Assembly: GCA_019120275.1 (NCBI GenBank)
Contig: DWVL01000063.1
Location: 1 to 59,351, forward strand
Length of the DNA: 59,351 bases
From: Candidatus Mediterraneibacter excrementavium
GTDB lineage: Bacteria; Bacillota; Clostridia; Lachnospirales; Lachnospiraceae
Direction of reading: 5' to 3'
The notes beneath the pieces are model-generated. The model was not told the origin of the DNA. It did not search any database and saw nothing but the letters and a program-made list of their open reading frames with translations. The position numbers and the translations under genes are program-made. Below are positions 1 through 59,351 of the stretch, piece after piece (within the stretch, counting starts at the first letter, position 1; each line of letters starts with the position of its first letter).

Positions 1-368
1 TCATTGAATTCCTTTAACTGTTTCTCTGACGGGAGTTCACCGAAGAGCAGCAGATACGCCGTCTCCTCAAAACCCGGATGTTTCGCGTCAAGGAAGCCCT
101 TTACCAGGTCTTTGATATTATAACCTCTGTAGTAAAGATTTCCTTCACACGGAACACTCTTTCCATCTACGATCTTCGATGCGCACACGTCTGAAATATT
201 GGTCAGCCCGGCGAGGACGCCCTTGCCGTTCAGGTCACGGAGTCCGCGTTTGACCTCATACTTCGTGTACAGCTCCTTGTCAATTGCGTTGTTCGTTTCA
301 CACTTGAGAGCTAATTCTTCAATCTGCGGAGTAATGTCGAAAAAAATGCTGTCAATATCTTTTGCCAT
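1..368 (-). CDS. gltA: Citrate synthase, partial (N-terminal 122 residues)
   Basis: Condenses acetyl-CoA and oxaloacetate to citrate in the cytoplasm, first step of the oxidative TCA arm. Only the N-terminus is present; the gene runs off the left edge. The translation carries the citrate-synthase signature GNLYYRGYNIKDL followed by FEETAYLLLFGELP. The start at 368 is supported by an AAGGAGGA ribosome site just upstream, and a promoter lies at 419-447. Aconitase sits about 17 kb away in the same orientation, so both enzymes of this arm are in the window. Whether it prefers citrate or 2-methylcitrate chemistry cannot be told from the fragment. Confidence 0.93.
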   Translation of the reverse strand, partial: MAKDIDSIFFDITPQIEELALKCETNNAIDKELYTKYEVKRGLRDLNGKGVLAGLTNISDVCASKIVDGKSVPCEGNLYYRGYNIKDLVKGFLDAKHPGFEETAYLLLFGELPSEKQLKEFN

Positions 369-418
369 AGCGTGTCCTCCTTCTCTCTTTTTTCTAATTT
401 TTTCATATGACCTTTACT

Positions 419-447
419 ATTATACTAAAAATTGCCGATTTATACAA
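419..447 (-). promoter_or_regulatory. Promoter of citrate synthase
   Basis: Reading the minus strand there is a -35 TTGTAT, a 17-bp spacer and a perfect -10 TATAAT, ending about 50 bp before the citrate synthase start. It lies between the gene and the 53-bp tandem array. Confidence 0.7.
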
Positions 448-521
448 TTAAGGGTTTATTAATTTTTCTCAAACTGGTATTTTTGCACAGTTTCGGTCCT
501 ATTTTAAATTTCCTGGTTTTC

Positions 522-843
522 GACCGTGCGCTTTTTCCGGGCCATACCCTGCTACGCTGCCGTACGGTCTTATTCAGCTTTTCCCGATTCCCGACCGTAC
601 ATTTTATCTGGCCCTTACGGTCTGATCTGGCATTTCCTGTTTCCCGACCGTACATTTTACTCGGCCTGTACGGTCTGATCTGGCATTTCCTGTTTTCCGA
701 CCGTACATTTTATCTGGCCCTTACGGTCTGATCTAATATTTCCTGATTTTAGACCGTATCCTGCGCCGAATTCGTACGGTCCAATCTGACATTTCCTGTT
801 TTTAGACCGTACCGGCCGGATCAGAACAACCCGACTTCCGGTC
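522..843. repeat. Tandem array of 53-bp units, each with a dyad
   Basis: This 537-bp gene-free gap between citrate synthase and rsmA holds six left arms GACCGTAC (starting at 522, 593, 646, 699, 752, 805) each followed by a right arm GTACGGTC or TACGGTC. The last five left arms are exactly 53 bp apart. A linker with ATTTCCTG precedes most units. The arms are more conserved than the sequence between them; the 752 unit has a completely different interior but intact arms. The outer two copies are degenerate. The function is unknown: a binding-site array or serial hairpins are both possible. Confidence 0.9.
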
Positions 844-860
844 TGAATAATAATCTGCCC

Positions 861-893
861 AAAAATGACCGGCCAAAAAAACCGGCCGGTCAC
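861..893 (-). terminator. Rho-independent terminator of rsmA
   Basis: On the minus strand GACCGGCC and GGCCGGTC form a GC-rich stem around a T-rich loop, followed by ATTTTT. It starts about 13 bp past the rsmA stop codon. Confidence 0.8.
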
Positions 894-905
894 GGTCAAT
901 ACTTG

Positions 906-1775
906 TTAATTCCTGCCCAGCTCATCTGCCAGTCCTGCAAACTCTTCCAGCGTCAGCGTCTCTCCCCTCACGCCCGGTTCTTTTCCGATCCCGACGATGG
1001 CGGCTTCGATCTCTTCTTTTGTAAAATCCAGTTCCGCTGAGTTTTTCAGTCCGTTTGCAAGTGTCTTTCTCCTCTGGTTGAAGGACGCGCGGATGATCCG
1101 GAACATCAGTTTCTCATCCTTTACCTTTACCGGAGATTCTTCGTACCGGTCCAGCCGGATCACCGCCGACCCGACCTTTGGCCGGGGCATAAAACAGTTA
1201 GGCGGCACATTTGCCACAATATACGGCTTCGCGTAATACTGGACCGCCAGGGAGAGAGCGCCGTAATCCTTCGTACCCGGCCCCACCTGCATCCGGTCCG
1301 CCACTTCCTTCTGCACCATAACCGTGATGCTTTTAAGCGGCACACGATTCTCAAAGAGTCCCATAATGATCGGCGTGGTGATGTAGTAGGGCAGGTTCGC
1401 CACGACTTTCAGCGGCTTTCCTCCGTTCTCCTCTTCCGCCAGCCGCGCCAGATCCACTTTCATAACATCTTCATTGATGATCCTGACATTATCATAGTCT
1501 TTTAACGTATCCTGAAGGATCGGGATCAGCGCACGGTCGATCTCCACGGCGATCACCTTCTTCGCTGCACAAGCCAGATGCTGGGTCATGGTGCCGATTC
1601 CCGGGCCGATCTCCAGTACGCAGTCATCCTCTGTGATTTCCGCCGCTGTGATGATCTTTTCCAGCACACGGGGATCGATCAGAAAATTCTGACCGAATTT
1701 TTTCTGAAATACAAAATTATATTTCTGCAGTACTGCGATCGTCTCCTGCGGATTTCCAAGGGTAGGTTCTTTCAT
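906..1775 (-). CDS. rsmA: 16S rRNA dimethyladenosine transferase RsmA/KsgA
   Basis: S-adenosylmethionine-dependent enzyme that dimethylates two adjacent adenines in the 3' terminal hairpin of 16S rRNA during late 30S assembly. 289 residues, normal for the family. Visible motifs are the leader QKKFGQNFLIDP, the SAM-binding VLEIGPGIGTMT, EDVMKVD and the catalytic NLPYYITTPII. The start at 1775 has a GAGGAGGA site. It lies 19 bp downstream of the dehydrogenase-TatD gene and probably shares its transcript. TatD next to ksgA is a common arrangement in Firmicutes, which helps interpret the fusion upstream. Confidence 0.97.
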   Translation of the reverse strand: MKEPTLGNPQETIAVLQKYNFVFQKKFGQNFLIDPRVLEKIITAAEITEDDCVLEIGPGIGTMTQHLACAAKKVIAVEIDRALIPILQDTLKDYDNVRIINEDVMKVDLARLAEEENGGKPLKVVANLPYYITTPIIMGLFENRVPLKSITVMVQKEVADRMQVGPGTKDYGALSLAVQYYAKPYIVANVPPNCFMPRPKVGSAVIRLDRYEESPVKVKDEKLMFRIIRASFNQRRKTLANGLKNSAELDFTKEEIEAAIVGIGKEPGVRGETLTLEEFAGLADELGRN

Positions 1776-1794
1776 GTATGATCCTCCTCATTTT

Positions 1795-3996
1795 TCATTC
1801 AGGCTGATTTAGTCCGTACAGCGTCCTGCTGTTAAGCGTTGTCTGTCTCACGACCTCTTCCGCCGTCACATTTTTAAGTTCTGCAATTTTCTCCGCTATA
1901 TGAGGCAGGTAAAGCGAACTGTTGCGCTTTCCCCGGTACGGAGTCGGCGCCAGATACGGGCAGTCCGTCTCCAGTACGATCGAAGTGAGCGGGATCCGCT
2001 TCACGACATTTATAAGTTTCTTTGCGTTTTTAAAAGTGACAACTCCCCCAACGCCGATATAATATCCCATCTTCACATATTCTTCCGCCATCTCAGGAGA
2101 ATAAGAATAACAGTGGATCACGGCACGCATGCCTGACGCGTGCTCCTTCATGATCTCCATGGTATCTGCACCTGCCTCCCGGCTGTGGATGATCACCGGC
2201 ATCTCTTTCTCCCGTGCGATCTCAAGCTGACGGATAAACCATTTTTTCTGGATATCGTGCCCGGATTTATTCCAGTGATAATCAAGGCCGATCTCCCCGA
2301 CCGCCACGATCTTCGGAAGGTCGAGCAGGCCCTTCATCCGCTCCATATCATCTTCCGTCAGTTTTCCCGCATCATCCGGATGGATGCCGATAGCGCCGTA
2401 CACGAACGGATAGTCTTCCGTAAGTTTCCTGATCTTGTCCCAGGATTCCAGTGTGGATCCTGCATTTACGATCATGCCGATGCCGCCCGCCTGCATCCGT
2501 CCCAGCAGTTCATCCCGGTCGGAGTCAAACTGCTCATCGTCATAGTGGGCATGCGTATCAAAGATCATCGGGTGATCTGCCTCTGAAGGATGTTCTGCCC
2601 CTGAAGGACATTCTTCCTCTGAAGAGTGTTCTGCCGCACCCGGTTCTGTACTTTCAGATTTTACATCTTCTTCAGGTTTGGCATCTTCTTCAGGTTTTAC
2701 GCAGCCGGGTATGATGGAACCGATCAGCTCTTTCAGTTCGTTTCTGTCGCGGATCACCGGAACCGGCGAGAACATCCCGATCTCTTCCTCCGTCCACTCC
2801 GCAATGCGGTCCATGTCCTCCGGACGGATCATGTCCGGATAACCCGGAATCCCCAGTTTTTCGTTCAGCTGGCCGATCCAGCGGATAAATGCCTCCGCCT
2901 TCTCGTGCATCCCGTTTTCATTCCCGCTGTCTGCTGCCGTACTGTCTGCTGCCGTACTGTCTGCTGCCAGGCCGCAGGCGTCATACAGTTCCGCCAGGGA
3001 TTTCTCCGCAGCCGCGCCGTATGATCTCAGCACATGCGGCAACAGGATCGCAGAAGCATAACCGTGGGAAACGCCATACAGTCCGCTTAAAGGACGCGCC
3101 ATCGCACAGGCATATCCCAGTCCGCCCCTGGCAAACGCGCGCCCGGAGCAGAACGCCGCTTCCTGCAGCTTCTGTCTTGCCTCCAGGTCAGAACCGTTCT
3201 CGTATGCTTTGATCAGATTCCCGTGGATCAGCTTTACTGTCCGTACGGCCATCTGCCGCTCTACTTTCGTATTATATGTACCGTTGATATAAGCTTCCAC
3301 CGCGTGGCAGAGCGCATCCATTCCCGACGCCGCCGTCTGCTGCGGCGGCAGGCTGACTGTCAGTTCCGGATCCAGCACCACGTATTTCGGCATCAGAACC
3401 GGATCTGTGATCGCCGCTTTCCGGCGCGTAGCGTTCTCTGTGATCACAGCCGATATCGTTGTCTCTGATCCGGAACCGGCCGTTGTCGGTACGACAAAGA
3501 GGACCGGTATCGGCCGCAGGATCTTCAGCGCCCCCTGCAGCTGACGCACTGACTTCTCCGGACGGGCGATCTTCGCACCGATCGCCTTCGCACAGTCGAT
3601 GTCGGATCCGCCGCCGAACGCGATGATGCAGTCACAGCCGTTCTCCCGGAACATCGCTGCCCCTGCCTCTACTTCTTCATCCGTCGGATTGGGCGTCACT
3701 TTGTCAAATATCACGCCGGACAGTCTGAAAGATTCCGCCGTCTCCAGCATGCCCTCCATCAATCCCGCTTTGCTGACCGTCATGCCGGTAACGATCAGCG
3801 GTTTTTTCAGATTCTTCCGGCTCACTGCCACGGGTAGTTTCCGGGAACTTCCGGCGCCCCGCATGATCTCCGGGGTGCGCCAGGGCAGCAGATACATTCC
3901 TGCTTTGGTTATAAACTGAACAGCCCGGAAGCTTTTTTTCCTGATGGATGCCTTGTTGATTTTTCCTTTAAGATCTGCAATTTTCTGAAAATCCAC
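1795..3996 (-). CDS. Iron-type alcohol dehydrogenase fused to TatD family DNase
   Basis: 733 residues, two complete enzymes in one chain. Residues about 1-440 are a group III (iron-dependent) alcohol dehydrogenase: AFGGGSDIDCAKAIG cofactor region, PTTAGSGSE, and metal-ligand region DALCHAVEAY with a later GVSHGYASAILLPH. From Met477 (nt 2568) the sequence is a full TatD metallohydrolase: FDTHAHYDD, GEIGLDYH, IIHSREA, VIHCYSYS, LETDCPYLAPTPYRGKRN. An acidic linker at about 455-476 contains repeats (KPEEDA, KPEEDV, EHPSEADHP). The start is GTG with an AAAGGA site. No strong ribosome site precedes Met477, so translation as one chain is likely. Fusion is what the reading frame shows; a linked function is not established. 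Confidence 0.9.
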   Translation of the reverse strand: MDFQKIADLKGKINKASIRKKSFRAVQFITKAGMYLLPWRTPEIMRGAGSSRKLPVAVSRKNLKKPLIVTGMTVSKAGLMEGMLETAESFRLSGVIFDKVTPNPTDEEVEAGAAMFRENGCDCIIAFGGGSDIDCAKAIGAKIARPEKSVRQLQGALKILRPIPVLFVVPTTAGSGSETTISAVITENATRRKAAITDPVLMPKYVVLDPELTVSLPPQQTAASGMDALCHAVEAYINGTYNTKVERQMAVRTVKLIHGNLIKAYENGSDLEARQKLQEAAFCSGRAFARGGLGYACAMARPLSGLYGVSHGYASAILLPHVLRSYGAAAEKSLAELYDACGLAADSTAADSTAADSGNENGMHEKAEAFIRWIGQLNEKLGIPGYPDMIRPEDMDRIAEWTEEEIGMFSPVPVIRDRNELKELIGSIIPGCVKPEEDAKPEEDVKSESTEPGAAEHSSEEECPSGAEHPSEADHPMIFDTHAHYDDEQFDSDRDELLGRMQAGGIGMIVNAGSTLESWDKIRKLTEDYPFVYGAIGIHPDDAGKLTEDDMERMKGLLDLPKIVAVGEIGLDYHWNKSGHDIQKKWFIRQLEIAREKEMPVIIHSREAGADTMEIMKEHASGMRAVIHCYSYSPEMAEEYVKMGYYIGVGGVVTFKNAKKLINVVKRIPLTSIVLETDCPYLAPTPYRGKRNSSLYLPHIAEKIAELKNVTAEEVVRQTTLNSRTLYGLNQPE
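2662..2969. repeat. Short in-frame tandem repeats in the dehydrogenase and linker
   Basis: A 15-bp unit repeats nearly three times at 2929-2969, encoding ADSTA in a dehydrogenase loop. An 18-bp unit repeats twice at about 2662-2700, encoding KPEEDA/KPEEDV in the linker. Both keep the frame, so copy-number change would alter linker length without breaking the protein. Confidence 0.8.
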
Positions 3997-4031
3997 TTTT
4001 CCTTTCCCCCAATATCCTGCTTTTACTGTTC

Positions 4032-5381
4032 TTAATCCGTTATCGTCAGCTTGACTTCCAGAATGCGGCTGACTGACTCGTCGATCCGCTCCTCGCTGAG
4101 TGACCCATCCGCCACAGCGTCAAGCACGCCCTGATAAGCACTGTGAAAATCTGCCGGCATCAGCAGCATATCCACGCCTGCATTCAGTGCGGACACAGCC
4201 GCCTGAGCCGATCCGTACTGCTCTGTGATCGCACCCATGTTCAGAGCGTCCGTGATCACCATTCCTTCGAATCCAAGTTCATTTCTCAGTATATCTGTCG
4301 TCAGCATTTTCGACAATGTTGCCGGCGTATTGTCCCCTGTTACATTCGGGCAGGCAATGTGGCTCACCATGATCACCCGGACGCCGTTGCCGATGCCGTC
4401 TTTAAACGGAACAAACGCGCCGTTCTCCAGTTCTTCCCTCGTATCATCCACGTAGACATATCCTTCGTGGGAATCCGCCGTCGTGCCGCCGTGTCCGGGG
4501 AAATGCTTGTACATGCCGATAATCCCCTGTTCATTCAGGCCTTTCAGTTCCGCCTCCGCCATGTCCGCCACGAGCTGCGGATCCGAACCGAACGAACGGT
4601 ATTTCACTACTTCATTCTGCGGATTGGTCAGCACATCCGTATCCGGAGCTGCATCCATGTTGAAACCCAGATCCCTCAGATAGGAACCGATCACGGTTCC
4701 TGTGCGATAGGCTTCCTGTGTGTCGCCTCCGGCTCCCACATCGCTCATGTTGCCGATCTTTTCCACGCCAAAATCAGGATTCCTGCCCACGCGCGCCACC
4801 TGGCCGCCCTCTTCGTCTACGGAGAGAAAGACCGGCAGTCCCATACGCTCCTGCGCGTACTTCTGTGTATTTGCCAGCATCGTCCGTGTCTGATCCGGAT
4901 TGCGCAGATTCTTACTGAAGTATATGATTCCGCCCACCGGATATTCATTATACGCTTTCTGGGTCGCCTGCCCCGCCTGGGTCGCTGTCTCCACACCGGT
5001 CAGCGCTTCAGGCGTGATCATAAAGAGCTGGCACACTTTCTCCTCAAGTGTCATGGAGTTAAGAAGCTCCTGTACCCGGGAGCCTGCCTCATCCTGCTGC
5101 GGACTGCTCTCTCCGCCGGATCCAGCTTCGCTGCCGTCCGGATCCCCGGCTGCAGCATTCTCTCCGCCGTCTGTACTGTCTGCATTTGCGCCGGCCTGCA
5201 GATCGGACGCCTGCTGCCCGGAATCTCTGCCCGCGCTGCCGAAGCCGTCCGTGAGCACCCACGCGACGATCCCGATCGCGGCAGCAATCACCAGGATTAA
5301 AGCCACGATGCCCGCGATGTATTTCCCATTTCCTTCTTCATTTCTATGATGTTTTCTGTGATGATGTCCGCTCACATGCAT
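4032..5381 (-). CDS. Membrane-anchored GH3 beta-N-acetylhexosaminidase (NagZ-like)
   Basis: Likely removes N-acetylglucosamine from muropeptides or glycans outside the cell. 449 residues: a His/Lys-rich cytoplasmic tail (HHHRKHHR), one membrane helix at about 22-43, a low-complexity Asp/Gly/Ser-rich linker to about residue 100, then the GH3 barrel. NagZ features are VGGIIYFSKN, SVDEEGGQV, KHFPGHGGT (the His general acid/base motif of this subfamily) and the nucleophile region VITDALNMGAI. Start has a GAGAGG site. There is no C-terminal sandwich domain, as expected for NagZ. Substrate specificity is inferred from family. Confidence 0.9.
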   Translation of the reverse strand: MHVSGHHHRKHHRNEEGNGKYIAGIVALILVIAAAIGIVAWVLTDGFGSAGRDSGQQASDLQAGANADSTDGGENAAAGDPDGSEAGSGGESSPQQDEAGSRVQELLNSMTLEEKVCQLFMITPEALTGVETATQAGQATQKAYNEYPVGGIIYFSKNLRNPDQTRTMLANTQKYAQERMGLPVFLSVDEEGGQVARVGRNPDFGVEKIGNMSDVGAGGDTQEAYRTGTVIGSYLRDLGFNMDAAPDTDVLTNPQNEVVKYRSFGSDPQLVADMAEAELKGLNEQGIIGMYKHFPGHGGTTADSHEGYVYVDDTREELENGAFVPFKDGIGNGVRVIMVSHIACPNVTGDNTPATLSKMLTTDILRNELGFEGMVITDALNMGAITEQYGSAQAAVSALNAGVDMLLMPADFHSAYQGVLDAVADGSLSEERIDESVSRILEVKLTITD

Positions 5382-5424
5382 ATCCTCTCATTCTCTGGTC
5401 TTATACTGGATTTTAATCTTATAG

Positions 5425-5451
5425 ATTATAGCATATTTTCCGGAAATATGC
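5425..5451 (-). promoter_or_regulatory. -10 box and adjoining 21-bp palindrome upstream of the NagZ-like gene
   Basis: A TATAAT (minus strand, 5430-5425) is directly abutted upstream by the near-perfect palindrome GCATATTTTCCGGAAATATGC (5431-5451). No good -35 is visible because the palindrome occupies its place, which suggests an activator or repressor site. The regulator is unknown. Confidence 0.5.
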
Positions 5452-5544
5452 GGGGGTTTTACTGAATCGCGGGAAATTGTTACGGTTTTCAGATGTAGGC
5501 AGATGCTTATAACTCATAATGAATACTTATAATGAATAAAAGGC

Positions 5545-5573
5545 TTGTATTTTCCCGCCGTTTTGTCTACTCT
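5545..5573 (+). promoter_or_regulatory. Putative purC promoter
   Basis: TTGTAT, 17-bp spacer and TACTCT lie about 45 bp before the purC start. No purine riboswitch fold is evident in the short leader. Confidence 0.45.
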
Positions 5574-5617
5574 TATAGATAGAAGTTTTAAATCATGAAT
5601 TCAATGAGGTGTATAAC

Positions 5618-6478
5618 ATGAAACCAATCAAAGAAGGTAAAGTACGCGAAATCTATGACAACGGCGACAGCCTGATCCTTGTGGCAACAGACCGGATCAG
5701 CTGCTTCGACGTGATCCTTAACAACACGATCACCAAGAAAGGCACTGTGCTCACACAGATGTCAAAATTCTGGTTCGATATGACGCAGGACATCCTGCCG
5801 AACCATATGATCACAACAGATGTAAACGAGATGCCGGAATTCTTCCGCCAGCCTCAGTTCGACGGCAACAGCATGATGTGCAAGAAGCTCAACATGCTTC
5901 CTGTAGAGTGCATCGTCCGCGGCTACATAACCGGCAGCGGCTGGGCAAGCTACCAGAAAGACGGCACCGTATGCGGCATCACCCTTCCGGAAGGGTTGAA
6001 AGAATCCGATAAACTCCCGGAACCCATCTACACGCCGTCCACAAAGGCTGAGATTGGCGACCACGACGAGAACATTTCCTACGAGCAGAGCATTGCCCAC
6101 CTGGAGAAATACTTCCCGGGCAAAGGTGAAGAATACGCACAGAAACTGCGCGACTACACCATCGCTCTCTACAAGAAATGTGCGGACTATGCGCTGAGCC
6201 GCGGCATCATCATCGCAGATACGAAGTTCGAGTTCGGTCTGGACGAGAACGGCAACATCGTGCTCGGTGACGAGATGCTCACCCCGGACAGCTCACGCTT
6301 CTGGCCGGCGGACGGATACGAGCCGGGACATGGCCAGCCGTCCTTCGACAAACAGTTCGCAAGAGACTGGCTCAAAGCCAATCCGGACAATAACTGGACG
6401 CTGCCGGACGACATCGTGCAGAAAACAATTGATAAATACCTGCAGGGATACGAAATGCTGACAGGGAAAGAGCTGTAA
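5618..6478 (+). CDS. purC: Phosphoribosylaminoimidazole-succinocarboxamide synthase
   Basis: Joins aspartate to CAIR using ATP in step seven of purine synthesis. 286 residues. Family motifs seen: KEGKVREIYDNGDSL near the N-terminus, ATDRISCFDVIL, VECIVRGYITGSGW, and the C-terminal DTKFEFGLDENGNIVLGDE and LTPDSSRFW. ATG 5618 is chosen because GAGGTG sits 7 bp upstream; the reading frame opens slightly earlier. It is a lone purine gene here, with no other pur genes nearby, and is followed by palindromic repeat copy A. Confidence 0.96.
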   Translation: MKPIKEGKVREIYDNGDSLILVATDRISCFDVILNNTITKKGTVLTQMSKFWFDMTQDILPNHMITTDVNEMPEFFRQPQFDGNSMMCKKLNMLPVECIVRGYITGSGWASYQKDGTVCGITLPEGLKESDKLPEPIYTPSTKAEIGDHDENISYEQSIAHLEKYFPGKGEEYAQKLRDYTIALYKKCADYALSRGIIIADTKFEFGLDENGNIVLGDEMLTPDSSRFWPADGYEPGHGQPSFDKQFARDWLKANPDNNWTLPDDIVQKTIDKYLQGYEMLTGKEL

Positions 6479-6486
6479 ATTTCTTT

Positions 6487-6570
6487 AATCCGGGACGTAG
6501 TAAAATTGAATTTTACTACGTCCCGGATTGAATTTTACCCTGTCCCAAATTGAGTTTTGCCCTGTCCCAA
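6487..6570 (+). repeat. Palindromic repeat, copy A
   Basis: A 43-bp perfect palindrome (6487-6529, odd centre base) built on a 33-bp core whose left half is GGGACGTAGTAAAATT. It is followed by degenerate 22-bp units of the form AATTTTACCCTGTCCC. Near-identical to copy B (7795) and sharing its core with copies C (9220) and D (29634). It follows purC, where it could also act as a bidirectional terminator, and it ends just before the channel gene's ribosome site. Confidence 0.9.
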
Positions 6571-6584
6571 AAAGGGGGATTACT

Positions 6585-7793
6585 GTGAAAAACCAAACGC
6601 TGGACTCTATTCGATACCGCATCTACGAGATTCTTGAGGTCCGTTCCGGCACAGACCGGGTTGCCAGGATTTTCGATATCGGTTATCTACTGACAATTAT
6701 CCTGAATCTTTCGGTCAGTATTATGTATACATATGAGAAATACCGCATGAGCTGCGGACCTGCTCTGCTGCGGATTGAAAATATTACCGTGGCAATGTTC
6801 TGCGTGGATTATATCCTGCGCCTTTTTGCTGCGAAGTATATGTATCCCGAAGCAAAAGGGTTCCGCGCTGTGCGGAAGTATATCCTGTCCTTTACCGGGA
6901 TCATCGACATGCTGTCCTTTCTCCCATACTACCTGCCGGTCTTCTTTCCAACAGGCGCCGTAGCTTTCCGGATGCTGCGGGTCATGCGGGTATTCCGGCT
7001 CTTCCGGATCAACGCCTACTATGATTCTCTGCGGCTGATCACGGACATCCTGAAGAGCAAGCGCCAGCAGCTTTTCTCTTCAGTATTTACGATCCTGATC
7101 CTCATGCTCGCCTCCAGTCTGTGCATGTACAGCCTGGAACATGAGGCGCAGCCGGAAGTATTTTCCAATGCATTTTCCGGCATCTGGTGGTCAGCCTCCA
7201 CGCTTCTGACTGTCGGTTACGGAGATATTTATCCCATCACCACGCTTGGAAAGCTGTTCGGCATTTTCATTACATTCCTTGGTGTAGGCATGGTCGCCAT
7301 CCCAACCGGTATCATATCCGCCGGTTTCGTTGATCAGTACTCCCGCATTAAACGCATGGCGGAATACGGGCAGGAAGAAGATGTCCATTTCATTAAGATC
7401 CAGCTTACCGACCGGGATCCATGGATCAATAAAACGATCGCCCAGCTCCACCTTCCGGAACGTGTTATTGTAGCCGTTGTGCAGCGCAATCATCATGTTC
7501 TTGTCCCGCGGGGGAATCTCATGCTTCGCAAGGACGATATAATGGTACTTGGCGCAGAGTCATTTCAGGATAAAGAACATATCCGCCTCAAGGAAATCAC
7601 CCTGCAGAAGAATAATCCGTGGAATGGCCGGCGCATACGTGATCTGGATATATCCCGGCATTCCGTGATCGTGCTCATCAAGCGTAAAGACAAAGTCATG
7701 ATCCCGAACGGGAATCTCGTACTGAGAGAAGGAGATATGGTGATCCTGTACTCAGAAATGCGGATTCCGGAAGCGGAAGAAATTGAAATATAA
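6585..7793 (+). CDS. Voltage-gated potassium channel with RCK/TrkA-C domains
   Basis: Inner-membrane K+ channel. 402 residues from GTG 6585, chosen because AAGGGGG lies 6 bp upstream. The frame opens 19 codons earlier but those codons are repeat sequence. S1-S4 region with an arginine-rich S4 (RMLRVMRVFRLFRI), then a pore with selectivity filter TVGYGD, then S6. The cytoplasmic C-terminus carries two TrkA-C-like modules (DPWINKTIAQL and NPWNGRRIRDL, each ending in a hydrophobic D-x-V/M-I-L strand). This suggests nucleotide or ion gating of opening. The gene lies between direct repeat copies A and B, which looks like an inserted cassette. Confidence 0.92.
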   Translation: MKNQTLDSIRYRIYEILEVRSGTDRVARIFDIGYLLTIILNLSVSIMYTYEKYRMSCGPALLRIENITVAMFCVDYILRLFAAKYMYPEAKGFRAVRKYILSFTGIIDMLSFLPYYLPVFFPTGAVAFRMLRVMRVFRLFRINAYYDSLRLITDILKSKRQQLFSSVFTILILMLASSLCMYSLEHEAQPEVFSNAFSGIWWSASTLLTVGYGDIYPITTLGKLFGIFITFLGVGMVAIPTGIISAGFVDQYSRIKRMAEYGQEEDVHFIKIQLTDRDPWINKTIAQLHLPERVIVAVVQRNHHVLVPRGNLMLRKDDIMVLGAESFQDKEHIRLKEITLQKNNPWNGRRIRDLDISRHSVIVLIKRKDKVMIPNGNLVLREGDMVILYSEMRIPEAEEIEI

Positions 7794-7794
7794 T

Positions 7795-7877
7795 AATCCG
7801 GGACGTAGTAAAATTGAATTTTACTACGTCCCGGATTGAATTTTACCCTGTCCCAAATTGAGTTTTACCCTGTCCCC
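7795..7877 (+). repeat. Palindromic repeat, copy B
   Basis: Near-identical to copy A over about 80 bp and in the same orientation, so A and B form direct repeats around the channel gene. The 43-bp palindrome spans 7795-7837. The last roughly 17 codons of the Phd-HipA-like gene, including its stop, are read from this element on the minus strand. Confidence 0.9.
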
Positions 7878-9107
7878 ATATTCAAATTCCTCTTCCGTAT
7901 ACGGCTTTCCTTCCTCCAGCCTCTTCCTCGCTTCTTTGCTGTAGTTCCCGCTGCGGCAGATCTCCACCGCCGGCTCCAGCAGATACCGAAACCGGGCGTC
8001 CAGCATTGTCTTATAGAACTTTTTCCTGACATCTGACAAGAATTCCTGATCATCTATGAACTGCCAGATTTCCGGCAGTTTTTCTTTTATGACCGGGACG
8101 ATCTCCCGGACAGCCGCCGATATTTCCGGCTCGTAATCCGAACAGAGCATATCCGGATATCCCGCTTTCTGTCCGTTGACCAGCAGGGCGGCTTTCGGAA
8201 ACAGTAGCGTCCGCTTCAGGATTTCCTTCCTGTCCGGCAGAATCTCATTTTCCATGGCATGCTCAGACAGGGCCGGAAATAGTGTGCTTCCGTTATCATA
8301 GATCGAAGACGGCCTCACCGGTCCAGTTTCTGACATAAGATATCCCCAGTTCCCCATATGCCGGTCAAAATTTCCGAGAAATGCATCTCCTACAAATCTC
8401 CGGCACCAGATTTTCCATAATTCATCCGCTGCCGGAGCCAGATCCTCGTCCCGTTGCAGTGTATTTTTAATCTGTTGAATATCCGGAATGCGCCCGATCT
8501 CCCGCGAATCATAATGCTTCCGCAGATAGCGGGCGAATTCGATCAGCTTCTCTCCCGGCGGGACGAAGTTTCTGCAGGCGACAATGATCTCCCCGTTCCG
8601 GGTCCCCAGAAATGTTTCGTGTACGTCATAACCTATGATTGCAAGAATATGACTGGACAAATATTCCGAGAGGGCGTTATTGACATAACTGGTATCCAGC
8701 TGATTCTGTCTTGTATGATTTTCAGCATACTTAATAAGAAAAAAAGTCCCATCCGGCGCGATCAGGCCATCCTTACGGTCGGAACCGCCATAATCCGCGA
8801 GGCGGTCCTTCTCCCACGCATCAAAATTCTGAAGCTGTGTGGGATACCGGATCCCGTACCTGCCTTTCTTCTCCCCGACCACGTACCAGCTTTTTCCAAG
8901 TCCGCCGTCTGTGATGCAGCCGCCGGATTTTTTCAACCTGGCATATGACTCGAGACGGCGCATCGCCGCTTCATAATTTTCCATGCTCATGATCACCAGA
9001 TCGCCGTAGCCGTTCTTCGTAACATAAACCGGGCCTTTCGTCCGGTGACACAGATCCGAGATCTCTGACGTATTCTTCAGTTCTTTGATTGGTATAATCT
9101 TCGTCAT
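7824..9107 (-). CDS. Phd-type antitoxin domain fused to HipA-like (CtkA-type) kinase
   Basis: 427 residues. Residues 1-53 look like a Phd/YefM antitoxin DNA-binding domain (IIPIKELKNTSEISDLCH, then VYVTKNGYGDLVIMSMENYE). The rest resembles HipA-like/CtkA kinases: FFLIKYAE with a candidate ATP-lysine near residue 126, catalytic-loop-like GNFDRHMGN at about 245-253, metal-site-like SSIYDNGS near 269. ATG 9107 is preferred over an upstream codon because AGGAGG lies 9 bp before it. The C-terminal tail GDRVKLNLGQGKIQSGT comes from repeat copy B. Family knowledge says Phd domains repress and HipA kinases phosphorylate; having both in one chain is the oddity. Toxin action is inferred. Confidence 0.8.
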   Translation of the reverse strand: MTKIIPIKELKNTSEISDLCHRTKGPVYVTKNGYGDLVIMSMENYEAAMRRLESYARLKKSGGCITDGGLGKSWYVVGEKKGRYGIRYPTQLQNFDAWEKDRLADYGGSDRKDGLIAPDGTFFLIKYAENHTRQNQLDTSYVNNALSEYLSSHILAIIGYDVHETFLGTRNGEIIVACRNFVPPGEKLIEFARYLRKHYDSREIGRIPDIQQIKNTLQRDEDLAPAADELWKIWCRRFVGDAFLGNFDRHMGNWGYLMSETGPVRPSSIYDNGSTLFPALSEHAMENEILPDRKEILKRTLLFPKAALLVNGQKAGYPDMLCSDYEPEISAAVREIVPVIKEKLPEIWQFIDDQEFLSDVRKKFYKTMLDARFRYLLEPAVEICRSGNYSKEARKRLEEGKPYTEEEFEYGDRVKLNLGQGKIQSGT

Positions 9108-9139
9108 AACGCGCGCCCTCCTCTTCATTTTAAGGTGGG

Positions 9140-9158
9140 ATAATTATACCATAATTAT
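9140..9158 (-). promoter_or_regulatory. Extended -10 promoter overlapping twin ATAATTAT sites
   Basis: Minus strand shows TGGTATAAT, an extended -10, 36 bp before the Phd-HipA-like start. The -10 is embedded in two copies of the self-palindrome ATAATTAT (9140-9147 and 9151-9158), 11 bp apart centre to centre, one helical turn. This is the layout expected for an autorepressing Phd operator. Confidence 0.6.
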
Positions 9159-9183
9159 ATTTGATAATAAACATCTTCAAAAA

Positions 9184-9268
9184 GGGACACCGTAAAAGTC
9201 GATTTGGGACACCGTAAAACTCAATTGGGGACGTAGTAAAATTGAATTTTACTACGTCCCCAATTGAG
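9184..9268 (-). repeat. Palindromic repeat, copy C (inverted relative to A and B)
   Basis: Two degenerate GGGACACCGTAAAA units lead into a 49-bp perfect palindrome (9220-9268) with the common 33-bp core. Beyond the core the arms read CTCAATTGG and CCAATTGAG, unlike copies A, B and D, yet are still perfectly paired. Copies B and C are inverted repeats around the Phd-HipA-like gene. Confidence 0.9.
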
Positions 9269-9273
9269 GTGCG

Positions 9274-9402
9274 CAACTTCGATTCCGCACCTTCGCTGCT
9301 CCATCTCGCTCGCGGGCTTTCGCCCTATGTCCACTCATCCGCCGTGCTAAGCTCGATTCCGCACCTCTGGTGCTTCATCTCGCTCACGGGCTGGCGCCCT
9401 AT
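9274..9402. repeat. Two tandem copies of a structured module (family 2)
   Basis: Two units about 73 bp apart. Each has a GATTCC lead, a small variable hairpin (for example GCACC-TCT-GGTGC) and the conserved block TCTCGCTCACGGGCTNGCGC ending CCTATG. The same module occurs twice at 25891-26016. The array abuts a long hairpin at 9403. No gene is evident here. Confidence 0.8.
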
Positions 9403-9462
9403 GAAGATAACAAAAAGTGCCTGTACGAGAGTAAACTCTCGCCAGACACTTTTTATCATCTT
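9403..9462 (-). terminator. Long hairpin downstream of the ABC exporter operon
   Basis: Arms of about 27-29 bp (9403-9431 and 9436-9462) with few mismatches close over a 4-base loop TAAA. A short run of T within the right arm lets it work as a terminator for the minus-strand exporter operon that ends at 9480. It forms the end of the family 2 repeat, as a different hairpin does at 26017. Confidence 0.75.
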
Positions 9463-9479
9463 CGCACGGCTTGTAACCA

Positions 9480-11408
9480 TCACGAAAGTTCCAGCTTCCC
9501 TGTATACAGCTGATAATACGTTCCTTTCATCTTCAGCAGTTCGTCATGCGTACCGCGTTCGATGATCCGCCCATGTTCGAGCACCATGATGGCGTCGCTG
9601 TTGCGGATCGTGGACAGCCGGTGGGCAATAACGAATACGGTTCTGCCTCTCATGAGATTATCCATACCCTGCTGCACGATCTGCTCGGTCCTGGTATCGA
9701 TGGAGGACGTTGCCTCGTCGAGGATCAGTACCGGCGGGTCTGCGATCGCCGCGCGCGCGATCGCGAGCAGCTGTCTCTGGCCCTGGGACAGTTCTTCTCC
9801 GTCACCGCTTAAGTGGGTGTCATACCCCTGGGGCAGCATCTTGATAAATCCGTCCGCATGGGCGAGTTTTGCTGCCTTGTATACTTCTTCATCCGTTGCG
9901 TCCAGCTTGCCGTAGCGGATGTTTTCTTTGATCGTTCCGGTGAACAGGTGCGTATCCTGGAGCACGATGCCCAGAGAATGGCGCAGGTCCGCTTTCTTGA
10001 TCTTGTTAATGTTAATGTCGTCATACCGGATCTTGCCGTCAGCCACATCATAGAACCGGTTGATCAGGTTGGTGATGGTGGTCTTGCCGGCGCCGGTGGA
10101 TCCGACGAAGGCGATCTTCTGACCCGGCTTCGCGTACAGCGTCAGGTCGTGGAGCACCATGTGATCCGGCGTGTAACCGAATGTCATATCGTAGAAACGC
10201 ACATCGCCTTTCAGTTCCTGATAAGTGATGGTGCCGTCCGCCTGGTGCGGATGCTTCCACGCCCACAGGCCGGTGCGCTCTTCGCACTCGGTGATATTGC
10301 CGTCCGCGTCTTTCTTCGCGTTGACCAGTTTTACATAGCCGTTGTCTACCTCCGGCTCTTCATCCATCATGTTGAAGATTCGCTCCGCGCCTGCCAGCGC
10401 CATGATGATGGAGTTAAACTGCTGCGCCACCTGCATGAACGGCTGGGTAAAGCTCTTTGTGAACTGCAGGTAGGAGGCCATAACACCCAGCGTGATATTG
10501 CCGATGCCCGCCACGGAGAGGAAGCCTCCGAATACCGCGGTGAGCACGAACTGCAGGTTGCCCAGGTTTCCAATGATGGGCCCCATCATGCTGGCAAATG
10601 TATGGGCGTTGGCCGCGCTGTTAAAGAGCCGTTCGTTGAGCTCATCGAACTCGCGCTCGGAAATCTTCTCATGGTTAAACACCTTGATGACCCTCTGGCC
10701 GTTCATCCGCTCTTCCACGAATCCGGTGATGTCCGCCAGATCCATCTGCTGCCGGATGAAATATTTCCCGCTGTTGCCGGTAACGATCTTTGAAACAAGG
10801 ATCATCACACCGATCATCAGCACGGCCATCACCGTCAGGATCGGACTGAGCACCAGCATGGAGATAAATGTCACAACGATCGTGAACGCCGACATCAGAA
10901 CCTGCGGGATGGACTGGTTGATCATCTGACGCAGGGTATCGGTATCGTTCGTGTAGAGACTCATGATCGAACCGTTGGTATTCTGATCGAAATAACGGAT
11001 CGGCAGCGTCTGCATATGCGCAAACATCTCGTCACGTACACGCTTGAGCACGCCCTGGCCGATCACAACCATCATCCTGCTGTATATAAATGTAGCGATG
11101 ACGCCGCACAGGAATATGGATCCCAGCACAACAAGCGCGGTGTACAGTTCCGTGTAATCCGGGTTCTGCTGTCCGATCAGCGGGATGATGAAATCATCCA
11201 GCAGGAACTTCAGCGAAAGGGAGACCGAGATCGACGCCACGGAGCTTACAAGGATACAGATCAGCACAACGATGAACTGGATCTTATAGGAACTGAACAC
11301 ATAATTCAGCAGACGTTTCGCCGTCTTGATCGTTCCTTTTGTGACCGCCGGGCCGCCGCCGGCTCTCTGCTGTACCGGCTGAGCATTGCTGTTCGTTGTC
11401 TCACTCAT
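9480..11408 (-). CDS. ABC exporter half-transporter, consensus NBD
   Basis: 642 residues; six membrane helices (about 35-350) then the ATPase domain. Walker A GSTGAGKTT, signature LSQGQRQLL, Walker B LILDEATSSID with the catalytic Glu, switch His in VIAHRLST. An extra segment of about 40 residues sits between membrane and ATPase domains, as in LmrD-type subunits. It overlaps the previous exporter gene by 8 bp, so the two are translationally coupled. Together with that partner, whose NBD is degenerate, it forms a heterodimeric type IV exporter, probably for drugs or lipids. Substrate unknown. Confidence 0.93.
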   Translation of the reverse strand: MSETTNSNAQPVQQRAGGGPAVTKGTIKTAKRLLNYVFSSYKIQFIVVLICILVSSVASISVSLSLKFLLDDFIIPLIGQQNPDYTELYTALVVLGSIFLCGVIATFIYSRMMVVIGQGVLKRVRDEMFAHMQTLPIRYFDQNTNGSIMSLYTNDTDTLRQMINQSIPQVLMSAFTIVVTFISMLVLSPILTVMAVLMIGVMILVSKIVTGNSGKYFIRQQMDLADITGFVEERMNGQRVIKVFNHEKISEREFDELNERLFNSAANAHTFASMMGPIIGNLGNLQFVLTAVFGGFLSVAGIGNITLGVMASYLQFTKSFTQPFMQVAQQFNSIIMALAGAERIFNMMDEEPEVDNGYVKLVNAKKDADGNITECEERTGLWAWKHPHQADGTITYQELKGDVRFYDMTFGYTPDHMVLHDLTLYAKPGQKIAFVGSTGAGKTTITNLINRFYDVADGKIRYDDININKIKKADLRHSLGIVLQDTHLFTGTIKENIRYGKLDATDEEVYKAAKLAHADGFIKMLPQGYDTHLSGDGEELSQGQRQLLAIARAAIADPPVLILDEATSSIDTRTEQIVQQGMDNLMRGRTVFVIAHRLSTIRNSDAIMVLEHGRIIERGTHDELLKMKGTYYQLYTGKLELS

Positions 11409-13134
11409 TGTCCGCGCCCCCTTTCACCTGTGATTCATATACTTCTCTGTAAATATCATTGGTCTTCAGAAGTTCCTCTGAGGTGCCGATGCCGTTGATC
11501 TCACCGTTGTCCATCACAATGATCATATCCGCATCTTCCACAGAAGAAATCCTCTGAGCAATAATGATCTTCGTTGTATCCGGGATCTCCTCGCGGAACG
11601 CCTGACGGATCAGAGCGTCTGTCCTCGTATCCACCGCGCTGGTAGAATCGTCAAGGATCAGGATCTTCGGTTTCTTCAGAAGCGCACGGGCGATACACAG
11701 CCTCTGCTTCTGACCTCCGGACACGTTATTGCCGCCCTCCACGATCATCGTATCGTAGCCTGCCGGGAACTCACGGATGAAGTTATCCGCCTGAGCCAGC
11801 TTGCAGACGCGCTGTACTTCCTCGTCCGTGGCATGCTCATCGCCCCAGCGCACATTTTCGTAAATGCTTCCCGTAAAGAGCACATTTTTCTGGAGCACCA
11901 CAGCCACCTGGTCACGGAGCGCCTCCAGCCCGTACTTACGCACGTCCATGCCGCCGACTTTCACGCTTCCGCTGGTAACATCATAAAGCCTCGGGATCAG
12001 CTGCACGAGTGTGGACTTGGCGCTTCCGGTGCCGCCGATGATGCCGACGATCTGGCCGCTCTTAATATGAAGATCCACATCCTTCAGAGAAAGATTGCCG
12101 CCCTCGCCCGCATAGCTGAAATTCACATGCTCGAAATCAATGTCGCCGTTCTTCACTTCCTGGATCGCGTCATCCGCATCTTTCATCTCCGGAACTTCAC
12201 TGAGCACTTCCGTGATACGGTCGGTAGACGCTTCCGCAATCATGATCATGGTAAATACAAATGTCACCATCATCAGAGACATCAGGATCTGCAGCGCATA
12301 GACAATGACGCTGGTCAGCTGCCCGGTCTGCATCGTTCCCTGGATAATGTCCTCTCCGCCGATCAGAACCATAATGATCACGACCGCATAAACGGTAAAC
12401 TGCATGATCGGAGAGTTCCATGCCACAAGTTTCTCCGCTTTCGTGAAGAGTTTGAAAACAATCGTTGATACTTTGCCGAATTTCTCCACTTCATAGTCGC
12501 CGCGGACATAGGCTTTCACCACTCTGGCCGCATTGACATTTTCCTGGACTGTATTGTTGAGCACATCGTACTCGTCAAACACTTTGATGAAATGCGGATG
12601 CGCCAGTTTCGCGATCCCGATCAGCGCACCTCCCAGGATCGGCACTGTGATCAGCATGATCACCGCAATCTGCACACTGATCGTCAGCGTCATGATCAGC
12701 GACAGGATGATCATGATCGGCGCTCTTGCCAGCAGACGGATGGTAAACATATACGCCATCTGCACATTCGTAATATCTGTCGTCATCCTCGTCACAAGGC
12801 TTGACGTTGAGAAATGATCAATATTTCCAAATGAAAATTCCTGTACTTTATAAAAAATATCGTGACGCAGATTCTTCGCATAACCCGATGATGCGATCGC
12901 GCCGAGCTGCCCCGCCTTGGCTCCGAACGCAAGCGCCAGCATAGCCATGAGAACAAGCAGGACGCCCACCTTGATAATGTAACCCATATCGCCGTTCTTA
13001 ATGCCCACATCGATGATCTTCGCCATCAGAAGCGGGATCAGCACTTCCATGAACACCTCAAGACAGACCAGCACAGGAGTCAGAAACGATTCCCGCTTAT
13101 ATTCCCTGACGGAACGAAGTAATTTTCTATTCAT
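11401..13134 (-). CDS. ABC exporter half-transporter, degenerate NBD
   Basis: 577 residues; N-terminal membrane domain and C-terminal ATPase. Walker A reads GGTGSAKST (Ala for the second conserved Gly), the signature VSGGQKQRL is intact, and Walker B reads LILDDSTSAVD, with Asp where the catalytic Glu should be. The usual switch His is replaced (IIAQRISS). This is the pattern of the non-hydrolytic half in TM287/288- and LmrCD-like heterodimers. Start has GAGGAGA 9 bp upstream. Second gene of the MarR operon, overlapping marR by 8 bp. Confidence 0.93.
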   Translation of the reverse strand: MNRKLLRSVREYKRESFLTPVLVCLEVFMEVLIPLLMAKIIDVGIKNGDMGYIIKVGVLLVLMAMLALAFGAKAGQLGAIASSGYAKNLRHDIFYKVQEFSFGNIDHFSTSSLVTRMTTDITNVQMAYMFTIRLLARAPIMIILSLIMTLTISVQIAVIMLITVPILGGALIGIAKLAHPHFIKVFDEYDVLNNTVQENVNAARVVKAYVRGDYEVEKFGKVSTIVFKLFTKAEKLVAWNSPIMQFTVYAVVIIMVLIGGEDIIQGTMQTGQLTSVIVYALQILMSLMMVTFVFTMIMIAEASTDRITEVLSEVPEMKDADDAIQEVKNGDIDFEHVNFSYAGEGGNLSLKDVDLHIKSGQIVGIIGGTGSAKSTLVQLIPRLYDVTSGSVKVGGMDVRKYGLEALRDQVAVVLQKNVLFTGSIYENVRWGDEHATDEEVQRVCKLAQADNFIREFPAGYDTMIVEGGNNVSGGQKQRLCIARALLKKPKILILDDSTSAVDTRTDALIRQAFREEIPDTTKIIIAQRISSVEDADMIIVMDNGEINGIGTSEELLKTNDIYREVYESQVKGGADNE

Positions 13135-13636
13135 GGTCCGTTATCTCCTCTCTTCTTTTCTCGTCACACGACAAATTTTCAGACATCTGCTGCAGCACTT
13201 CCCTGCATACTGTCAGCTTCTCCTCCGGGATTTCCCCGGCAAGAAGTCCTTCCACATAACGGATGTTATCCAGGATATGCTGACGCACGCCCTTCGCCTT
13301 ATCCGTAGGCGTCAGCTTCTTCAGGCGGGCGTCCTCCTTCACCGGGTCACGGGTGATAAACCCGTTCTTCTCCAGGATCTGGAGCGTCCCTGTAGCCGTA
13401 GATCTGCGGATCTGGAACTCCTTCTCCACATCCTTCTGGTAAATGTCTCTCTTCAGGGACTCAAACAGGATATAATGGAGCACCAGCCGCTGCATATTCG
13501 TCCGCAGACTGTCCTCCTCTTCCGGGATCGACATCCGCCGCTTCAGCTGATGGGAAATCGTATTGATCAGCCTGCCCACATCATGCCCGCAGTCACAGAT
13601 CCCCGTTGACTTTTCACCGCACACCCCTGCCCACAT
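13127..13636 (-). CDS. MarR family regulator of the exporter operon
   Basis: Winged-helix repressor, about 169 residues. The winged helix lies at KDVEKEFQIRRSTATGTLQILEKNGFITRDP with a typical ARLKKLTPT wing and a C-terminal dimer helix. ATG 13636 is given, but GTG 13624 with GGAAAGG 12 bp upstream is an equally good start; anything earlier would precede the promoter. The N-terminus has three cysteines (VCGEKSTGICDCGH), unusual for MarR and possibly metal- or redox-sensing. First gene of marR-ABC-ABC, with a matching operator at 13653. Confidence 0.88.
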   Translation of the reverse strand: MWAGVCGEKSTGICDCGHDVGRLINTISHQLKRRMSIPEEEDSLRTNMQRLVLHYILFESLKRDIYQKDVEKEFQIRRSTATGTLQILEKNGFITRDPVKEDARLKKLTPTDKAKGVRQHILDNIRYVEGLLAGEIPEEKLTVCREVLQQMSENLSCDEKRREEITDHE

Positions 13637-13652
13637 CCTTTCCAGAAAATGT

Positions 13653-13672
13653 ATTGTTCGGTAACTAACAAT
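13653..13672 (-). promoter_or_regulatory. MarR-type operator
   Basis: ATTGTTCGGTAACTAACAAT, a 20-bp dyad matching at 8 of 10 positions per half, lies immediately downstream of the -10 and covers the expected start of transcription. Its place and size fit autorepression by the adjacent MarR protein. Confidence 0.65.
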
Positions 13673-13701
13673 ATAGTATTCAAAAAGAAAAATAAAGTCA
13701 A
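13673..13701 (-). promoter_or_regulatory. Promoter of the marR-ABC operon
   Basis: Minus strand TTGACT, 17-bp spacer, TACTAT, about 37 bp upstream of ATG 13636. Confidence 0.75.
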
Positions 13702-13715
13702 TCATCAATCTGCAC

Positions 13716-13756
13716 AAAAGAAAAACTTCCGACTCAAAAAAAATCGGGAGTTTTTC
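13716..13756 (-). terminator. Terminator downstream of the AP2 remnant
   Basis: Minus strand AAAAACTCCCGA pairs with TCGGAAGTTTTT across a T-rich loop and runs into TTTTTCTTTT. It lies 14 bp past the remnant's stop codon and just upstream of the marR promoter. Confidence 0.65.
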
Positions 13757-13769
13757 AAAATACTGCCTT

Positions 13770-14240
13770 TCACTCTGTTTTCACGGTCAGATGACCGCCT
13801 TTCTTCTCAATCTCGAAAACAAGGGGATGCTCTTCGCCCCACTTTGCATCTGCGTCTGCATGCGCTTTCCACTGGTGATAATCCCTGAGGAATCCACCGT
13901 GGATCATCTCTTCCGCGTCGAGCCGCGCCCGGACCGCATCCACATAGTTTTCAAATGTTCCCAGATAATACCGCTTTCCTTTAAAACCGATCATCGCCCG
14001 GTATTTCTTATTTTTCAGCAGAAATACTCCGCGAAATCCGCTCTTGTTGTCACGCCGGTACTTTCTGTTTTCAAGGATCTCGATGCAGGTTCCATCAACT
14101 CTGGTCAGCAGGTCCGGCAGACCTTTTCCGAGTTCTGTCCTCAGACAGCCGCAGCTTTGGTAATTTCCGCTCGCCAGAGAGGATTCACTTATGTCCGCTT
14201 CATTTCCGCAGTCGCATCGGCACAGCCAGCACTGCCAGGA
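13770..14240 (-). pseudogene. 5'-truncated AP2-domain DNA-binding protein
   Basis: One open frame of about 150 codons ends at 13770 but has no start codon upstream of ATG 13994. It contains CRCDCGNE and NYQSCGC, the Cys pattern typical before AP2 domains in clostridial mobile-element proteins. These are followed by an AP2-like domain (NKSGFRGVFLLKNKKYRAMI, then GKRYYLGTFENYVDAVRAR) and the usual C-terminal KADAD/WGEEHPLVFE-type tail. The family's leading segment is missing because it abuts sortase sequence in another frame. If anything is made, only the last 74 residues would be. Confidence 0.75.
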
Positions 14241-14480
14241 TGCCCAGCGCCGTAAAATTCAGAAGTTTCTCCATAAGGATATCGTCCCGGGACGATTCGT
14301 AGTCTTCGCCCGTAACGGCGAGCAGCGGATCTTCTTGCTGTCCGCCTCTGTCCGTTTCCGCGATTCCTGTGCGCCGGCAGTACACGACATAACGCTGATA
14401 ATTTTTCGTATACGGATGGCAGGTGATCAGTGTCAGCAGTTCCTCATCCGGAATGATTTTCACAGCGTCAATATCATCCG
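14200..14480 (-). pseudogene. C-terminal remnant of a class A-like sortase
   Basis: The frame reads DDIDAVKIIPDEELLTLITC, HPYTKNYQRYVVYCRR, and ends in a C-terminal membrane helix (LLNFTALGILAVLAVP) with positive tail. The catalytic Cys (TLITC) and Arg (YQRYVVY) are kept, but the N-terminal half with the catalytic His is missing. Its 5' end meets recombinase sequence at about 14480 and its last codons overlap the AP2 remnant. Confidence 0.7.
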
Positions 14481-14629
14481 GTCCGTTCCATGAAAAGCGG
14501 CAAATGTATGGATATCCCGCATATATTTCTCGATCGTTGCCCATGCCGCTTCTTTCTCCAGCAGATACTTCCGAATTCTTCGATCATCTTACTGCTGAAT
14601 TCCAGTGAAATATTATCTGTTCTTTCCAT
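14480..14629 (-). pseudogene. Tyrosine recombinase N-terminal remnant with frameshift
   Basis: From ATG 14629 (AGAGAGG site upstream) the frame reads about 20 residues ending SKMIEEFG. After a one-base loss near 14571 it continues as KYLLEKEAAWATIEKYMRDI then HTF, the signature of the SAM-like core-binding domain of tyrosine recombinases. The similarity stops near 14480 where sortase sequence begins. The catalytic domain is absent. Confidence 0.6.
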
Positions 14630-14773
14630 TTTTCTGACCTCTCTTTGTTAATCATGTAATACATTATAATTATTCCCGATGCAGCTTATTTTTCTTTAGT
14701 TGTTTTTCCTATATTTTTCCTTTTATTTTCAAATTTTTTAAACAAAATTGTAGAATTTTTTTCTGATGAAATG

Positions 14774-14779
14774 TATAAT
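14774..14779 (+). promoter_or_regulatory. -10 box of glgC
   Basis: TATAAT lies 35 bp before the glgC start in the A/T-rich gap 14630-14813. A clear -35 at standard spacing was not seen; TTGTAG lies 20 bp upstream. Confidence 0.5.
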
Positions 14780-14813
14780 TAGAGAATAGTAAGAATGAAA
14801 GAGAGGGCTCATT

Positions 14814-15953
14814 ATGAAACAGAATAACATGTTAGCTATGATCTTAGCCGGCGGCCGTGGATCTCGTCTGCATGATCTGACCAAAAAGGTCGCTAAACCG
14901 GCTGTATCATATGGTGGAAAATACCGGATCATCGATTTCCCGCTCAGCAACTGTGCAAACAGCGGCATTGATGTTGTCGGCGTATTAACGCAGTATGAAT
15001 CCGTTCTTCTGAACAGCTATGTGGCAGCCGGGCGCCGCTGGGGTCTGGATGCGAAAGACAGCGGAGTGTTCGTACTCCCGCCGCGCGAGAAATCAGATGC
15101 GGACCTGAACGTTTACCGCGGTACCGCAGATGCGATCTCACAGAATATTGATTTTATCGATTCCTATTCACCGGAGTACCTGCTCATCCTCTCCGGCGAC
15201 CACATTTACAAAATGAATTACGCAAAGATGCTGGCGTACCACAAAGAAACCCAGTCCGACGCGACTATCGCAGTAATTGAGGTTCCGATGAAGGAAGCAA
15301 GCCGCTTCGGTATCATGAACACAAATGAAACCGGACGGATCGTGGAATTTGAGGAGAAACCGGAGCATCCGAAGAGCAACCTTGCATCCATGGGTATCTA
15401 CATCTTCAACTGGAAGACCCTGCGCAAAATGCTCATAGCGGATATGAAGGATCCGGATTCCTCTCATGATTTCGGCAAGGACATCATCCCGACGCTGCTC
15501 AATGAAGGAAAAAATGTTTACGCTTACAAGTTCAAAGGCTACTGGAAAGATGTCGGAACTATTGACTCTCTCTGGGAGGCAAACATGGATCTGCTCAGCA
15601 AGAATAATGAGCTTGATCTCCATGACCCGACCTGGAAGATCTACACCGAAGATGTAACCGCTCTTCCGCAGTACATCGGTGCAGACGCTGTTGTAAATAA
15701 AGCATTCATCACACAGGGATGCGTGGTTGACGGCGAAGTAAGGAATTCCGTTCTGTTCACCAACGCCAAAGTCGCACCGGGCGCCAAAGTCATTGACAGC
15801 GTGCTGATGCCGGGCGCGGTTGTGGAAGAGGGCGCGGTTGTTACGCGCGCACTTGTAGCCGCCGGCATCAAAATCGGAAAGAACGCCGTTGTCGGCAGCG
15901 CAGACAGCCCGAACATCGAACTTGTCGCAAAACGTGTAAAGGGGGATGACTAA
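14814..15953 (+). CDS. glgC: Glucose-1-phosphate adenylyltransferase (ADP-glucose pyrophosphorylase)
   Basis: Makes ADP-glucose from ATP and glucose-1-phosphate for glycogen synthesis. 379 residues. N-terminal nucleotidyltransferase with [38 protein letters not shown] and EEKPEHPKS, then a left-handed beta-helix of hexapeptide repeats in the last 90 residues (for example [16 protein letters not shown]). The start follows GAGAGGG. It is followed one base later by glgD; the two proteins form a hetero-oligomer in Firmicutes, where GlgC is the catalytic partner. Confidence 0.96.
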
Positions 15954-15954
15954 T

Positions 15955-17070
15955 ATGTATAAGGCATTTGGTATTGTTAATTTTGCCGGAAATCACATCC
16001 AGGTAGACGGTCTTCAGGATTACCGTCCTGTAGGAGCTTTCTCATTCCTCGGCCGTTACCGCATCATCGATTTCCCGATCTCTAATATGAGCAACAGCGG
16101 GATCGACAACATTCAGATCTATGTGCGCAGGAAACCCCGTTCCCTGACCGAACATCTCGGGACCGGACGCCACTACAACATCAACTCCAAGCGCGGCAAG
16201 CTGAATATCATGTACACAGAAGCCTCACAGCCGGGTGACATCTACAGCACAGATGTTGAAGCGTACATCGAGAATCTGGACTGCATCGAGAGAATGACAC
16301 AGCCGTACGTTGTGATCGCTCCCAGCTATATGATCTACACCGCTGACTACAGCGAGTTCCTGAACGAACACATTGAGTCCGGCGCAGACATTTCCATGAT
16401 GTATCACTCTGTTGACAATGCAAAGGACGCATTCCTTGCATGCGACACGCTGAACATCAACAAACAGAAAGGCGTGCTTTCTATCGAACTGAACCGCGGA
16501 AATGCAAAGAACAAAAACATCTCCATGGATACCTATGTAATGTCAAAGGAACTTTTCCTTGAGCTCGTAAACAAGGCTCACAAGACATCGTCCATGTATA
16601 CCTTCGCTGATATCCTTAACGAGGAGTGCGAAGACCTTGACATCCGCGCAATCCCCCACAGAGGATATTTCGCGGCAGTCACAGACTTCAAGAGCTACTT
16701 CGATGCAAATATGTCCCTCATCGACCTGAAGAACGCATCCAACCTCTTCAACGATGAGTGGCCGGTATACACCCGCACGAACGACTCCTGCCCGACGCAG
16801 TATTTCGATGACAGTGAAGTAATCTCTTCTGTTGTTTCCAACGGCTGCCTCATCGAAGGAAAAGTTGAGAACTCCATTATCGGAAGAGGCTGTATCATCA
16901 AACCAGGTGCAGTTGTAAAGAACTGCGTGATCTCCGCAGACGTAGTGATCGGCAAAGACGTACATATTGAAAATATGATGGTAGACAAGCACGCGAGAGT
17001 GATCCGCGGCAAGAGGATCATCGCTTCACCGGAAAAACCGGGTTACGTAAAACGGGACGATACCCTGTAA
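15955..17070 (+). CDS. glgD: GlgD, non-catalytic ADP-glucose pyrophosphorylase partner
   Basis: 371 residues. It keeps the nucleotidyltransferase fold (FSFLGRYRIIDFPISNMSNS) and C-terminal hexapeptide repeats, but lacks the GGxGxRL nucleotide loop seen in GlgC: its N-terminus reads KAFGIVNFAGNHI. That is characteristic of the regulatory GlgD subunit. ATG 15955 is preferred to 15946 because AAAGGGGG is 9 bp upstream of it but abuts the other. Gap to glgC is one base, so translation is coupled. Confidence 0.94.
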   Translation: MYKAFGIVNFAGNHIQVDGLQDYRPVGAFSFLGRYRIIDFPISNMSNSGIDNIQIYVRRKPRSLTEHLGTGRHYNINSKRGKLNIMYTEASQPGDIYSTDVEAYIENLDCIERMTQPYVVIAPSYMIYTADYSEFLNEHIESGADISMMYHSVDNAKDAFLACDTLNINKQKGVLSIELNRGNAKNKNISMDTYVMSKELFLELVNKAHKTSSMYTFADILNEECEDLDIRAIPHRGYFAAVTDFKSYFDANMSLIDLKNASNLFNDEWPVYTRTNDSCPTQYFDDSEVISSVVSNGCLIEGKVENSIIGRGCIIKPGAVVKNCVISADVVIGKDVHIENMMVDKHARVIRGKRIIASPEKPGYVKRDDTL

Positions 17071-17104
17071 ATCATCACGCAAACAACATTACTCATAATG
17101 AGCG

Positions 17105-17150
17105 GCGGGGCTGCCGGATGTTTAATAATCCGGCAGCCCCGTTCTTTTTG
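17105..17150 (+). terminator. Terminator of glgCD
   Basis: CGGGGCTGCCGGAT pairs with ATCCGGCAGCCCCG across a short loop, followed by TTCTTTTT. It also sits just past the stop of the converging aconitase gene and may serve both. Confidence 0.9.
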
Positions 17151-17156
17151 TCTGTA

Positions 17157-19427
17157 TTAATTTGCCTTATAGTAATTGATGAGACATCCGTCCAGTATGA
17201 TCTGTCTCTCTGCGTCTGTAAGATCTCCCAGCCTGAAACTGATCTCTGTCAATGCATCTCCGACCACATATGCTTTGATCACATCCGCTTTCTCTTCCAC
17301 TGCTTTCCTCACATCCGGCACGAAGATGTAATCTCCGTTTTTAAATAAGAGATGTTCATGATCTTCATCGGTAAGGAACGGAAGCATCCCCCAGTTGATG
17401 AGGTTGGAGCGGTAGCGCTTTGTTGCGTATTCCACAGCGATATTTGCCCATCCGCCCAGTACTTTCTGGCAGGATGCCGCCTGCTCTCTGGCGGAACCAT
17501 CGCCCGGTTTTACAGCGAAAATGGTGCTGCCCACGCCGATATTTCCTTTTCCCACTTCCGGATATGTCTTCTGGATCACTGCCATGACCGGCTTCAGCTC
17601 TTCAAGCGCATCGAGCGGGCATGTGCCTGCTTCAATAGCCTTCTGCGCTTTCTGTACTTCCTTTGCCCGTCCCACATATGCCGGATCTTTTCTGGAGAGC
17701 GCGAACTCTGCCAGTCCCAGCGGATTGGAGCGGTAGGAAGATGTCTCGCCTGACGGGATGAGTTCGTCTGTTGTTGTGACCGGATCGTGGATCTCGGATA
17801 CAACTTTCACAATGAGGTTCTCCGGCAGCGCCGACATCTCCGGCCAGTCTTTGATATTCGGCCCGAACTGGATCTCCACATCCGGATCCGCTACGCCGTG
17901 GCTGTCAAATACACGGTTCGCGTAAATGTTGCTGTCGAAATGATATTTCTGTCCTTTGTATTCCACATCCATGGCTGTTGCCGGTGTGAGGAATCCTTTG
18001 TTCGCCGCCGTTGCCGCAATGGAACGTGCATCCATCAGCGCCACGGAAGAAATCTGTCCGCTCTGGAGCTTGCTGCCCTCGCGGTTCGGGAAGTTTCTCG
18101 TCGTATGGCGGATGGAAAGCGCATTGTTCGCCGGGGTGTCGCCCGCACCGAAACACGGTCCGCAGAACGCGGTCTTCACAACCGTTCCGGCTTCCATAAG
18201 GTCAGCCACCGCACCGTTCTTCACCAGTTCCATGTAGACCGGCATACTTGCCGGATATACGCTGAATGTAAATGCATCGGATCCGATATTGTGTCCTTTG
18301 ATGATATCGGCAGCCGCACAGATATTTTCAAATCCGCCGCCGGCGCATCCTGCAATGATACCCTGCTCCACATAAAGTTTTCCGTCACGGATCTTGTCCT
18401 GGAGAGAATAGTCCACCGCACCGTCCAGGCTGACAAGCGCTTTCTGCTCTACATCATGAAGGATGTCTTTCAGATCCGCGTTCAGTTCATCAATCGTGTA
18501 TACATTGCTCGGATGGAACGGCATCGCGATCATCGGTTTGATCTCGCTTAAGTTCACGTATACGCATCCGTCATAATATGTACATGCGCCCGGGTTCAGT
18601 TCTTTGTAGTCATCTTTCCTGCCGTGGATCTCGTAGAACTCTTCGATCTTTTCATCCGTCGTCCAGATGGAGGACAGGCAGGTCGTCTCTGTCGTCATGA
18701 CATCCACACCGATACGGAAGTCTGCACTCAGCTTCTTCACGCCCGGTCCGACAAATTCCATCACTTTATTATTTACATAGCCATTTTTAAATACCGCTCC
18801 AATAATCGCCAGAGCCACATCCTGCGGGCCCACGCCCTTCACCGGCTCGCCGTCCAGATAGATAGCGATCACGCCCGGCATCTTAATATCATAGGTCTTG
18901 TTAAGGAGCTGCTTCACAAGCTCCGGACCGCCCTCGCCCATAGCCATGGTTCCGAGCGCGCCATAGCGTGTATGACTGTCTGAACCAAGGATCATCTTTC
19001 CGCCGCCGGCCAGCATCTCGCGGGCGTACTGGTGGATGACCGCCTGATGCGGCGGTACGTATACGCCGCCGTATTTCTTCGCGCAGGTCAGTCCGAACAT
19101 GTGGTCATCCTCATTGATCGTACCGCCTACCGCACAGAGGCTGTTGTGGCAGTTCGTCAGCACGTACGGGATCGGGAACTTCTCAAGTCCTGACGCGCGT
19201 GCGGTCTGGATAATACCGACAAATGTGATATCATGTGACGTCAGCTTATCGAACTTTATCTGAAGGTTCTCCATATTTCCGGATGTATTGTGCGCGCTTA
19301 AGATCCCGTATGCCATGGTATTCTTCGCAGCCTCTTCCTTCGAGAGGGGAACCTGTACATTTCCTGCATCTTCCACTATCTCGGCGCCGTTCAGGAGATA
19401 AACGCCATTGTCATATAATCTGATCAT
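17157..19427 (-). CDS. acnA: Aconitate hydratase
   Basis: Isomerises citrate to isocitrate with a [4Fe-4S] cluster. 756 residues. Motifs seen: [12 protein letters not shown] and [14 protein letters not shown], which include cluster-ligand cysteines, [13 protein letters not shown] near the active site, and a C-terminal swivel domain with [19 protein letters not shown]. Start follows AAGGAGG. It stands alone with its own promoter (19514-19542) and no isocitrate dehydrogenase beside it. The family also includes homoaconitase-like enzymes, but citrate synthase in the same window favours aconitase. Confidence 0.9.
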
Positions 19428-19513
19428 TATAGCCTCCTTCTTGAATCAGGATCATATCCTTCATGTAAAATGGGCGGGCCATGCATTCAAACCCGCATAT
19501 GCTTAACGTGATT

Positions 19514-19542
19514 ATTCTACCACATTTCATGAAAGGAGTAAA
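19514..19542 (-). promoter_or_regulatory. Promoter of the aconitase gene
   Basis: Minus strand TTTACT, 17-bp spacer, TAGAAT, about 87 bp upstream of the start. Confidence 0.6.
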
Positions 19543-19607
19543 TCCGGTTTGCAAAGTCTGGTTTTTTTAGCCGGCATGTGTTATCATGGACAAAAACATT
19601 ATATTTC

Positions 19608-20771
19608 TTATCCTCTCTCCGTATAATACGCCACAACCAGATCCACCATCCGGTCATAACTCTTCACCCCGTCTGCCTGTCCGTTTACTTTCAGATATGT
19701 ATCGTTGATCCGTTCCGCCGTGTCAGATACCGGGCCTTCATAACGGTCCCAGAATGCATTGTTCGCCGCCAGATCCGGCTCTGCTGCCGCATCGATCAGG
19801 CTCCGGACTTCCTGCCAGCTCTCCGGATCCGCACGGTACAGTGCGTTTGTGCAGTACACCCAGCACGAAAGATACCCGCTGTATCGGAAGTCCTCCCGCT
19901 CCGAACCGATGCACGCCAGGAATGCGATAAAATTCGCCTCCTGCTCCTGCATGAATCCGCGGAGATGGGACAGTTCATGACAGACGGTGAAAGGCTTGTT
20001 GTAGCTTGTCATATCACCGTTATAGTTCGCCTCCACAGTAAACGGAAGATAGATCCCGGTCAGCTGCTGATAAGAAAGGATTTCCGAGAAGATCAGTTCT
20101 TTGGGCCTGGGATAGTATCCTTCCATTGATGTATATGTTTCCGCCAGGCTGTACAGCGCCTCCACGCCGCCTTTCTGCTCAGACTCTTCCAGTACCAGTA
20201 TTCCGTTTTCATCTCTTCCCACGTCATCTGCCAACACATTGACCTGCTCTGTCAGCAGGATACAGACCTCTTTCAGATTTTCCACACTGTAGCTCTCTGT
20301 CACGATCCCTTCTTCCTCAGAAAAAGAGCGGCGGTGATAATTAATGCCGCAGCAGACCGTATACAGAAAAGCAAGAATTCCCGCTGTGAGAAGGACGCCT
20401 GCAATCCATCTGACGATAAGCATGGACGGCTTTTCCTCCACGGCTCCCGCAGGCCCGGATGATCCCGGGGATTTCCAGCATATGCGTACTGTACGGATAA
20501 CCAGGCGGATCCATGTGACCACAAAAACGCACAGCAGCGCATAAATCCCAACCTCCGATACCGAAAATGGAAATACTCCGCTGATCCGGCCGATGCTGCC
20601 GGTCAGCAGCGGGTAGATATGCTCCGCATGCCATTCGGCGAAAGCCGGTACGCGCGCAGACAATATCATAAGCGCCGCACTGGACACAAAAAGGACAGCC
20701 GCCGCGACCATGCGGCGGACTGCCCCTCCTCTTCTTCTGTTATTTTCTCTTGTTTCTCTGGTCTGTGTCAT
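19608..20771 (-). CDS. DUF3810 membrane protein with HExxH-type metalloprotease motif
   Basis: 387 residues. Three membrane helices at about 20-40, 66-88 and 112-133, then an extracytoplasmic domain containing CHELSHLRGFMQEQEANFIA. This has the HExxH form (HELSH) with a downstream ExxxNF and is typical of DUF3810, a putative zinc metallopeptidase family. Its ATG overlaps the stop of the permuted GH3 gene by 4 bp, so it is co-translated with it. The substrate is unknown and peptidase activity is inferred only from the motif. Confidence 0.85.
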   Translation of the reverse strand: MTQTRETRENNRRRGGAVRRMVAAAVLFVSSAALMILSARVPAFAEWHAEHIYPLLTGSIGRISGVFPFSVSEVGIYALLCVFVVTWIRLVIRTVRICWKSPGSSGPAGAVEEKPSMLIVRWIAGVLLTAGILAFLYTVCCGINYHRRSFSEEEGIVTESYSVENLKEVCILLTEQVNVLADDVGRDENGILVLEESEQKGGVEALYSLAETYTSMEGYYPRPKELIFSEILSYQQLTGIYLPFTVEANYNGDMTSYNKPFTVCHELSHLRGFMQEQEANFIAFLACIGSEREDFRYSGYLSCWVYCTNALYRADPESWQEVRSLIDAAAEPDLAANNAFWDRYEGPVSDTAERINDTYLKVNGQADGVKSYDRMVDLVVAYYTERG

Positions 20772-23281
20772 GTTTCCTCACGGTACATCTTCCGGTATGC
20801 CTGATAAATCCTGGACTCTGTAACGCCGCGGATCACATTGGCCGCACAACGCCGCAGTGCCGCTTTGTCCAGTTCACCGGAATTCAGTTTTTTCTTAAGA
20901 TTCCGCACCACCGATCTTCCGCCCGGCATGATCAAGTCATTGCCGGCCTCGATCGCCGCGCTGTGGATCCCAAGATCCTTGCTGGTCGCATACCAGTCTG
21001 TCATCACCAGTCCGTCGAATCCCCATTCATTCCTCAGAACTTTTGTGATGAGATCGTAACTGTTATTTACATAGACTCCGTTGACCTTATTGTAACTGGT
21101 CATCAGTGCTTTCGCGTGTCCTTCCTGCACCGCAATGCGGAATCCCCGCAGATAGATCTCGCGCAGAGCGCGCTCATTTACATTGGCATTGGTACGGTTG
21201 CGGTTGTCTTCCTGGTTGTTGCAGCAGAAATGCTTGATCGTCACAAAACACCCCCGCCTGGACTGCACGCCCCTGCTCATGGCCGCCGCCATCTTCCCGG
21301 TTACCAGCGGATCTTCCGAATAATATTCAAAGTTGCGCCCGCACAGCGGATTGCGGTGGATATTCATGCCCGGAGCCAGCCAGTAAGTCACACCGTACCG
21401 CTCCATCTCTCTGCCTACCGCCTCACCGACACGCTCTACAAGTGCTGTATTCCACGACTGCGCCAGAGCAAGGCCTACCGGAAATGAAGTAACAAACTGA
21501 TAGACGCACGGCTGCTTCTCCGGATCGCCCAGCATCACTTTCTTCACCGGTTCCGGCAGATAAGCAAGCGCCGAGATCATTGGCTCCGCCGCTTTCACGC
21601 TCCCGTTCCTGGTCACTGTGGATATCTTCTGCAGACGCAGGCCGGCAGGTCCGTCAGCCAGACAGACATTCGGGAGGCCCTTATCGATGAAGGATCCTGT
21701 CGTATACCCCGCAGACCCCGGCGCATCAAAGAAGCGGGGGCCGATATGAAATGTTCCCGTACCTGCCACGACTTCACACAGTTCTTCTTCTGTGAGCACA
21801 TCCAGCACCGCGTCCGTTACCGGTGATGTATAAATATCCGGATCACCGTATCCGTGAACTTCTGTTGTGAATGCCGATGCAGACACCGGTATACGCATCA
21901 GATCTGCATCCTGCGTCTCCGCCGCGTCTTTTTCCTCCGCCGTGTCTTTCAGCACCGGCGGATCCATTTCCTTTACTTCCAGCACAACCGGACTGACCGG
22001 CGTACACTGCTCTACGACCACTTCCGCATCCAGTACCAGTGCTGCCACAGCTTCCGTGTCCCTGCTGGACGAACCGAGCCGCATGATGTAATCACCGGCT
22101 TCCAGCACCCATGCCGCATCCGTTTCCCGGTAGGATGCCAGATCTTTCATATCAAAGCTGAGAACAACCGTCTCTTTTTCTCCCGGCGCGATCACACCGG
22201 TTTTGGCAAATGCGGACAGCCGCTGATATTCCTTTGCCATGGCTGTCTGCGGACAGCTTGCATAGAGCTGAACGACTTCTCTGCCTGCATGATCCGAACC
22301 GGTATTGGTCACATTTGCACAAAGGATCACCTTTGTCCCGATCATTTCCACACTTTCTTTTTCAATAGAAAATGTCGTATAGGAGAGACCGTACCCGAAC
22401 GGGTAGCGGGGTTCCACATCATAGCTGTCGAAATACCGGTACCCCACATAGATGCCCTCGCGGTAATATTCCTCGTCAACATCGCCATTCAGATAACTGT
22501 AATCCATTGCAAACGGGATATCTTTATATTTCTTTGGCCATGTATCCACTGTTTTGGCCGACGGCGCTTCTTTACCACTGATCAGATCTGCGAACGCGCG
22601 GCCGCCTTCCATCCCCTGCTGGGCATAGTATACAACTGCACTGATCCCCTCGATCTCATCCAGGAAGCTTAAGTCAAATACCGATCCGACATTGACCGCC
22701 ACAATGAACTTTCCGTAACTTGCAGCGCAGAGAGCGATATTTTCCTTTTCCACACCGGACAGGGAGTATTCATCCTCTTTCAGTTTGCGGTCTGATCCTT
22801 CTCCCGCCTGACGGGAGATCACGTAGATGCAGGTATCCGTTTCAGACTGTTCGATATCTTTAAGGGTGATCATCGGACCGGCCGGATACTGAAAAGGACT
22901 GGCCATGATATTGACCATATCGAATTTCAGAAGTCCCTGCCGGAACTTCTTCACATATGCTTCTTCACTGCGCCGGTACTCTTCCGCATATCTGCCGATC
23001 CAGTCTTTTGTAGTCACGGTAAACCCTGATGTTTCCAGACCTTCCAGAATGCTGATCACATGGCGTTCATGGACTTCTCCTGATCCGGTTCCGCCCTTGA
23101 TCGTCATGTCCGCGCCGGCTCCGTAAAGTGCAATCTTCCCCGGTGTCAGCGGAAGCGTACCGTCATTCTCCAGAAGGACGATCCCTTCCAGTGCAGCTTC
23201 GTAGGATACCCGGGCATTCTCTTTTTCCAGAGCTGTCACTTCATCTGTAAATGCAGCCTTGTTGCGGACTTTCATTTTCAT
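20768..23281 (-). CDS. GH3 beta-glucosidase-like enzyme with permuted domain order
   Basis: 837 residues; the domains are swapped relative to common GH3 enzymes. Residues about 20-300 are the alpha/beta sandwich (LENDGTLPL, AGEGSDR), then a fibronectin III-like domain (EPRYPFGYGLSYTTF to about 420), and only then the TIM barrel (from about 490: LADGPAGLR, APGMNIHRNPLCGRNFEYY, VTIKHFCCNNQE) with the nucleophile region VMTDWYA. Domain-inverted GH3 enzymes are known from rumen Butyrivibrio and Ruminococcus. There is no signal peptide, so it probably acts on imported oligosaccharides. It overlaps both neighbours by 4 bp. Confidence 0.93.
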   Translation of the reverse strand: MKMKVRNKAAFTDEVTALEKENARVSYEAALEGIVLLENDGTLPLTPGKIALYGAGADMTIKGGTGSGEVHERHVISILEGLETSGFTVTTKDWIGRYAEEYRRSEEAYVKKFRQGLLKFDMVNIMASPFQYPAGPMITLKDIEQSETDTCIYVISRQAGEGSDRKLKEDEYSLSGVEKENIALCAASYGKFIVAVNVGSVFDLSFLDEIEGISAVVYYAQQGMEGGRAFADLISGKEAPSAKTVDTWPKKYKDIPFAMDYSYLNGDVDEEYYREGIYVGYRYFDSYDVEPRYPFGYGLSYTTFSIEKESVEMIGTKVILCANVTNTGSDHAGREVVQLYASCPQTAMAKEYQRLSAFAKTGVIAPGEKETVVLSFDMKDLASYRETDAAWVLEAGDYIMRLGSSSRDTEAVAALVLDAEVVVEQCTPVSPVVLEVKEMDPPVLKDTAEEKDAAETQDADLMRIPVSASAFTTEVHGYGDPDIYTSPVTDAVLDVLTEEELCEVVAGTGTFHIGPRFFDAPGSAGYTTGSFIDKGLPNVCLADGPAGLRLQKISTVTRNGSVKAAEPMISALAYLPEPVKKVMLGDPEKQPCVYQFVTSFPVGLALAQSWNTALVERVGEAVGREMERYGVTYWLAPGMNIHRNPLCGRNFEYYSEDPLVTGKMAAAMSRGVQSRRGCFVTIKHFCCNNQEDNRNRTNANVNERALREIYLRGFRIAVQEGHAKALMTSYNKVNGVYVNNSYDLITKVLRNEWGFDGLVMTDWYATSKDLGIHSAAIEAGNDLIMPGGRSVVRNLKKKLNSGELDKAALRRCAANVIRGVTESRIYQAYRKMYREET

Positions 23282-23637
23282 TTCAGCATTTCATCCTTTC
23301 TGTCGAGGATCGCCTCAACCGCCGCGCATGCCGGGCAGTCGCAGTATTTCGCGCCCGCCGCCTTAATTTCTTTCGCATGTGCCGCCACTTCCTTCGTCTT
23401 CTCCGGCCCGAATACCTGTGCGCCGCCTTCGGACTCCGCAAATGCGATCAGCATATCAATGGGCATGATATCGCCTTCCAGTTCCGCGATATACTTTTCT
23501 GTCTCCGCCGCTTCATTCTCTGTCCCGAGCGCATCCAGCCACGCCTGTCCCGCCGCTTTTGCCTCTGCACTGCAGGAGAAGGCCTCCATCATTTCCTTTG
23601 TCTTCTGAGCAACATAGTCACGTACTTCTTTCGTCAT
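23278..23637 (-). CDS. Small conserved protein, often labelled Hsp90-type chaperone
   Basis: 119 residues, soluble, helical and acidic, with a C-terminal Cys cluster (KYCDCPACAAVEAIL). Lachnospiraceae proteins of this size and sequence are widely labelled molecular chaperone Hsp90. I see no GHKL ATPase motif, so that name should not be taken as function. Start follows AAAGGAG. Its stop codon overlaps the start of the GH3 gene, giving an operon of this gene, GH3 and DUF3810. The CxCxxC could bind metal. Confidence 0.75.
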   Translation of the reverse strand: MTKEVRDYVAQKTKEMMEAFSCSAEAKAAGQAWLDALGTENEAAETEKYIAELEGDIMPIDMLIAFAESEGGAQVFGPEKTKEVAAHAKEIKAAGAKYCDCPACAAVEAILDRKDEMLK

Positions 23638-23689
23638 GGTAAACTCCTTTCTTTATTGTGATATTTTTATATTGCACCTTTTATCACAT

Positions 23690-24130
23690 TCACTGTATTC
23701 CCAGAGAAGCCAGCTTCAGGTTCTCGTCAAAGGCAAATGTATAACGGATATCCACATTTTCATAGGACGCCGCCACATACGCGACTGCCGCTGTCGTACC
23801 GCGCTGAGTCACCTCTGTCGTTGTAATGCTGCTGATCTCCTGAAATGCGCCCCAGTCTTCCGAGACTCTGGCCTTCGCCTCATCCATCCGCTCCTGATTC
23901 ATAATATCCGCCATCTCATCAACGGACATCGCCTTCAGGCCCTTGTAATCCTCTGCGTTGATACAGTCCACAACCTGCCCGGACAGTTCTTCGATCTCCG
24001 CCTTGTCAAAAACCTCGCTTTCCGACAGATCCTTGTTCTTCGGCATTGCAAAATAAATCGCGGTTGCGGCGATCACTACAAAAATAATAGAAATGATAAT
24101 GCTGATCTTTTTTTTCCTGTCTGTTTTCAT
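23690..24130 (-). CDS. DUF3887-like membrane-anchored protein
   Basis: 146 residues: a short basic N-terminus (MKTDRKKK), one membrane helix (about 9-27) and a small extracytoplasmic domain resembling DUF3887 (cystatin-like fold). Start 24130 has AAGGTGG upstream; the frame extends further 5' but without a site. No catalytic motif is visible. Role unknown. Confidence 0.7.
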   Translation of the reverse strand: MKTDRKKKISIIISIIFVVIAATAIYFAMPKNKDLSESEVFDKAEIEELSGQVVDCINAEDYKGLKAMSVDEMADIMNQERMDEAKARVSEDWGAFQEISSITTTEVTQRGTTAAVAYVAASYENVDIRYTFAFDENLKLASLGIQ

Positions 24131-24234
24131 CGTAATATCCACCTTATAAATTATGCTGCTTCTATTATAGCCGACTGCGGGGGAAAACGGAAGATTTTTT
24201 GTGGATGCCGCGTCCGGACACATCTGCACTTCAT

Positions 24235-25395
24235 CTATTGCTGCATCCTGCACTGCACATTCAGCAGCCGGAATACCTGCTCCGCGGTATCAGTAATATT
24301 TTTCCGGGCATTTTCCGGAGCCATCGCCTCTTCCAGTGTAACAGCGCTCCTTAAGATCGGGAAAAACGCATCTATTCCCTTTTCATTGCACGTTTTTGCA
24401 TCTTCCGTAACACTCCCGGCAAACGCGATCACGGGTTTCCCGTATTTTTTTGCAATCGCAGCCACGCCGACCGGCGCCTTGCCCATAGCAGTCTGCCCGT
24501 CAAGACGGCCTTCTCCTGTAACGACTACATCCGCGTCTCTGATGGATTTCTCCAGTCCGGTTTCTTCTATAACAATTTTAATTCCCGATTTAAGTTCCGC
24601 GTTCATAAAGGTAAGGAATGCGAACCCAAGGCCTCCTGCCGCCCCTGTCCCGGGAAATTCAGGATCAGCATCCGGATACTTTGCTTTTGCAAGTTCTGCA
24701 TATTTCTTCATCCAGCAGTCCATTTCTTTGATCATTTCCGGATCTGCACCCTTCTGAGGTCCGAATACTGCGCTGCACCCCTGAGGACCGCAGAGCGGAT
24801 TTGTCACATCGCAGGCAATATAAAACCTACATTCTTTCAACTCCGGGATTACCTCTGAATCATCAATCGAATCAAGCATCCTCAGTCCTTTCGCTCCAAA
24901 GGATACCGGATTGCCCTCTTTATCCGTAAAACGATATCCCAGAGCCTGCAGCATGCCGATCCCGCCGTCATTGGTCGCGCTCCCTCCGATCCCGACAAGA
25001 AATCTCCGGCAGCCTTTTTCAATGGCGCTGCGGATCACCTGTCCGACTCCGTAAGTCGTCGTATCCAGCGGATTTCTCTGCGCCGCCGGAACAAGGGTGA
25101 TGCCTGCCGCCCCTGCCATTTCGATCACTGCTGTTTTGCCGTCTTCAATGATCCCATATTCACAGCTTACAGGATCTCCCAGCGGACCGGATACCAACAC
25201 CCGCTGAAGCGTCCCGCCCATTCCGCTGATAAGCGCTTCCACAGTTCCTTCTCCGCCATCCGCCATAGGACTGACCAAGACATCTGCATCCGGTATCGCC
25301 CTGAGGATCCCGGCTCTGATACAGTTTCCGGCTTCCACGGACGAAAGACTCCCTTTTAAAGAATCGATTGCAATAACAACTTTTATTTTCTCCAT
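24235..25395 (-). CDS. Glycerate kinase (GarK/GlxK family)
   Basis: Phosphorylates D-glycerate with ATP, feeding it to glycolysis. 386 residues. Motifs include IAIDSLKGSLSS at the N-terminus, SPMADGGEGTVEAL, GIGGSATNDGGIGMLQALG and GEGRLDGQTAMGKAP, all family signatures. Start follows GGAAGGA. It appears as a single gene with no glyoxylate or tartronate genes around it. The 2- versus 3-phosphoglycerate product cannot be read from sequence. Confidence 0.93.
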   Translation of the reverse strand: MEKIKVVIAIDSLKGSLSSVEAGNCIRAGILRAIPDADVLVSPMADGGEGTVEALISGMGGTLQRVLVSGPLGDPVSCEYGIIEDGKTAVIEMAGAAGITLVPAAQRNPLDTTTYGVGQVIRSAIEKGCRRFLVGIGGSATNDGGIGMLQALGYRFTDKEGNPVSFGAKGLRMLDSIDDSEVIPELKECRFYIACDVTNPLCGPQGCSAVFGPQKGADPEMIKEMDCWMKKYAELAKAKYPDADPEFPGTGAAGGLGFAFLTFMNAELKSGIKIVIEETGLEKSIRDADVVVTGEGRLDGQTAMGKAPVGVAAIAKKYGKPVIAFAGSVTEDAKTCNEKGIDAFFPILRSAVTLEEAMAPENARKNITDTAEQVFRLLNVQCRMQQ

Positions 25396-25492
25396 ATTTT
25401 CAACATCCTTCCACGCGAGGCGGTCGCATACTTGAAAACGCCTCGATCCTTTATCATCTCGAGTGATTTTGCGGAAAACATTTTTCTTTATT

Positions 25493-25591
25493 TTACAATA
25501 GTATAGTTCGTACTTCTCGCTTTTCCAATCCTGTACCGTTAGCTTCTATCATTTCTTTTAATTCTGCAGTCTCACTTTCTTGAAAAAGCAT
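25493..25591 (-). pseudogene. Remnant of an AlbA_2 (Schlafen-like) ATP-binding protein gene
   Basis: A 32-residue frame beginning MLFQESETAELKEM matches the hallmark N-terminus of AlbA_2-domain proteins (ESETVELKE) and then runs into unrelated sequence and a stop. It keeps a perfect ribosome site (AAAGGAG) and a strong promoter with dyad operator. The body of the gene is gone. The region 25396-25492 beyond it holds nothing I recognise. Confidence 0.6.
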
Positions 25592-25624
25592 ACTGCCATC
25601 TCCTTTATTTTCCTCGATGTGTAT

Positions 25625-25677
25625 ATTATAATAAATCACTTTAATCGTGCCAATGTGTTTGACAGGATTGGCACGAT
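25625..25677 (-). promoter_or_regulatory. Promoter with 11-bp inverted-repeat operator
   Basis: Minus strand TTGGCA (25653-25648), 17-bp spacer and TATAAT (25630-25625) point at the AlbA_2 remnant. Perfect arms ATCGTGCCAAT (25644-25654) and ATTGGCACGAT (25667-25677) overlap the -35, so a dimeric regulator probably binds here. Confidence 0.75.
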
Positions 25678-25727
25678 AAATAACACAATCTTGTAACTTT
25701 CTCAGAAGTTTCAGAATAAAATAAAAC

Positions 25728-25752
25728 CCGTAAACATCTCATTTACGGGTTT
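25728..25752 (-). terminator. Terminator downstream of tRNA-Asn
   Basis: Minus strand CCCGTAAA pairs with TTTACGGG, then TTTTATTTT, seven bases beyond the mature tRNA 3' end. Confidence 0.9.
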
Positions 25753-25758
25753 TGTAAG

Positions 25759-25831
25759 CTCCCCCTGTTGGACTTGAACCAACGACACTTCGGTTAACAG
25801 CCGAATGCTCTACCGACTGAGCTAAGGAGGA
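25759..25831 (-). tRNA. tRNA-Asn (GTT)
   Basis: A 73-nt cloverleaf on the minus strand: acceptor TCCTCCT/AGGGGGA, D arm TAGCTCAGTCGGTAGAGCA, anticodon loop CTGTTAA giving GTT, T arm GTTGGTTCAAGTCCAAC. The CCA end is not encoded. It is transcribed after tRNA-Ala, with the structured repeats between them. Confidence 0.97.
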
Positions 25832-25890
25832 TCATTGTGAGGTTTGCACAAATTCCAAACCTGTTTTTTATGCAGTGTGACTGCACCCTT

Positions 25891-26016
25891 CGCATCGTCC
25901 GCACTGCGTGGAGCTCGAAAACAAGTTTTCTCGCTCACGGGCTTGCGCCCTTCGCATCATCCGCACTGCGCGGAGCTCGAAAGCAGAGCTTTCTCGCTCA
26001 CGGGCTTGCGCCCTAT
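25891..26016. repeat. Two tandem copies of the family 2 module between tRNA genes
   Basis: Units of 62-63 bp: CGCATC lead, GAGCTC, a small hairpin, then TCTCGCTCACGGGCTTGCGC and CC. The small hairpin differs between units (GAAAAC-AA-GTTTTC and GAAAGC-AGA-GCTTTC) but stays paired, a compensatory change. The same module lies at 9274-9402. It fills most of the tRNA-Ala to tRNA-Asn spacer. Confidence 0.85.
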
Positions 26017-26080
26017 GGATAAAAGCAAACGAAAGTCCATTCTTATGCAAGCATAAATGGTCTTTCGTTTGCTTTTATCC
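26017..26080. repeat. Long hairpin ending the family 2 repeat
   Basis: Arms of about 30 bp (26017-26048 and 26051-26080) pair almost perfectly around a 2-base loop; the outer stem starts GGATAAAAGCAAACGAAAG. The hairpin at 9403 occupies the same place in the other copy but has a different stem. There is no following T-run, so termination is doubtful; it may act in tRNA processing or be a DNA feature. Confidence 0.8.
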
Positions 26081-26099
26081 GCAGTGCTTAATGCTGACG

Positions 26100-26172
26100 T
26101 GGAGAATACGAGAGTCGAACTCGTGACCTCCTGCTTGCAAGGCAGGCGCTCTCCCAACTGAGCTAATCCCCC
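26100..26172 (-). tRNA. tRNA-Ala (TGC)
   Basis: A 73-nt cloverleaf on the minus strand: acceptor GGGGGAT/ATTCTCC, D arm TAGCTCAGTTGGGAGAGC, anticodon loop CTTGCAA giving TGC, T arm CACGAGTTCGACTCTCGT with one mismatch. CCA is not encoded. Confidence 0.95.
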
Positions 26173-26240
26173 GGAAATATGTTCTGACTTAGAACTTTTA
26201 TAAAATACCATATTTCCGCAGGGATGTCAATATATTTCAT

Positions 26241-27059
26241 TTAAAATGTGATCAGCCGCAGAAGCAGCGGATTTGTGTTGTACAGGAACTGCAACGTTTT
26301 GCTCTGCTCTACCATTTCAAAGCATGCCGCCCCGGCCGCCGTTGAATATGCAAGAGTCATGATCAGAAATCCTATCCACACGATCACGATCGCCAGCACC
26401 AGTCCCAGCGCGCCGCCCGCAATTCGGTTGACCAGTCCCAGCACCGGAAGTTCACCTATGATATTTACCGCAAACATCAATGCTTTTACAATGATGATCG
26501 CCAGAAGGAACGTTACGAGGAAAGAGATCAGATGCAGGACAAGTCTTGCCATGTAAGCCGCCACATAATGCGGAAAGTCCTGGACGCCCAGTTCATCGTA
26601 TATCGTACTGTTATTATTTGCCAGAAGCTGATCTTTAAGGAAACTCGGGAGCGGCGCTTCCTCAATCTCCCTGATCTGGACATCTTTCGGTATCTCACCG
26701 ATCACATTGAGGATATCATCCACCGTGATCCCGAGAAGATCCCAATCCAGTTCGTTCAGATTCTGAAGCTGATCCTGCGTCAGATCTGCAAGCGGCGTAC
26801 CTCTCATATCATACTGGGCAAGCTGTTCCTCTGTTATGTCCGGTATGAACGCTTCCACAATCCTGGTCTCAATATAATCGTCCACCGGCGTGTATTCTGC
26901 CAGCGCATCCGATACCAGCGGTGAAAGGAACAGTACGATCAAAAGTGTAATGACCGTAGACAGCATGGAAATCCCCAGTTTCAGGAATCCCCGCACATAT
27001 CCCACTACAATACATACGACAAATATAGTTGCAACAATAATCAAAAGCCAGTTATTCAT
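26241..27059 (-). CDS. CvpA family membrane protein
   Basis: 272 residues with four hydrophobic helices: two at the N-terminus (about 4-25 and 31-50) and two near 165-195 and 210-235, with an acidic extracytoplasmic stretch between. The N-terminal VGYVRGFLKLG motif is typical of CvpA/colicin V production-like proteins. Start follows ATAGGAGA. Eight bases downstream of the DUF5711 gene, so one transcript. In this family the biochemical role is unsettled (envelope homeostasis). Confidence 0.85.
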   Translation of the reverse strand: MNNWLLIIVATIFVVCIVVGYVRGFLKLGISMLSTVITLLIVLFLSPLVSDALAEYTPVDDYIETRIVEAFIPDITEEQLAQYDMRGTPLADLTQDQLQNLNELDWDLLGITVDDILNVIGEIPKDVQIREIEEAPLPSFLKDQLLANNNSTIYDELGVQDFPHYVAAYMARLVLHLISFLVTFLLAIIIVKALMFAVNIIGELPVLGLVNRIAGGALGLVLAIVIVWIGFLIMTLAYSTAAGAACFEMVEQSKTLQFLYNTNPLLLRLITF

Positions 27060-27067
27060 AACATCTC

Positions 27068-28264
27068 CTATTTCGTCAGATAAACCACTCGGAGTTCATC
27101 GACGCTCATCACGTAGTATCTGCTTATGCCAAATGCAGGAAATACTTCCAGAGCCTCTGCCGGCAGATCGCCCTCATATCTGGTAATCCCGGTTGCCGTC
27201 ATGATGCAGCATTTATTTCCGTCATACAGGATGATCTCTTCACCGCATATTTTTGCACTGGCATATTTTCCCGGGATCTCCCTGCTGATCATCTGCTCTC
27301 CGATCCGGTTGTACAGCCGGAGTTCATATCCGGATTTCTGCTCATTCAGCAGGACGAATCCGATATATCTGTCCGAATGGAATACACTCTGTATCTCCTG
27401 ATCCAGAGCGATCTCTTTATCCGCCTGCGGCTCATCTGTTCCCCGGATGATCACAAAGGAATGATCGCCGACCGCCACCGAACGGCCGCCTCCCATGAAA
27501 AAGATCTCAGCGATCACTGTATCGTCATATTCTGCAGAAAATACAATATTATCCGGCCTGCTCTGTCCGGCTTCGCCGAAATTATAATAGACAAGCCTGG
27601 ACCTTATTCCGGTCCCTGATACAAGAAGATAGGATACCGCAAGTGTATTTCCATCATCCGAAAGTTCTACCGCTGTCGGATACCCGGTCTGCCCCGGTGA
27701 TATCTGCAGTTCCGCAAGGATATTTCCGGTGGCGTCATAGGTGATGATCCTCGGCGTATTTTCATCTTTCAGGACCACGCTGACGATCCCCTGGTCTGAC
27801 AGAGCAAGTTTCTCGATAGGCAGTGTCGTCTCGATCTCGCCTTTCAGTCCTTCCTCAGAAAATACAAGAATGCTGTTCCCGCCGTTATCCGCTACAGCAA
27901 ACGCCTTGTCCTTTACTGCAATGACCGGAGTCTGCAGCTGGGTCGGCTGCATCCACAGTTCTTCATTCTTTTTATTAAGAAATGTCACTCCGTCACGATT
28001 GTAGCGGACAATGCCATCTGCGAACTGTGCGTATCTGCTGGAATCCGTCGTTCCGCTCGGATACTGGTCGGCTGTCCGCGCTCTTCCATATGTCTGGTTC
28101 AGCATCAGAAGCCAGGTTCCACACACGGCGAGGAGCACAAGGATGATAAACGTCAGGATCCTCTTTATCCTGTCAGCCTGCAGCCGGCGTATCGTCTTCA
28201 CAAGACTGGTCAGATCATCGGGCGGCGTCAGAAGCCTCAGATAACTTTTTTTCTTTTGCGTCAT
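27068..28264 (-). CDS. DUF5711 family protein, membrane-anchored beta-propeller-like
   Basis: 398 residues: a cytoplasmic head of about 35 residues, one membrane helix (about 36-56), then a long all-beta region with repeated strands of propeller type (for example AVADNGGNSILVFSEEG, TAVELSDDGNTLAVSY, SVAVGDHSFVIIRG). This is the DUF5711 pattern of Lachnospiraceae. Start follows AAGGGGA. Pairs with CvpA downstream; an envelope sensing or assembly role is a guess from topology. Confidence 0.8.
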   Translation of the reverse strand: MTQKKKSYLRLLTPPDDLTSLVKTIRRLQADRIKRILTFIILVLLAVCGTWLLMLNQTYGRARTADQYPSGTTDSSRYAQFADGIVRYNRDGVTFLNKKNEELWMQPTQLQTPVIAVKDKAFAVADNGGNSILVFSEEGLKGEIETTLPIEKLALSDQGIVSVVLKDENTPRIITYDATGNILAELQISPGQTGYPTAVELSDDGNTLAVSYLLVSGTGIRSRLVYYNFGEAGQSRPDNIVFSAEYDDTVIAEIFFMGGGRSVAVGDHSFVIIRGTDEPQADKEIALDQEIQSVFHSDRYIGFVLLNEQKSGYELRLYNRIGEQMISREIPGKYASAKICGEEIILYDGNKCCIMTATGITRYEGDLPAEALEVFPAFGISRYYVMSVDELRVVYLTK

Positions 28265-28314
28265 ACACGTCCCCTTATTTCTGATTTTATCGTCCTGTTG
28301 AGTATATCACGAAT

Positions 28315-29496
28315 TCAGGGTAATAGCAATTTTTGTCCGACATAAATCAGATTGCCGTCAGAAATGCCGTTCATACGGCAGATTGCGTCAACATGATTTA
28401 CATCTCCGTACATTTTTTTACTGATAATAGCCAGTGTATCCCCTTTCTCGACCACATACACGCCATCGCTTCCATTATCCGCCGGGTCGTCCCCATCCAT
28501 GGTTTCTTCATTCGCGTCCGCCTGCAGTTCTGTCTCCGGCGCTGCGGCGGCAACCGCTGCGCTTGTCTCCTGCGTCTCCGGCTCCTCCCCGGCCTGTCCC
28601 GTCTGATCGGTCTGTACTGTCTGATCTGTCTGTTCCGCCGGTTCTCCCGGCTCCTGCCCTTCCTGCATTTCCGCCGCAGGATCTGTACTCTCAGGTACAG
28701 TACTTATTTCTGCCGCATTTTCTGTCCCCGCCAGCGTTTCCAGCGTGCTCTGCACAGATTTCATGCGGTCTGCACTGTTGATCATCGACACGCCCATGAT
28801 GACGAGCACAAGCGCCATGCATGCGCCTGCCGCATATATCAGGCTTCCTGGCTTCTTCTCCCTGCGGCGCTGCCCCCGCTTTCGAGCCAGATTACGAAAG
28901 TCCTGTGCAGCTCTGTCTTCAACAGTTTCCGAAGGAAACACCCCATTTTTTTTTCGACTGGCGATCATATAGTTCTGCATACACGGATTTTTTTCATAAT
29001 ACGTGTAGCGTCCGCCGATCTCCATCAGGTCATTCATTTTATGTACGAAATACGCCTCATCCTTTTCTACAGGATCTTTCATGATCAATACCGTATTTTT
29101 CTTTGGAAATGCTCTTTTGTGAAGCTTCACAGCCGCCGCATCCGGCCGGAGAGGAACGCCCGGATGCACGATGAACCATCCCAGCATTTCGCCATCGTCA
29201 AAAAACTGCTTGCAGTCCTCATATCCATGCTTCCATGTACTGTCATCGATTACATATTCCGTACCGGACATCTTCAGCTCATGCATCTGGACCGCTCCGT
29301 ATATGTAGATAAAATCTCCCGAATCGCCCGACTGCATGTCCCCCACGAGAAAAGCACCGACCGGCCCGTTTCCAGCCTTCGCACATTTCTCACACAATTG
29401 ATTAAAAAACGTATCTACATAATCCTCTACATAGATCTTGGGATTATCACTTACATTTCCGATCTGCCTGACATTTTTGGGTATCTGTCTTTCCAT
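28315..29496 (-). CDS. Membrane protein with MPN/JAB-like cytoplasmic domain and extracellular LysM
   Basis: 393 residues. Residues about 20-165 resemble an MPN/JAB fold (VGAFLVGDM, then GWFIVHPGVPLRPDAAA, DEAYFVHKM), but the JAMM motif is broken: the first His of HxHP is Ile and the spacing to Asp is short. A basic patch (RKRGQRRREKK) precedes one membrane helix (about 219-241), then a Thr/Glu/Gln-rich linker and a C-terminal LysM (YVVEKGDTLAIISKKMYGDV). ATG 29496 has AAGGTG 9 bp upstream. LysM suggests peptidoglycan binding; the MPN assignment is by eye. Confidence 0.7.
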   Translation of the reverse strand: MERQIPKNVRQIGNVSDNPKIYVEDYVDTFFNQLCEKCAKAGNGPVGAFLVGDMQSGDSGDFIYIYGAVQMHELKMSGTEYVIDDSTWKHGYEDCKQFFDDGEMLGWFIVHPGVPLRPDAAAVKLHKRAFPKKNTVLIMKDPVEKDEAYFVHKMNDLMEIGGRYTYYEKNPCMQNYMIASRKKNGVFPSETVEDRAAQDFRNLARKRGQRRREKKPGSLIYAAGACMALVLVIMGVSMINSADRMKSVQSTLETLAGTENAAEISTVPESTDPAAEMQEGQEPGEPAEQTDQTVQTDQTGQAGEEPETQETSAAVAAAAPETELQADANEETMDGDDPADNGSDGVYVVEKGDTLAIISKKMYGDVNHVDAICRMNGISDGNLIYVGQKLLLP

Positions 29497-29618
29497 ATCT
29501 GCTTTCACCTTCCTAAATCCAATAATTCCCCGGCGTCGTTAAGAGAATAGCACAGAGGATCAGCTGAATTTATCAGTTGCTGTCAGATAAGTTCGACAAA
29601 TTCGATCAATTTCAAAAA

Positions 29619-29680
29619 GGGACAGGGTGAATCGTAATCGGGGACGTAGTAAAATTCAATTTTACTACGTCCCCGATTAC
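29619..29680. repeat. Palindromic repeat, copy D
   Basis: GGGACAGGGTGAA unit followed by a 47-bp perfect palindrome (29634-29680) with the same 33-bp core as copies A-C (centre base C instead of G). The arms outside the core read GTAATCG and CGATTAC, unique to this copy yet perfectly paired. It lies 10 bp past the tktB stop, where it may act as terminator. Confidence 0.9.
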
Positions 29681-29690
29681 AATTTAAAAA

Positions 29691-30632
29691 CTATTCTGCA
29701 AATTTTTTTATTTTTTCATAGATGCTGTCTGCATCCAGTCCGTATTTCTTTATCAGTTCTACTGCCGGGCCGGACTCGCCGAATACATCGTTGATGCCGA
29801 TCTTCAGCACTCTGGCCGGTGCTTTTTCCGCCAGCACATCGCACACTGCGCTTCCCAGGCCGCCGATCACAGAGTGTTCCTCAACCGTTACGACTTTCCC
29901 TGTTTCTTTTGCTGCCGCCAGCACCAGTTCCTCATCCAGCGGCTTGATGGTATGCATGTTGATGACTTTCGCTTCGATCCCGTCTGCAGCGAGTTTTTCT
30001 GCCGCTTCCAGACAGTTGCTCACCGGAAGGCCGGTAGCGATGATGGTCACATCTTTGCCTTCTCTTAATACTACACCCTTGCCGATCTCGAATTTATAAT
30101 CCGGACGGTCATTGATCACCGGCACAGCCAGACGGCCGAATCTCAGATATACCGGTCCTTCAAATTCATACGCCACTCTGACCGCTGCTTTCGCTTCCAC
30201 GTCATCGGAGGGGCAGATCACCGTCATGCCCGGGATCGTACGCATCAGCGCGATATCCTCGTTGCACTGATGAGTTGCGCCGTCTTCTCCGACGGAGATG
30301 CCCGCGTGGGTCGCCCCGATCTTGACGTTCAGGTGCGGATATCCGATGGAGTTTCTCACCTGCTCATATGCACGTCCTGCCGCAAACATCGCAAATGTAC
30401 TTGCAAACGGAACCATTCCTGCAGCTGCCAGGCCTGCCGCAACGCCCATCATATTGCCCTCGGCGATTCCGCAGTCAATGAAGCGGTCCGGATGTGCTTT
30501 CTTGAATACGCCCGTCTTCGTAGCTGAAGCAAGGTCAGCGTCAAGCACGACCAGGTCTTTGTGCTCCGAGCCCAGCTCTGCCAGCGCGTTGCCGTAGCTC
30601 TCTCTTGTTGCGATCTTCTTTACATCTGACAT
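29691..30632 (-). CDS. tktB: Transketolase, C-terminal subunit
   Basis: 313 residues: the pyrimidine-binding and C-terminal domains of transketolase as a separate chain. Motifs include DADLASATKTG, DCGIAEGNMMGVAAGLA with the catalytic Glu, GEDGATHQCNEDIALMR, and the C-terminal FGESGPAVELIKKYGL. Its start overlaps the N-terminal subunit gene by 13 bp, ensuring equal synthesis. It transfers two-carbon units in the non-oxidative pentose phosphate pathway. DXP synthase-like split enzymes are an alternative, but the transaldolase neighbour favours transketolase. Confidence 0.93.
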   Translation of the reverse strand: MSDVKKIATRESYGNALAELGSEHKDLVVLDADLASATKTGVFKKAHPDRFIDCGIAEGNMMGVAAGLAAAGMVPFASTFAMFAAGRAYEQVRNSIGYPHLNVKIGATHAGISVGEDGATHQCNEDIALMRTIPGMTVICPSDDVEAKAAVRVAYEFEGPVYLRFGRLAVPVINDRPDYKFEIGKGVVLREGKDVTIIATGLPVSNCLEAAEKLAADGIEAKVINMHTIKPLDEELVLAAAKETGKVVTVEEHSVIGGLGSAVCDVLAEKAPARVLKIGINDVFGESGPAVELIKKYGLDADSIYEKIKKFAE

Positions 30633-31456
30633 AATGCTTCACCTGCCTTTTCCAGATCTGCCATCGCGATCTTATATTCTTCATCGTTCGGCGCTTTTCC
30701 GTGCCATCCGGCCTGATTCTCCATAAATGATACGCCTTTTCCCTTGACCGTCTTTGCGATGATCGCTGTCGGCTGTCCCTTTACAGTCTTCGCCTCTTTA
30801 AATGCAGCGTCGATCTGATCGAAATCATTGCCGTCAATATTGATCACATGGAAATTAAACGCCTCAAACTTCTTATCGATCGGATACGGTGAATTGACTT
30901 CACCGATCTCTCCGTCAATCTGAAGGTTATTGTTATCCACGATCACCACGAGATTGTCCAGTTTCCTGTGTGCTGCCAGCATGGAAGCCTCCCACACCTG
31001 GCCTTCCTGGATCTCGCCGTCCCCGAGAAGGGTGTATACTCTGTAATCGTCTCCCCGGAGTTTTGCCGCAAGCGCCATGCCTACCGCCGCAGAAATGCCC
31101 TGCCCCAGCGAGCCGGAGGACATATCAACACCCGGGATATGCTTCATATCCGGATGTCCCTGAAGATAGGAACCGGTGTGACGCAGCGTCTTCAGATCCT
31201 CTTTCGGGAAATATCCGCGCTCCGCCAGTACAGAATAAAGTCCCGGAGCCGTATGTCCCTTGGAAAGCACGAACCGGTCGCGGTCCGCCTTCTTCGGATC
31301 CTGCGGATCGATATTGAGCTCTTCAAAATAAAGATAAGTGAAAATATCCGCCGCCGACAGAGATCCGCCCGGATGTCCGGCTTTCGCGCTGTGGACCGCC
31401 GTCACGATGTCTTTGCGGACTTCGTTTGCAGTTTTCATTAATTTAAGCTTGTCCAT
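30620..31456 (-). CDS. tktA: Transketolase, N-terminal subunit
   Basis: 278 residues: the thiamine diphosphate pyrophosphate-binding half. Motifs include SAKAGHPGGSLSAADI, VLSKGHTAPGLYSVL, SSGSLGQGISAAVG, and the ThDP metal motif GDGEIQEGQVWEA ending in DNNNLQIDG. ATG 31456 is taken because AAAGGAG precedes it; the frame extends 22 codons upstream into the transaldolase gene. The stop overlaps tktB. Middle gene of the tal-tktA-tktB operon. Confidence 0.94.
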   Translation of the reverse strand: MDKLKLMKTANEVRKDIVTAVHSAKAGHPGGSLSAADIFTYLYFEELNIDPQDPKKADRDRFVLSKGHTAPGLYSVLAERGYFPKEDLKTLRHTGSYLQGHPDMKHIPGVDMSSGSLGQGISAAVGMALAAKLRGDDYRVYTLLGDGEIQEGQVWEASMLAAHRKLDNLVVIVDNNNLQIDGEIGEVNSPYPIDKKFEAFNFHVINIDGNDFDQIDAAFKEAKTVKGQPTAIIAKTVKGKGVSFMENQAGWHGKAPNDEEYKIAMADLEKAGEALCQM

Positions 31457-31469
31457 TGATTTCTCCTTT

Positions 31470-32123
31470 TTACTCTCCAAATACTGCGATGTAATCTTCC
31501 TGGAATTTCTTGATGCCTGCATCTGTCAGCGGGTGATGAGTCATCTGCTCGATCACCTTGTACGGTACAGTCGCGATATCCGCTCCTGCAAGTGCGCAGT
31601 CTGTGATGTGCATCGGGTTGCGGATGCTTGCCGCGATGATCTCTGTCTCAATGCCCGCCACTTCGAAGATCTGAGCGATCTCATTGATCAGGTCCACGCC
31701 CCTTACGGAAATATCATCCAGACGGCCCAGGAACGGAGATACGAATGTCGCGCCTGCTCTTGCTGCCAGGAGCGCCTGGTTTGCAGTAAAGATCAGCGTT
31801 ACATTTGTCTTCACGCCCTCAGCGGAAAGAACTTTCACCGCCTTAAGTCCTTCTGTCGTCATCGGGATCTTTACAACCATGTTCGGGTGGATCTTGGCGA
31901 TCTCGCGTCCTTCTCGGATCATTCCCTCCGCATCTGTAGTCGTCGCTTTCACCTCGCCGCTGATCGGTCCGTCTACGATCGATGCGATCTCAGCGATCAC
32001 TTCCTCGAACACGCGGCCCTCTTTTGCGATCAGGGACGGGTTCGTTGTAACACCACAGATCACACCCATGTCATTTGCTTTTCTGATGTCGTCTACATTT
32101 GCTGTGTCAATAAAAAATTTCAT
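31470..32123 (-). CDS. tal: Transaldolase-like / fructose-6-phosphate aldolase
   Basis: 217 residues, the short TalC/Fsa type. Motifs: [45 protein letters not shown] with the Schiff-base Lys, [30 protein letters not shown]. Start follows AAGGAGGAG and a consensus-like promoter. First gene of the operon with both transketolase halves, which argues for true transaldolase activity in the pentose phosphate pathway over the aldolase activity of Fsa. Confidence 0.93.
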
Positions 32124-32168
32124 TGCTGCTCCTCCTTAAAACTGACCGTTTTTACGTTTCTGTCACTC

Positions 32169-32197
32169 ATTATATCTGTAAAAAAAACACGGGTCAA
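32169..32197 (-). promoter_or_regulatory. Promoter of the tal-tkt operon
   Basis: Minus strand TTGACC, 17-bp spacer, TATAAT, 45 bp upstream of the transaldolase start. Confidence 0.8.
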
Positions 32198-32304
32198 CAT
32201 CGCCGAAAAATATTAATCACATATTTTATTAAAGAAATTAGATTATCACACACATTTTATTTATATTAATTAATGTTTAACAACTGGTTTTCAGAAAAAT
32301 GCGC

Positions 32305-32340
32305 ATAAAATAAGGTGCGCATCATGCACGCCCCTTATCT
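32305..32340 (-). terminator. Terminator downstream of the LacI-type regulator
   Basis: Minus strand ATAAGGGGCGTGCA pairs with TGCGCACCTTAT (one bulge), then TTTTATG. It begins about 5 bp beyond the stop codon. Confidence 0.75.
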
Positions 32341-32344
32341 GAAA

Positions 32345-33490
32345 TTAGATTTTATTACTAATATTTTTCTCATTTTTATTAATTTTATCCTTCTTCATCC
32401 TCTTCATACGCGGATATGCAGTCGTGCCGCGCACAACGATCCTGGGTTCATATTCCACATGATAAATGCTGACCGGCTCGATCTCTGAGTATTTTTTCAT
32501 GCGCGGATCCATCTTCTTAATGATGATGTCGCAGGCATCCATTCCCTTGTAAATAACGAAATGTTCGATGGTTGTCAGGGAGACTTCCTTCACCTTCGCG
32601 AACAGCGTGTTGTCGCATCCCATCACCGACATGTCGCCGGGCACTTTATATTTCGCATCATGCAGGGCATCCATGATGCCGAATGCGATCATATCGTTAA
32701 GTCCCACGATCGCTGTCAGCTCCGGATGTTCTTCCAGCAGCTCCTTTGTCAGATCATAGCCGATCCGGTACTCGGAATCAATTCCGGGGATATCTTTATC
32801 CATCTGCTCGTCCGCCGCTTTGATCATCACATGCCCGTCCAGTCCGGCTTTCTGAAATTCCTTGAGAAATCCTTCCACACGTTTGGACCTCTGCTTCTGC
32901 CGCACAGTCAGCGGAGGCGCGATATAACCAACATCCCGGTGCCCCAGTTCCAGCAGATGCCGCGCCATGAGGCGTCCCAGCTTGGAATTGTCCAGATCGA
33001 CCACATCTACGTTCAGCTTCTCATTCTGGTTATTGACCACCACTACCGGGATCTGTTTTGACAGATCTTCCACCCGACCCATGAAGCACTGGCTCGGATT
33101 GCACATATAGATCACGCCCTGCGGATTCATGGACGGGATCATCTTCAGATAGCGTTCCTCCATCTTCAGGTCTCTCTGCGTATTGCACACAAAGATCCCG
33201 AATCCTTTCTCGGCCGCACGGGACTCGATCCCCTGCAGCAGCATCACATAATACGGGTTCGTCAGATTGGGGCTGATGACCACCAGCAGATTCTCCCTCC
33301 GGGTCTCTTCCTTACGCTTTCTCCGCTTCGGGAGTTCATAACCGAGTTCTGCGGCCGCTTCTTCCACCCGGCAGACCACATCCTTGGAAAATGATACATT
33401 ATACTTTTTGTTCAGGACCATGGATACCGTTGCCTGCGATACCCCGGCCCGCTCTGCCACATCAGAGGACGTCACCTTTTTCCTGCTCAT
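32345..33490 (-). CDS. LacI family transcriptional regulator
   Basis: 381 residues. N-terminal helix-turn-helix VTSSDVAERAGVSQATVSMV with hinge region, then a periplasmic-binding-like sugar domain (ENLLVVISPNLTNPYYVML, GHRDVGYI, TAIVGLNDMIAFGIMDAL). Its ATG overlaps the recR stop (TAATG). It ends the pfk-dnaX-ybaB-recR run and is followed by the tal-tkt operon, so regulation of sugar metabolism is plausible. The effector cannot be named. A basic tail (MKRMKKDKINKNEKN) extends past the usual end. Confidence 0.92.
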   Translation of the reverse strand: MSRKKVTSSDVAERAGVSQATVSMVLNKKYNVSFSKDVVCRVEEAAAELGYELPKRRKRKEETRRENLLVVISPNLTNPYYVMLLQGIESRAAEKGFGIFVCNTQRDLKMEERYLKMIPSMNPQGVIYMCNPSQCFMGRVEDLSKQIPVVVVNNQNEKLNVDVVDLDNSKLGRLMARHLLELGHRDVGYIAPPLTVRQKQRSKRVEGFLKEFQKAGLDGHVMIKAADEQMDKDIPGIDSEYRIGYDLTKELLEEHPELTAIVGLNDMIAFGIMDALHDAKYKVPGDMSVMGCDNTLFAKVKEVSLTTIEHFVIYKGMDACDIIIKKMDPRMKKYSEIEPVSIYHVEYEPRIVVRGTTAYPRMKRMKKDKINKNEKNISNKI

Positions 33491-34086
33491 TACAGTTCTG
33501 TCCTTCCCTCCAGCGCACGCAGCAGCGTCACCTCATCGATATATTCCAGATCACCGCCCACCGGCACGCCGCTGGCGATCCTGCTCACCTTGATGCCTGC
33601 AGGCTTGATCAGTTTGCTGATATACATTGCTGTCGTCTCGCCTTCCAGACTGGAATTGGTGGCGATGATCACTTCATCCACATCCCCCTGGAGGCGCTCC
33701 ATCAGTTCCTTCAGGCGGATATCTCCCGGTCCAATCCCCAGCATCGGGGAAATGGCTCCGTGAAGCACATGATACACGCCGTTGTATTTTCCTGTTTTTT
33801 CATACGCCGCCAGGTCGCGGGGAGATTCAACCACCATGATCGTCCGGTGGTCGCGCTCCGGATTGCTGCAGATCGGACAGATCTCATTGTCCGTAAGCGT
33901 ACAGCACTCTTTGCAGTAGCGCACGTTCCTGCGCGCATCCACGATCGACTGCGCCAGCGCCTCAGCCTGCTCCTGCGGCATATTGATCACATGAAAAGCC
34001 AGCCGCTGCGCAGATTTGGCTCCGATGCCCGGAAGCCTGGAAAACTCTTCGATCAGGCGGCTGATCTCATGACTGTAATAATCCAT
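33490..34086 (-). CDS. recR: Recombination protein RecR
   Basis: 198 residues, normal length. Helix-hairpin-helix [14 protein letters not shown], the C4 zinc module [16 protein letters not shown], then a Toprim domain ([35 protein letters not shown]). Loads RecA at gaps together with RecF/RecO. Lies one base after ybaB; the dnaX-ybaB-recR order is the classic Firmicutes arrangement. Confidence 0.97.
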
Positions 34087-34087
34087 C

Positions 34088-34441
34088 TCAGAACATTCCC
34101 GGGATGCCGCCGCCCAGACCGCCGGTCAGCTTCGACATCGCCGCTCCGGTCTCTTCGTCAACCTTGCGCATCGCTTCGTTGACAGCCGCCACGATCAGAT
34201 CCTGGAGCATCTCGATATCATCCGGATCCACGACCTCTTCCGCCAGCTTCACTCCCAGCACTTCACGCTTGCCGGACACGGTCACTTCCACCGCACCGCC
34301 GCCCGCGGTCGCCGTGAATTCCTTCGATTCCATTTCCTTCTGCTGCTCTTCCATCTGGCGCTGCATACGCTGCGCCTGTTTCATAAGGTTCGCCATATTC
34401 CCCGGCATTCCGCCGCCAGGGAATCCACCCCGCTTTGCCAT
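34088..34441 (-). CDS. ybaB: YbaB/EbfC nucleoid-associated protein
   Basis: 117 residues; a glycine/methionine-rich N-terminus ([20 protein letters not shown]), a long helix ([17 protein letters not shown]) and a beta core ([21 protein letters not shown]), as in the EbfC DNA-binding dimers. Start follows GGAGGA. Sits 2 bp after dnaX and 1 bp before recR. Confidence 0.95.
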
Positions 34442-34443
34442 AT

Positions 34444-36042
34444 CTAATCCTCCACTGTTATCTCCATATTAATCTTCTGTCCGATATCCACAAATGTATC
34501 TTCAAAGCGCCGCCCTTCCTCTACATGACGGACTTCCACCTCCACCTTCCGGCCGATCCGTTCTTCGATCAGGCCTTCCAGCTCATGCACATGGTCCTCT
34601 CTGCCAACAACATTTGCCGCCAGTTCATCCGGAAGCACGACCATCAGGCGGTTCTCTCCGCCCAGGCTCAGTCTGGCTTTCTTGAGATATCCCCTCAGGA
34701 TCCCCGAAGCGCCGCTTACGATCTGACGAAAATTATTGACCGCTTCCTGCACTTCCTCCGGCACAGCCGTCGGGATTACCCTGTTCACGGCTTCCGCTTC
34801 ACTTCCGCCGCGTCCGGCCGTATTACCGCCGCTGGCATGCGGATCCGCCGCCCTCCTGGATGCCGGGACTGCAAATCCGTGTTCTTCCGCTTTCTCCAGC
34901 TTCTCTTCCACCGCGCGGACACGGTCCAGGATGGAGTCCTGACTGGCTTCCATCGCCGGCGTGCACAGTTTGATCAGCGCCACTTCCAGCAGCACCCGCT
35001 TCTGTGTGGCAAATTTCAGCTGGTTCGTAAGTTCCGAGAAAATACGGATATACCGGTAGAGCATATCCGGTTCAATCATCTGCGATTCCTCTTTCAGCTG
35101 CAACATATTTTCCGTGGATACGTCCAGAACATCCTCTATATTATCAGAAGTCTTTACCAGAAGCAAGTTCCGCAGATACCAGGTGAAATCCGTGGCCAGC
35201 TGGGTCAGTTCGCGCCCCTGCATGATCAGGTCGTCCACGATGTCCAGCGTTCCCGCCACGTCACGGTCCAGCACCCTCCGCAGCAGCCGGCTGAACACAT
35301 CCGTGTCCACTGCACCCAGCACTTCCAGCACATTGTCATAGGTCAGCTTCTGCCCCAGGTAAAAGGCGATGCACTGATCCAGGATGCTCAGCGCGTCACG
35401 CATCGAACCGTCTGCCGCTTTCGCAATGTAGCGCAGCGCCTTCTCCTCGACCTCCACCTGCTCCGCGGCCATCAGCTCTTCCATCCGCTCCGTGATCGTA
35501 TCGATGCTGATCCGCTTAAACTCATAGTGCTGGCACCGGGATTTGATCGTCACCGGGATCCGGTTCGCCTCCGTGGTCGCCAGGATGAAGATCACATATT
35601 CCGGCGGCTCCTCCAGCGTCTTCAGGAGCGCATTAAACGCCCCCGGGGAAAGCATATGCACCTCGTCAATGATATAGACCTTATACCGCCCTTCTGTAGG
35701 TCGGTAAGTCACCTCCTCACGGATCTCGCGGATATTGTCCACGCCGTTGTTGGATGCCGCATCGATCTCGATCACATTCATGGACGTCCCTGCGGCAATG
35801 GATCTGCACATAGCGCATTCTCCGCAGGGACTTCCGTTTGCCGGATGTTCGCAGTTAACCGCCTTCGCAAAGATCTTGGCCACCGTCGTCTTCCCCGTGC
35901 CTCTTGTCCCGCAGAAAAGATAGGCATGGCCGATCCGGTTCGCGCGGATCTGATTCTGTAAAGTTGTAATGATATGATCCTGCCCTTTAACGTCCTCGAA
36001 CTCAGTGGGGCGGAACTTTCTGTACAGCGCCGTATACGACAT
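34444..36042 (-). CDS. dnaX: DNA polymerase III subunits gamma/tau
   Basis: 532 residues. AAA+ clamp-loader ATPase: Walker [10 protein letters not shown], zinc-binding [16 protein letters not shown], Walker [11 protein letters not shown], sensor [17 protein letters not shown]. The C-terminal tau region is shorter than in B. subtilis. I saw no A-rich slippery site of the E. coli kind, so a frameshifted gamma product is not indicated. Its ATG overlaps the pfk stop by one base. Confidence 0.96.
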
Positions 36043-37118
36043 TATTCATCTCCAAAACTGATGCCGGTCATCCGGGCCTCTTTGATCAGGCCGCATTTCG
36101 GATCAACCGTCTTTAATTTTCCTGCCACTTCCTCCAGCGGCACCTTCGTTGTCTCGCCGTTCTTCATGGCTACCATATAGCCATATTTCTCTTCCAGGAT
36201 CAGCTGGGCCGCCTTCGCGCCCACTCTTGTCGCAAATACACGGTCGTACGGACACGGGGATCCGCCTCTCTGTGTATGGCCCGGAACCGTGATGCGGACT
36301 TCCTTTCCGGTCTCATTCTGGATCTGTTCCGCCAGCTCATACGCGATGGACGGATATTTCCGCTTCGCCAGCTTCTCTTTATATTCTTTCTTGGACAGTT
36401 TCGCGTCTTTCTTCGAGATCGCGCCCTCTGCCACCGCCAGGATGGTGAACGGCTTGCCGGCGTTGCTGCGGCCTTCGATCACTTTCTTGATCGCTTTGAT
36501 ATCATAAGGGATCTCCGGCAGGAGGATGATGTCCGCGCCGCCCGCGATGCCTGCGTGGAGCGTCACATGTCCAACCTTATGTCCCATTACCTCGATGATG
36601 AACACACGGCTGTGGGAAGTAGCCGTCGTGTGGATCCGGTCGATCGTATCGGTTGCCACGTCCACCGCACTCTGGAAGCCGAACGTCATGTCCGTTCCCC
36701 ACAGGTCGTTGTCAATGGTCTTCGGCAGCGTGATGACATTCAGTCCTTCCTCGCGGAGCATATTGGCTGTCTTGTGCGTTCCGTTTCCGCCGAGGATCAC
36801 CAGGCAGTTCAGATTCAGCTTGTGGTATGTATGCTTCATCGCCTCTACCTTGTCCAGCCCGTCCTTGTCCGGCACACGCATCAGTTTAAACGGCTGTCTC
36901 GATGTTCCCAGGATCGTGCCGCCGCGCGTCAGGATGCCGGAGAAATCCTTGGATGTGAGCATACTGAAGTCCGCATAGATCAGACCCTTGTATCCGTCTT
37001 TAAATCCATAGATCTCCACATCGCTTGTCTTGGAGCAGATCCCCTTAACAACACCGCGCATCGCTGCATTCAGCGCCTGGCAGTCTCCACCGCTTGTCAA
37101 CATTCCGATTCTTAACAT
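36042..37118 (-). CDS. pfkA: 6-phosphofructokinase
   Basis: Phosphorylates fructose-6-phosphate. 358 residues from ATG 37118, which has AAGGAGG upstream. Motifs: GMLTSGGDCQALNAAMRG, RGGTILGTSR, GGNGTHKTANML, PKTIDNDLWGTDMTFGF, EVMGHKVGH, VPGHTQRGG. The GGNGT motif has Asn where the classical ATP enzyme has Asp (GGDGS), and PKTIDND has Lys where E. coli has Gly, features shared with the ATP/PPi-mixed branch. The donor therefore cannot be settled by eye. First gene of the run into dnaX. Confidence 0.93.
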   Translation of the reverse strand: MLRIGMLTSGGDCQALNAAMRGVVKGICSKTSDVEIYGFKDGYKGLIYADFSMLTSKDFSGILTRGGTILGTSRQPFKLMRVPDKDGLDKVEAMKHTYHKLNLNCLVILGGNGTHKTANMLREEGLNVITLPKTIDNDLWGTDMTFGFQSAVDVATDTIDRIHTTATSHSRVFIIEVMGHKVGHVTLHAGIAGGADIILLPEIPYDIKAIKKVIEGRSNAGKPFTILAVAEGAISKKDAKLSKKEYKEKLAKRKYPSIAYELAEQIQNETGKEVRITVPGHTQRGGSPCPYDRVFATRVGAKAAQLILEEKYGYMVAMKNGETTKVPLEEVAGKLKTVDPKCGLIKEARMTGISFGDE

Positions 37119-37227
37119 AGTCCGTTTCCTCCTTACTGTCTCTGCCGGCATACGCCTCTCCCGTTCCGGATCCCCGTCCGGAAAAAAATAAGCAGCCGGG
37201 GTTGTCTCGACTGCCTATTATTATACC

Positions 37228-38565
37228 CTATTTGTTGATTCCATTCAACAGGATTGAAACCTTAAACACCGATCCGTTATACTCGATCTTCGGGATGCCG
37301 TTGTATTTTTTACACACATCCAGCACGGACGTGATCCCGATCCCTTTGCGCATCTCCGCCTTGGAAGAGAGAAATCTTCCGTCCTGCTTCCGCACGGCCC
37401 CCTCGTATGAATTTTCCACCATGACGATCAGCACATTGCCGGTCTGATGGAGCCGGATCTTGATAAATCTTCCGTCTTTTTTCTGCCTCTTGCATGCCTC
37501 GTAAGCATTTTCCAGAAGATTGCTTAAAATGATGCAGATATCGGTGTCGCTGACCGGCAGGGCCTTGTCCGTCTCCACATGCAGTTCAGTTTGAATCCCC
37601 GCGTCCTCTGCACTGTATTTATAATACCCAAGCAGCGCATCCACCACCGGATTGCCGCTCCATACGCCCGTATCCCGAACATCCATATATGAAATACAAT
37701 CGTCCAGATATCGGCAAATGGCGTCGCACTTCCCCGCCTGCGCGTATGCTTTCAGCGCCAGCAGATGATGCTTCATATCATGCCGCAGCTGCGAGGTTTC
37801 GCGGATATGCGCCTGCAGATTCTCCAGCTGTTTCTGCTGGGCTCCGATCTGGATCTCCGAAACATGAAGTCCCTCCTGCAGCTGCGCATTCCTGCTCTGT
37901 CCGAGCAGCGCCAGGGTAAGGATCACGTAGGCGCCGAACGTGAGGAGCACCCACATATACGGCACAACAACAGCCTTCTCGCCCGGAAAATCGTTGACCA
38001 CCGTAAAGACCGGCTGCATGAAAAACGCGTACATCGTATTCACCATGAACGGAATGAGCCAGGTATAGGACCAGGACTTCAGGAAACCGCTGCTGTCAAG
38101 CGCAGGCCGCACCAGTTTCTTATAAAACAACATGATCAGCGGGAAAGTCACCGCCGTCACAAGCAGCACCGGCCATAGGGGAAAATCCATGTACTCTTCC
38201 GGCAGATTATCTGATACAACATAATAAAATGATGTGGCAAGCAGCGCGATATCATCCGCATAACATTTGACAATTCCCGATATAAACAGACACTGCCCCA
38301 GATTGTAGTCCAGTACAATATACGGGATAAAGAAACATCCAAACGCTGTAACTACCGTAATAAAGGGCTGGACATAACTGTCCGGCCCGAATACTACATA
38401 CCCCAGACTGCCGCCGACCGCCACTGCCGCAAATGCTGCGATGGCAACGATCAGGCGTCCCCAGACGGGTTTCATAATCTTATCTTTAAATGTCCAGTAA
38501 AGTATGATAACAACTGTCACGACATAGGCTGCCGCGATGATAAAAAAACTTGGTGTGATATTCAT
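37228..38565 (-). CDS. GHKL sensor histidine kinase (AgrC/NatK type)
   Basis: 445 residues. Six or seven membrane helices fill residues 1-215, then a coiled linker, the H-box LRHDMKHHLLALKAY with the phospho-acceptor His, N-box ILSNLLENAYEAC, and G-box GIGITSVLDVCKKYNG. This is the HPK10-type kinase that pairs with LytTR regulators, as the overlapping upstream gene does. No AgrB or AgrD peptide gene is nearby, so the signal is unknown. Confidence 0.92.
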   Translation of the reverse strand: MNITPSFFIIAAAYVVTVVIILYWTFKDKIMKPVWGRLIVAIAAFAAVAVGGSLGYVVFGPDSYVQPFITVVTAFGCFFIPYIVLDYNLGQCLFISGIVKCYADDIALLATSFYYVVSDNLPEEYMDFPLWPVLLVTAVTFPLIMLFYKKLVRPALDSSGFLKSWSYTWLIPFMVNTMYAFFMQPVFTVVNDFPGEKAVVVPYMWVLLTFGAYVILTLALLGQSRNAQLQEGLHVSEIQIGAQQKQLENLQAHIRETSQLRHDMKHHLLALKAYAQAGKCDAICRYLDDCISYMDVRDTGVWSGNPVVDALLGYYKYSAEDAGIQTELHVETDKALPVSDTDICIILSNLLENAYEACKRQKKDGRFIKIRLHQTGNVLIVMVENSYEGAVRKQDGRFLSSKAEMRKGIGITSVLDVCKKYNGIPKIEYNGSVFKVSILLNGINK

Positions 38566-39290
38566 TCCTCTGCTCTCCGGCTCACGTACTCAAACATATA
38601 GTTCGCATATGCCTGCGTCACCTCGTAATGCATCGCCCTTGAGATCGGAATACGTTTACCGTCTGTAAGCACAAAATCCCGTTCACCCACCGAAACGATA
38701 TAGTCCATGTTCACCATACAGTTCCGGTAGCACCAGAGAAACTGGCTGTAAGGCTCCAGAGACGGCGCAAATTTGTCAAAAGGCATGTAGGAACGGACCA
38801 CATTCGACGTCGTATGCACCTGTATGTAATGGTTATGATAATCTACATACATAATATCAGTGATCAGGATCCTTGTAAACTGTCTGCCTTCCTTCAGTTC
38901 AATATAGTGAAGGAAGCTGTCGTACACTTCCTCAAACCGGTTCATGGCGCCTGCGAGTTCTTCGTATGTATACGGCTTCACGAGATAATCCAGCGCCCTC
39001 ACCTTAAAGGCTTCCACCGCATGCTCTCTGCTGGCCGTCGTAAAGATGATCTGACAGTTCGGCCACTGCTCGCGCACATAGCGGGCCACCCGGTCGCCGC
39101 CGATCCGGTTCATAAAAACGTCGAGAAATACAAGGTCATATTTCTTTTCCTTGATCGTGTAGAGAAATTGCTGTTCATTGTCAAACTGGTCAATCTGCAT
39201 GTGCACTTTATGTTCCGTACAGTATCTGGAAATATTGTCGTACAGATACTGCAGGTCATCTTTTGAGTCGTCTACGATAGCCGCGCGCAT
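38562..39290 (-). CDS. LytTR family response regulator
   Basis: 242 residues. Receiver domain with AIVDDSKDDLQYL acidic pocket, phospho-acceptor in DLVFLDVFMN, TTAS switch and KPYTYEEL, then a LytTR DNA-binding domain (DIMYVDYHNHYIQVHT, LWCYRNCMVNMDYI). Start follows AAGGAGG. Its stop overlaps the kinase start by 4 bp. The gap 39291-39553 upstream holds an A/T-rich region that may include its promoter, with no clear boxes. Confidence 0.93.
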   Translation of the reverse strand: MRAAIVDDSKDDLQYLYDNISRYCTEHKVHMQIDQFDNEQQFLYTIKEKKYDLVFLDVFMNRIGGDRVARYVREQWPNCQIIFTTASREHAVEAFKVRALDYLVKPYTYEELAGAMNRFEEVYDSFLHYIELKEGRQFTRILITDIMYVDYHNHYIQVHTTSNVVRSYMPFDKFAPSLEPYSQFLWCYRNCMVNMDYIVSVGERDFVLTDGKRIPISRAMHYEVTQAYANYMFEYVSRRAEE

Positions 39291-39444
39291 ACTTTACCTC
39301 CTTATCATTTGCATTCTCTATATTCCATTATTTTACCCCATTCGACCAGACAAACCAATGGAAATCATAGTAAATTTAATATAAATATGGTAAAATACTT
39401 GATTTTTCACCCCCTCTATAAACAGGAAAGATACTCCCTTTGAA

Positions 39445-39500
39445 ATAAAAAATGCAGCGCCGCCGGCAGCATATCGGCTGTCGGAGACACCGCATCTTTT
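39445..39500 (-). terminator. Probable terminator downstream of pgi
   Basis: Minus strand ATGCGGTG and CGCTGCAT with inner GACAGC/GCTGCC arms form an imperfect GC-rich stem followed by TTTTTTATTTC, about 55 bp beyond the pgi stop. Confidence 0.55.
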
Positions 39501-39553
39501 ATACGTTCAGTATTCCACTCTATTTCTGTGATCCGCCGCTTCGGAAATCCTTC

Positions 39554-40900
39554 CTACAGTCTCTTAAGAAGTTCCTCCCTCTGCTCTTCATATCCCGGTT
39601 TGCCGAGAAGTGCGAACATATTCTTCTTGTAGCTCTCAACACCCGGCTGGTTGAACGGATTAACGCCGAGTAAGTATCCGCTCACGCCACATGCGAACTC
39701 GAAGAAATAGAACAGCTCACCGAGGTAGAATTCATTCTGCTCCGGGATCTTCACCATCAGGTTCGGAACATTTCCGTCTGTGTGGGCAAGGATCGTGCCG
39801 TTCATCGCACTCTTGTTGATAAAGTCAACATTCTTTCCTGCCAGATAGTTCAGTCCGTCCAGATCCACCGGCTCTTCATTGATGATGATCTCTTCCCTGG
39901 ACTTCTCTACATTGAGAACGGTCTCGAACAGGACCCTGTTGCCGTCCTGGATGAACTGTCCCATGGAGTGCAGGTCTGTGGTCAGGTCTACGGATGCCGG
40001 GAAGATGCCCTTCTGGTCCTTGCCCTCGCTCTCACCGTAAAGCTGTTTCCACCACTCGGATACATAGTGCAGGCTCGGCTCGTAATTTGCCAGAACCTCG
40101 ATGGTCTTGCCCTTGCGGAGAAGGATATTTCTCACTGCTGCATATTTCATGGCGTCGTTGTCCTCGAATGCATTCTCGAGTGCAGCCTTTCTTCCTGCCG
40201 CCGCGCCTTCCATCAGCTTGTCAATGTCCGCGCCGCTCACCGCGATCGGAAGCAGGCCAACTGCTGTCAGTACGGAGAAACGTCCGCCTACGTCATCCGG
40301 TACAACGAAAGTCTCATATCCTTCCTCTGTCGCCAGGTTCTTAAGGGCTCCCTTCGCCCGGTCTGTCGTTGCATAGATTCTCCTGGCAGCTCCCTCTTTG
40401 CCGTATTTTTTCTCCAGAATCTCCTTGAATACGCGGAATGCGATCGCAGGCTCTGTCGTTGTGCCGGACTTGGAGATCATGTTGATCGAGAAATCCCGGT
40501 CGCCGACCACATCCATCAGATCTTTGATATAAGTGCTGCTGATGCTGTTTCCCACGTAGTAGATCTCCGGAGACTTGCGGACTTCTTTGGAAACCACATT
40601 TGCAAATGAGTGTCCCAGGAACTCGATAGCCGCTCTTGCTCCCAGATAGGACCCGCCGATGCCGATCACCAGCAGGACTTCGGAGTCCTCGCGGATCTTC
40701 GCCGCCGCCTTCTTGATGCGGTCGAACTCTTCCTTATCGTAATCCACCGGAAGATCGATCCATCCGAGGAAATCATTTCCCGCTCCCGTCTTCGCCACGA
40801 GCTTGTCCTTTGCCTGAGCAGCAAGCTCGCTCATATACTGCATCTCATGATCCTGAATAAAACTGCATGCCTTTGAATAATCAAATGTTACCTTGCTCAT
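39554..40900 (-). CDS. pgi: Glucose-6-phosphate isomerase
   Basis: Interconverts glucose-6-phosphate and fructose-6-phosphate. 448 residues, the size of Firmicutes Pgi. Motifs: [64 protein letters not shown], and the C-terminal [22 protein letters not shown] 40900 is used because AGGAAGGA precedes it; the open frame extends 31 codons upstream. Confidence 0.97.
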
Positions 40901-41024
40901 TGTTATCCTTCCTCTCTGATATTTTTGGATATCACTGTAATCATTTGAATCCCGGCTCCCGCGGACACTGGCCGCCGCCGATACTCTATGCACATTTTAA
41001 CAAATCCGTATGGCTTATTCAAGG

Positions 41025-41960
41025 TTATGCCAGAAATTCCTCCAGGATCTGACGGATCGCCTCCTCTCTCAGCGCCGGATGCTCCTGATCCGTCCGTTCT
41101 TCCTCCTGGCGGTACCGCGGTTCGCCTTCAATATTGATGGGAAGGCCGCCGCCCGCCCGCTCATCGGACGGCTGTTTCGGCGGAGCCGGCACCGGATCTG
41201 CCGCCGCGTTCGCCGCAGGATCCGCCGCAGGCCGCGCCTGCTTCTCCTCCCGGCCGGAAATATCCTCCGCCTGGTATGCGTCTGCCCGGGCCGGAGTCAC
41301 TGTCCGAAGCGCCCGCTTCGCGATCCGCCCCTCTGTCTTCTCCTGCTTCCTCCGGTCAGCGCCCGCCTCTGCTGTACGGACGCCTCTGCCGCTTCCCTCC
41401 GCCGCGATCACATCGATGGACTCCCGCTCTCTGCTTCCCTGCCTGCGCAGCTGAAAGGTGCAGATATTCTCCAGGTAATCTGTCATGTACATCTTCAGGG
41501 CACCGATCTTGTACGGCTCATCCGTCAGCCGCATGACCACCGCCAGAAGCACCGTCTCCGCAGCTCCCGCTGCAATATATTGATAAACGGATTCGCTGAA
41601 TCCGGAAGAAAAGTAAAGTACTGACGCGCCCAGCGCCGCCAGTATCCCGGCAAACCAGACAGACAGGATCTCTATCTGCCTCCACGTATGTATACGGAAC
41701 AGAAATCCGCGGTATTCGTATATATATTTCTCCACAAATGCGTCTACATTTTCCACGGAATCGCGGATCATGCAGGCATGTTCGTATTTTGACCTTACAA
41801 GCTTTATCAGTCTGTGCGTGCTCTTCGGCATATTGCCGGCCGCCCGGAGCAGCCGGTGCAGTGTCAGCTGGTTGACGATCTTCGCCAGTACGCCGCATAT
41901 GCCGGCCGCTGCCATCAGGTATGCGATGACGCCGGTATCTGCTGCCAGTCTCTCTAACAT
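41025..41960 (-). CDS. Conserved membrane protein of unknown function
   Basis: 311 residues. One membrane helix near the N-terminus (about 8-28), a cytoplasmic or luminal helical stretch, two more helices (about 100-123 and 130-150), then a long charged Arg/Glu/Ala-rich tail of about 130 residues. I do not recognise a family with a known function. ATG 41960 has AGGAGGG 6 bp before it; the open frame runs much further upstream without a site. Transcribed divergently from the TSCPD gene. Confidence 0.7.
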   Translation of the reverse strand: MLERLAADTGVIAYLMAAAGICGVLAKIVNQLTLHRLLRAAGNMPKSTHRLIKLVRSKYEHACMIRDSVENVDAFVEKYIYEYRGFLFRIHTWRQIEILSVWFAGILAALGASVLYFSSGFSESVYQYIAAGAAETVLLAVVMRLTDEPYKIGALKMYMTDYLENICTFQLRRQGSRERESIDVIAAEGSGRGVRTAEAGADRRKQEKTEGRIAKRALRTVTPARADAYQAEDISGREEKQARPAADPAANAAADPVPAPPKQPSDERAGGGLPINIEGEPRYRQEEERTDQEHPALREEAIRQILEEFLA

Positions 41961-42035
41961 ATCAATCCCTCCTGTTTTAATGATTCTCCCACAATCTCCC
42001 CTGTCCTGACGACGGTTCCTGTTGTGTCTGGGGTC

Positions 42036-42041
42036 ATTATA
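42036..42041 (-). promoter_or_regulatory. -10 box upstream of the membrane-protein gene
   Basis: TATAAT on the minus strand about 76 bp before ATG 41960, in the 331-bp divergent gap 41961-42291. No convincing -35. Confidence 0.4.
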
Positions 42042-42191
42042 GTCTATCCGGGAGCGCTTGTCCTCATAAACCGTTCTACACATTTCTACACGCACCGGTC
42101 GAATGCGCCACGTCCCTGCCATACCGGACGGCAGGGCGCCGCGCCTCCGCATAGATCCCGTCATATCCACCCGAAAAATGGCATACGAAAA

Positions 42192-42220
42192 TTGAACTTT
42201 CCGGCAGAATCTGCTATAAT
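42192..42220 (+). promoter_or_regulatory. Promoter of the TSCPD gene
   Basis: TTGAAC, 17-bp spacer, TATAAT, 72 bp upstream of the start. Confidence 0.75.
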
Positions 42221-42291
42221 GCACTTTAGCTTTCCCCGGCATTCTGTCCGGAAAAGCGTGATCTGTATCATATATGCAAGGAGGTAAAAAC

Positions 42292-42534
42292 ATGGATTAT
42301 ACACCAAAAGGCGTATGCTCTCAGAATATTCATTTTGACATAGTCGATCACAAAGTAAGAAATGTATCCTTCCGCGGCGGCTGCAACGGCAACCTGCAGG
42401 GGATCTCCCGCCTCATCGACGGGATGGACGTGGACGAGGCCATCTCCCGCCTGGACGGGATCCGGTGCGGATTCAAAGCGACTTCCTGTCCCGATCAGCT
42501 CGCGAAGGCATTAAAAGAGGCAGCCGGCGAATAG
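42292..42534 (+). CDS. TSCPD domain protein (TIGR03905 type)
   Basis: 80 residues. Family pattern TPKGVCSQNI, FRGGCNGNLQGISRLIDGM and the name motif TSCPDQLAKAL. The TSCPD domain is also found at the end of some ribonucleotide reductases and may bind metal through its cysteines. ATG 42292 has AAGGAGG 7 bp upstream. Stand-alone function unknown. Confidence 0.88.
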   Translation: MDYTPKGVCSQNIHFDIVDHKVRNVSFRGGCNGNLQGISRLIDGMDVDEAISRLDGIRCGFKATSCPDQLAKALKEAAGE

Positions 42535-42575
42535 CCGTACTGCCTTTTAATAACCGTATCCAATTGTTTCAAAAC

Positions 42576-42707
42576 GTTAAGCCCTGAGAGCAGCCGCCTT
42601 ATGTATGCCGATATATTGTGGTGTTTCCGGAACAGGTTTTCTCAAATTATTAGAATCTGATTAATAGTTTCCGTGGCACGCATCGGCGGCTGCTCTCAGG
42701 GCTTAAC
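42576..42707. repeat. 132-bp element with perfect 23-bp terminal inverted repeats
   Basis: Arms 42576-42598 and 42685-42707 are exact inverted copies (starting GTTAAGCCCTGAGAGCAGCC), and weaker pairing extends about 8 bp further inward. The 86-bp interior is A/T-rich and codes for nothing. No target-site duplication is visible. It sits between convergent genes. It looks like a MITE-type or structural element, and lacks the T-run of an ordinary terminator. Confidence 0.85.
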
Positions 42708-42724
42708 AGTCCGTTTCTGTTCAG

Positions 42725-43219
42725 TTACGGAAGCGGCGGAACATAGATGCCATTGGTTACTGAGGCCGTCTCATCATACGGGTATTCATCCCCGCCGATA
42801 TGGATCGCGCGCACCCGGTAATAGTATCCCGGCTCCACGACCACGGCAGCGTCTGTCGACATATAGTAATCATTAAACGCTTCTTCCATCCACGCATAAA
42901 CCTGTCCCCAGGCGTCCGCTTCCTCATCATACTGCTCTACATAAACTATTGTCTGCATGTAATTAACAGTCTCATTCGCCGTAGTGGACGCGTAGGCATA
43001 AACCCTTGTAAACCCCGCCTTGCTGATCGTACAGTCCCCGACCATCAGATCCGTACCTCTGTCCAGATCCGATACGGACGTCCCACTGGACCGGTCCTCG
43101 TGGGTCAGATAGGATCCGTCTACCATCTTGGGTTCCGCTTCCTGAGCACTTGCCGTGCCTGCCAGCATCGTACAAAGGATCGCGATGCTGCACAGCATGG
43201 ATAATATCCGTTTTCTCAT
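42725..43219 (-). CDS. Secreted DUF6147-like protein
   Basis: 164 residues with a clear signal peptide (MRKRILSMLCSIAILCTMLA, cleavage after TASA). The mature part is beta-rich and resembles DUF6147 (STSKAG-type start, YASTTANETVNYMQTIVYVE, WMEEAFNDYY, GYYYRVRAIHI). These small secreted proteins are common in Lachnospiraceae; their role is unknown. Start has GAGGAA about 9 bp upstream. Confidence 0.8.
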   Translation of the reverse strand: MRKRILSMLCSIAILCTMLAGTASAQEAEPKMVDGSYLTHEDRSSGTSVSDLDRGTDLMVGDCTISKAGFTRVYAYASTTANETVNYMQTIVYVEQYDEEADAWGQVYAWMEEAFNDYYMSTDAAVVVEPGYYYRVRAIHIGGDEYPYDETASVTNGIYVPPLP

Positions 43220-43298
43220 CTTCTGTCATTCCTCATAAACAATCGGTTATCAATGTCTCTGTATATAAGAACAGGTGAACAGCAAAAAACTTACGCCA

Positions 43299-44075
43299 TT
43301 ATTTATAAAAACTGAAATTTTTAATTATTTTTTCAAATTCTTCCTTTTCCATATGCCCCATCAGCTGGTACTGGGCGTCCCGGTATTCAAATTCAGCAAC
43401 ATACCGCGGCTCTTCCTGACCGGTCACTTCATACTCCTGAACAGTCACCCGGACCCCGTTTTCCAGCGTGACCGGATACTCATCCGTCAGTTCATCCATA
43501 TCCGTCCACCCGTGGGAGGAATCCGCATCATTCATGTACATCCGGTACCGGATCGTATATCCATTATAATCATAGAGAAGCACCGCTCTTCCCTGCTCCC
43601 CGTCGATCTCGTATTCCTTCAGATGCATCTTCTTAGGCATATATATAAAATGCACCGGCGATATCCCCGTCTCATCTCTTATCCGATCAAAAATATACAC
43701 CACATCCAGATCTTCTGTACTCTGAGATTCCATATTTTCCACATCAATATTTGTTAAGTTTTCTTTCCCGGCAATCCTCTCCATCAGCACCTTCAGATAG
43801 GACTTGCTTCCGGTCCCGGTTATCACGCTCCCGAATATGAGTATGAGCACAGCCGCCACTGCCAGGATGATCCGGCGTCTCTTCCTGCCGCGGCGCACGG
43901 TCCTGGTGAACCGTTTATCATATTCATAATCCTGTATTTTATTGAACAGGGAGGTTTCCATATCTTCGGACACCGTCAGATCGTCCAGGTCCTGCCGTTT
44001 CCCGACTTCTTCCTCGATCTTCCGGGCTTCCCTGTCCAGTTCTTTTTTCAGTGACAACTTCTTAAGTTCTTTCAT
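43299..44075 (-). CDS. DUF4367 single-pass membrane protein, probable anti-sigma partner
   Basis: 258 residues: a charged cytoplasmic head (KELKKLSLKKELDREARKIE), one membrane helix (about 70-88), then an extracytoplasmic DUF4367 domain. This is the layout of anti-sigma factors that accompany ECF sigma genes. ATG 44075 is preferred because AAAGG lies 8 bp upstream; the frame extends slightly further. An ECF sigma gene lies 1.2 kb away in the same orientation, beyond murG. Pairing is inferred. Confidence 0.75.
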   Translation of the reverse strand: MKELKKLSLKKELDREARKIEEEVGKRQDLDDLTVSEDMETSLFNKIQDYEYDKRFTRTVRRGRKRRRIILAVAAVLILIFGSVITGTGSKSYLKVLMERIAGKENLTNIDVENMESQSTEDLDVVYIFDRIRDETGISPVHFIYMPKKMHLKEYEIDGEQGRAVLLYDYNGYTIRYRMYMNDADSSHGWTDMDELTDEYPVTLENGVRVTVQEYEVTGQEEPRYVAEFEYRDAQYQLMGHMEKEEFEKIIKNFSFYK

Positions 44076-44177
44076 TCTCCGCACCTTTTCTGTAGTATCT
44101 TTTTCTTGACTTTTCATCAAATAAGGTTAAGATGAAATTAGTTTTTAATACGATTATTTCCGGAGGATATTTATCTT

Positions 44178-45245
44178 ATGAAACGAATCATCTTAACCGG
44201 CGGCGGCACCGCCGGACATGTGACCCCGAATATCGCCCTGCTTCCGAAGCTCAGTGAGCTGGGTTATGATATCCAGTATATCGGCTCTTACAACGGCATC
44301 GAGAAGGACCTGATCGAACCCTTCGGCGTGCCTTATCACGGAATCTCATCCGGCAAGCTGCGCCGCTACTTCAGTACACAGAATTTCACGGATCCGTTCC
44401 GCGTACTGAAAGGCTTCGGCGAAGCGCGCAGACTGATCAAAGAGCTGAAACCGGATGTGATCTTTTCCAAGGGCGGCTTCGTCTCTGTTCCTGTGGTTCT
44501 CGCCGGAAAGCGCTGCAAGGTGCCGGTGATCATCCACGAATCCGACATGACGCCCGGCCTGGCGAACAAGATCGCCATCCCGTCCGCAGAGAAAGTCTGC
44601 TGCAACTTCCCGGAGACGCTGGAGTACCTTCCGAAAGGGAAGGCTGTCCTTACCGGTTCCCCGATCCGTCAGGAGCTGCTCTCCGGCAATAAGATCGCTG
44701 CCCTTGACATGTGCGGCTTTACCGCAGACAAACCGGTCATCCTGGTGATCGGAGGAAGCCTTGGCTCCGTGATCGTCAACAATGCGGTCCGTCAGAGCCT
44801 GCCTCAGCTTCTGGAACATTTCCAGGTCATCCATCTGTGCGGCAAGGGCAAGATGGACGAGACACTTAACGATACACCGGGTTACCGGCAGTTTGAGTAC
44901 ATCAGGGACGAACTCCGCGATATCTTCGCACTTGCGGACCTTGTGATCTCACGTGCGGGCGCCAACGCGATCTGCGAACTGCTTGCCTTAAGGAAACCCA
45001 ATCTCCTGATCCCGCTCTCGGCGAAAGCCAGCCGCGGCGACCAGCTCCTGAACGCCCGTTCCTTTGAGCGCCAGGGCTTCAGCATGGTCCTCGAAGAGGA
45101 GGAGCTCACCGCCGACTCACTGCTTAAAGCAGTGCAGGATCTCTACGAAAACAGAGGAACCTTTATTGACGCCATGCGCGATTCAGACCAGCAGGATTCC
45201 ATAGACACGATCATCTCTCTGATCGAGGAAGCCGCTTCCGTCTGA
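44178..45245 (+). CDS. murG: Lipid II synthase MurG
   Basis: Transfers N-acetylglucosamine from UDP-GlcNAc to lipid I at the inner membrane face. 355 residues, GT28 fold. Motifs: ILTGGGTAGHVTPNIAL (lipid I loop), DVIFSKGGFVSVPVVLA, VIHESDMTPGLANK, LVIGGSLGSVIVNNAVR, and SRAGANAICELLALRKPNLLIP (UDP-GlcNAc site). Stands apart from any mur/fts cluster and points opposite to both neighbours. Some Firmicutes carry such orphan copies. Confidence 0.95.
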   Translation: MKRIILTGGGTAGHVTPNIALLPKLSELGYDIQYIGSYNGIEKDLIEPFGVPYHGISSGKLRRYFSTQNFTDPFRVLKGFGEARRLIKELKPDVIFSKGGFVSVPVVLAGKRCKVPVIIHESDMTPGLANKIAIPSAEKVCCNFPETLEYLPKGKAVLTGSPIRQELLSGNKIAALDMCGFTADKPVILVIGGSLGSVIVNNAVRQSLPQLLEHFQVIHLCGKGKMDETLNDTPGYRQFEYIRDELRDIFALADLVISRAGANAICELLALRKPNLLIPLSAKASRGDQLLNARSFERQGFSMVLEEEELTADSLLKAVQDLYENRGTFIDAMRDSDQQDSIDTIISLIEEAASV

Positions 45246-45266
45246 CATCCCCGTCTGATATACATA

Positions 45267-45300
45267 CAGGCATCCGGATCTTTCCTGATGCCTGTTTTTT
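45267..45300 (+). terminator. Terminator of murG
   Basis: CAGGCATC pairs with GATGCCTG over a 12-base loop, followed by TTTTTT. Confidence 0.9.
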
Positions 45301-45311
45301 ATGCCGTTCCC

Positions 45312-45854
45312 TTACTCCAATTCTTCGTATTCCGCGCCGTATGTCTTCCGGATCCATTTCCTTGCCCTGTGCAGGAGCACCTGCAGCGCTCCCAGACGGA
45401 TCCCCATCATATCCGCCGCCTGTTCCTGCGGGATATCCATATAGCAGACGAGGACGATCGCCTCGTGCCAGCGGGGATTCTTCTCCATCAGTCCGGCAAA
45501 GATCTTTTCGTGAAGTTCTCTTCTCGCACGCTCCTCTTCCGTCTCCGCGTATTCGTCTTCCGTGCTCCTGGTCTCCGGATCGCTGATCCCGTTTTCTTCA
45601 TTATCCAGTTCCAGTACTTCACGGCCGTTCTTCACCCGGTAATTGATCGCCGCATTCCTGGCGGTTATCTTCAGCCATCCCGGGACATTGCCGGCTTTCA
45701 GCCTGTCAAAATCCATGTACAGTTTCAGAAATGTCTCCTGCATTATGTCTTGCGCCGCATCGTAATCATCACCTGAATAATCATATGCCACTTTCAGGAC
45801 GAGATTCTTATATTTCTCATAAATCTCGTTATATTCACGATTACCTGTTAACAT
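45312..45854 (-). CDS. ECF sigma factor
   Basis: 180 residues. Sigma region 2 (NLVLKVAYDYSGDDYDAAQD, IMQETFLKLY, VPGWLKITARNAAINY) and region 4 (HEAIVLVCYMDIPQEQAADM, LGALQVLLHRARKWIRK) separated by an acidic linker. It probably responds to an envelope signal, with the DUF4367 membrane protein at 43299 as candidate anti-sigma. The hit gene ends 12 bp upstream, so they may be co-transcribed. Confidence 0.93.
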   Translation of the reverse strand: MLTGNREYNEIYEKYKNLVLKVAYDYSGDDYDAAQDIMQETFLKLYMDFDRLKAGNVPGWLKITARNAAINYRVKNGREVLELDNEENGISDPETRSTEDEYAETEEERARRELHEKIFAGLMEKNPRWHEAIVLVCYMDIPQEQAADMMGIRLGALQVLLHRARKWIRKTYGAEYEELE

Positions 45855-45866
45855 AATTTTCCCGGC

Positions 45867-46274
45867 CTATTTCATTTTTTCAAGGATCTCATTCTTCACT
45901 TCATCCGTGAGTTCTCCCACGGGCCAGCCAAGTCCGACATTGTCGCCTTCATACCTGGGGATCAGATGCATGTGAAAATGAAACACCGTCTGTCCTGCGC
46001 AGGGTTCATTATTCTGCACCACATTATATCCGTCGCACCCGAGCACATCCGTCAGTTTCGTTACCATCTTCTTGGCGAGCAGCGCCGCCTTGCCCAGTGT
46101 CTCCTCATCGATATCGTACAGGTTTCTGTAATGTTCCTTCGGAAGGATGAGCGCATGTCCCTTTGACGCCGGTCCGAGGTCAAGGATCACACGGAAATCA
46201 TCGTCCTCATAAAGTGTGGCGGACGGGATCTCTCCTGCCGCGATCTTACAGAATATACAGTCTTTGTCTTTCAT
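45867..46274 (-). CDS. HIT family nucleotide hydrolase/transferase
   Basis: 135 residues. Zinc-type N-terminus CIFCKIAAGEIPS and the histidine triad HFHMHLIPR. Family members hydrolyse adenylylated substrates such as AMP-lysine or dinucleoside polyphosphates. ATG 46274 is favoured since AAGGGGA is 7 bp upstream; a second ATG lies two codons earlier with no spacing. Confidence 0.94.
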   Translation of the reverse strand: MKDKDCIFCKIAAGEIPSATLYEDDDFRVILDLGPASKGHALILPKEHYRNLYDIDEETLGKAALLAKKMVTKLTDVLGCDGYNVVQNNEPCAGQTVFHFHMHLIPRYEGDNVGLGWPVGELTDEVKNEILEKMK

Positions 46275-46347
46275 ATCCATTCCCCTTTTCACATGGTTAT
46301 TTATGAATAGTAGTATAGACTATTTCCCGTCAAAAGAGAAGATATAT

Positions 46348-46402
46348 TGTCGAAATGTGTCCGATGGATTTTATTGAACACTGCTGCCCTCCATGCTAGA
46401 CT
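46348..46402 (+). promoter_or_regulatory. Promoter with upstream 0A-box-like heptamer
   Basis: TTGAAC (46374), 17-bp spacer, TAGACT (46397) precede the orphan kinase gene. TGTCGAA, the core of the Spo0A box, lies at 46348-46354, twenty bases before the -35. A heptamer alone is weak evidence; its position and the downstream kinase add some weight. Confidence 0.5.
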
Positions 46403-46445
46403 GAAATCAGTCTATATGCAGTTATCAGGATCGGGGGAAGGAACC

Positions 46446-47177
46446 ATGCTTGAAAATATTGATGTCAATGAAATGAATCAGCTGATGAAAGAAAATGCCG
46501 CCGCCCGGAAGATCATTTCCCGGCTGCTTGAGAATCACCACACGGACGTTTCCATGATCGCCCATGAGATACGCAATCCGCTGACACTCGTATCCTCGTC
46601 TCTCCAGATCATAGAAGCCGGGCATCCGGAAGTAAAAGACTTTCACAACTGGGAACAGATGATGGAGGACGTCCGCTTCATGTGCAGCCTGCTCGATGAA
46701 CTGTCTTCCTTTAACAACAGCCGCACCCTGCACTATTCGGTGTTTCCCATTGAGAAGCTGCTGAAAAATATCGCCGTTTCTTTCGCCATATCGCTGGATG
46801 CGGATGATCCGGAGATTGAATTTGTCTCCCGGATCGTACCGGGAATGGGAGATTTTACCGGAGATAAGATCAAACTGGAACAGCTCATTCTGAACCTTCT
46901 CCGCAATGCCCGCGATGCGGTCGGCACGTCCGGTTCCATTTTCTTCTCTGCCCGGAGAGATAAGGACCGGATCATCATTACCTGCAAAGATACCGGATGC
47001 GGCATCACGGAAGACCGGATCGGTACGATCTTCGACCCGTTTGTCACCTACAAGGAACAGGGAACGGGACTTGGCCTTTCCACCGCCCGGCAGATCGCGG
47101 AAGCGCACGGCGGATCGATCACCGTTCAGTCTGTTCCCGGAGAAGAGACCGTCTTCACCGTCTGCCTTCCGGTATAA
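46446..47177 (+). CDS. Soluble orphan histidine kinase, sporulation-kinase type
   Basis: 243 residues with no membrane helix and no recognisable sensor domain. H-box MIAHEIRNPLTLVSSSLQII, N-box LILNLLRNARDAVG, G1 DTGCGI, F-box FDPF and G2 GTGLGLSTARQIAEAHGG are intact. No response regulator is adjacent. This compact NtrB/KinA-like form is common among kinases that feed Spo0A in Clostridia. ATG 46446 has GGGGAAGG upstream. The end overlaps the convergent rhomboid gene by 23 bp. Confidence 0.88.
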   Translation: MLENIDVNEMNQLMKENAAARKIISRLLENHHTDVSMIAHEIRNPLTLVSSSLQIIEAGHPEVKDFHNWEQMMEDVRFMCSLLDELSSFNNSRTLHYSVFPIEKLLKNIAVSFAISLDADDPEIEFVSRIVPGMGDFTGDKIKLEQLILNLLRNARDAVGTSGSIFFSARRDKDRIIITCKDTGCGITEDRIGTIFDPFVTYKEQGTGLGLSTARQIAEAHGGSITVQSVPGEETVFTVCLPV

Positions 47178-47769
47178 CAGGATCCCCGCTTCCTTTTCTG
47201 TACAGGATAAGCGCCATGAGAAAGCCGCAGATGAGGCCGCCGATATGGGCAAAATTATCTACTCCGCTGCTCGCAAATCCGAAATACAGGCTCAGCGCCA
47301 CCATAACCAGCATCCCCCGTCCGGATAACCGGCCCAGTCTTCCCCGGTTGGCAATGACCACGTACAGGAGCGCGCCCATCAGTCCGAAAACCGCCCCTGA
47401 CGCACCGGCCGTTACCGCTCCCTGCTCCGCAGACGCATGGAAAAGAAGCGAGATCACATTTCCCGCGATGCCGCTTCCAAAATAAACTGCCAGGAAGCGG
47501 ATCTTTCCGATCTCCGGCTCCAGATTCCATCCGAGCGCTCCGAGAATGACCATATTGTTAAGCAGATGTTCGATCCCGAAATGCAGGAACATACAGGTAA
47601 AGAGTCTGTAATACTCATGATCATGCGTCACAAGATATTCATACATCGCGCCGTGGCGCATCATAAATACCACGTCCTCCGTATCCCCCATCAGTGACAG
47701 GGTAAAGAACACGATCACATTGACGGCGATCAGAATGATCGTACATTGTGCCTGCGGTTTTTCATTCAT
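47155..47769 (-). CDS. Rhomboid family intramembrane serine protease
   Basis: 204 residues, six membrane helices. Catalytic Ser in GASGAVFGLMGALL and His in NFAHIGGLICGFLMAL, plus EHLLNNMVILGALGWNLE for the oxyanion helix. Start follows GGAAGG. It trails the Tad operon by about 100 bp in the same direction and could be its last gene; rhomboids may process membrane-anchored proteins. A specific Tad role is speculative. Confidence 0.93.
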   Translation of the reverse strand: MNEKPQAQCTIILIAVNVIVFFTLSLMGDTEDVVFMMRHGAMYEYLVTHDHEYYRLFTCMFLHFGIEHLLNNMVILGALGWNLEPEIGKIRFLAVYFGSGIAGNVISLLFHASAEQGAVTAGASGAVFGLMGALLYVVIANRGRLGRLSGRGMLVMVALSLYFGFASSGVDNFAHIGGLICGFLMALILYRKGSGDPVIPEGRR

Positions 47770-47865
47770 GCCATCCTTCCTCCCGGCCGGTCAGCGCTGT
47801 ATCCTCCGCGCTGCAGCAATTCTGTCTGTGATTGTTCTATTATAGGATATGCCGGTTCTCTTTGT

Positions 47866-48621
47866 CTACCTGTTCCCATCATCCATTTCCGTGATCAGTT
47901 CTTTCCATTCGCCCCACCTCCCCGTCCTGAACCGGGACACCGTTCTCCTGATCAGTCCTTTCTTCTCCGGTACAGGCGGCGGATCCGCCTCCTCTTCTGT
48001 TTCCTGCTCCTGTTCCGGTTCCTTCTTCCTGTAATTCTTTCTTTCCCGGCACAGCATCTCTCTGTGGTACTCTCTTTCCTCCTGCCTGCTCTCCTCCAGG
48101 ATCCTCCTGAGTTCATAACTGTCCTTCATTGTTTCCTTATGCAGCTTATAGACGAGAAAAATTCCTTCCGTGTCATGATAGTCCAGACGCCCGGTGAAAT
48201 ATTCCGTCAGCTTGTGAAAAGATCTGCACAGCGGAACTCTGCACCCTTCCGCCGACACAGGCAGATAGCAAAATTCATATTTCCCTCCGTGTGTGAAGAT
48301 CATATCCGGTGTAAGGATCAGTCCGTCCGGACTGAGCATATATCCCGCAAGCGCCTCCGCGGTACGCACCAGGGCTTCCGTGAGTTTCTCCACATCCGCC
48401 TTTTTCATTTCTCCCGCCCCGTATTTCCTGTCGATGCTGATCCCGCTGCGGATCCGATAGGTATACCGGCTGCTCCCGTCCCTGCCGCTTCCTTTTATTT
48501 CCGCCAGTCCCGGTATCTCATTGGATCTGAGCATACGCATCTGATAATTGTCCTCAAAAGGAACCGACACATCCACATGGACATCCATGTACTCCCATCC
48601 GTTTTCATATGTTATGTTCAC
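47866..48621 (-). CDS. DUF6382 domain protein of the Tad locus
   Basis: 251 residues, soluble. Residues 1-170 match the DUF6382 pattern (NGWEYMDVHVDVS, LSPDGLILTPDMIFTHGGKYEFCYLP); the rest is charged and helical. In relatives this domain precedes an FHA phosphopeptide-binding domain and sits in Tad loci; here no FHA is present. GTG start directly follows the TadE stop (TAAGTG) with GGTGGG upstream, so translation is coupled. Confidence 0.8.
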   Translation of the reverse strand: MNITYENGWEYMDVHVDVSVPFEDNYQMRMLRSNEIPGLAEIKGSGRDGSSRYTYRIRSGISIDRKYGAGEMKKADVEKLTEALVRTAEALAGYMLSPDGLILTPDMIFTHGGKYEFCYLPVSAEGCRVPLCRSFHKLTEYFTGRLDYHDTEGIFLVYKLHKETMKDSYELRRILEESRQEEREYHREMLCRERKNYRKKEPEQEQETEEEADPPPVPEKKGLIRRTVSRFRTGRWGEWKELITEMDDGNR

Positions 48622-49035
48622 TTATCCCACCTCTGCTGTTATTCTGAGTTTTTCTTCCGGCCGCACGATGCGCGCTTTCTGGCACACAGAAACCGCCATT
48701 ATGCTTCTGTGCGCAGTCGCCTCTACCGTGATCTCCTCCCCGTTCTCTGACACAGCAGCCGATACGCCTGTCAGATAAATAAGTTTTCCGTCAGACCGTT
48801 CCCTGAAAAAACCTTCCAGGTCATAATCTGTCCCTTCCCGCCTGACCGCCTGCGCGCCCAGGACCGCCGTCTCAGCGGCAGCTGCATTCAGGACCGCCTT
48901 ATCATGGTAATAGAAAACCGCGTGGACGATCAGTACGAACAGACCGAGAAACAACGGGATAATATAGGACATTTCGATCACCGCGCTTCCCTTCAGCCGA
49001 AGGGATCCTCTCCCCGTCTTATCAGTACATGCCAA
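48622..49035 (-). CDS. TadE-like pseudopilin
   Basis: 137 residues. A basic leader (GSLRLKGSAVIEMSYIIPLF) with the class III pilin-type Glu, then one membrane helix and a small beta-rich exterior domain. Start is TTG at 49035, supported by GGGAGGG 7 bp upstream and by overlap with the peptidase gene. Likely processed by that peptidase and built into the Tad pilus. Confidence 0.83.
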   Translation of the reverse strand: MACTDKTGRGSLRLKGSAVIEMSYIIPLFLGLFVLIVHAVFYYHDKAVLNAAAAETAVLGAQAVRREGTDYDLEGFFRERSDGKLIYLTGVSAAVSENGEEITVEATAHRSIMAVSVCQKARIVRPEEKLRITAEVG

Positions 49036-49495
49036 CTATCATCCCTCCCATATATGCGGCCGCCAGGAACGGCACAAATGGAAATGCCGTCTTGCGGCTG
49101 AATCTCCTGCGCACCAGCATGACCGTGGAAAAGACCGCCGCCAGCAGGAACGCCGCCGTAAGGACGGACAGGATATCCCAGAATCCCAGAAAGCTCCCCA
49201 TGATCAGGATCAGCAGGCTGTCGCCGTAGCCGAACGATTCCCCGGTCACTTTGCTGGCCGCAAAAAAGACCAGTCCTACGCCGCCTCCGGTGACCAGAAG
49301 GAGCGGATGGACATCCCTTCTGAAGAATCCCCCTGCCGCCACCAGCAGGAAACCTGACAGCAGGAACAGAAGATTCAACCGCTTGTCCCGGATGTCCATG
49401 ACTGTGAGTACTCCCAGATATCCGGCAAAAAGCAGCCTGCAGACCAGCCATCCGTGCGCGGCTACTGCTTCTGTAACAAAATCTATCCTGAACAT
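49022..49495 (-). CDS. tadV: Prepilin peptidase (A24 family, CpaA/TadV type)
   Basis: 157 residues, about five membrane helices. Catalytic aspartates are seen in VMDIRDKRLN and in the GxGD motif FGYGDSLLI. It lacks the N-methylating zinc domain, as in CpaA. ATG 49495 is supported by AGGAGG 9 bp upstream. Overlaps the genes on both sides by 13-14 bp. Confidence 0.9.
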   Translation of the reverse strand: MFRIDFVTEAVAAHGWLVCRLLFAGYLGVLTVMDIRDKRLNLLFLLSGFLLVAAGGFFRRDVHPLLLVTGGGVGLVFFAASKVTGESFGYGDSLLILIMGSFLGFWDILSVLTAAFLLAAVFSTVMLVRRRFSRKTAFPFVPFLAAAYMGGMIVGMY

Positions 49496-50289
49496 CTGCT
49501 GCATCCTCCTATTCCGAACAGCTCGGATTTTTCCACCGCGTAAACGGACCGCTTCAGTCCGCTGCAGCTCAGTGAATTGTGATACTTTCCGCCGTCCTCT
49601 GTTATATATACCCCGGTCATTGCCTGCCCGAATACGCATTTATCACAGGCATGATACCTGCCGCCTCCGCTGTTCCGTATCTCCTCAAGCTTATCCGCCG
49701 GAACAAAGCGGATCGAGAGCTGCAGGTAAGTACAGTCGGGATCTTCATGATAGACAGCCCGGTTGTCTGTGACATAGACGATCCCGCCGTCACTGCCGTT
49801 TCCTCCCGTTCCCGCTCCGCTTCCCGTCCACGCACTGACGGTAAATTCTTCTTTCAGTTCCGCCTCCGGACTGCCGAACAGCGGAAGGGGGAGCTGCACC
49901 GGATATTCCACCGTGATCTGCATATCCCCGGTAAAAGGCGAGACATAGGATTTCCAGCAAGAGATCCCGGATGTTCCGCCCCGGATGATGCTCCTTTGGA
50001 TCCGTTCTTCACCGATCAGCGATACAATATCTGATCTGAGCCGGACCGTATTGAGGACCGGAATGACAGCGGTCTCCTCTGCAGCGCTTTTGGCTGCCTG
50101 GACAGCGGCGTTCAGGACGCTGATCCGGATACTCCTGACCTCGATCATCCAGATCAGACAGACCGCTGCAAAGAGGAAGAGGGGAATCCCAATGGACGCC
50201 TCTGCCGTCACACTGCCTCTGTTTGTCCCGGATGCAGATACCCTTTCTATCAGCGGGTGGGTTATGCCCTTATTCGTTTGTTTTTTCAT
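49483..50289 (-). CDS. TadE-like pseudopilin with duplicated Cys/His module
   Basis: 268 residues. N-terminal GSVTAEASIGIPLFLFAAV is a pseudopilin-like processing site with Glu and a membrane helix. A beta domain follows, then two copies of a module of the form VY-x-T/E-x-YHxxxxCxxL...C: first VYVTDNRAVYHEDPDCTYL ending HACDKC, then VYITEDGGKYHNSLSCSGL ending GGCSRC. Each copy has one His and three Cys, enough for a metal site. ATG 50289 is chosen; a TTG three codons upstream is possible. Confidence 0.78.
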   Translation of the reverse strand: MKKQTNKGITHPLIERVSASGTNRGSVTAEASIGIPLFLFAAVCLIWMIEVRSIRISVLNAAVQAAKSAAEETAVIPVLNTVRLRSDIVSLIGEERIQRSIIRGGTSGISCWKSYVSPFTGDMQITVEYPVQLPLPLFGSPEAELKEEFTVSAWTGSGAGTGGNGSDGGIVYVTDNRAVYHEDPDCTYLQLSIRFVPADKLEEIRNSGGGRYHACDKCVFGQAMTGVYITEDGGKYHNSLSCSGLKRSVYAVEKSELFGIGGCSRCSG

Positions 50290-50415
50290 CGCAGTCAATT
50301 TTCCTTTCTTAAGATACTTATGTTAACAGGAGGTAAAACCGCATGAGGGAATGCGGAAAAGAATGAAAGGGTATCTGCACCCGGGACAAACCGGTCCGTT
50401 CACCGGCATGTCTCC

Positions 50416-51801
50416 CTACCGGTATCCGAAATATGAAGGGAACGTATAGGTAATTCCGCCCGGTATTTCCGTGGAATTCAGAAGCTCCAGCTTCGTAATG
50501 CACTGATCAGCCTTTATCTGATCCATCCCGTGTTCAGCAGACAGATTCTCCTCTACCCTGTCCAGTGTGCGCATGGTCAGTTCCTCTGTATTTCCCAGGA
50601 ACAGGAACATTCTCAGATAATCTTCATAGGAAATCCCTCCTTCCGCATCATCCGCTGACAGCTGTTCCGCACTGCTTCCCAGCGTCAGCAGCGAGGCCAG
50701 CGGAAGCCGCCAGGTCTCTGCGTTCTTGATCAGCGCCGCCCGTTTCCCGGACAGAAGCGTCCGGATATCCACCACGCTTTCGCCTGCCGCCCACGCCAGA
50801 AGGATCAGCTGCTGGATCCCTTCCACCGCTTCGGGGACCATAAGGACCGCGGCGATCACCCCCGCCAGAACTGCCGCTTCCGCCTGCTTCCCGGAATCTC
50901 CCTGTAAATAAAGATAGTTCGCCGCCATCCGTATAAAGAAGATCTTCAGAAGCACCGACTCCAGATTCTCCTTATCCGAAGGTTTTCCTGACAGGATATA
51001 TTCCGTCTCATATGCCAGAGTACGCGTCTGACCGCTGCTCTCATCCGTCTGGCTGGCGGCATTGGAGAAGTTCATCAGGATATATTCATTGAACAGAAGC
51101 CGTTCTTCCAGTCCGTCCGTTCCCTGCCGCTGCGGGAGAGATCCATATCCGGTCCTCAGGCTGCGTCCCGACGTCTGTTCCTCCGGACGGATCCTGAGTC
51201 CGGACAGTGCCATGTCCTCCGGCATGACCAGGGAGATCACTCCTGTCTTTTCTATCTGTTCCAGGCAGGTAAACGGATCTCCTCCTGCTTCCTGCTCCAG
51301 CTGCCCGGCGTCTTCTCCCATGAACAGGCCGATCTCTGCAGCTGCAGCCTTCTCCTCCTGCTCCATCTCTTCCCCGCGGATGCTCTCATCCTCCCACTGC
51401 TGTGTAAGTCCGGTAAATTCCCGTATCAGCGAGATCCCGTATTTTGCTTCCATATATTCCAGCACCTGCTCCCGGAAGGCCTGTCCGCCGTTGTCTGTCA
51501 GGTACTGAATGCCTGTGATCTCATGACTGATCTCCGGACTCCCGTAATAATGCAGCCTGCCCGCCAGCGCATCTTCGCTGAACGATCCGCTTCCGTAACT
51601 CCCGTCCAGCGCAAATACGTGATAATCCCCGAACAATTCCGACTGATAACCTCCGAATACGGAAAAGACTGCCCGGTCAGCCGTCAGCCGGCTCATGCTT
51701 TTGGATGTCTGTATCACACACACTTCCAGGATGCCGAGTACAAATGATACAAGCAGCACGAACACGATACTGAGAAAGGCTGTGATCTCCGCCTTTTTCA
51801 T
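50416..51801 (-). CDS. DUF5702 Tad-locus protein
   Basis: 461 residues. One N-terminal membrane helix (EITAFLSIVFVLLVSFVLG) and a long exterior domain starting SRLTADRAVFSVFGGYQSEL, the DUF5702 pattern found in Firmicutes Tad clusters, with a hydrophobic stretch near 315-345. Role in pilus assembly is presumed from position. Lies one base after flp1. Confidence 0.82.
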   Translation of the reverse strand: MKKAEITAFLSIVFVLLVSFVLGILEVCVIQTSKSMSRLTADRAVFSVFGGYQSELFGDYHVFALDGSYGSGSFSEDALAGRLHYYGSPEISHEITGIQYLTDNGGQAFREQVLEYMEAKYGISLIREFTGLTQQWEDESIRGEEMEQEEKAAAAEIGLFMGEDAGQLEQEAGGDPFTCLEQIEKTGVISLVMPEDMALSGLRIRPEEQTSGRSLRTGYGSLPQRQGTDGLEERLLFNEYILMNFSNAASQTDESSGQTRTLAYETEYILSGKPSDKENLESVLLKIFFIRMAANYLYLQGDSGKQAEAAVLAGVIAAVLMVPEAVEGIQQLILLAWAAGESVVDIRTLLSGKRAALIKNAETWRLPLASLLTLGSSAEQLSADDAEGGISYEDYLRMFLFLGNTEELTMRTLDRVEENLSAEHGMDQIKADQCITKLELLNSTEIPGGITYTFPSYFGYR

Positions 51802-51802
51802 C

Positions 51803-52021
51803 TCAGATCCCCGAACTTTCCGATATGATCTTGTCGAAAATGGTATTGATCAGGCTGATCAGCTGATTTTTGAATATCAGAAGCAGGGCGATCACGATCA
51901 CCAGGATCAGCACGAGTTCGATCACGGTGATCCCCGACAGGCTTTTTCTGCATACTTCTTCTGTCCACCATGTTCTGGCCGCCCTGCATTTTTCTTTTAT
52001 GTTCATTGTCAATTTCTTCAT
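51803..52021 (-). CDS. flp: Flp1 family type IVb pilin
   Basis: 72 residues. Leader with basic head ending in CRKSLSG, then ITVIELVLILVIVIALLLIF with the conserved Glu at +5 or so and a hydrophobic assembly helix, as in Flp1-like pilins. It is the probable main pilin of the locus. Preceded by GGAGAGAGG. Confidence 0.88.
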   Translation of the reverse strand: MKKLTMNIKEKCRAARTWWTEEVCRKSLSGITVIELVLILVIVIALLLIFKNQLISLINTIFDKIISESSGI

Positions 52022-52039
52022 ATCCTCTCTCCTTTTCTG

Positions 52040-53299
52040 CTAAATCTGTATGGAAAAGAACGCCGGCACTGTCACTGTGACCAGGACAATGATCAGCATC
52101 ATAAACATCGGTATCATCAGCTTCGTCCCGGCCTCCTCTCCCAGTTTCTTCGCCAGCTTCTTCCTGTCCTCAAAAGCTTCCTGCGCCTCCCGCTCCAGAA
52201 CGTCCGTAAGTCCTCTGGAGCCTTTCCGCAGATTCTGCGACAGCAGCATCCCGAACCGGCGGTACGCGGGTTCCCGGCAGCGGATCCCGAATTCTTCATA
52301 GCACTCCCCTTCCGGTACGCCTCCCCGGATCCGGTACATCGCCGCAGCCATCTCCCGGTAAGCTTTGCTTCCGGATCCGCCGGAGTCTCTTCTCCCGGCA
52401 TCCTCTGCGATCAGGAACCATGCCTTCCGCACCGTCATCCCTGCGCGGATATAGAGATTGAATTTATTGACGATGCATGGATAATCGATCTGCAGCTGTC
52501 TGTTTTCCTGTTTCTCTTTTTCTTTTTTCTTCTGCCCGTCTGAAACAACAAGCATACACGCCGCTCCGATCCCCAGGATGAGAATGGCATACGCCCGGTT
52601 CTCTTCTCCTTTCGTCCACCGGAGATTTACTCCGTCCGCCTCATCCGGAAGCACCAGATACTGCCCGGTCTGATCCGCCTCATCCGCCTCCGCAGCTTCC
52701 TCCCGGATCTCCCGGAGCAGACGGTCTCTGTCATTTTCTTCTGGCGGTAGCACACGGACAGCGAATTCATAAGCCTGCTGCCGGCCCTCACAGGCAAGGA
52801 TGGCGGTCAGCTGTACGGTAGTCCCGTCTTCTGTCAGATCTTCCGCGATGATATTTCCCTGCAGATCGATCACATCGTAACGGTCCATCTCCCAGGATAC
52901 CTGGATATCCGTCCCCGGTATCTCGCGGATCAGGTCAAGGGGAGACTGCACTTCATCCGGTCCTTTATTCTCTCCCAGAACATATCCCTGGAGCGATTCC
53001 TCCGCCCCGGCAAATGCTTCCATAAGCTCCTCCTCTGTATATCCGCGCCCGGATATGAGGATCTCCACATCCTCTTCCACATCGCCGGCCTGCACGTGCA
53101 GTTCGCGGCTCCTGTCCTGCCCGGCCGCTCCCCGTTCCACTACGGTCTGCCCGTTTCTGTTCCTCTCCAGTTCCACATCTCTGTTATCCCAGAGATAAAG
53201 ACTGACACAGCACACTGCCGACACCGCCGACACAACCGCGGCCTTTATCCAGACCGGATGTTTTTTTACAGATGCACAGAATATCTTCAGCCGTTCCAT
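52040..53299 (-). CDS. tadC: Tad platform protein TadC with large N-terminal extension
   Basis: 419 residues from ATG 53299 (AAGGAGGGG upstream). One membrane helix (about 15-33), an acidic extracytoplasmic domain to about residue 210 that TadC proteins usually lack (GRGYTEEELMEAFAGAEESL, IQVSWEMDRYDVIDLQG), a second helix, then the T2SSF domain (NKFNLYIRAGMTVRKAW, LGEEAGTKLMIPMFMMLI). Partners with TadB in the inner membrane. Confidence 0.88.
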   Translation of the reverse strand: MERLKIFCASVKKHPVWIKAAVVSAVSAVCCVSLYLWDNRDVELERNRNGQTVVERGAAGQDRSRELHVQAGDVEEDVEILISGRGYTEEELMEAFAGAEESLQGYVLGENKGPDEVQSPLDLIREIPGTDIQVSWEMDRYDVIDLQGNIIAEDLTEDGTTVQLTAILACEGRQQAYEFAVRVLPPEENDRDRLLREIREEAAEADEADQTGQYLVLPDEADGVNLRWTKGEENRAYAILILGIGAACMLVVSDGQKKKEKEKQENRQLQIDYPCIVNKFNLYIRAGMTVRKAWFLIAEDAGRRDSGGSGSKAYREMAAAMYRIRGGVPEGECYEEFGIRCREPAYRRFGMLLSQNLRKGSRGLTDVLEREAQEAFEDRKKLAKKLGEEAGTKLMIPMFMMLIIVLVTVTVPAFFSIQI

Positions 53300-53331
53300 C
53301 TGTCGTCCCCTCCTTTCCTGTCTGTACCGGA

Positions 53332-54090
53332 CTATACCTCGATCTGGATGATCTTCCTTCCCAGGCGGTATGCCGCCGCATAGAGAAGCAGGCAGATTGT
53401 CATCACGCAGATACCGGCCGTGTTTCCGTACAAAGTGCCGAGGAACTCGCCGAATGTCATTTTCATATACAGGATAATGGCAAACGGAACAGCGCACATG
53501 ATATCGAATTCCAGCTTCTGCGAAGCGATCATGGTGCGGATCTCCTTTTCCGTATCGATCCTTTCACTGATCAGCCTCACAGAATTCCGGATGATGGCAA
53601 TGCTGTCGCCGCCGCTCTTTTTGGCCGCTGCAAACACATGGACAAAATTTTCCACATCCTCCTGCTTCGTTCGTTCCGCGAACTGCTCCAGAACCGTTCC
53701 CGCGTTCATATTCATATCCAGCTGCCGCACCATATGTCCAAACTCTCTGCGTATCCTTTTCTCTTCACTGTACAGCGGTTCTATGTCCCGCCCGGCTCCG
53801 CGGATCGCATTCTCCACCGAGTACCCCGCCTTAAGTCCGGCTGCCACCGCCTGGATGCCGTCCCTGAACTGTCCCAGAAACTCCCGCTCCTTCTTCTCCT
53901 CCAGATCGGCGACACAGTCTGTCATGTAAAAAACTCCGGCCGGGATGAGGAAAAGCGCCGCCGCAAATGAATCGTAAAACACATAAGCCGCGAGAAGGAC
54001 CAGTCCCAGTGATTTCGCTGCGGCGAGCATATATTCAGATTTCCTGATATCCTGCCTCCACAAGCTTGTCCCGGTTCCGGATCTCCCCAA
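53332..54090 (-). CDS. tadB: Tad platform protein TadB
   Basis: 252 residues if begun at TTG 54090; ATG 54030 with AGGAAA upstream (232 residues) is an alternative. Two N-terminal helices, then the T2SSF core (AGLKAGYSVENAIRGAG, NFVHVFAAAKKSGGDSIAII) and C-terminal helices. Overlaps the cpaF end if the early start is used. Confidence 0.88.
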   Translation of the reverse strand: MGRSGTGTSLWRQDIRKSEYMLAAAKSLGLVLLAAYVFYDSFAAALFLIPAGVFYMTDCVADLEEKKEREFLGQFRDGIQAVAAGLKAGYSVENAIRGAGRDIEPLYSEEKRIRREFGHMVRQLDMNMNAGTVLEQFAERTKQEDVENFVHVFAAAKKSGGDSIAIIRNSVRLISERIDTEKEIRTMIASQKLEFDIMCAVPFAIILYMKMTFGEFLGTLYGNTAGICVMTICLLLYAAAYRLGRKIIQIEV

Positions 54091-55249
54091 CCTTCACAAG
54101 ATTTCCCTTAACCGTCTCATGCTCCATTCCCTCCTCTCTGAATTCATATAATGTCTCTGTCTTGATCCGCCCCTCCTCATACCCGGTGATCTCCTCGATC
54201 TTCAGCACCCGCCTGCTCTTGTCCCTGAGCCTTCCCAGATGGATGATGACATCCAGCGCCGAAGCGATCTGCCGCTGGATCGCGGCAAGCGGCAGATCGA
54301 TCCCCATCATCATCATCGTTTCCAGACGGTGCAGCATATCCGCCGGATTATTCGCATGTCCGGTAGACATGGACCCGCTGTGTCCGTTCAGCATCGCCGA
54401 TGAGATCATATCAACCGTCTCCTCCCCTCTTACCTCGCCGACAATGATCCGGTCCGGCCGCATCCTGAGCGCCGCGCGGATCAGATCGCGGATCGTCACC
54501 GCCCCCTCTCCTTCCAGATTGGCTCCCCTGGCCTCCAGCCGGACCAGATTCTCCACACCCTGGATCTGAAGTTCCGCGTTATCCTCAATGGTGATGATCC
54601 GCTCATCCTTCGGTATATAGTCGGACATTGCATTGAGGAAAGTCGTTTTCCCAGCGCCCGTCCCTCCGCTGACAAAGATATTGTATTTAGCCCCGACCAG
54701 CTTTCTTATAAATTCTGCTGCGTCCCTTGTCAGACTTCCCATCCGGACCAGCTGATCCATGGTGATCGCATCTGGCGGGAACTTCCGGATCGTCAGGATC
54801 GGTCCGTTGACCGCCACCGGTTTCAGCACCACATTGACGCGGGAGCCGTCCGCAAGCCTGGCGTCCGCGATCGGCGACGCTTCATTGACATAACGGTTCG
54901 CCTCGCCTGCGATCTGCTGGATCACATCGCCCAGCCGCTCTTCCGAGATGAACCGTCTGTCCGACCGGTACAGCCGCCCGCCTTTCTCGTAGAAAATATG
55001 CTCCGTACCATTCACCATGATCTCCGTCACTTCCTCATCTTCCAGAAGATCCTGCAGGATATCCAGTCTCCGGAAAGAATTGAACAGTTCCCTGCTGATG
55101 CGGATCTTATCGCTGAGCGGAATGAATTCATCCCTTGACGCTTCTTCCAGGACTTCGAGAATGATATCCTGCAGTTCTTCCTCTGCGGTATCCTTTGTCA
55201 TATCCATCCGGCACAGGACTTTTCCGTAAAGTTCTTCTGTTGTCGCCAT
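54035..55249 (-). CDS. cpaF: Tad/CpaF secretion ATPase
   Basis: 404 residues. Walker A GGTGAGKTTFLNAM, Asp box IITIEDNAELQ, Walker B MRPDRIIVGEVRGEE and His box GHSGSMSTGHANNP, typical of TadA/CpaF ATPases that power pilus assembly. ATG 55249 follows the tadZ stop by one base, with AAAGG 10 bp upstream. Confidence 0.95.
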   Translation of the reverse strand: MATTEELYGKVLCRMDMTKDTAEEELQDIILEVLEEASRDEFIPLSDKIRISRELFNSFRRLDILQDLLEDEEVTEIMVNGTEHIFYEKGGRLYRSDRRFISEERLGDVIQQIAGEANRYVNEASPIADARLADGSRVNVVLKPVAVNGPILTIRKFPPDAITMDQLVRMGSLTRDAAEFIRKLVGAKYNIFVSGGTGAGKTTFLNAMSDYIPKDERIITIEDNAELQIQGVENLVRLEARGANLEGEGAVTIRDLIRAALRMRPDRIIVGEVRGEETVDMISSAMLNGHSGSMSTGHANNPADMLHRLETMMMMGIDLPLAAIQRQIASALDVIIHLGRLRDKSRRVLKIEEITGYEEGRIKTETLYEFREEGMEHETVKGNLVKVGEIRNRDKLVEAGYQEI

Positions 55250-55250
55250 A

Positions 55251-56231
55251 TCATCCGCCATCCTTTCCCGTATGCCGGGATTTCTTCTGCATCAGTTTCT
55301 TCACGGTATGGCGGAGTATATCTTCATGGCCTGCCTCCCGCAGATTGTCCTCGTACTGCTTGAGCTTAGCAAGAGATACCGGGTCGCTGATATACGGTGT
55401 ATAGACTCTGCCGCACCGCTCAAGGATATCGTACAGTCCGTCTATGCTGTCGCCCAGATCAAGGATAACCGCCTCATAGATGCATTTCTCCGCCACCGTA
55501 TCCAGAAGGGACAGCCATTCCTCTTTCCTGACATCGCGCAGGTCCATCACGTTTTTCATCGGCCTGATATAATCCAGCTGTCCGAGCTGCCCTGTCATTG
55601 AACTGATCTTCAGTCCGCAGTCCGTCCGTTCCTGCCGCAGATAATAGAGCAGATCTCCCAGATCCTCCCCTTCCTCTCCCGGGAAATACAGGGATCTTCC
55701 GGAATATCCTTCCAGACTGAGATACAGGACCGGTACTTCTTCCGCAAGTTTTCTGCCCAGCCGTAGCGCAAATCTGGTCTTCCCGATCCTGTGTACCGGC
55801 GAGTAGACCCCGATCAGCCCTCTGGCATCTGTCTTTACAGCCGCTGCCGGCTTCACCGGACGCTCCGGATCCGGAAGACTGTACAGGACCGGAGCGAATT
55901 CCCGGATGATCCTTTCCGCCGGCTGATAACGAAAGACGGGAATAACGTCCGAATTTCCGCTTTCTCTCACACATGGCAGTTCCGTCAGGACAAATCTTCT
56001 CTGTGCACGGGCGCGCTCCGCCTGCGCTCTGTATCCCTCGCTGACCAGAAGGACGCCGGCTCCCGCCTGCTCTGTAAATTCCATCATCCGGTCAACATCT
56101 GTGAAAAGATGAAACTGATACTGTCCTGCAAATCGTTCTGTCAGTATACGGAAAAGACATTCCGCGTACTCTCTCTGCACATCGCAGATCACGAAATTAT
56201 CCGGTACGATCTTTAATTTTTCTTCTGACAT
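55251..56231 (-). CDS. tadZ: TadZ/CpaE-like localisation protein
   Basis: 326 residues. An N-terminal receiver-like half (NFVICDVQREYAECLFRIL) and a ParA/MinD-like half with an unusual P-loop, SPVHRIGKTRFALRLG, that lacks the MinD signature Lys, then LYLSLEGYSG and AVILDLGDSIDG. Such proteins position the Tad apparatus. ATG 56231 lacks a clear ribosome site and follows the structured leader. Confidence 0.85.
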   Translation of the reverse strand: MSEEKLKIVPDNFVICDVQREYAECLFRILTERFAGQYQFHLFTDVDRMMEFTEQAGAGVLLVSEGYRAQAERARAQRRFVLTELPCVRESGNSDVIPVFRYQPAERIIREFAPVLYSLPDPERPVKPAAAVKTDARGLIGVYSPVHRIGKTRFALRLGRKLAEEVPVLYLSLEGYSGRSLYFPGEEGEDLGDLLYYLRQERTDCGLKISSMTGQLGQLDYIRPMKNVMDLRDVRKEEWLSLLDTVAEKCIYEAVILDLGDSIDGLYDILERCGRVYTPYISDPVSLAKLKQYEDNLREAGHEDILRHTVKKLMQKKSRHTGKDGG

Positions 56232-56281
56232 AATCTGAATTTTGCTGCGATCTTCTGCAGCACGAATAAAGACAATGATCT

Positions 56282-56360
56282 CCGGCCCCGCCCGGACCGG
56301 CATTATGACGCACACGGTTTTCCCTCAAAAACCTGTGCTTCCGCAGGTGACTTCCTGCGG
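56282..56360 (-). ncRNA. Structured 5' leader of the Tad operon
   Basis: Reading the minus strand from the promoter, three hairpins follow in order: CCGCAGG/CCTGCGG (56360-56341), GCACAGGTTTT/AAAACCGTGTGC (56338-56310) and CCGGTCC/GGGGCCGG (56300-56282). They fill the roughly 140-nt leader before tadZ, and the tadZ start lacks a strong ribosome site. It does not match the c-di-GMP riboswitch consensus I know. A cis-regulatory RNA is inferred. Confidence 0.5.
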
Positions 56361-56370
56361 TGTAAGACGC

Positions 56371-56399
56371 ATTATAAACGGCGGAAATCATTTTGTCCA
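56371..56399 (-). promoter_or_regulatory. Promoter of the Tad operon
   Basis: Minus strand TGGACA, 17-bp spacer, TATAAT. It is nested inside the hairpin downstream of bofA. Confidence 0.7.
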
Positions 56400-56425
56400 T
56401 ACCCAAAATAAATTCCGCCGTTTTT
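56376..56425. terminator. Hairpin between bofA and the Tad operon
   Basis: AAACGGCGGAA pairs with TTCCGCCGTTT across a loop that contains further ATTTTG/CAAAAT pairing. A TTTTTTG run follows on the plus strand and a weaker TTTATAAT on the minus strand. It likely ends the bofA transcript, although it overlaps the Tad promoter. Confidence 0.6.
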
Positions 56426-56435
56426 TGTAAAAATC

Positions 56436-56645
56436 TCACAAAATCTGATAGCATACAATCCCGTAAAGGAGTCCCACCCCAGGAACGCCAAGGGTTCCGG
56501 ATGTCAAAAAAGAAACCGCATTCAGACCCACATTAATTGAAGAATCTGCCGGGATCACATAGCTGTTAATGACAAAGATCAGTGCCATCCCAAGAGCCGC
56601 ACGGATGATAAAACGGATCACAGCTCCGCCGATCTTCTTTGCCAT
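56436..56645 (-). CDS. bofA: BofA family protein
   Basis: 69 residues, two membrane helices, with the family pattern INVGLNAVSFLTSGTLGVPG and GLLYGI. BofA inhibits processing of pro-sigma-K during sporulation in Bacillus; homologues occur widely in spore-forming Clostridia. Start follows GGGAGGG. Confidence 0.88.
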   Translation of the reverse strand: MAKKIGGAVIRFIIRAALGMALIFVINSYVIPADSSINVGLNAVSFLTSGTLGVPGVGLLYGIVCYQIL

Positions 56646-56710
56646 ATCTGTTTTCCCTCCCGTAATCCCGTTACTGATATATCTTACTCCGGAAATACAG
56701 GTTTTATGAC

Positions 56711-58192
56711 TTATCCGTATATTTTACCGAACAACCATTCCTCCGATGCTTTCAACGCTTCATGTCCCGCATAATTCCATTCACGAAGTCCGGTTTCCAC
56801 ATTCTCTCCCCGGACATTTTCAAAATAAAAGGTCAGCGTTAATCTCGTATCGTCATCCAGTTTCTCCGGATCGATCAGCCGGGAGATCTGCGGCGCTGCA
56901 TCCTGAGAGAGCATTTCCATCAGGTAATAGACATCGATGTCATTCTGGTCTTCCGCACTGCGGATATTATAGGCCGCGATCCATGCATCCACATGGCTGA
57001 GCGAAAACAGAATATACCCTGCTGCCACGACCGCCGTGATATACCGGAACAGGCCGAACTTTCTCCGGAATATGCTGTAAATGACCCCGAAAAAGATAAG
57101 CAGCAGCACAACCAGGAACCATAAAACAAGAACCCTTAGGAAGCTTAAGTCATATTCCCGTACATAGAGGATCATCCGGTAGGCGGCGGACAGGATCATG
57201 ATGCAGGTGCACACAGAGATGACGGTGAGCAGGATCCTGAGAACGCGCTTATCTTCAAATATCCACATACAGGCAAGCACAGTCCCGAAATTGATCAGAC
57301 TGACCAGAAGAAGCTGCCAGAATCCCTGATGTGCATACTGTGAATAAGTCACGCCGTCCGGCAGTCCCTGATCCAGCCTCAGAAAGAGAAAGAGGATCTG
57401 GATCCCCGCATAGATCAGATAAACCGCCGCCATGATCCCGGTAAACGTGATCCCTGCGGCCGGACTTACCTTACCTGTCTGTACCTCCTCCCTTCCGCCG
57501 AGATTCATTTTGAACAGTCCTGCAAAAAAAGCATACAGCGAAAACATGCCCAAAGCGAACGTCAGACATATGCCGATCATATTTCCGATATTGATCTTCC
57601 TCAGCAGATCCAGTGGACTGAGGAACCGGAAAATACTGCTGAAAAATTCATAAAAGATCCGGTCAGAAGACATCAGCAGCGGCAGGACCATCACCAGAAG
57701 GACGACCGCCGCCAGGACTCCGCACACCACCGGCCCGGCATTCCTTTTTTTATTCTTTGTCTTTTTCTTCACACTGTAAAACGGTTCGCCCAGAGATCCG
57801 ATCCATGTTCCGGTCATAATAAAAAACTTTTTCACATAGTCGGCAAATCCCCATTCGTTATCCCGGTAAAACTGATGCGCCATCAACATCATGAACAGCA
57901 GAACAATCCCCACGCTGTTGAAAAAGTGGAAAAAACCTCTGTCCGTCAGAACCGTTGATATCCCAAGCAGCATAATGCCTGCAAAATAAGGGATGCTCCC
58001 TTTCTGAACGGGGATTTCATTTTTCTTCAGAAAGAGGACTGCGAACAAAAGCAGAACCGCTGTGATCAGCGGAAATGTGATCCCTGACAGATTGCGGTAC
58101 AGGCAGACCACGAACAAAAATCCGAATACTGCGGACATTTCCACATACCATCTGCGGTTTTCCCTCATTCTGCGAATAAAAATGCTATCCAT
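56711..58192 (-). CDS. DUF4173 membrane protein
   Basis: 493 residues with about twelve membrane helices and a cytoplasmic basic loop (VKKKTKNKKRN). The DUF4153/DUF4173 type is recognised by GSLGEPFYS, YCRNLSG-like N-terminus and the late YSQYAHQGFWQLL motif. ATG 58192 has AAGGAGG 6 bp upstream and overlaps the regulator gene by 8 bp. Function unknown; genes of this type often travel with XRE and DUF2975 genes. Confidence 0.85.
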   Translation of the reverse strand: MDSIFIRRMRENRRWYVEMSAVFGFLFVVCLYRNLSGITFPLITAVLLLFAVLFLKKNEIPVQKGSIPYFAGIMLLGISTVLTDRGFFHFFNSVGIVLLFMMLMAHQFYRDNEWGFADYVKKFFIMTGTWIGSLGEPFYSVKKKTKNKKRNAGPVVCGVLAAVVLLVMVLPLLMSSDRIFYEFFSSIFRFLSPLDLLRKINIGNMIGICLTFALGMFSLYAFFAGLFKMNLGGREEVQTGKVSPAAGITFTGIMAAVYLIYAGIQILFLFLRLDQGLPDGVTYSQYAHQGFWQLLLVSLINFGTVLACMWIFEDKRVLRILLTVISVCTCIMILSAAYRMILYVREYDLSFLRVLVLWFLVVLLLIFFGVIYSIFRRKFGLFRYITAVVAAGYILFSLSHVDAWIAAYNIRSAEDQNDIDVYYLMEMLSQDAAPQISRLIDPEKLDDDTRLTLTFYFENVRGENVETGLREWNYAGHEALKASEEWLFGKIYG

Positions 58193-58403
58193 TGTCATCC
58201 TCCTTTACATATTCGAGAATATCCCCGGGCTGGCAGTCCAGCGCTCTGCATATCGCATCCAGCGTCGTGAACCTCACTGCTTTCGCCTTGTTATTCTTCA
58301 GAATAGACAGATTCGCCATTGTGATATCCACTTTATTTGCCAGCTCCGTCACGCTCATTTTTCTCTTCGCCATCATAACATCCAGATTAACTACGATCGC
58401 CAT
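58185..58403 (-). CDS. XRE family regulator (YozG type)
   Basis: 72 residues, a single helix-turn-helix: NLDVMMAKRKMSVTELANKV, ITMANLSILKNNKAKAV, LDAICRALDCQPGDILEY. Start follows AGGAGGG. It sits between DUF2975 and DUF4173 genes and probably controls them. Confidence 0.93.
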   Translation of the reverse strand: MAIVVNLDVMMAKRKMSVTELANKVDITMANLSILKNNKAKAVRFTTLDAICRALDCQPGDILEYVKEDDNG

Positions 58404-58422
58404 CGCATTTCCCTCCTGTTCC

Positions 58423-58875
58423 CTATATCGTCAGGTCATTTTCTTCTTTATAACGGATCGCCTCGGCAAACACCAGGCTGAGTACATGACTGAACAATCC
58501 TGCGATAAAGAAGGTAAGGATAATGACAAATGTTGCCGGTGTAGGAACCGCAAATACTTTCACGATAAACGCCGCCGCGATGATAAATGCCGCTTTCCCC
58601 ATCAGCCGAAGGCTTTTTGTATTATTGTCCACAAAACAATCCTGACTGATAACTGTACGGACCATCCGCCTGAGCTGAAATACGATCGCCAGTCCGCAGA
58701 TGCCGGATATCAGAAAAACTGCAAGCATCAGGATATAATGCTCTTCAAAATCCCGCGAATAATACTGCCCTGCCAGCTTTAGCGTAACAGGAAGCGATGC
58801 CTCCACAAGAATACCACTGAAAAACATTACATCCAGCAGATACTTCGTAAATATAACAATTCCCTTTTTGTTCAT
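58423..58875 (-). CDS. DUF2975 membrane protein
   Basis: 150 residues, four membrane helices, with the RMVRTVISQDCFVDNNTKSL motif before helix three, characteristic of DUF2975. ATG 58875 has GAGGAGA upstream. DUF2975 plus a small XRE regulator is a recurrent pair in Firmicutes; function unknown. Confidence 0.9.
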   Translation of the reverse strand: MNKKGIVIFTKYLLDVMFFSGILVEASLPVTLKLAGQYYSRDFEEHYILMLAVFLISGICGLAIVFQLRRMVRTVISQDCFVDNNTKSLRLMGKAAFIIAAAFIVKVFAVPTPATFVIILTFFIAGLFSHVLSLVFAEAIRYKEENDLTI

Positions 58876-58929
58876 CTGATCTCTCCTCACTTCCGGAATC
58901 ATCTTTCTTTTATTTCAGTTTCTGCCCGT

Positions 58930-58958
58930 ATTATATGTTTATTTACATCTTTTGTCAA
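58930..58958 (-). promoter_or_regulatory. Consensus promoter of the DUF2975 operon
   Basis: Minus strand TTGACA, 17-bp spacer, TATAAT: both boxes match consensus exactly. It is 54 bp before the start. Confidence 0.85.
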
Positions 58959-59013
58959 TAATTATTTATTGTTATTCAATAAATATTATATGAATATCGA
59001 GAAGGTCACGATA

Positions 59014-59056
59014 AAAAGACCCGGCACAGAAACTTTTTTATTCCGTGCCGGGTCTT
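59014..59056. terminator. Hairpin terminator
   Basis: AAGACCCGGCAC pairs with GTGCCGGGTCTT around an A/T-rich loop. It lies about 30 bp past the stop of the partial gene at the right edge and would end it. Confidence 0.75.
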
Positions 59057-59085
59057 CTGCATATAATCCAGATCAATCTGCAATA

Positions 59086-59351
59086 TTATACTTCATTTTT
59101 ACAAATCATCTCCGCAATCTCACGATCTGTCTTATCACTGTGATTTTTAATTGCTGTAATTATCTTTTCGGCTTCATCAGCATCAACGTTAATATCTTTT
59201 ACAATACTTCCTATATCCTCATTCTTCTGGATCGCTCTTCTTATAAATGATATAAGCACTTTTATCTCCCCGATTTTCTCTCCTTTTTTCTCCCCTTCTT
59301 CCCTTATCAGTCTGTCCCGCTCTTCCATCTTCATATAACTCACTCCCATCT
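59086..59351 (-). CDS. C-terminal part of a probable Rpn/PD-(D/E)XK family protein
   Basis: At least 87 residues, cut by the window edge. The segment MGVSYMKMEERDRLIREEGE is the linker-like region that precedes the helical tail in Rpn family recombination-promoting nucleases/putative transposases; the Lys/Glu-rich repeats (EEGEKKGEKIGEIK) are also typical. The nuclease core would lie beyond the window. The ATG at 59349 may be internal. Confidence 0.5.
   Translation of the reverse strand, partial: MGVSYMKMEERDRLIREEGEKKGEKIGEIKVLISFIRRAIQKNEDIGSIVKDINVDADEAEKIITAIKNHSDKTDREIAEMICKNEV

Follow-up and report, generated by a model that had tools for sequence, protein, structure and literature searches.

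The locus described here raises the question of whether a HipA-type kinase that lacks a neutralising partner can be governed by self-repression alone, and it provides a compact test case for this question. In the window, i.e., the whole analysed stretch of 59,351 nucleotides from Candidatus Mediterraneibacter excrementavium, a Phd/YefM DNA-binding domain and a CtkA-type HipA-like kinase form one continuous polypeptide. The partners of Phd listed in the relevant passages of PMC2701414 are Fic/Doc, PIN, RelE and a MazF-like family, and HipA kinases are not among them.

The gene and its product

The minus-strand open reading frame (ORF) spans 7824-9128, and the single frame 9107-7824 (-) encodes 427 amino acids. 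The same single-ORF fusion is present in Candidatus Mediterraneibacter quadrami (L008) and Candidatus Mediterraneibacter guildfordensis (L009), with 95-96% identity. Translation likely starts at the ATG at 9107, since this codon is preceded by the Shine-Dalgarno-like GAGGAGGG, while the alternative in-frame ATG upstream, at 9128, lacks such a sequence and is missing in L009. The original prediction of one polypeptide combining a Phd-type N-terminus with a HipA-like kinase is borne out by a single ORF in all three copies; the opposing case that it had named, in which the N-terminus belongs to a separate gene joined by error, did not occur in any of them. The two other copies end in ...DMNTAGG or ...EMKTAGG. 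As the last 17 residues differ in the window copy, the activity of this particular protein could be altered. The features of the locus are summarised in Table 1.

Table 1. Features assigned at the fusion locus, with positions in the window.
Feature	Position	Strand	Basis or remark
Putative operator-promoter ATAATTATGGTATAATTAT, twin palindromic ATAATTAT, 11 bp apart	9140..9158	(-)	Repeat search and conservation
Shine-Dalgarno-like GAGGAGGG	9116..9123	(-)	8 nt 5' of ATG 9107; read from sequence
Phd/YefM DNA-binding domain (assigned), residues 1-53	8949..9107	(-)	PF02604 and profile of free-standing relatives
Linker, residues 54-104	8796..8948	(-)	Low model confidence at 55-98
CtkA-type HipA-like Ser/Thr kinase domain, approximately residues 105-385	7953..8795	(-)	Sequence, profile, fold
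Catalytic loop GNFDRHMGN, residues 245-253	8349..8375	(-)	Alignment A3
Window-specific tail, residues 411-427	7827..7877	(-)	Reading runs into dispersed repeat element
Dispersed repeat element, one copy	7794..7876	(.)	Outside the system
Dispersed repeat element, inverted copy upstream of the gene	9184..9268	(.)	Outside the system

The kinase half

Residues 106-380 match the kinase CtkA (3akj) with an E-value of 5.7e-32 as a single sequence and 5.8e-107 as a profile. The structure model of this half is mostly confident, and Foldseek returns CtkA (E 1.1e-18) followed by HipA and HipT chains. Furthermore, the PADLOC model PDC-M03A matches the kinase at E 9.1e-22; no PDC-M03 model matches any of the four partner proteins of related kinases that were scanned. 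The Pfam model HipA_C (PF07804) reaches 25.5 bits, which is below its cut-off of 30.5; L021, a free-standing relative, exceeds this threshold with 56.8. In alignment A3, comprising 31 sequences of which three are the fusions, K126, N246, D248 and R249 show no variation, and N253 and D271 almost none. Presumably, these include the ATP-binding lysine (K126), the catalytic Asp/Asn pair (D248/N253) and the metal-binding aspartate (D271) of the HipA family. The predicted HipA/CtkA-like kinase with the catalytic loop GNFDRHMGN is supported by both the CtkA match and the conserved kinase residues.

The N-terminal domain and the linker

The assignment of the N-terminus to the Phd family rests on sequence. 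Residues 3-53 match PF02604 at E 4.7e-7, with 29.9 bits, just above the cut-off of 29.8; another scan gives 32.6 bits, and a profile built from free-standing Phd relatives matches the N-terminus of the fusion at E 9.3e-32. Over the N-terminal 105 residues, the fusion shares 34-53% identity with 31 aligned free-standing Phd proteins. A profile search against solved structures ranks Rv2865 at E 0.0032, YefM at 0.19 and RelJ at approximately 0.5. Modelled alone, the N-terminus yields a poor structure (pLDDT 56.8), for which the best Foldseek E-value is 1.3 and RelJ appears at rank 9 with E 3.5; on a second look, no Phd chain is present among the 12 Foldseek matches listed, and the fold could still be that of Phd. 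The order of helices and strands in these poor models agrees with the Phd arrangement. In each of the three fusion-bearing draft genomes, the fusion protein is the only match to PF02604 found.

Residues 55-98, which make up most of the linker, have a pLDDT below 50 in the predicted structure and are probably disordered. In Phd proteins, the C-terminal tail has a toxin-binding role. Matches extending to residue 85-88 and similar RYG ends were initial hints that a full-length Phd (1-88) had been joined to the kinase at its stop codon. This possibility was rejected: a Phd-tail profile derived from 23 free-standing proteins of 86 residues scores -1.1 bits on the fusion, a value equalled or exceeded by 547 of 2000 shuffled sequences, and other reading frames score no better with it. 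The fusion thus appears to retain the DNA-binding half of Phd, with the toxin-neutralising tail no longer recognisable. For this reason, the term "Phd-type antitoxin domain" used in the original prediction overstates the N-terminus. No RelE, ParE or Doc gene adjoins the fusion, whose neighbours are ABC-transporter-like and ion-channel-like genes (named by eye).

The operator-promoter

The two copies of ATAATTAT lie at 9140-9147 and 9151-9158 and overlap an extended -10 element, TGG-TATAAT, with TATAAT at 9143-9148 (read from sequence). A consensus promoter scan did not list this element because its -35 region is weak. Twin sites about one helical turn apart over an extended -10, as described in the original prediction, are indeed found here, given the 11 bp spacing. 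Among the fusions, the 19-mer ATAATTATGGTATAATTAT is exact in the window and in L009 and carries one mismatch in L008; it starts 51 nt 5' of the ATG.

The 19-mer was compared with the 100-base stretch ahead of the start codon in 31 free-standing Phd genes encoding proteins of at least 84 residues. It occurs with at most three mismatches before 22 of the 31, at 39-46 nt 5' of the ATG, and with at most five before 27; good copies are lacking in L059, L064, L074 and L083. No such site with at most three mismatches was found in 1550 mononucleotide shuffles, which preserve single-base content alone. In the window's own assembly, which is 86% complete, 9140-9158 is the only site with 0-2 mismatches; one further site with three mismatches, against one in the control, was set down to chance. 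Since the left site sits in the promoter spacer, where conservation is not expected from the promoter alone, the pair is read as a Phd operator, although the conservation of ATAATTATGGTATAATTAT could partly reflect promoter strength. The fusion promoter would then correspond to the operator of phd-relE/parE operons that is common to free-standing Phd genes. This shared operator lends indirect support to the autorepression that had been proposed, and the fusion protein probably represses its own gene.

Relatives of the two halves

Free-standing Phd relatives in the Lachnospiraceae, the family that includes Mediterraneibacter, mostly comprise 86-89 residues. A RelE/ParE-type frame, whole or partial, follows on the same strand in 29 of 35 free-standing Phd loci, two of which supplied the RelE/ParE queries. 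Six loci lack such a frame, one of them ending 114 bases on. Compared with these operons, the fusion gene appears to have kept the Phd DNA-binding half together with its operator, and the kinase sits where the toxin would be. A RelE/ParE-type gene does occur in all three fusion genomes (L173, positions 1495-2092; also L174 and L175), at a site other than the fusion locus, and shares 30% identity with one queried toxin. It need not depend on Phd, as the small gene directly before it looks RelB/DinJ-like by eye.

On the kinase side, 60 related loci were compared, which represent the best matches with a locus rather than a random sample. An upstream partner gene with a shared small domain is found in 39 of the 60, as judged with a profile seeded with six of these 39 partners. 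Pfam assigns a helix-turn-helix (HTH) domain to two of four partners scanned (L015 and L024) and nothing to the two short ones; several other partners appear Xre-like by eye. Within the stretch examined at each locus, Phd is absent from all 60, both in the frame of the kinase and upstream. In the 54 kinases in which the start motif was found, the extension at the N-terminus does not exceed 55 residues, compared with 105 in the fusion. Six of the 60 kinase frames fall short of 270 amino acids and were omitted from a tree of 57 kinases; in this tree, the three fusions group as a single clade on a long branch, with no obvious sister group among partnered and solo kinases. The nearest kinase relatives, L034 and L047, share 53-63% identity over pieces. 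Both are remnants in other genomes, with no Phd part found: L034 is broken (1507-1993) and L047 truncated (1504-1788).

In the window, the partner profile detects no partner-type or HipB/Xre gene, its weak match (E 0.041) being the fusion itself. A search of the three fusion genomes with a single Xre-containing query, run without a positive control, was likewise empty. The small domain lies directly before CtkA-type kinases in L010 (3682-3936), L012 and L026-L029. It measures approximately 67-87 amino acids when alone and occurs either alone or behind an HTH, which makes it a candidate antitoxin family for these kinases.

Conservation and distribution

The fusion is present in 3 of 58 genomes of the genus, which is a small basis; all three are draft assemblies. 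For the Phd part, dN/dS amounts to 0.04 between the window and L008 and 0.03 between the window and L009 (6 and 8 synonymous changes, respectively, and one other change each). The corresponding values for the kinase are 0.05 and 0.04, and L008 and L009 differ from one another with 0 (Phd) and 0.06 (kinase). At 0.13-0.37, based on few changes, the linker evolves slightly faster than the domains.

Beyond these three genomes, no fusion was found when 299 genomes of the family, 398 of the phylum and 392 of the order were sampled. The four samples, including that of the genus, overlap and each includes the genome from which the window derives; E-value cut-offs were 1e-10 for family and genus, 1e-15 for the phylum and 1e-20 for the order. 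With these cut-offs, few candidates scored per genome and matches without a locus judged by their rows alone, distant fusions could be missed. A scan of genome contigs returned L008, L009 and a distant kinase, L010. In plasmids and phages, Phd and kinase halves occur only separately (6 and 4 records), and no fusion was found in viral contigs using close-relative patterns.

In all three species the fusion lies downstream of the same ABC-transporter-like gene (by eye). Thirty loci around this gene were compared, from 58 genomes with a match, and 27 of them lack the fusion. In these, the ABC gene is followed by purC in two (L150, L169) and by the channel gene in three (L157, L160, L161); in L145 a Phd-like match with no kinase lies some 1.3 kb further on, in six the sequence ends within roughly 500 bases, and 15 contain none of the queried genes. 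The simplest reading of this pattern would be that the fusion was gained in one clade.

Proposed mechanism and alternatives

With modest confidence, we favour the reading that the fusion is a self-repressing, antitoxin-less kinase of the CtkA/HipA type, for which we infer DNA binding, kinase activity, an effect on growth and control through the expression level. Phd dimers would occupy the twin operator over the -10 box and thereby keep expression low. The kinase, which lacks the separate partner gene that many of its relatives have, would modify cellular targets once its level rises. A separate antitoxin might be dispensable if the amount of kinase stays low or if the kinase is restrained by the tether; the linker could exert such restraint in cis. 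Several observations weigh against this reading: the Pfam score of the Phd part is marginal, the N-terminus modelled by itself has no significant Foldseek match, and the 19-mer lies further from the ATG in the fusions (51 nt) than in the 22 free-standing genes (39-46 nt). In an elaboration that we regard as improbable, the two functions would be coupled in a bistable switch: DNA-bound dimers would keep the kinases inactive or separated until auto-phosphorylation of Phd or the linker frees the DNA, raises expression and activates the kinase, again with no separate antitoxin.

Among the alternatives, the one with most weight, although we still doubt it, is a fused toxin-antitoxin of the EzeT/CapRel kind, in which the Phd-linker portion inhibits the kinase in cis until a trigger such as a phage protein, a protease or the state of the operator frees it. 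The linker stands at the position of the Phd tail, and covalent toxin-antitoxin linkage has precedents in EzeT and in a Phd-RelE fusion of Ralstonia (PMC4826407), with CapRel being mentioned in PMC10440598. The loss of a recognisable tail, together with the low model confidence and slightly higher dN/dS of the linker, speaks against it. A non-toxic regulatory kinase tethered to DNA, with Phd placing it at the operator to act on itself or on transcription proteins, is unlikely. Such a role would suit an operator that is confined to this locus at 0-2 mismatches, as well as the single PF02604 match per genome, so that no other repressor of the family was found to pair with the operator; the frequent occurrence of kinase relatives in pairs resembling toxin-antitoxin systems (39 of 60 loci) points instead to toxin-like activity.

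A neutral or decaying, useless joining of genes could be suspected from the broken and truncated state of the nearest kinase relatives and from the window copy, which lacks its native end. It is nevertheless very unlikely, given strong purifying selection on both domains in three species and a conserved promoter. An assembly or annotation error merging two genes is scarcely credible, even though all three genomes are draft assemblies, as the same continuous frame recurs in divergent DNA beside the same ABC-type gene. The shared ORF and neighbour, and a dN/dS of at most 0.06 in both domains, thus argue against error and decay alike.

Relation to known systems

With the phd-relE/parE operons of Lachnospiraceae, the fusion shares residues 1-53 and the operator-promoter; it differs in having neither a recognisable Phd tail nor an adjoining RelE/ParE gene, with a kinase attached instead. 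CtkA (3akj) and the PADLOC candidate PDC-M03A resemble it in kinase sequence, fold and catalytic residues, whereas CtkA-type relatives have an upstream partner in 39 of 60 loci and Phd in none, and the fusion carries Phd in cis. In EzeT and CapRel, too, one chain unites a regulatory portion with an enzyme of the toxin type, and the cis-inhibition of the fusion kinase is hypothetical. The domains of EzeT and CapRel are unrelated to those of the fusion.

A parallel in architecture is HipH (YjjJ) of Escherichia coli, which passages of PMC8262856 describe as homologous to HipA, with an HTH at its N-terminus and no antitoxin gene. Both combine a DNA-binding N-terminus and a HipA-like kinase in a single gene with no adjoining antitoxin gene. 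The authors of that study propose the HTH as a possible cis-acting antitoxin, and overproduction of HipH/YjjJ is stated to be toxic in a passage of PMC9948734. In contrast to HipH with its HTH, the fusion contains Phd and a CtkA-type kinase and is preceded by a phd-relE/parE operator. HipBA, as outlined in the same passages of PMC8262856, also couples a HipA-like kinase with a DNA-binding protein that controls the operon encoding it; HipB, however, is a separate HTH protein, whereas the search at the fusion revealed no HipB, and Phd belongs to the same chain.

Among the matches listed in the open-access literature searched, whose longer lists were partly covered, there is no account of a Phd-kinase fusion, and no paper in that literature combines HipA, CtkA and Phd, or HipA and CtkA. 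The fusion would represent, in its simplest form, an exchange of modules between two toxin-antitoxin families that are unrelated: the DNA-binding half of an antitoxin and its operator are joined in cis to a kinase, and the relatives of this kinase frequently have a partner gene of a different type.

Flanking repeats

Inverted repeats do flank the gene, as the original prediction held, but they do not belong to the unit. The palindromic core of the repeat, GTAAAATTGAATTTTAC, is found 25 times across the assembly, and no repeat is present in the 230 bases 5' of the fusion gene in L009; a role as the ends of an element was rejected on these grounds. Further copies in the window lie at 6486-6568 and 29649-29665, and 22-nt units beginning GGGAC adjoin the dispersed palindromic repeats. 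The palindrome of the 7794-7876 copy may act as a terminator. In three of four other loci viewed (L004, L005, L007), a likely gene start follows within about 30 bases of the repeat.

The ion-channel-like gene (by eye) at 6528-7793 lies between two repeat copies that are 99% identical. The gene is missing from this locus in L008, L150 and L169 but occurs there in L009, L157, L160 and L161, so it seems to come and go.
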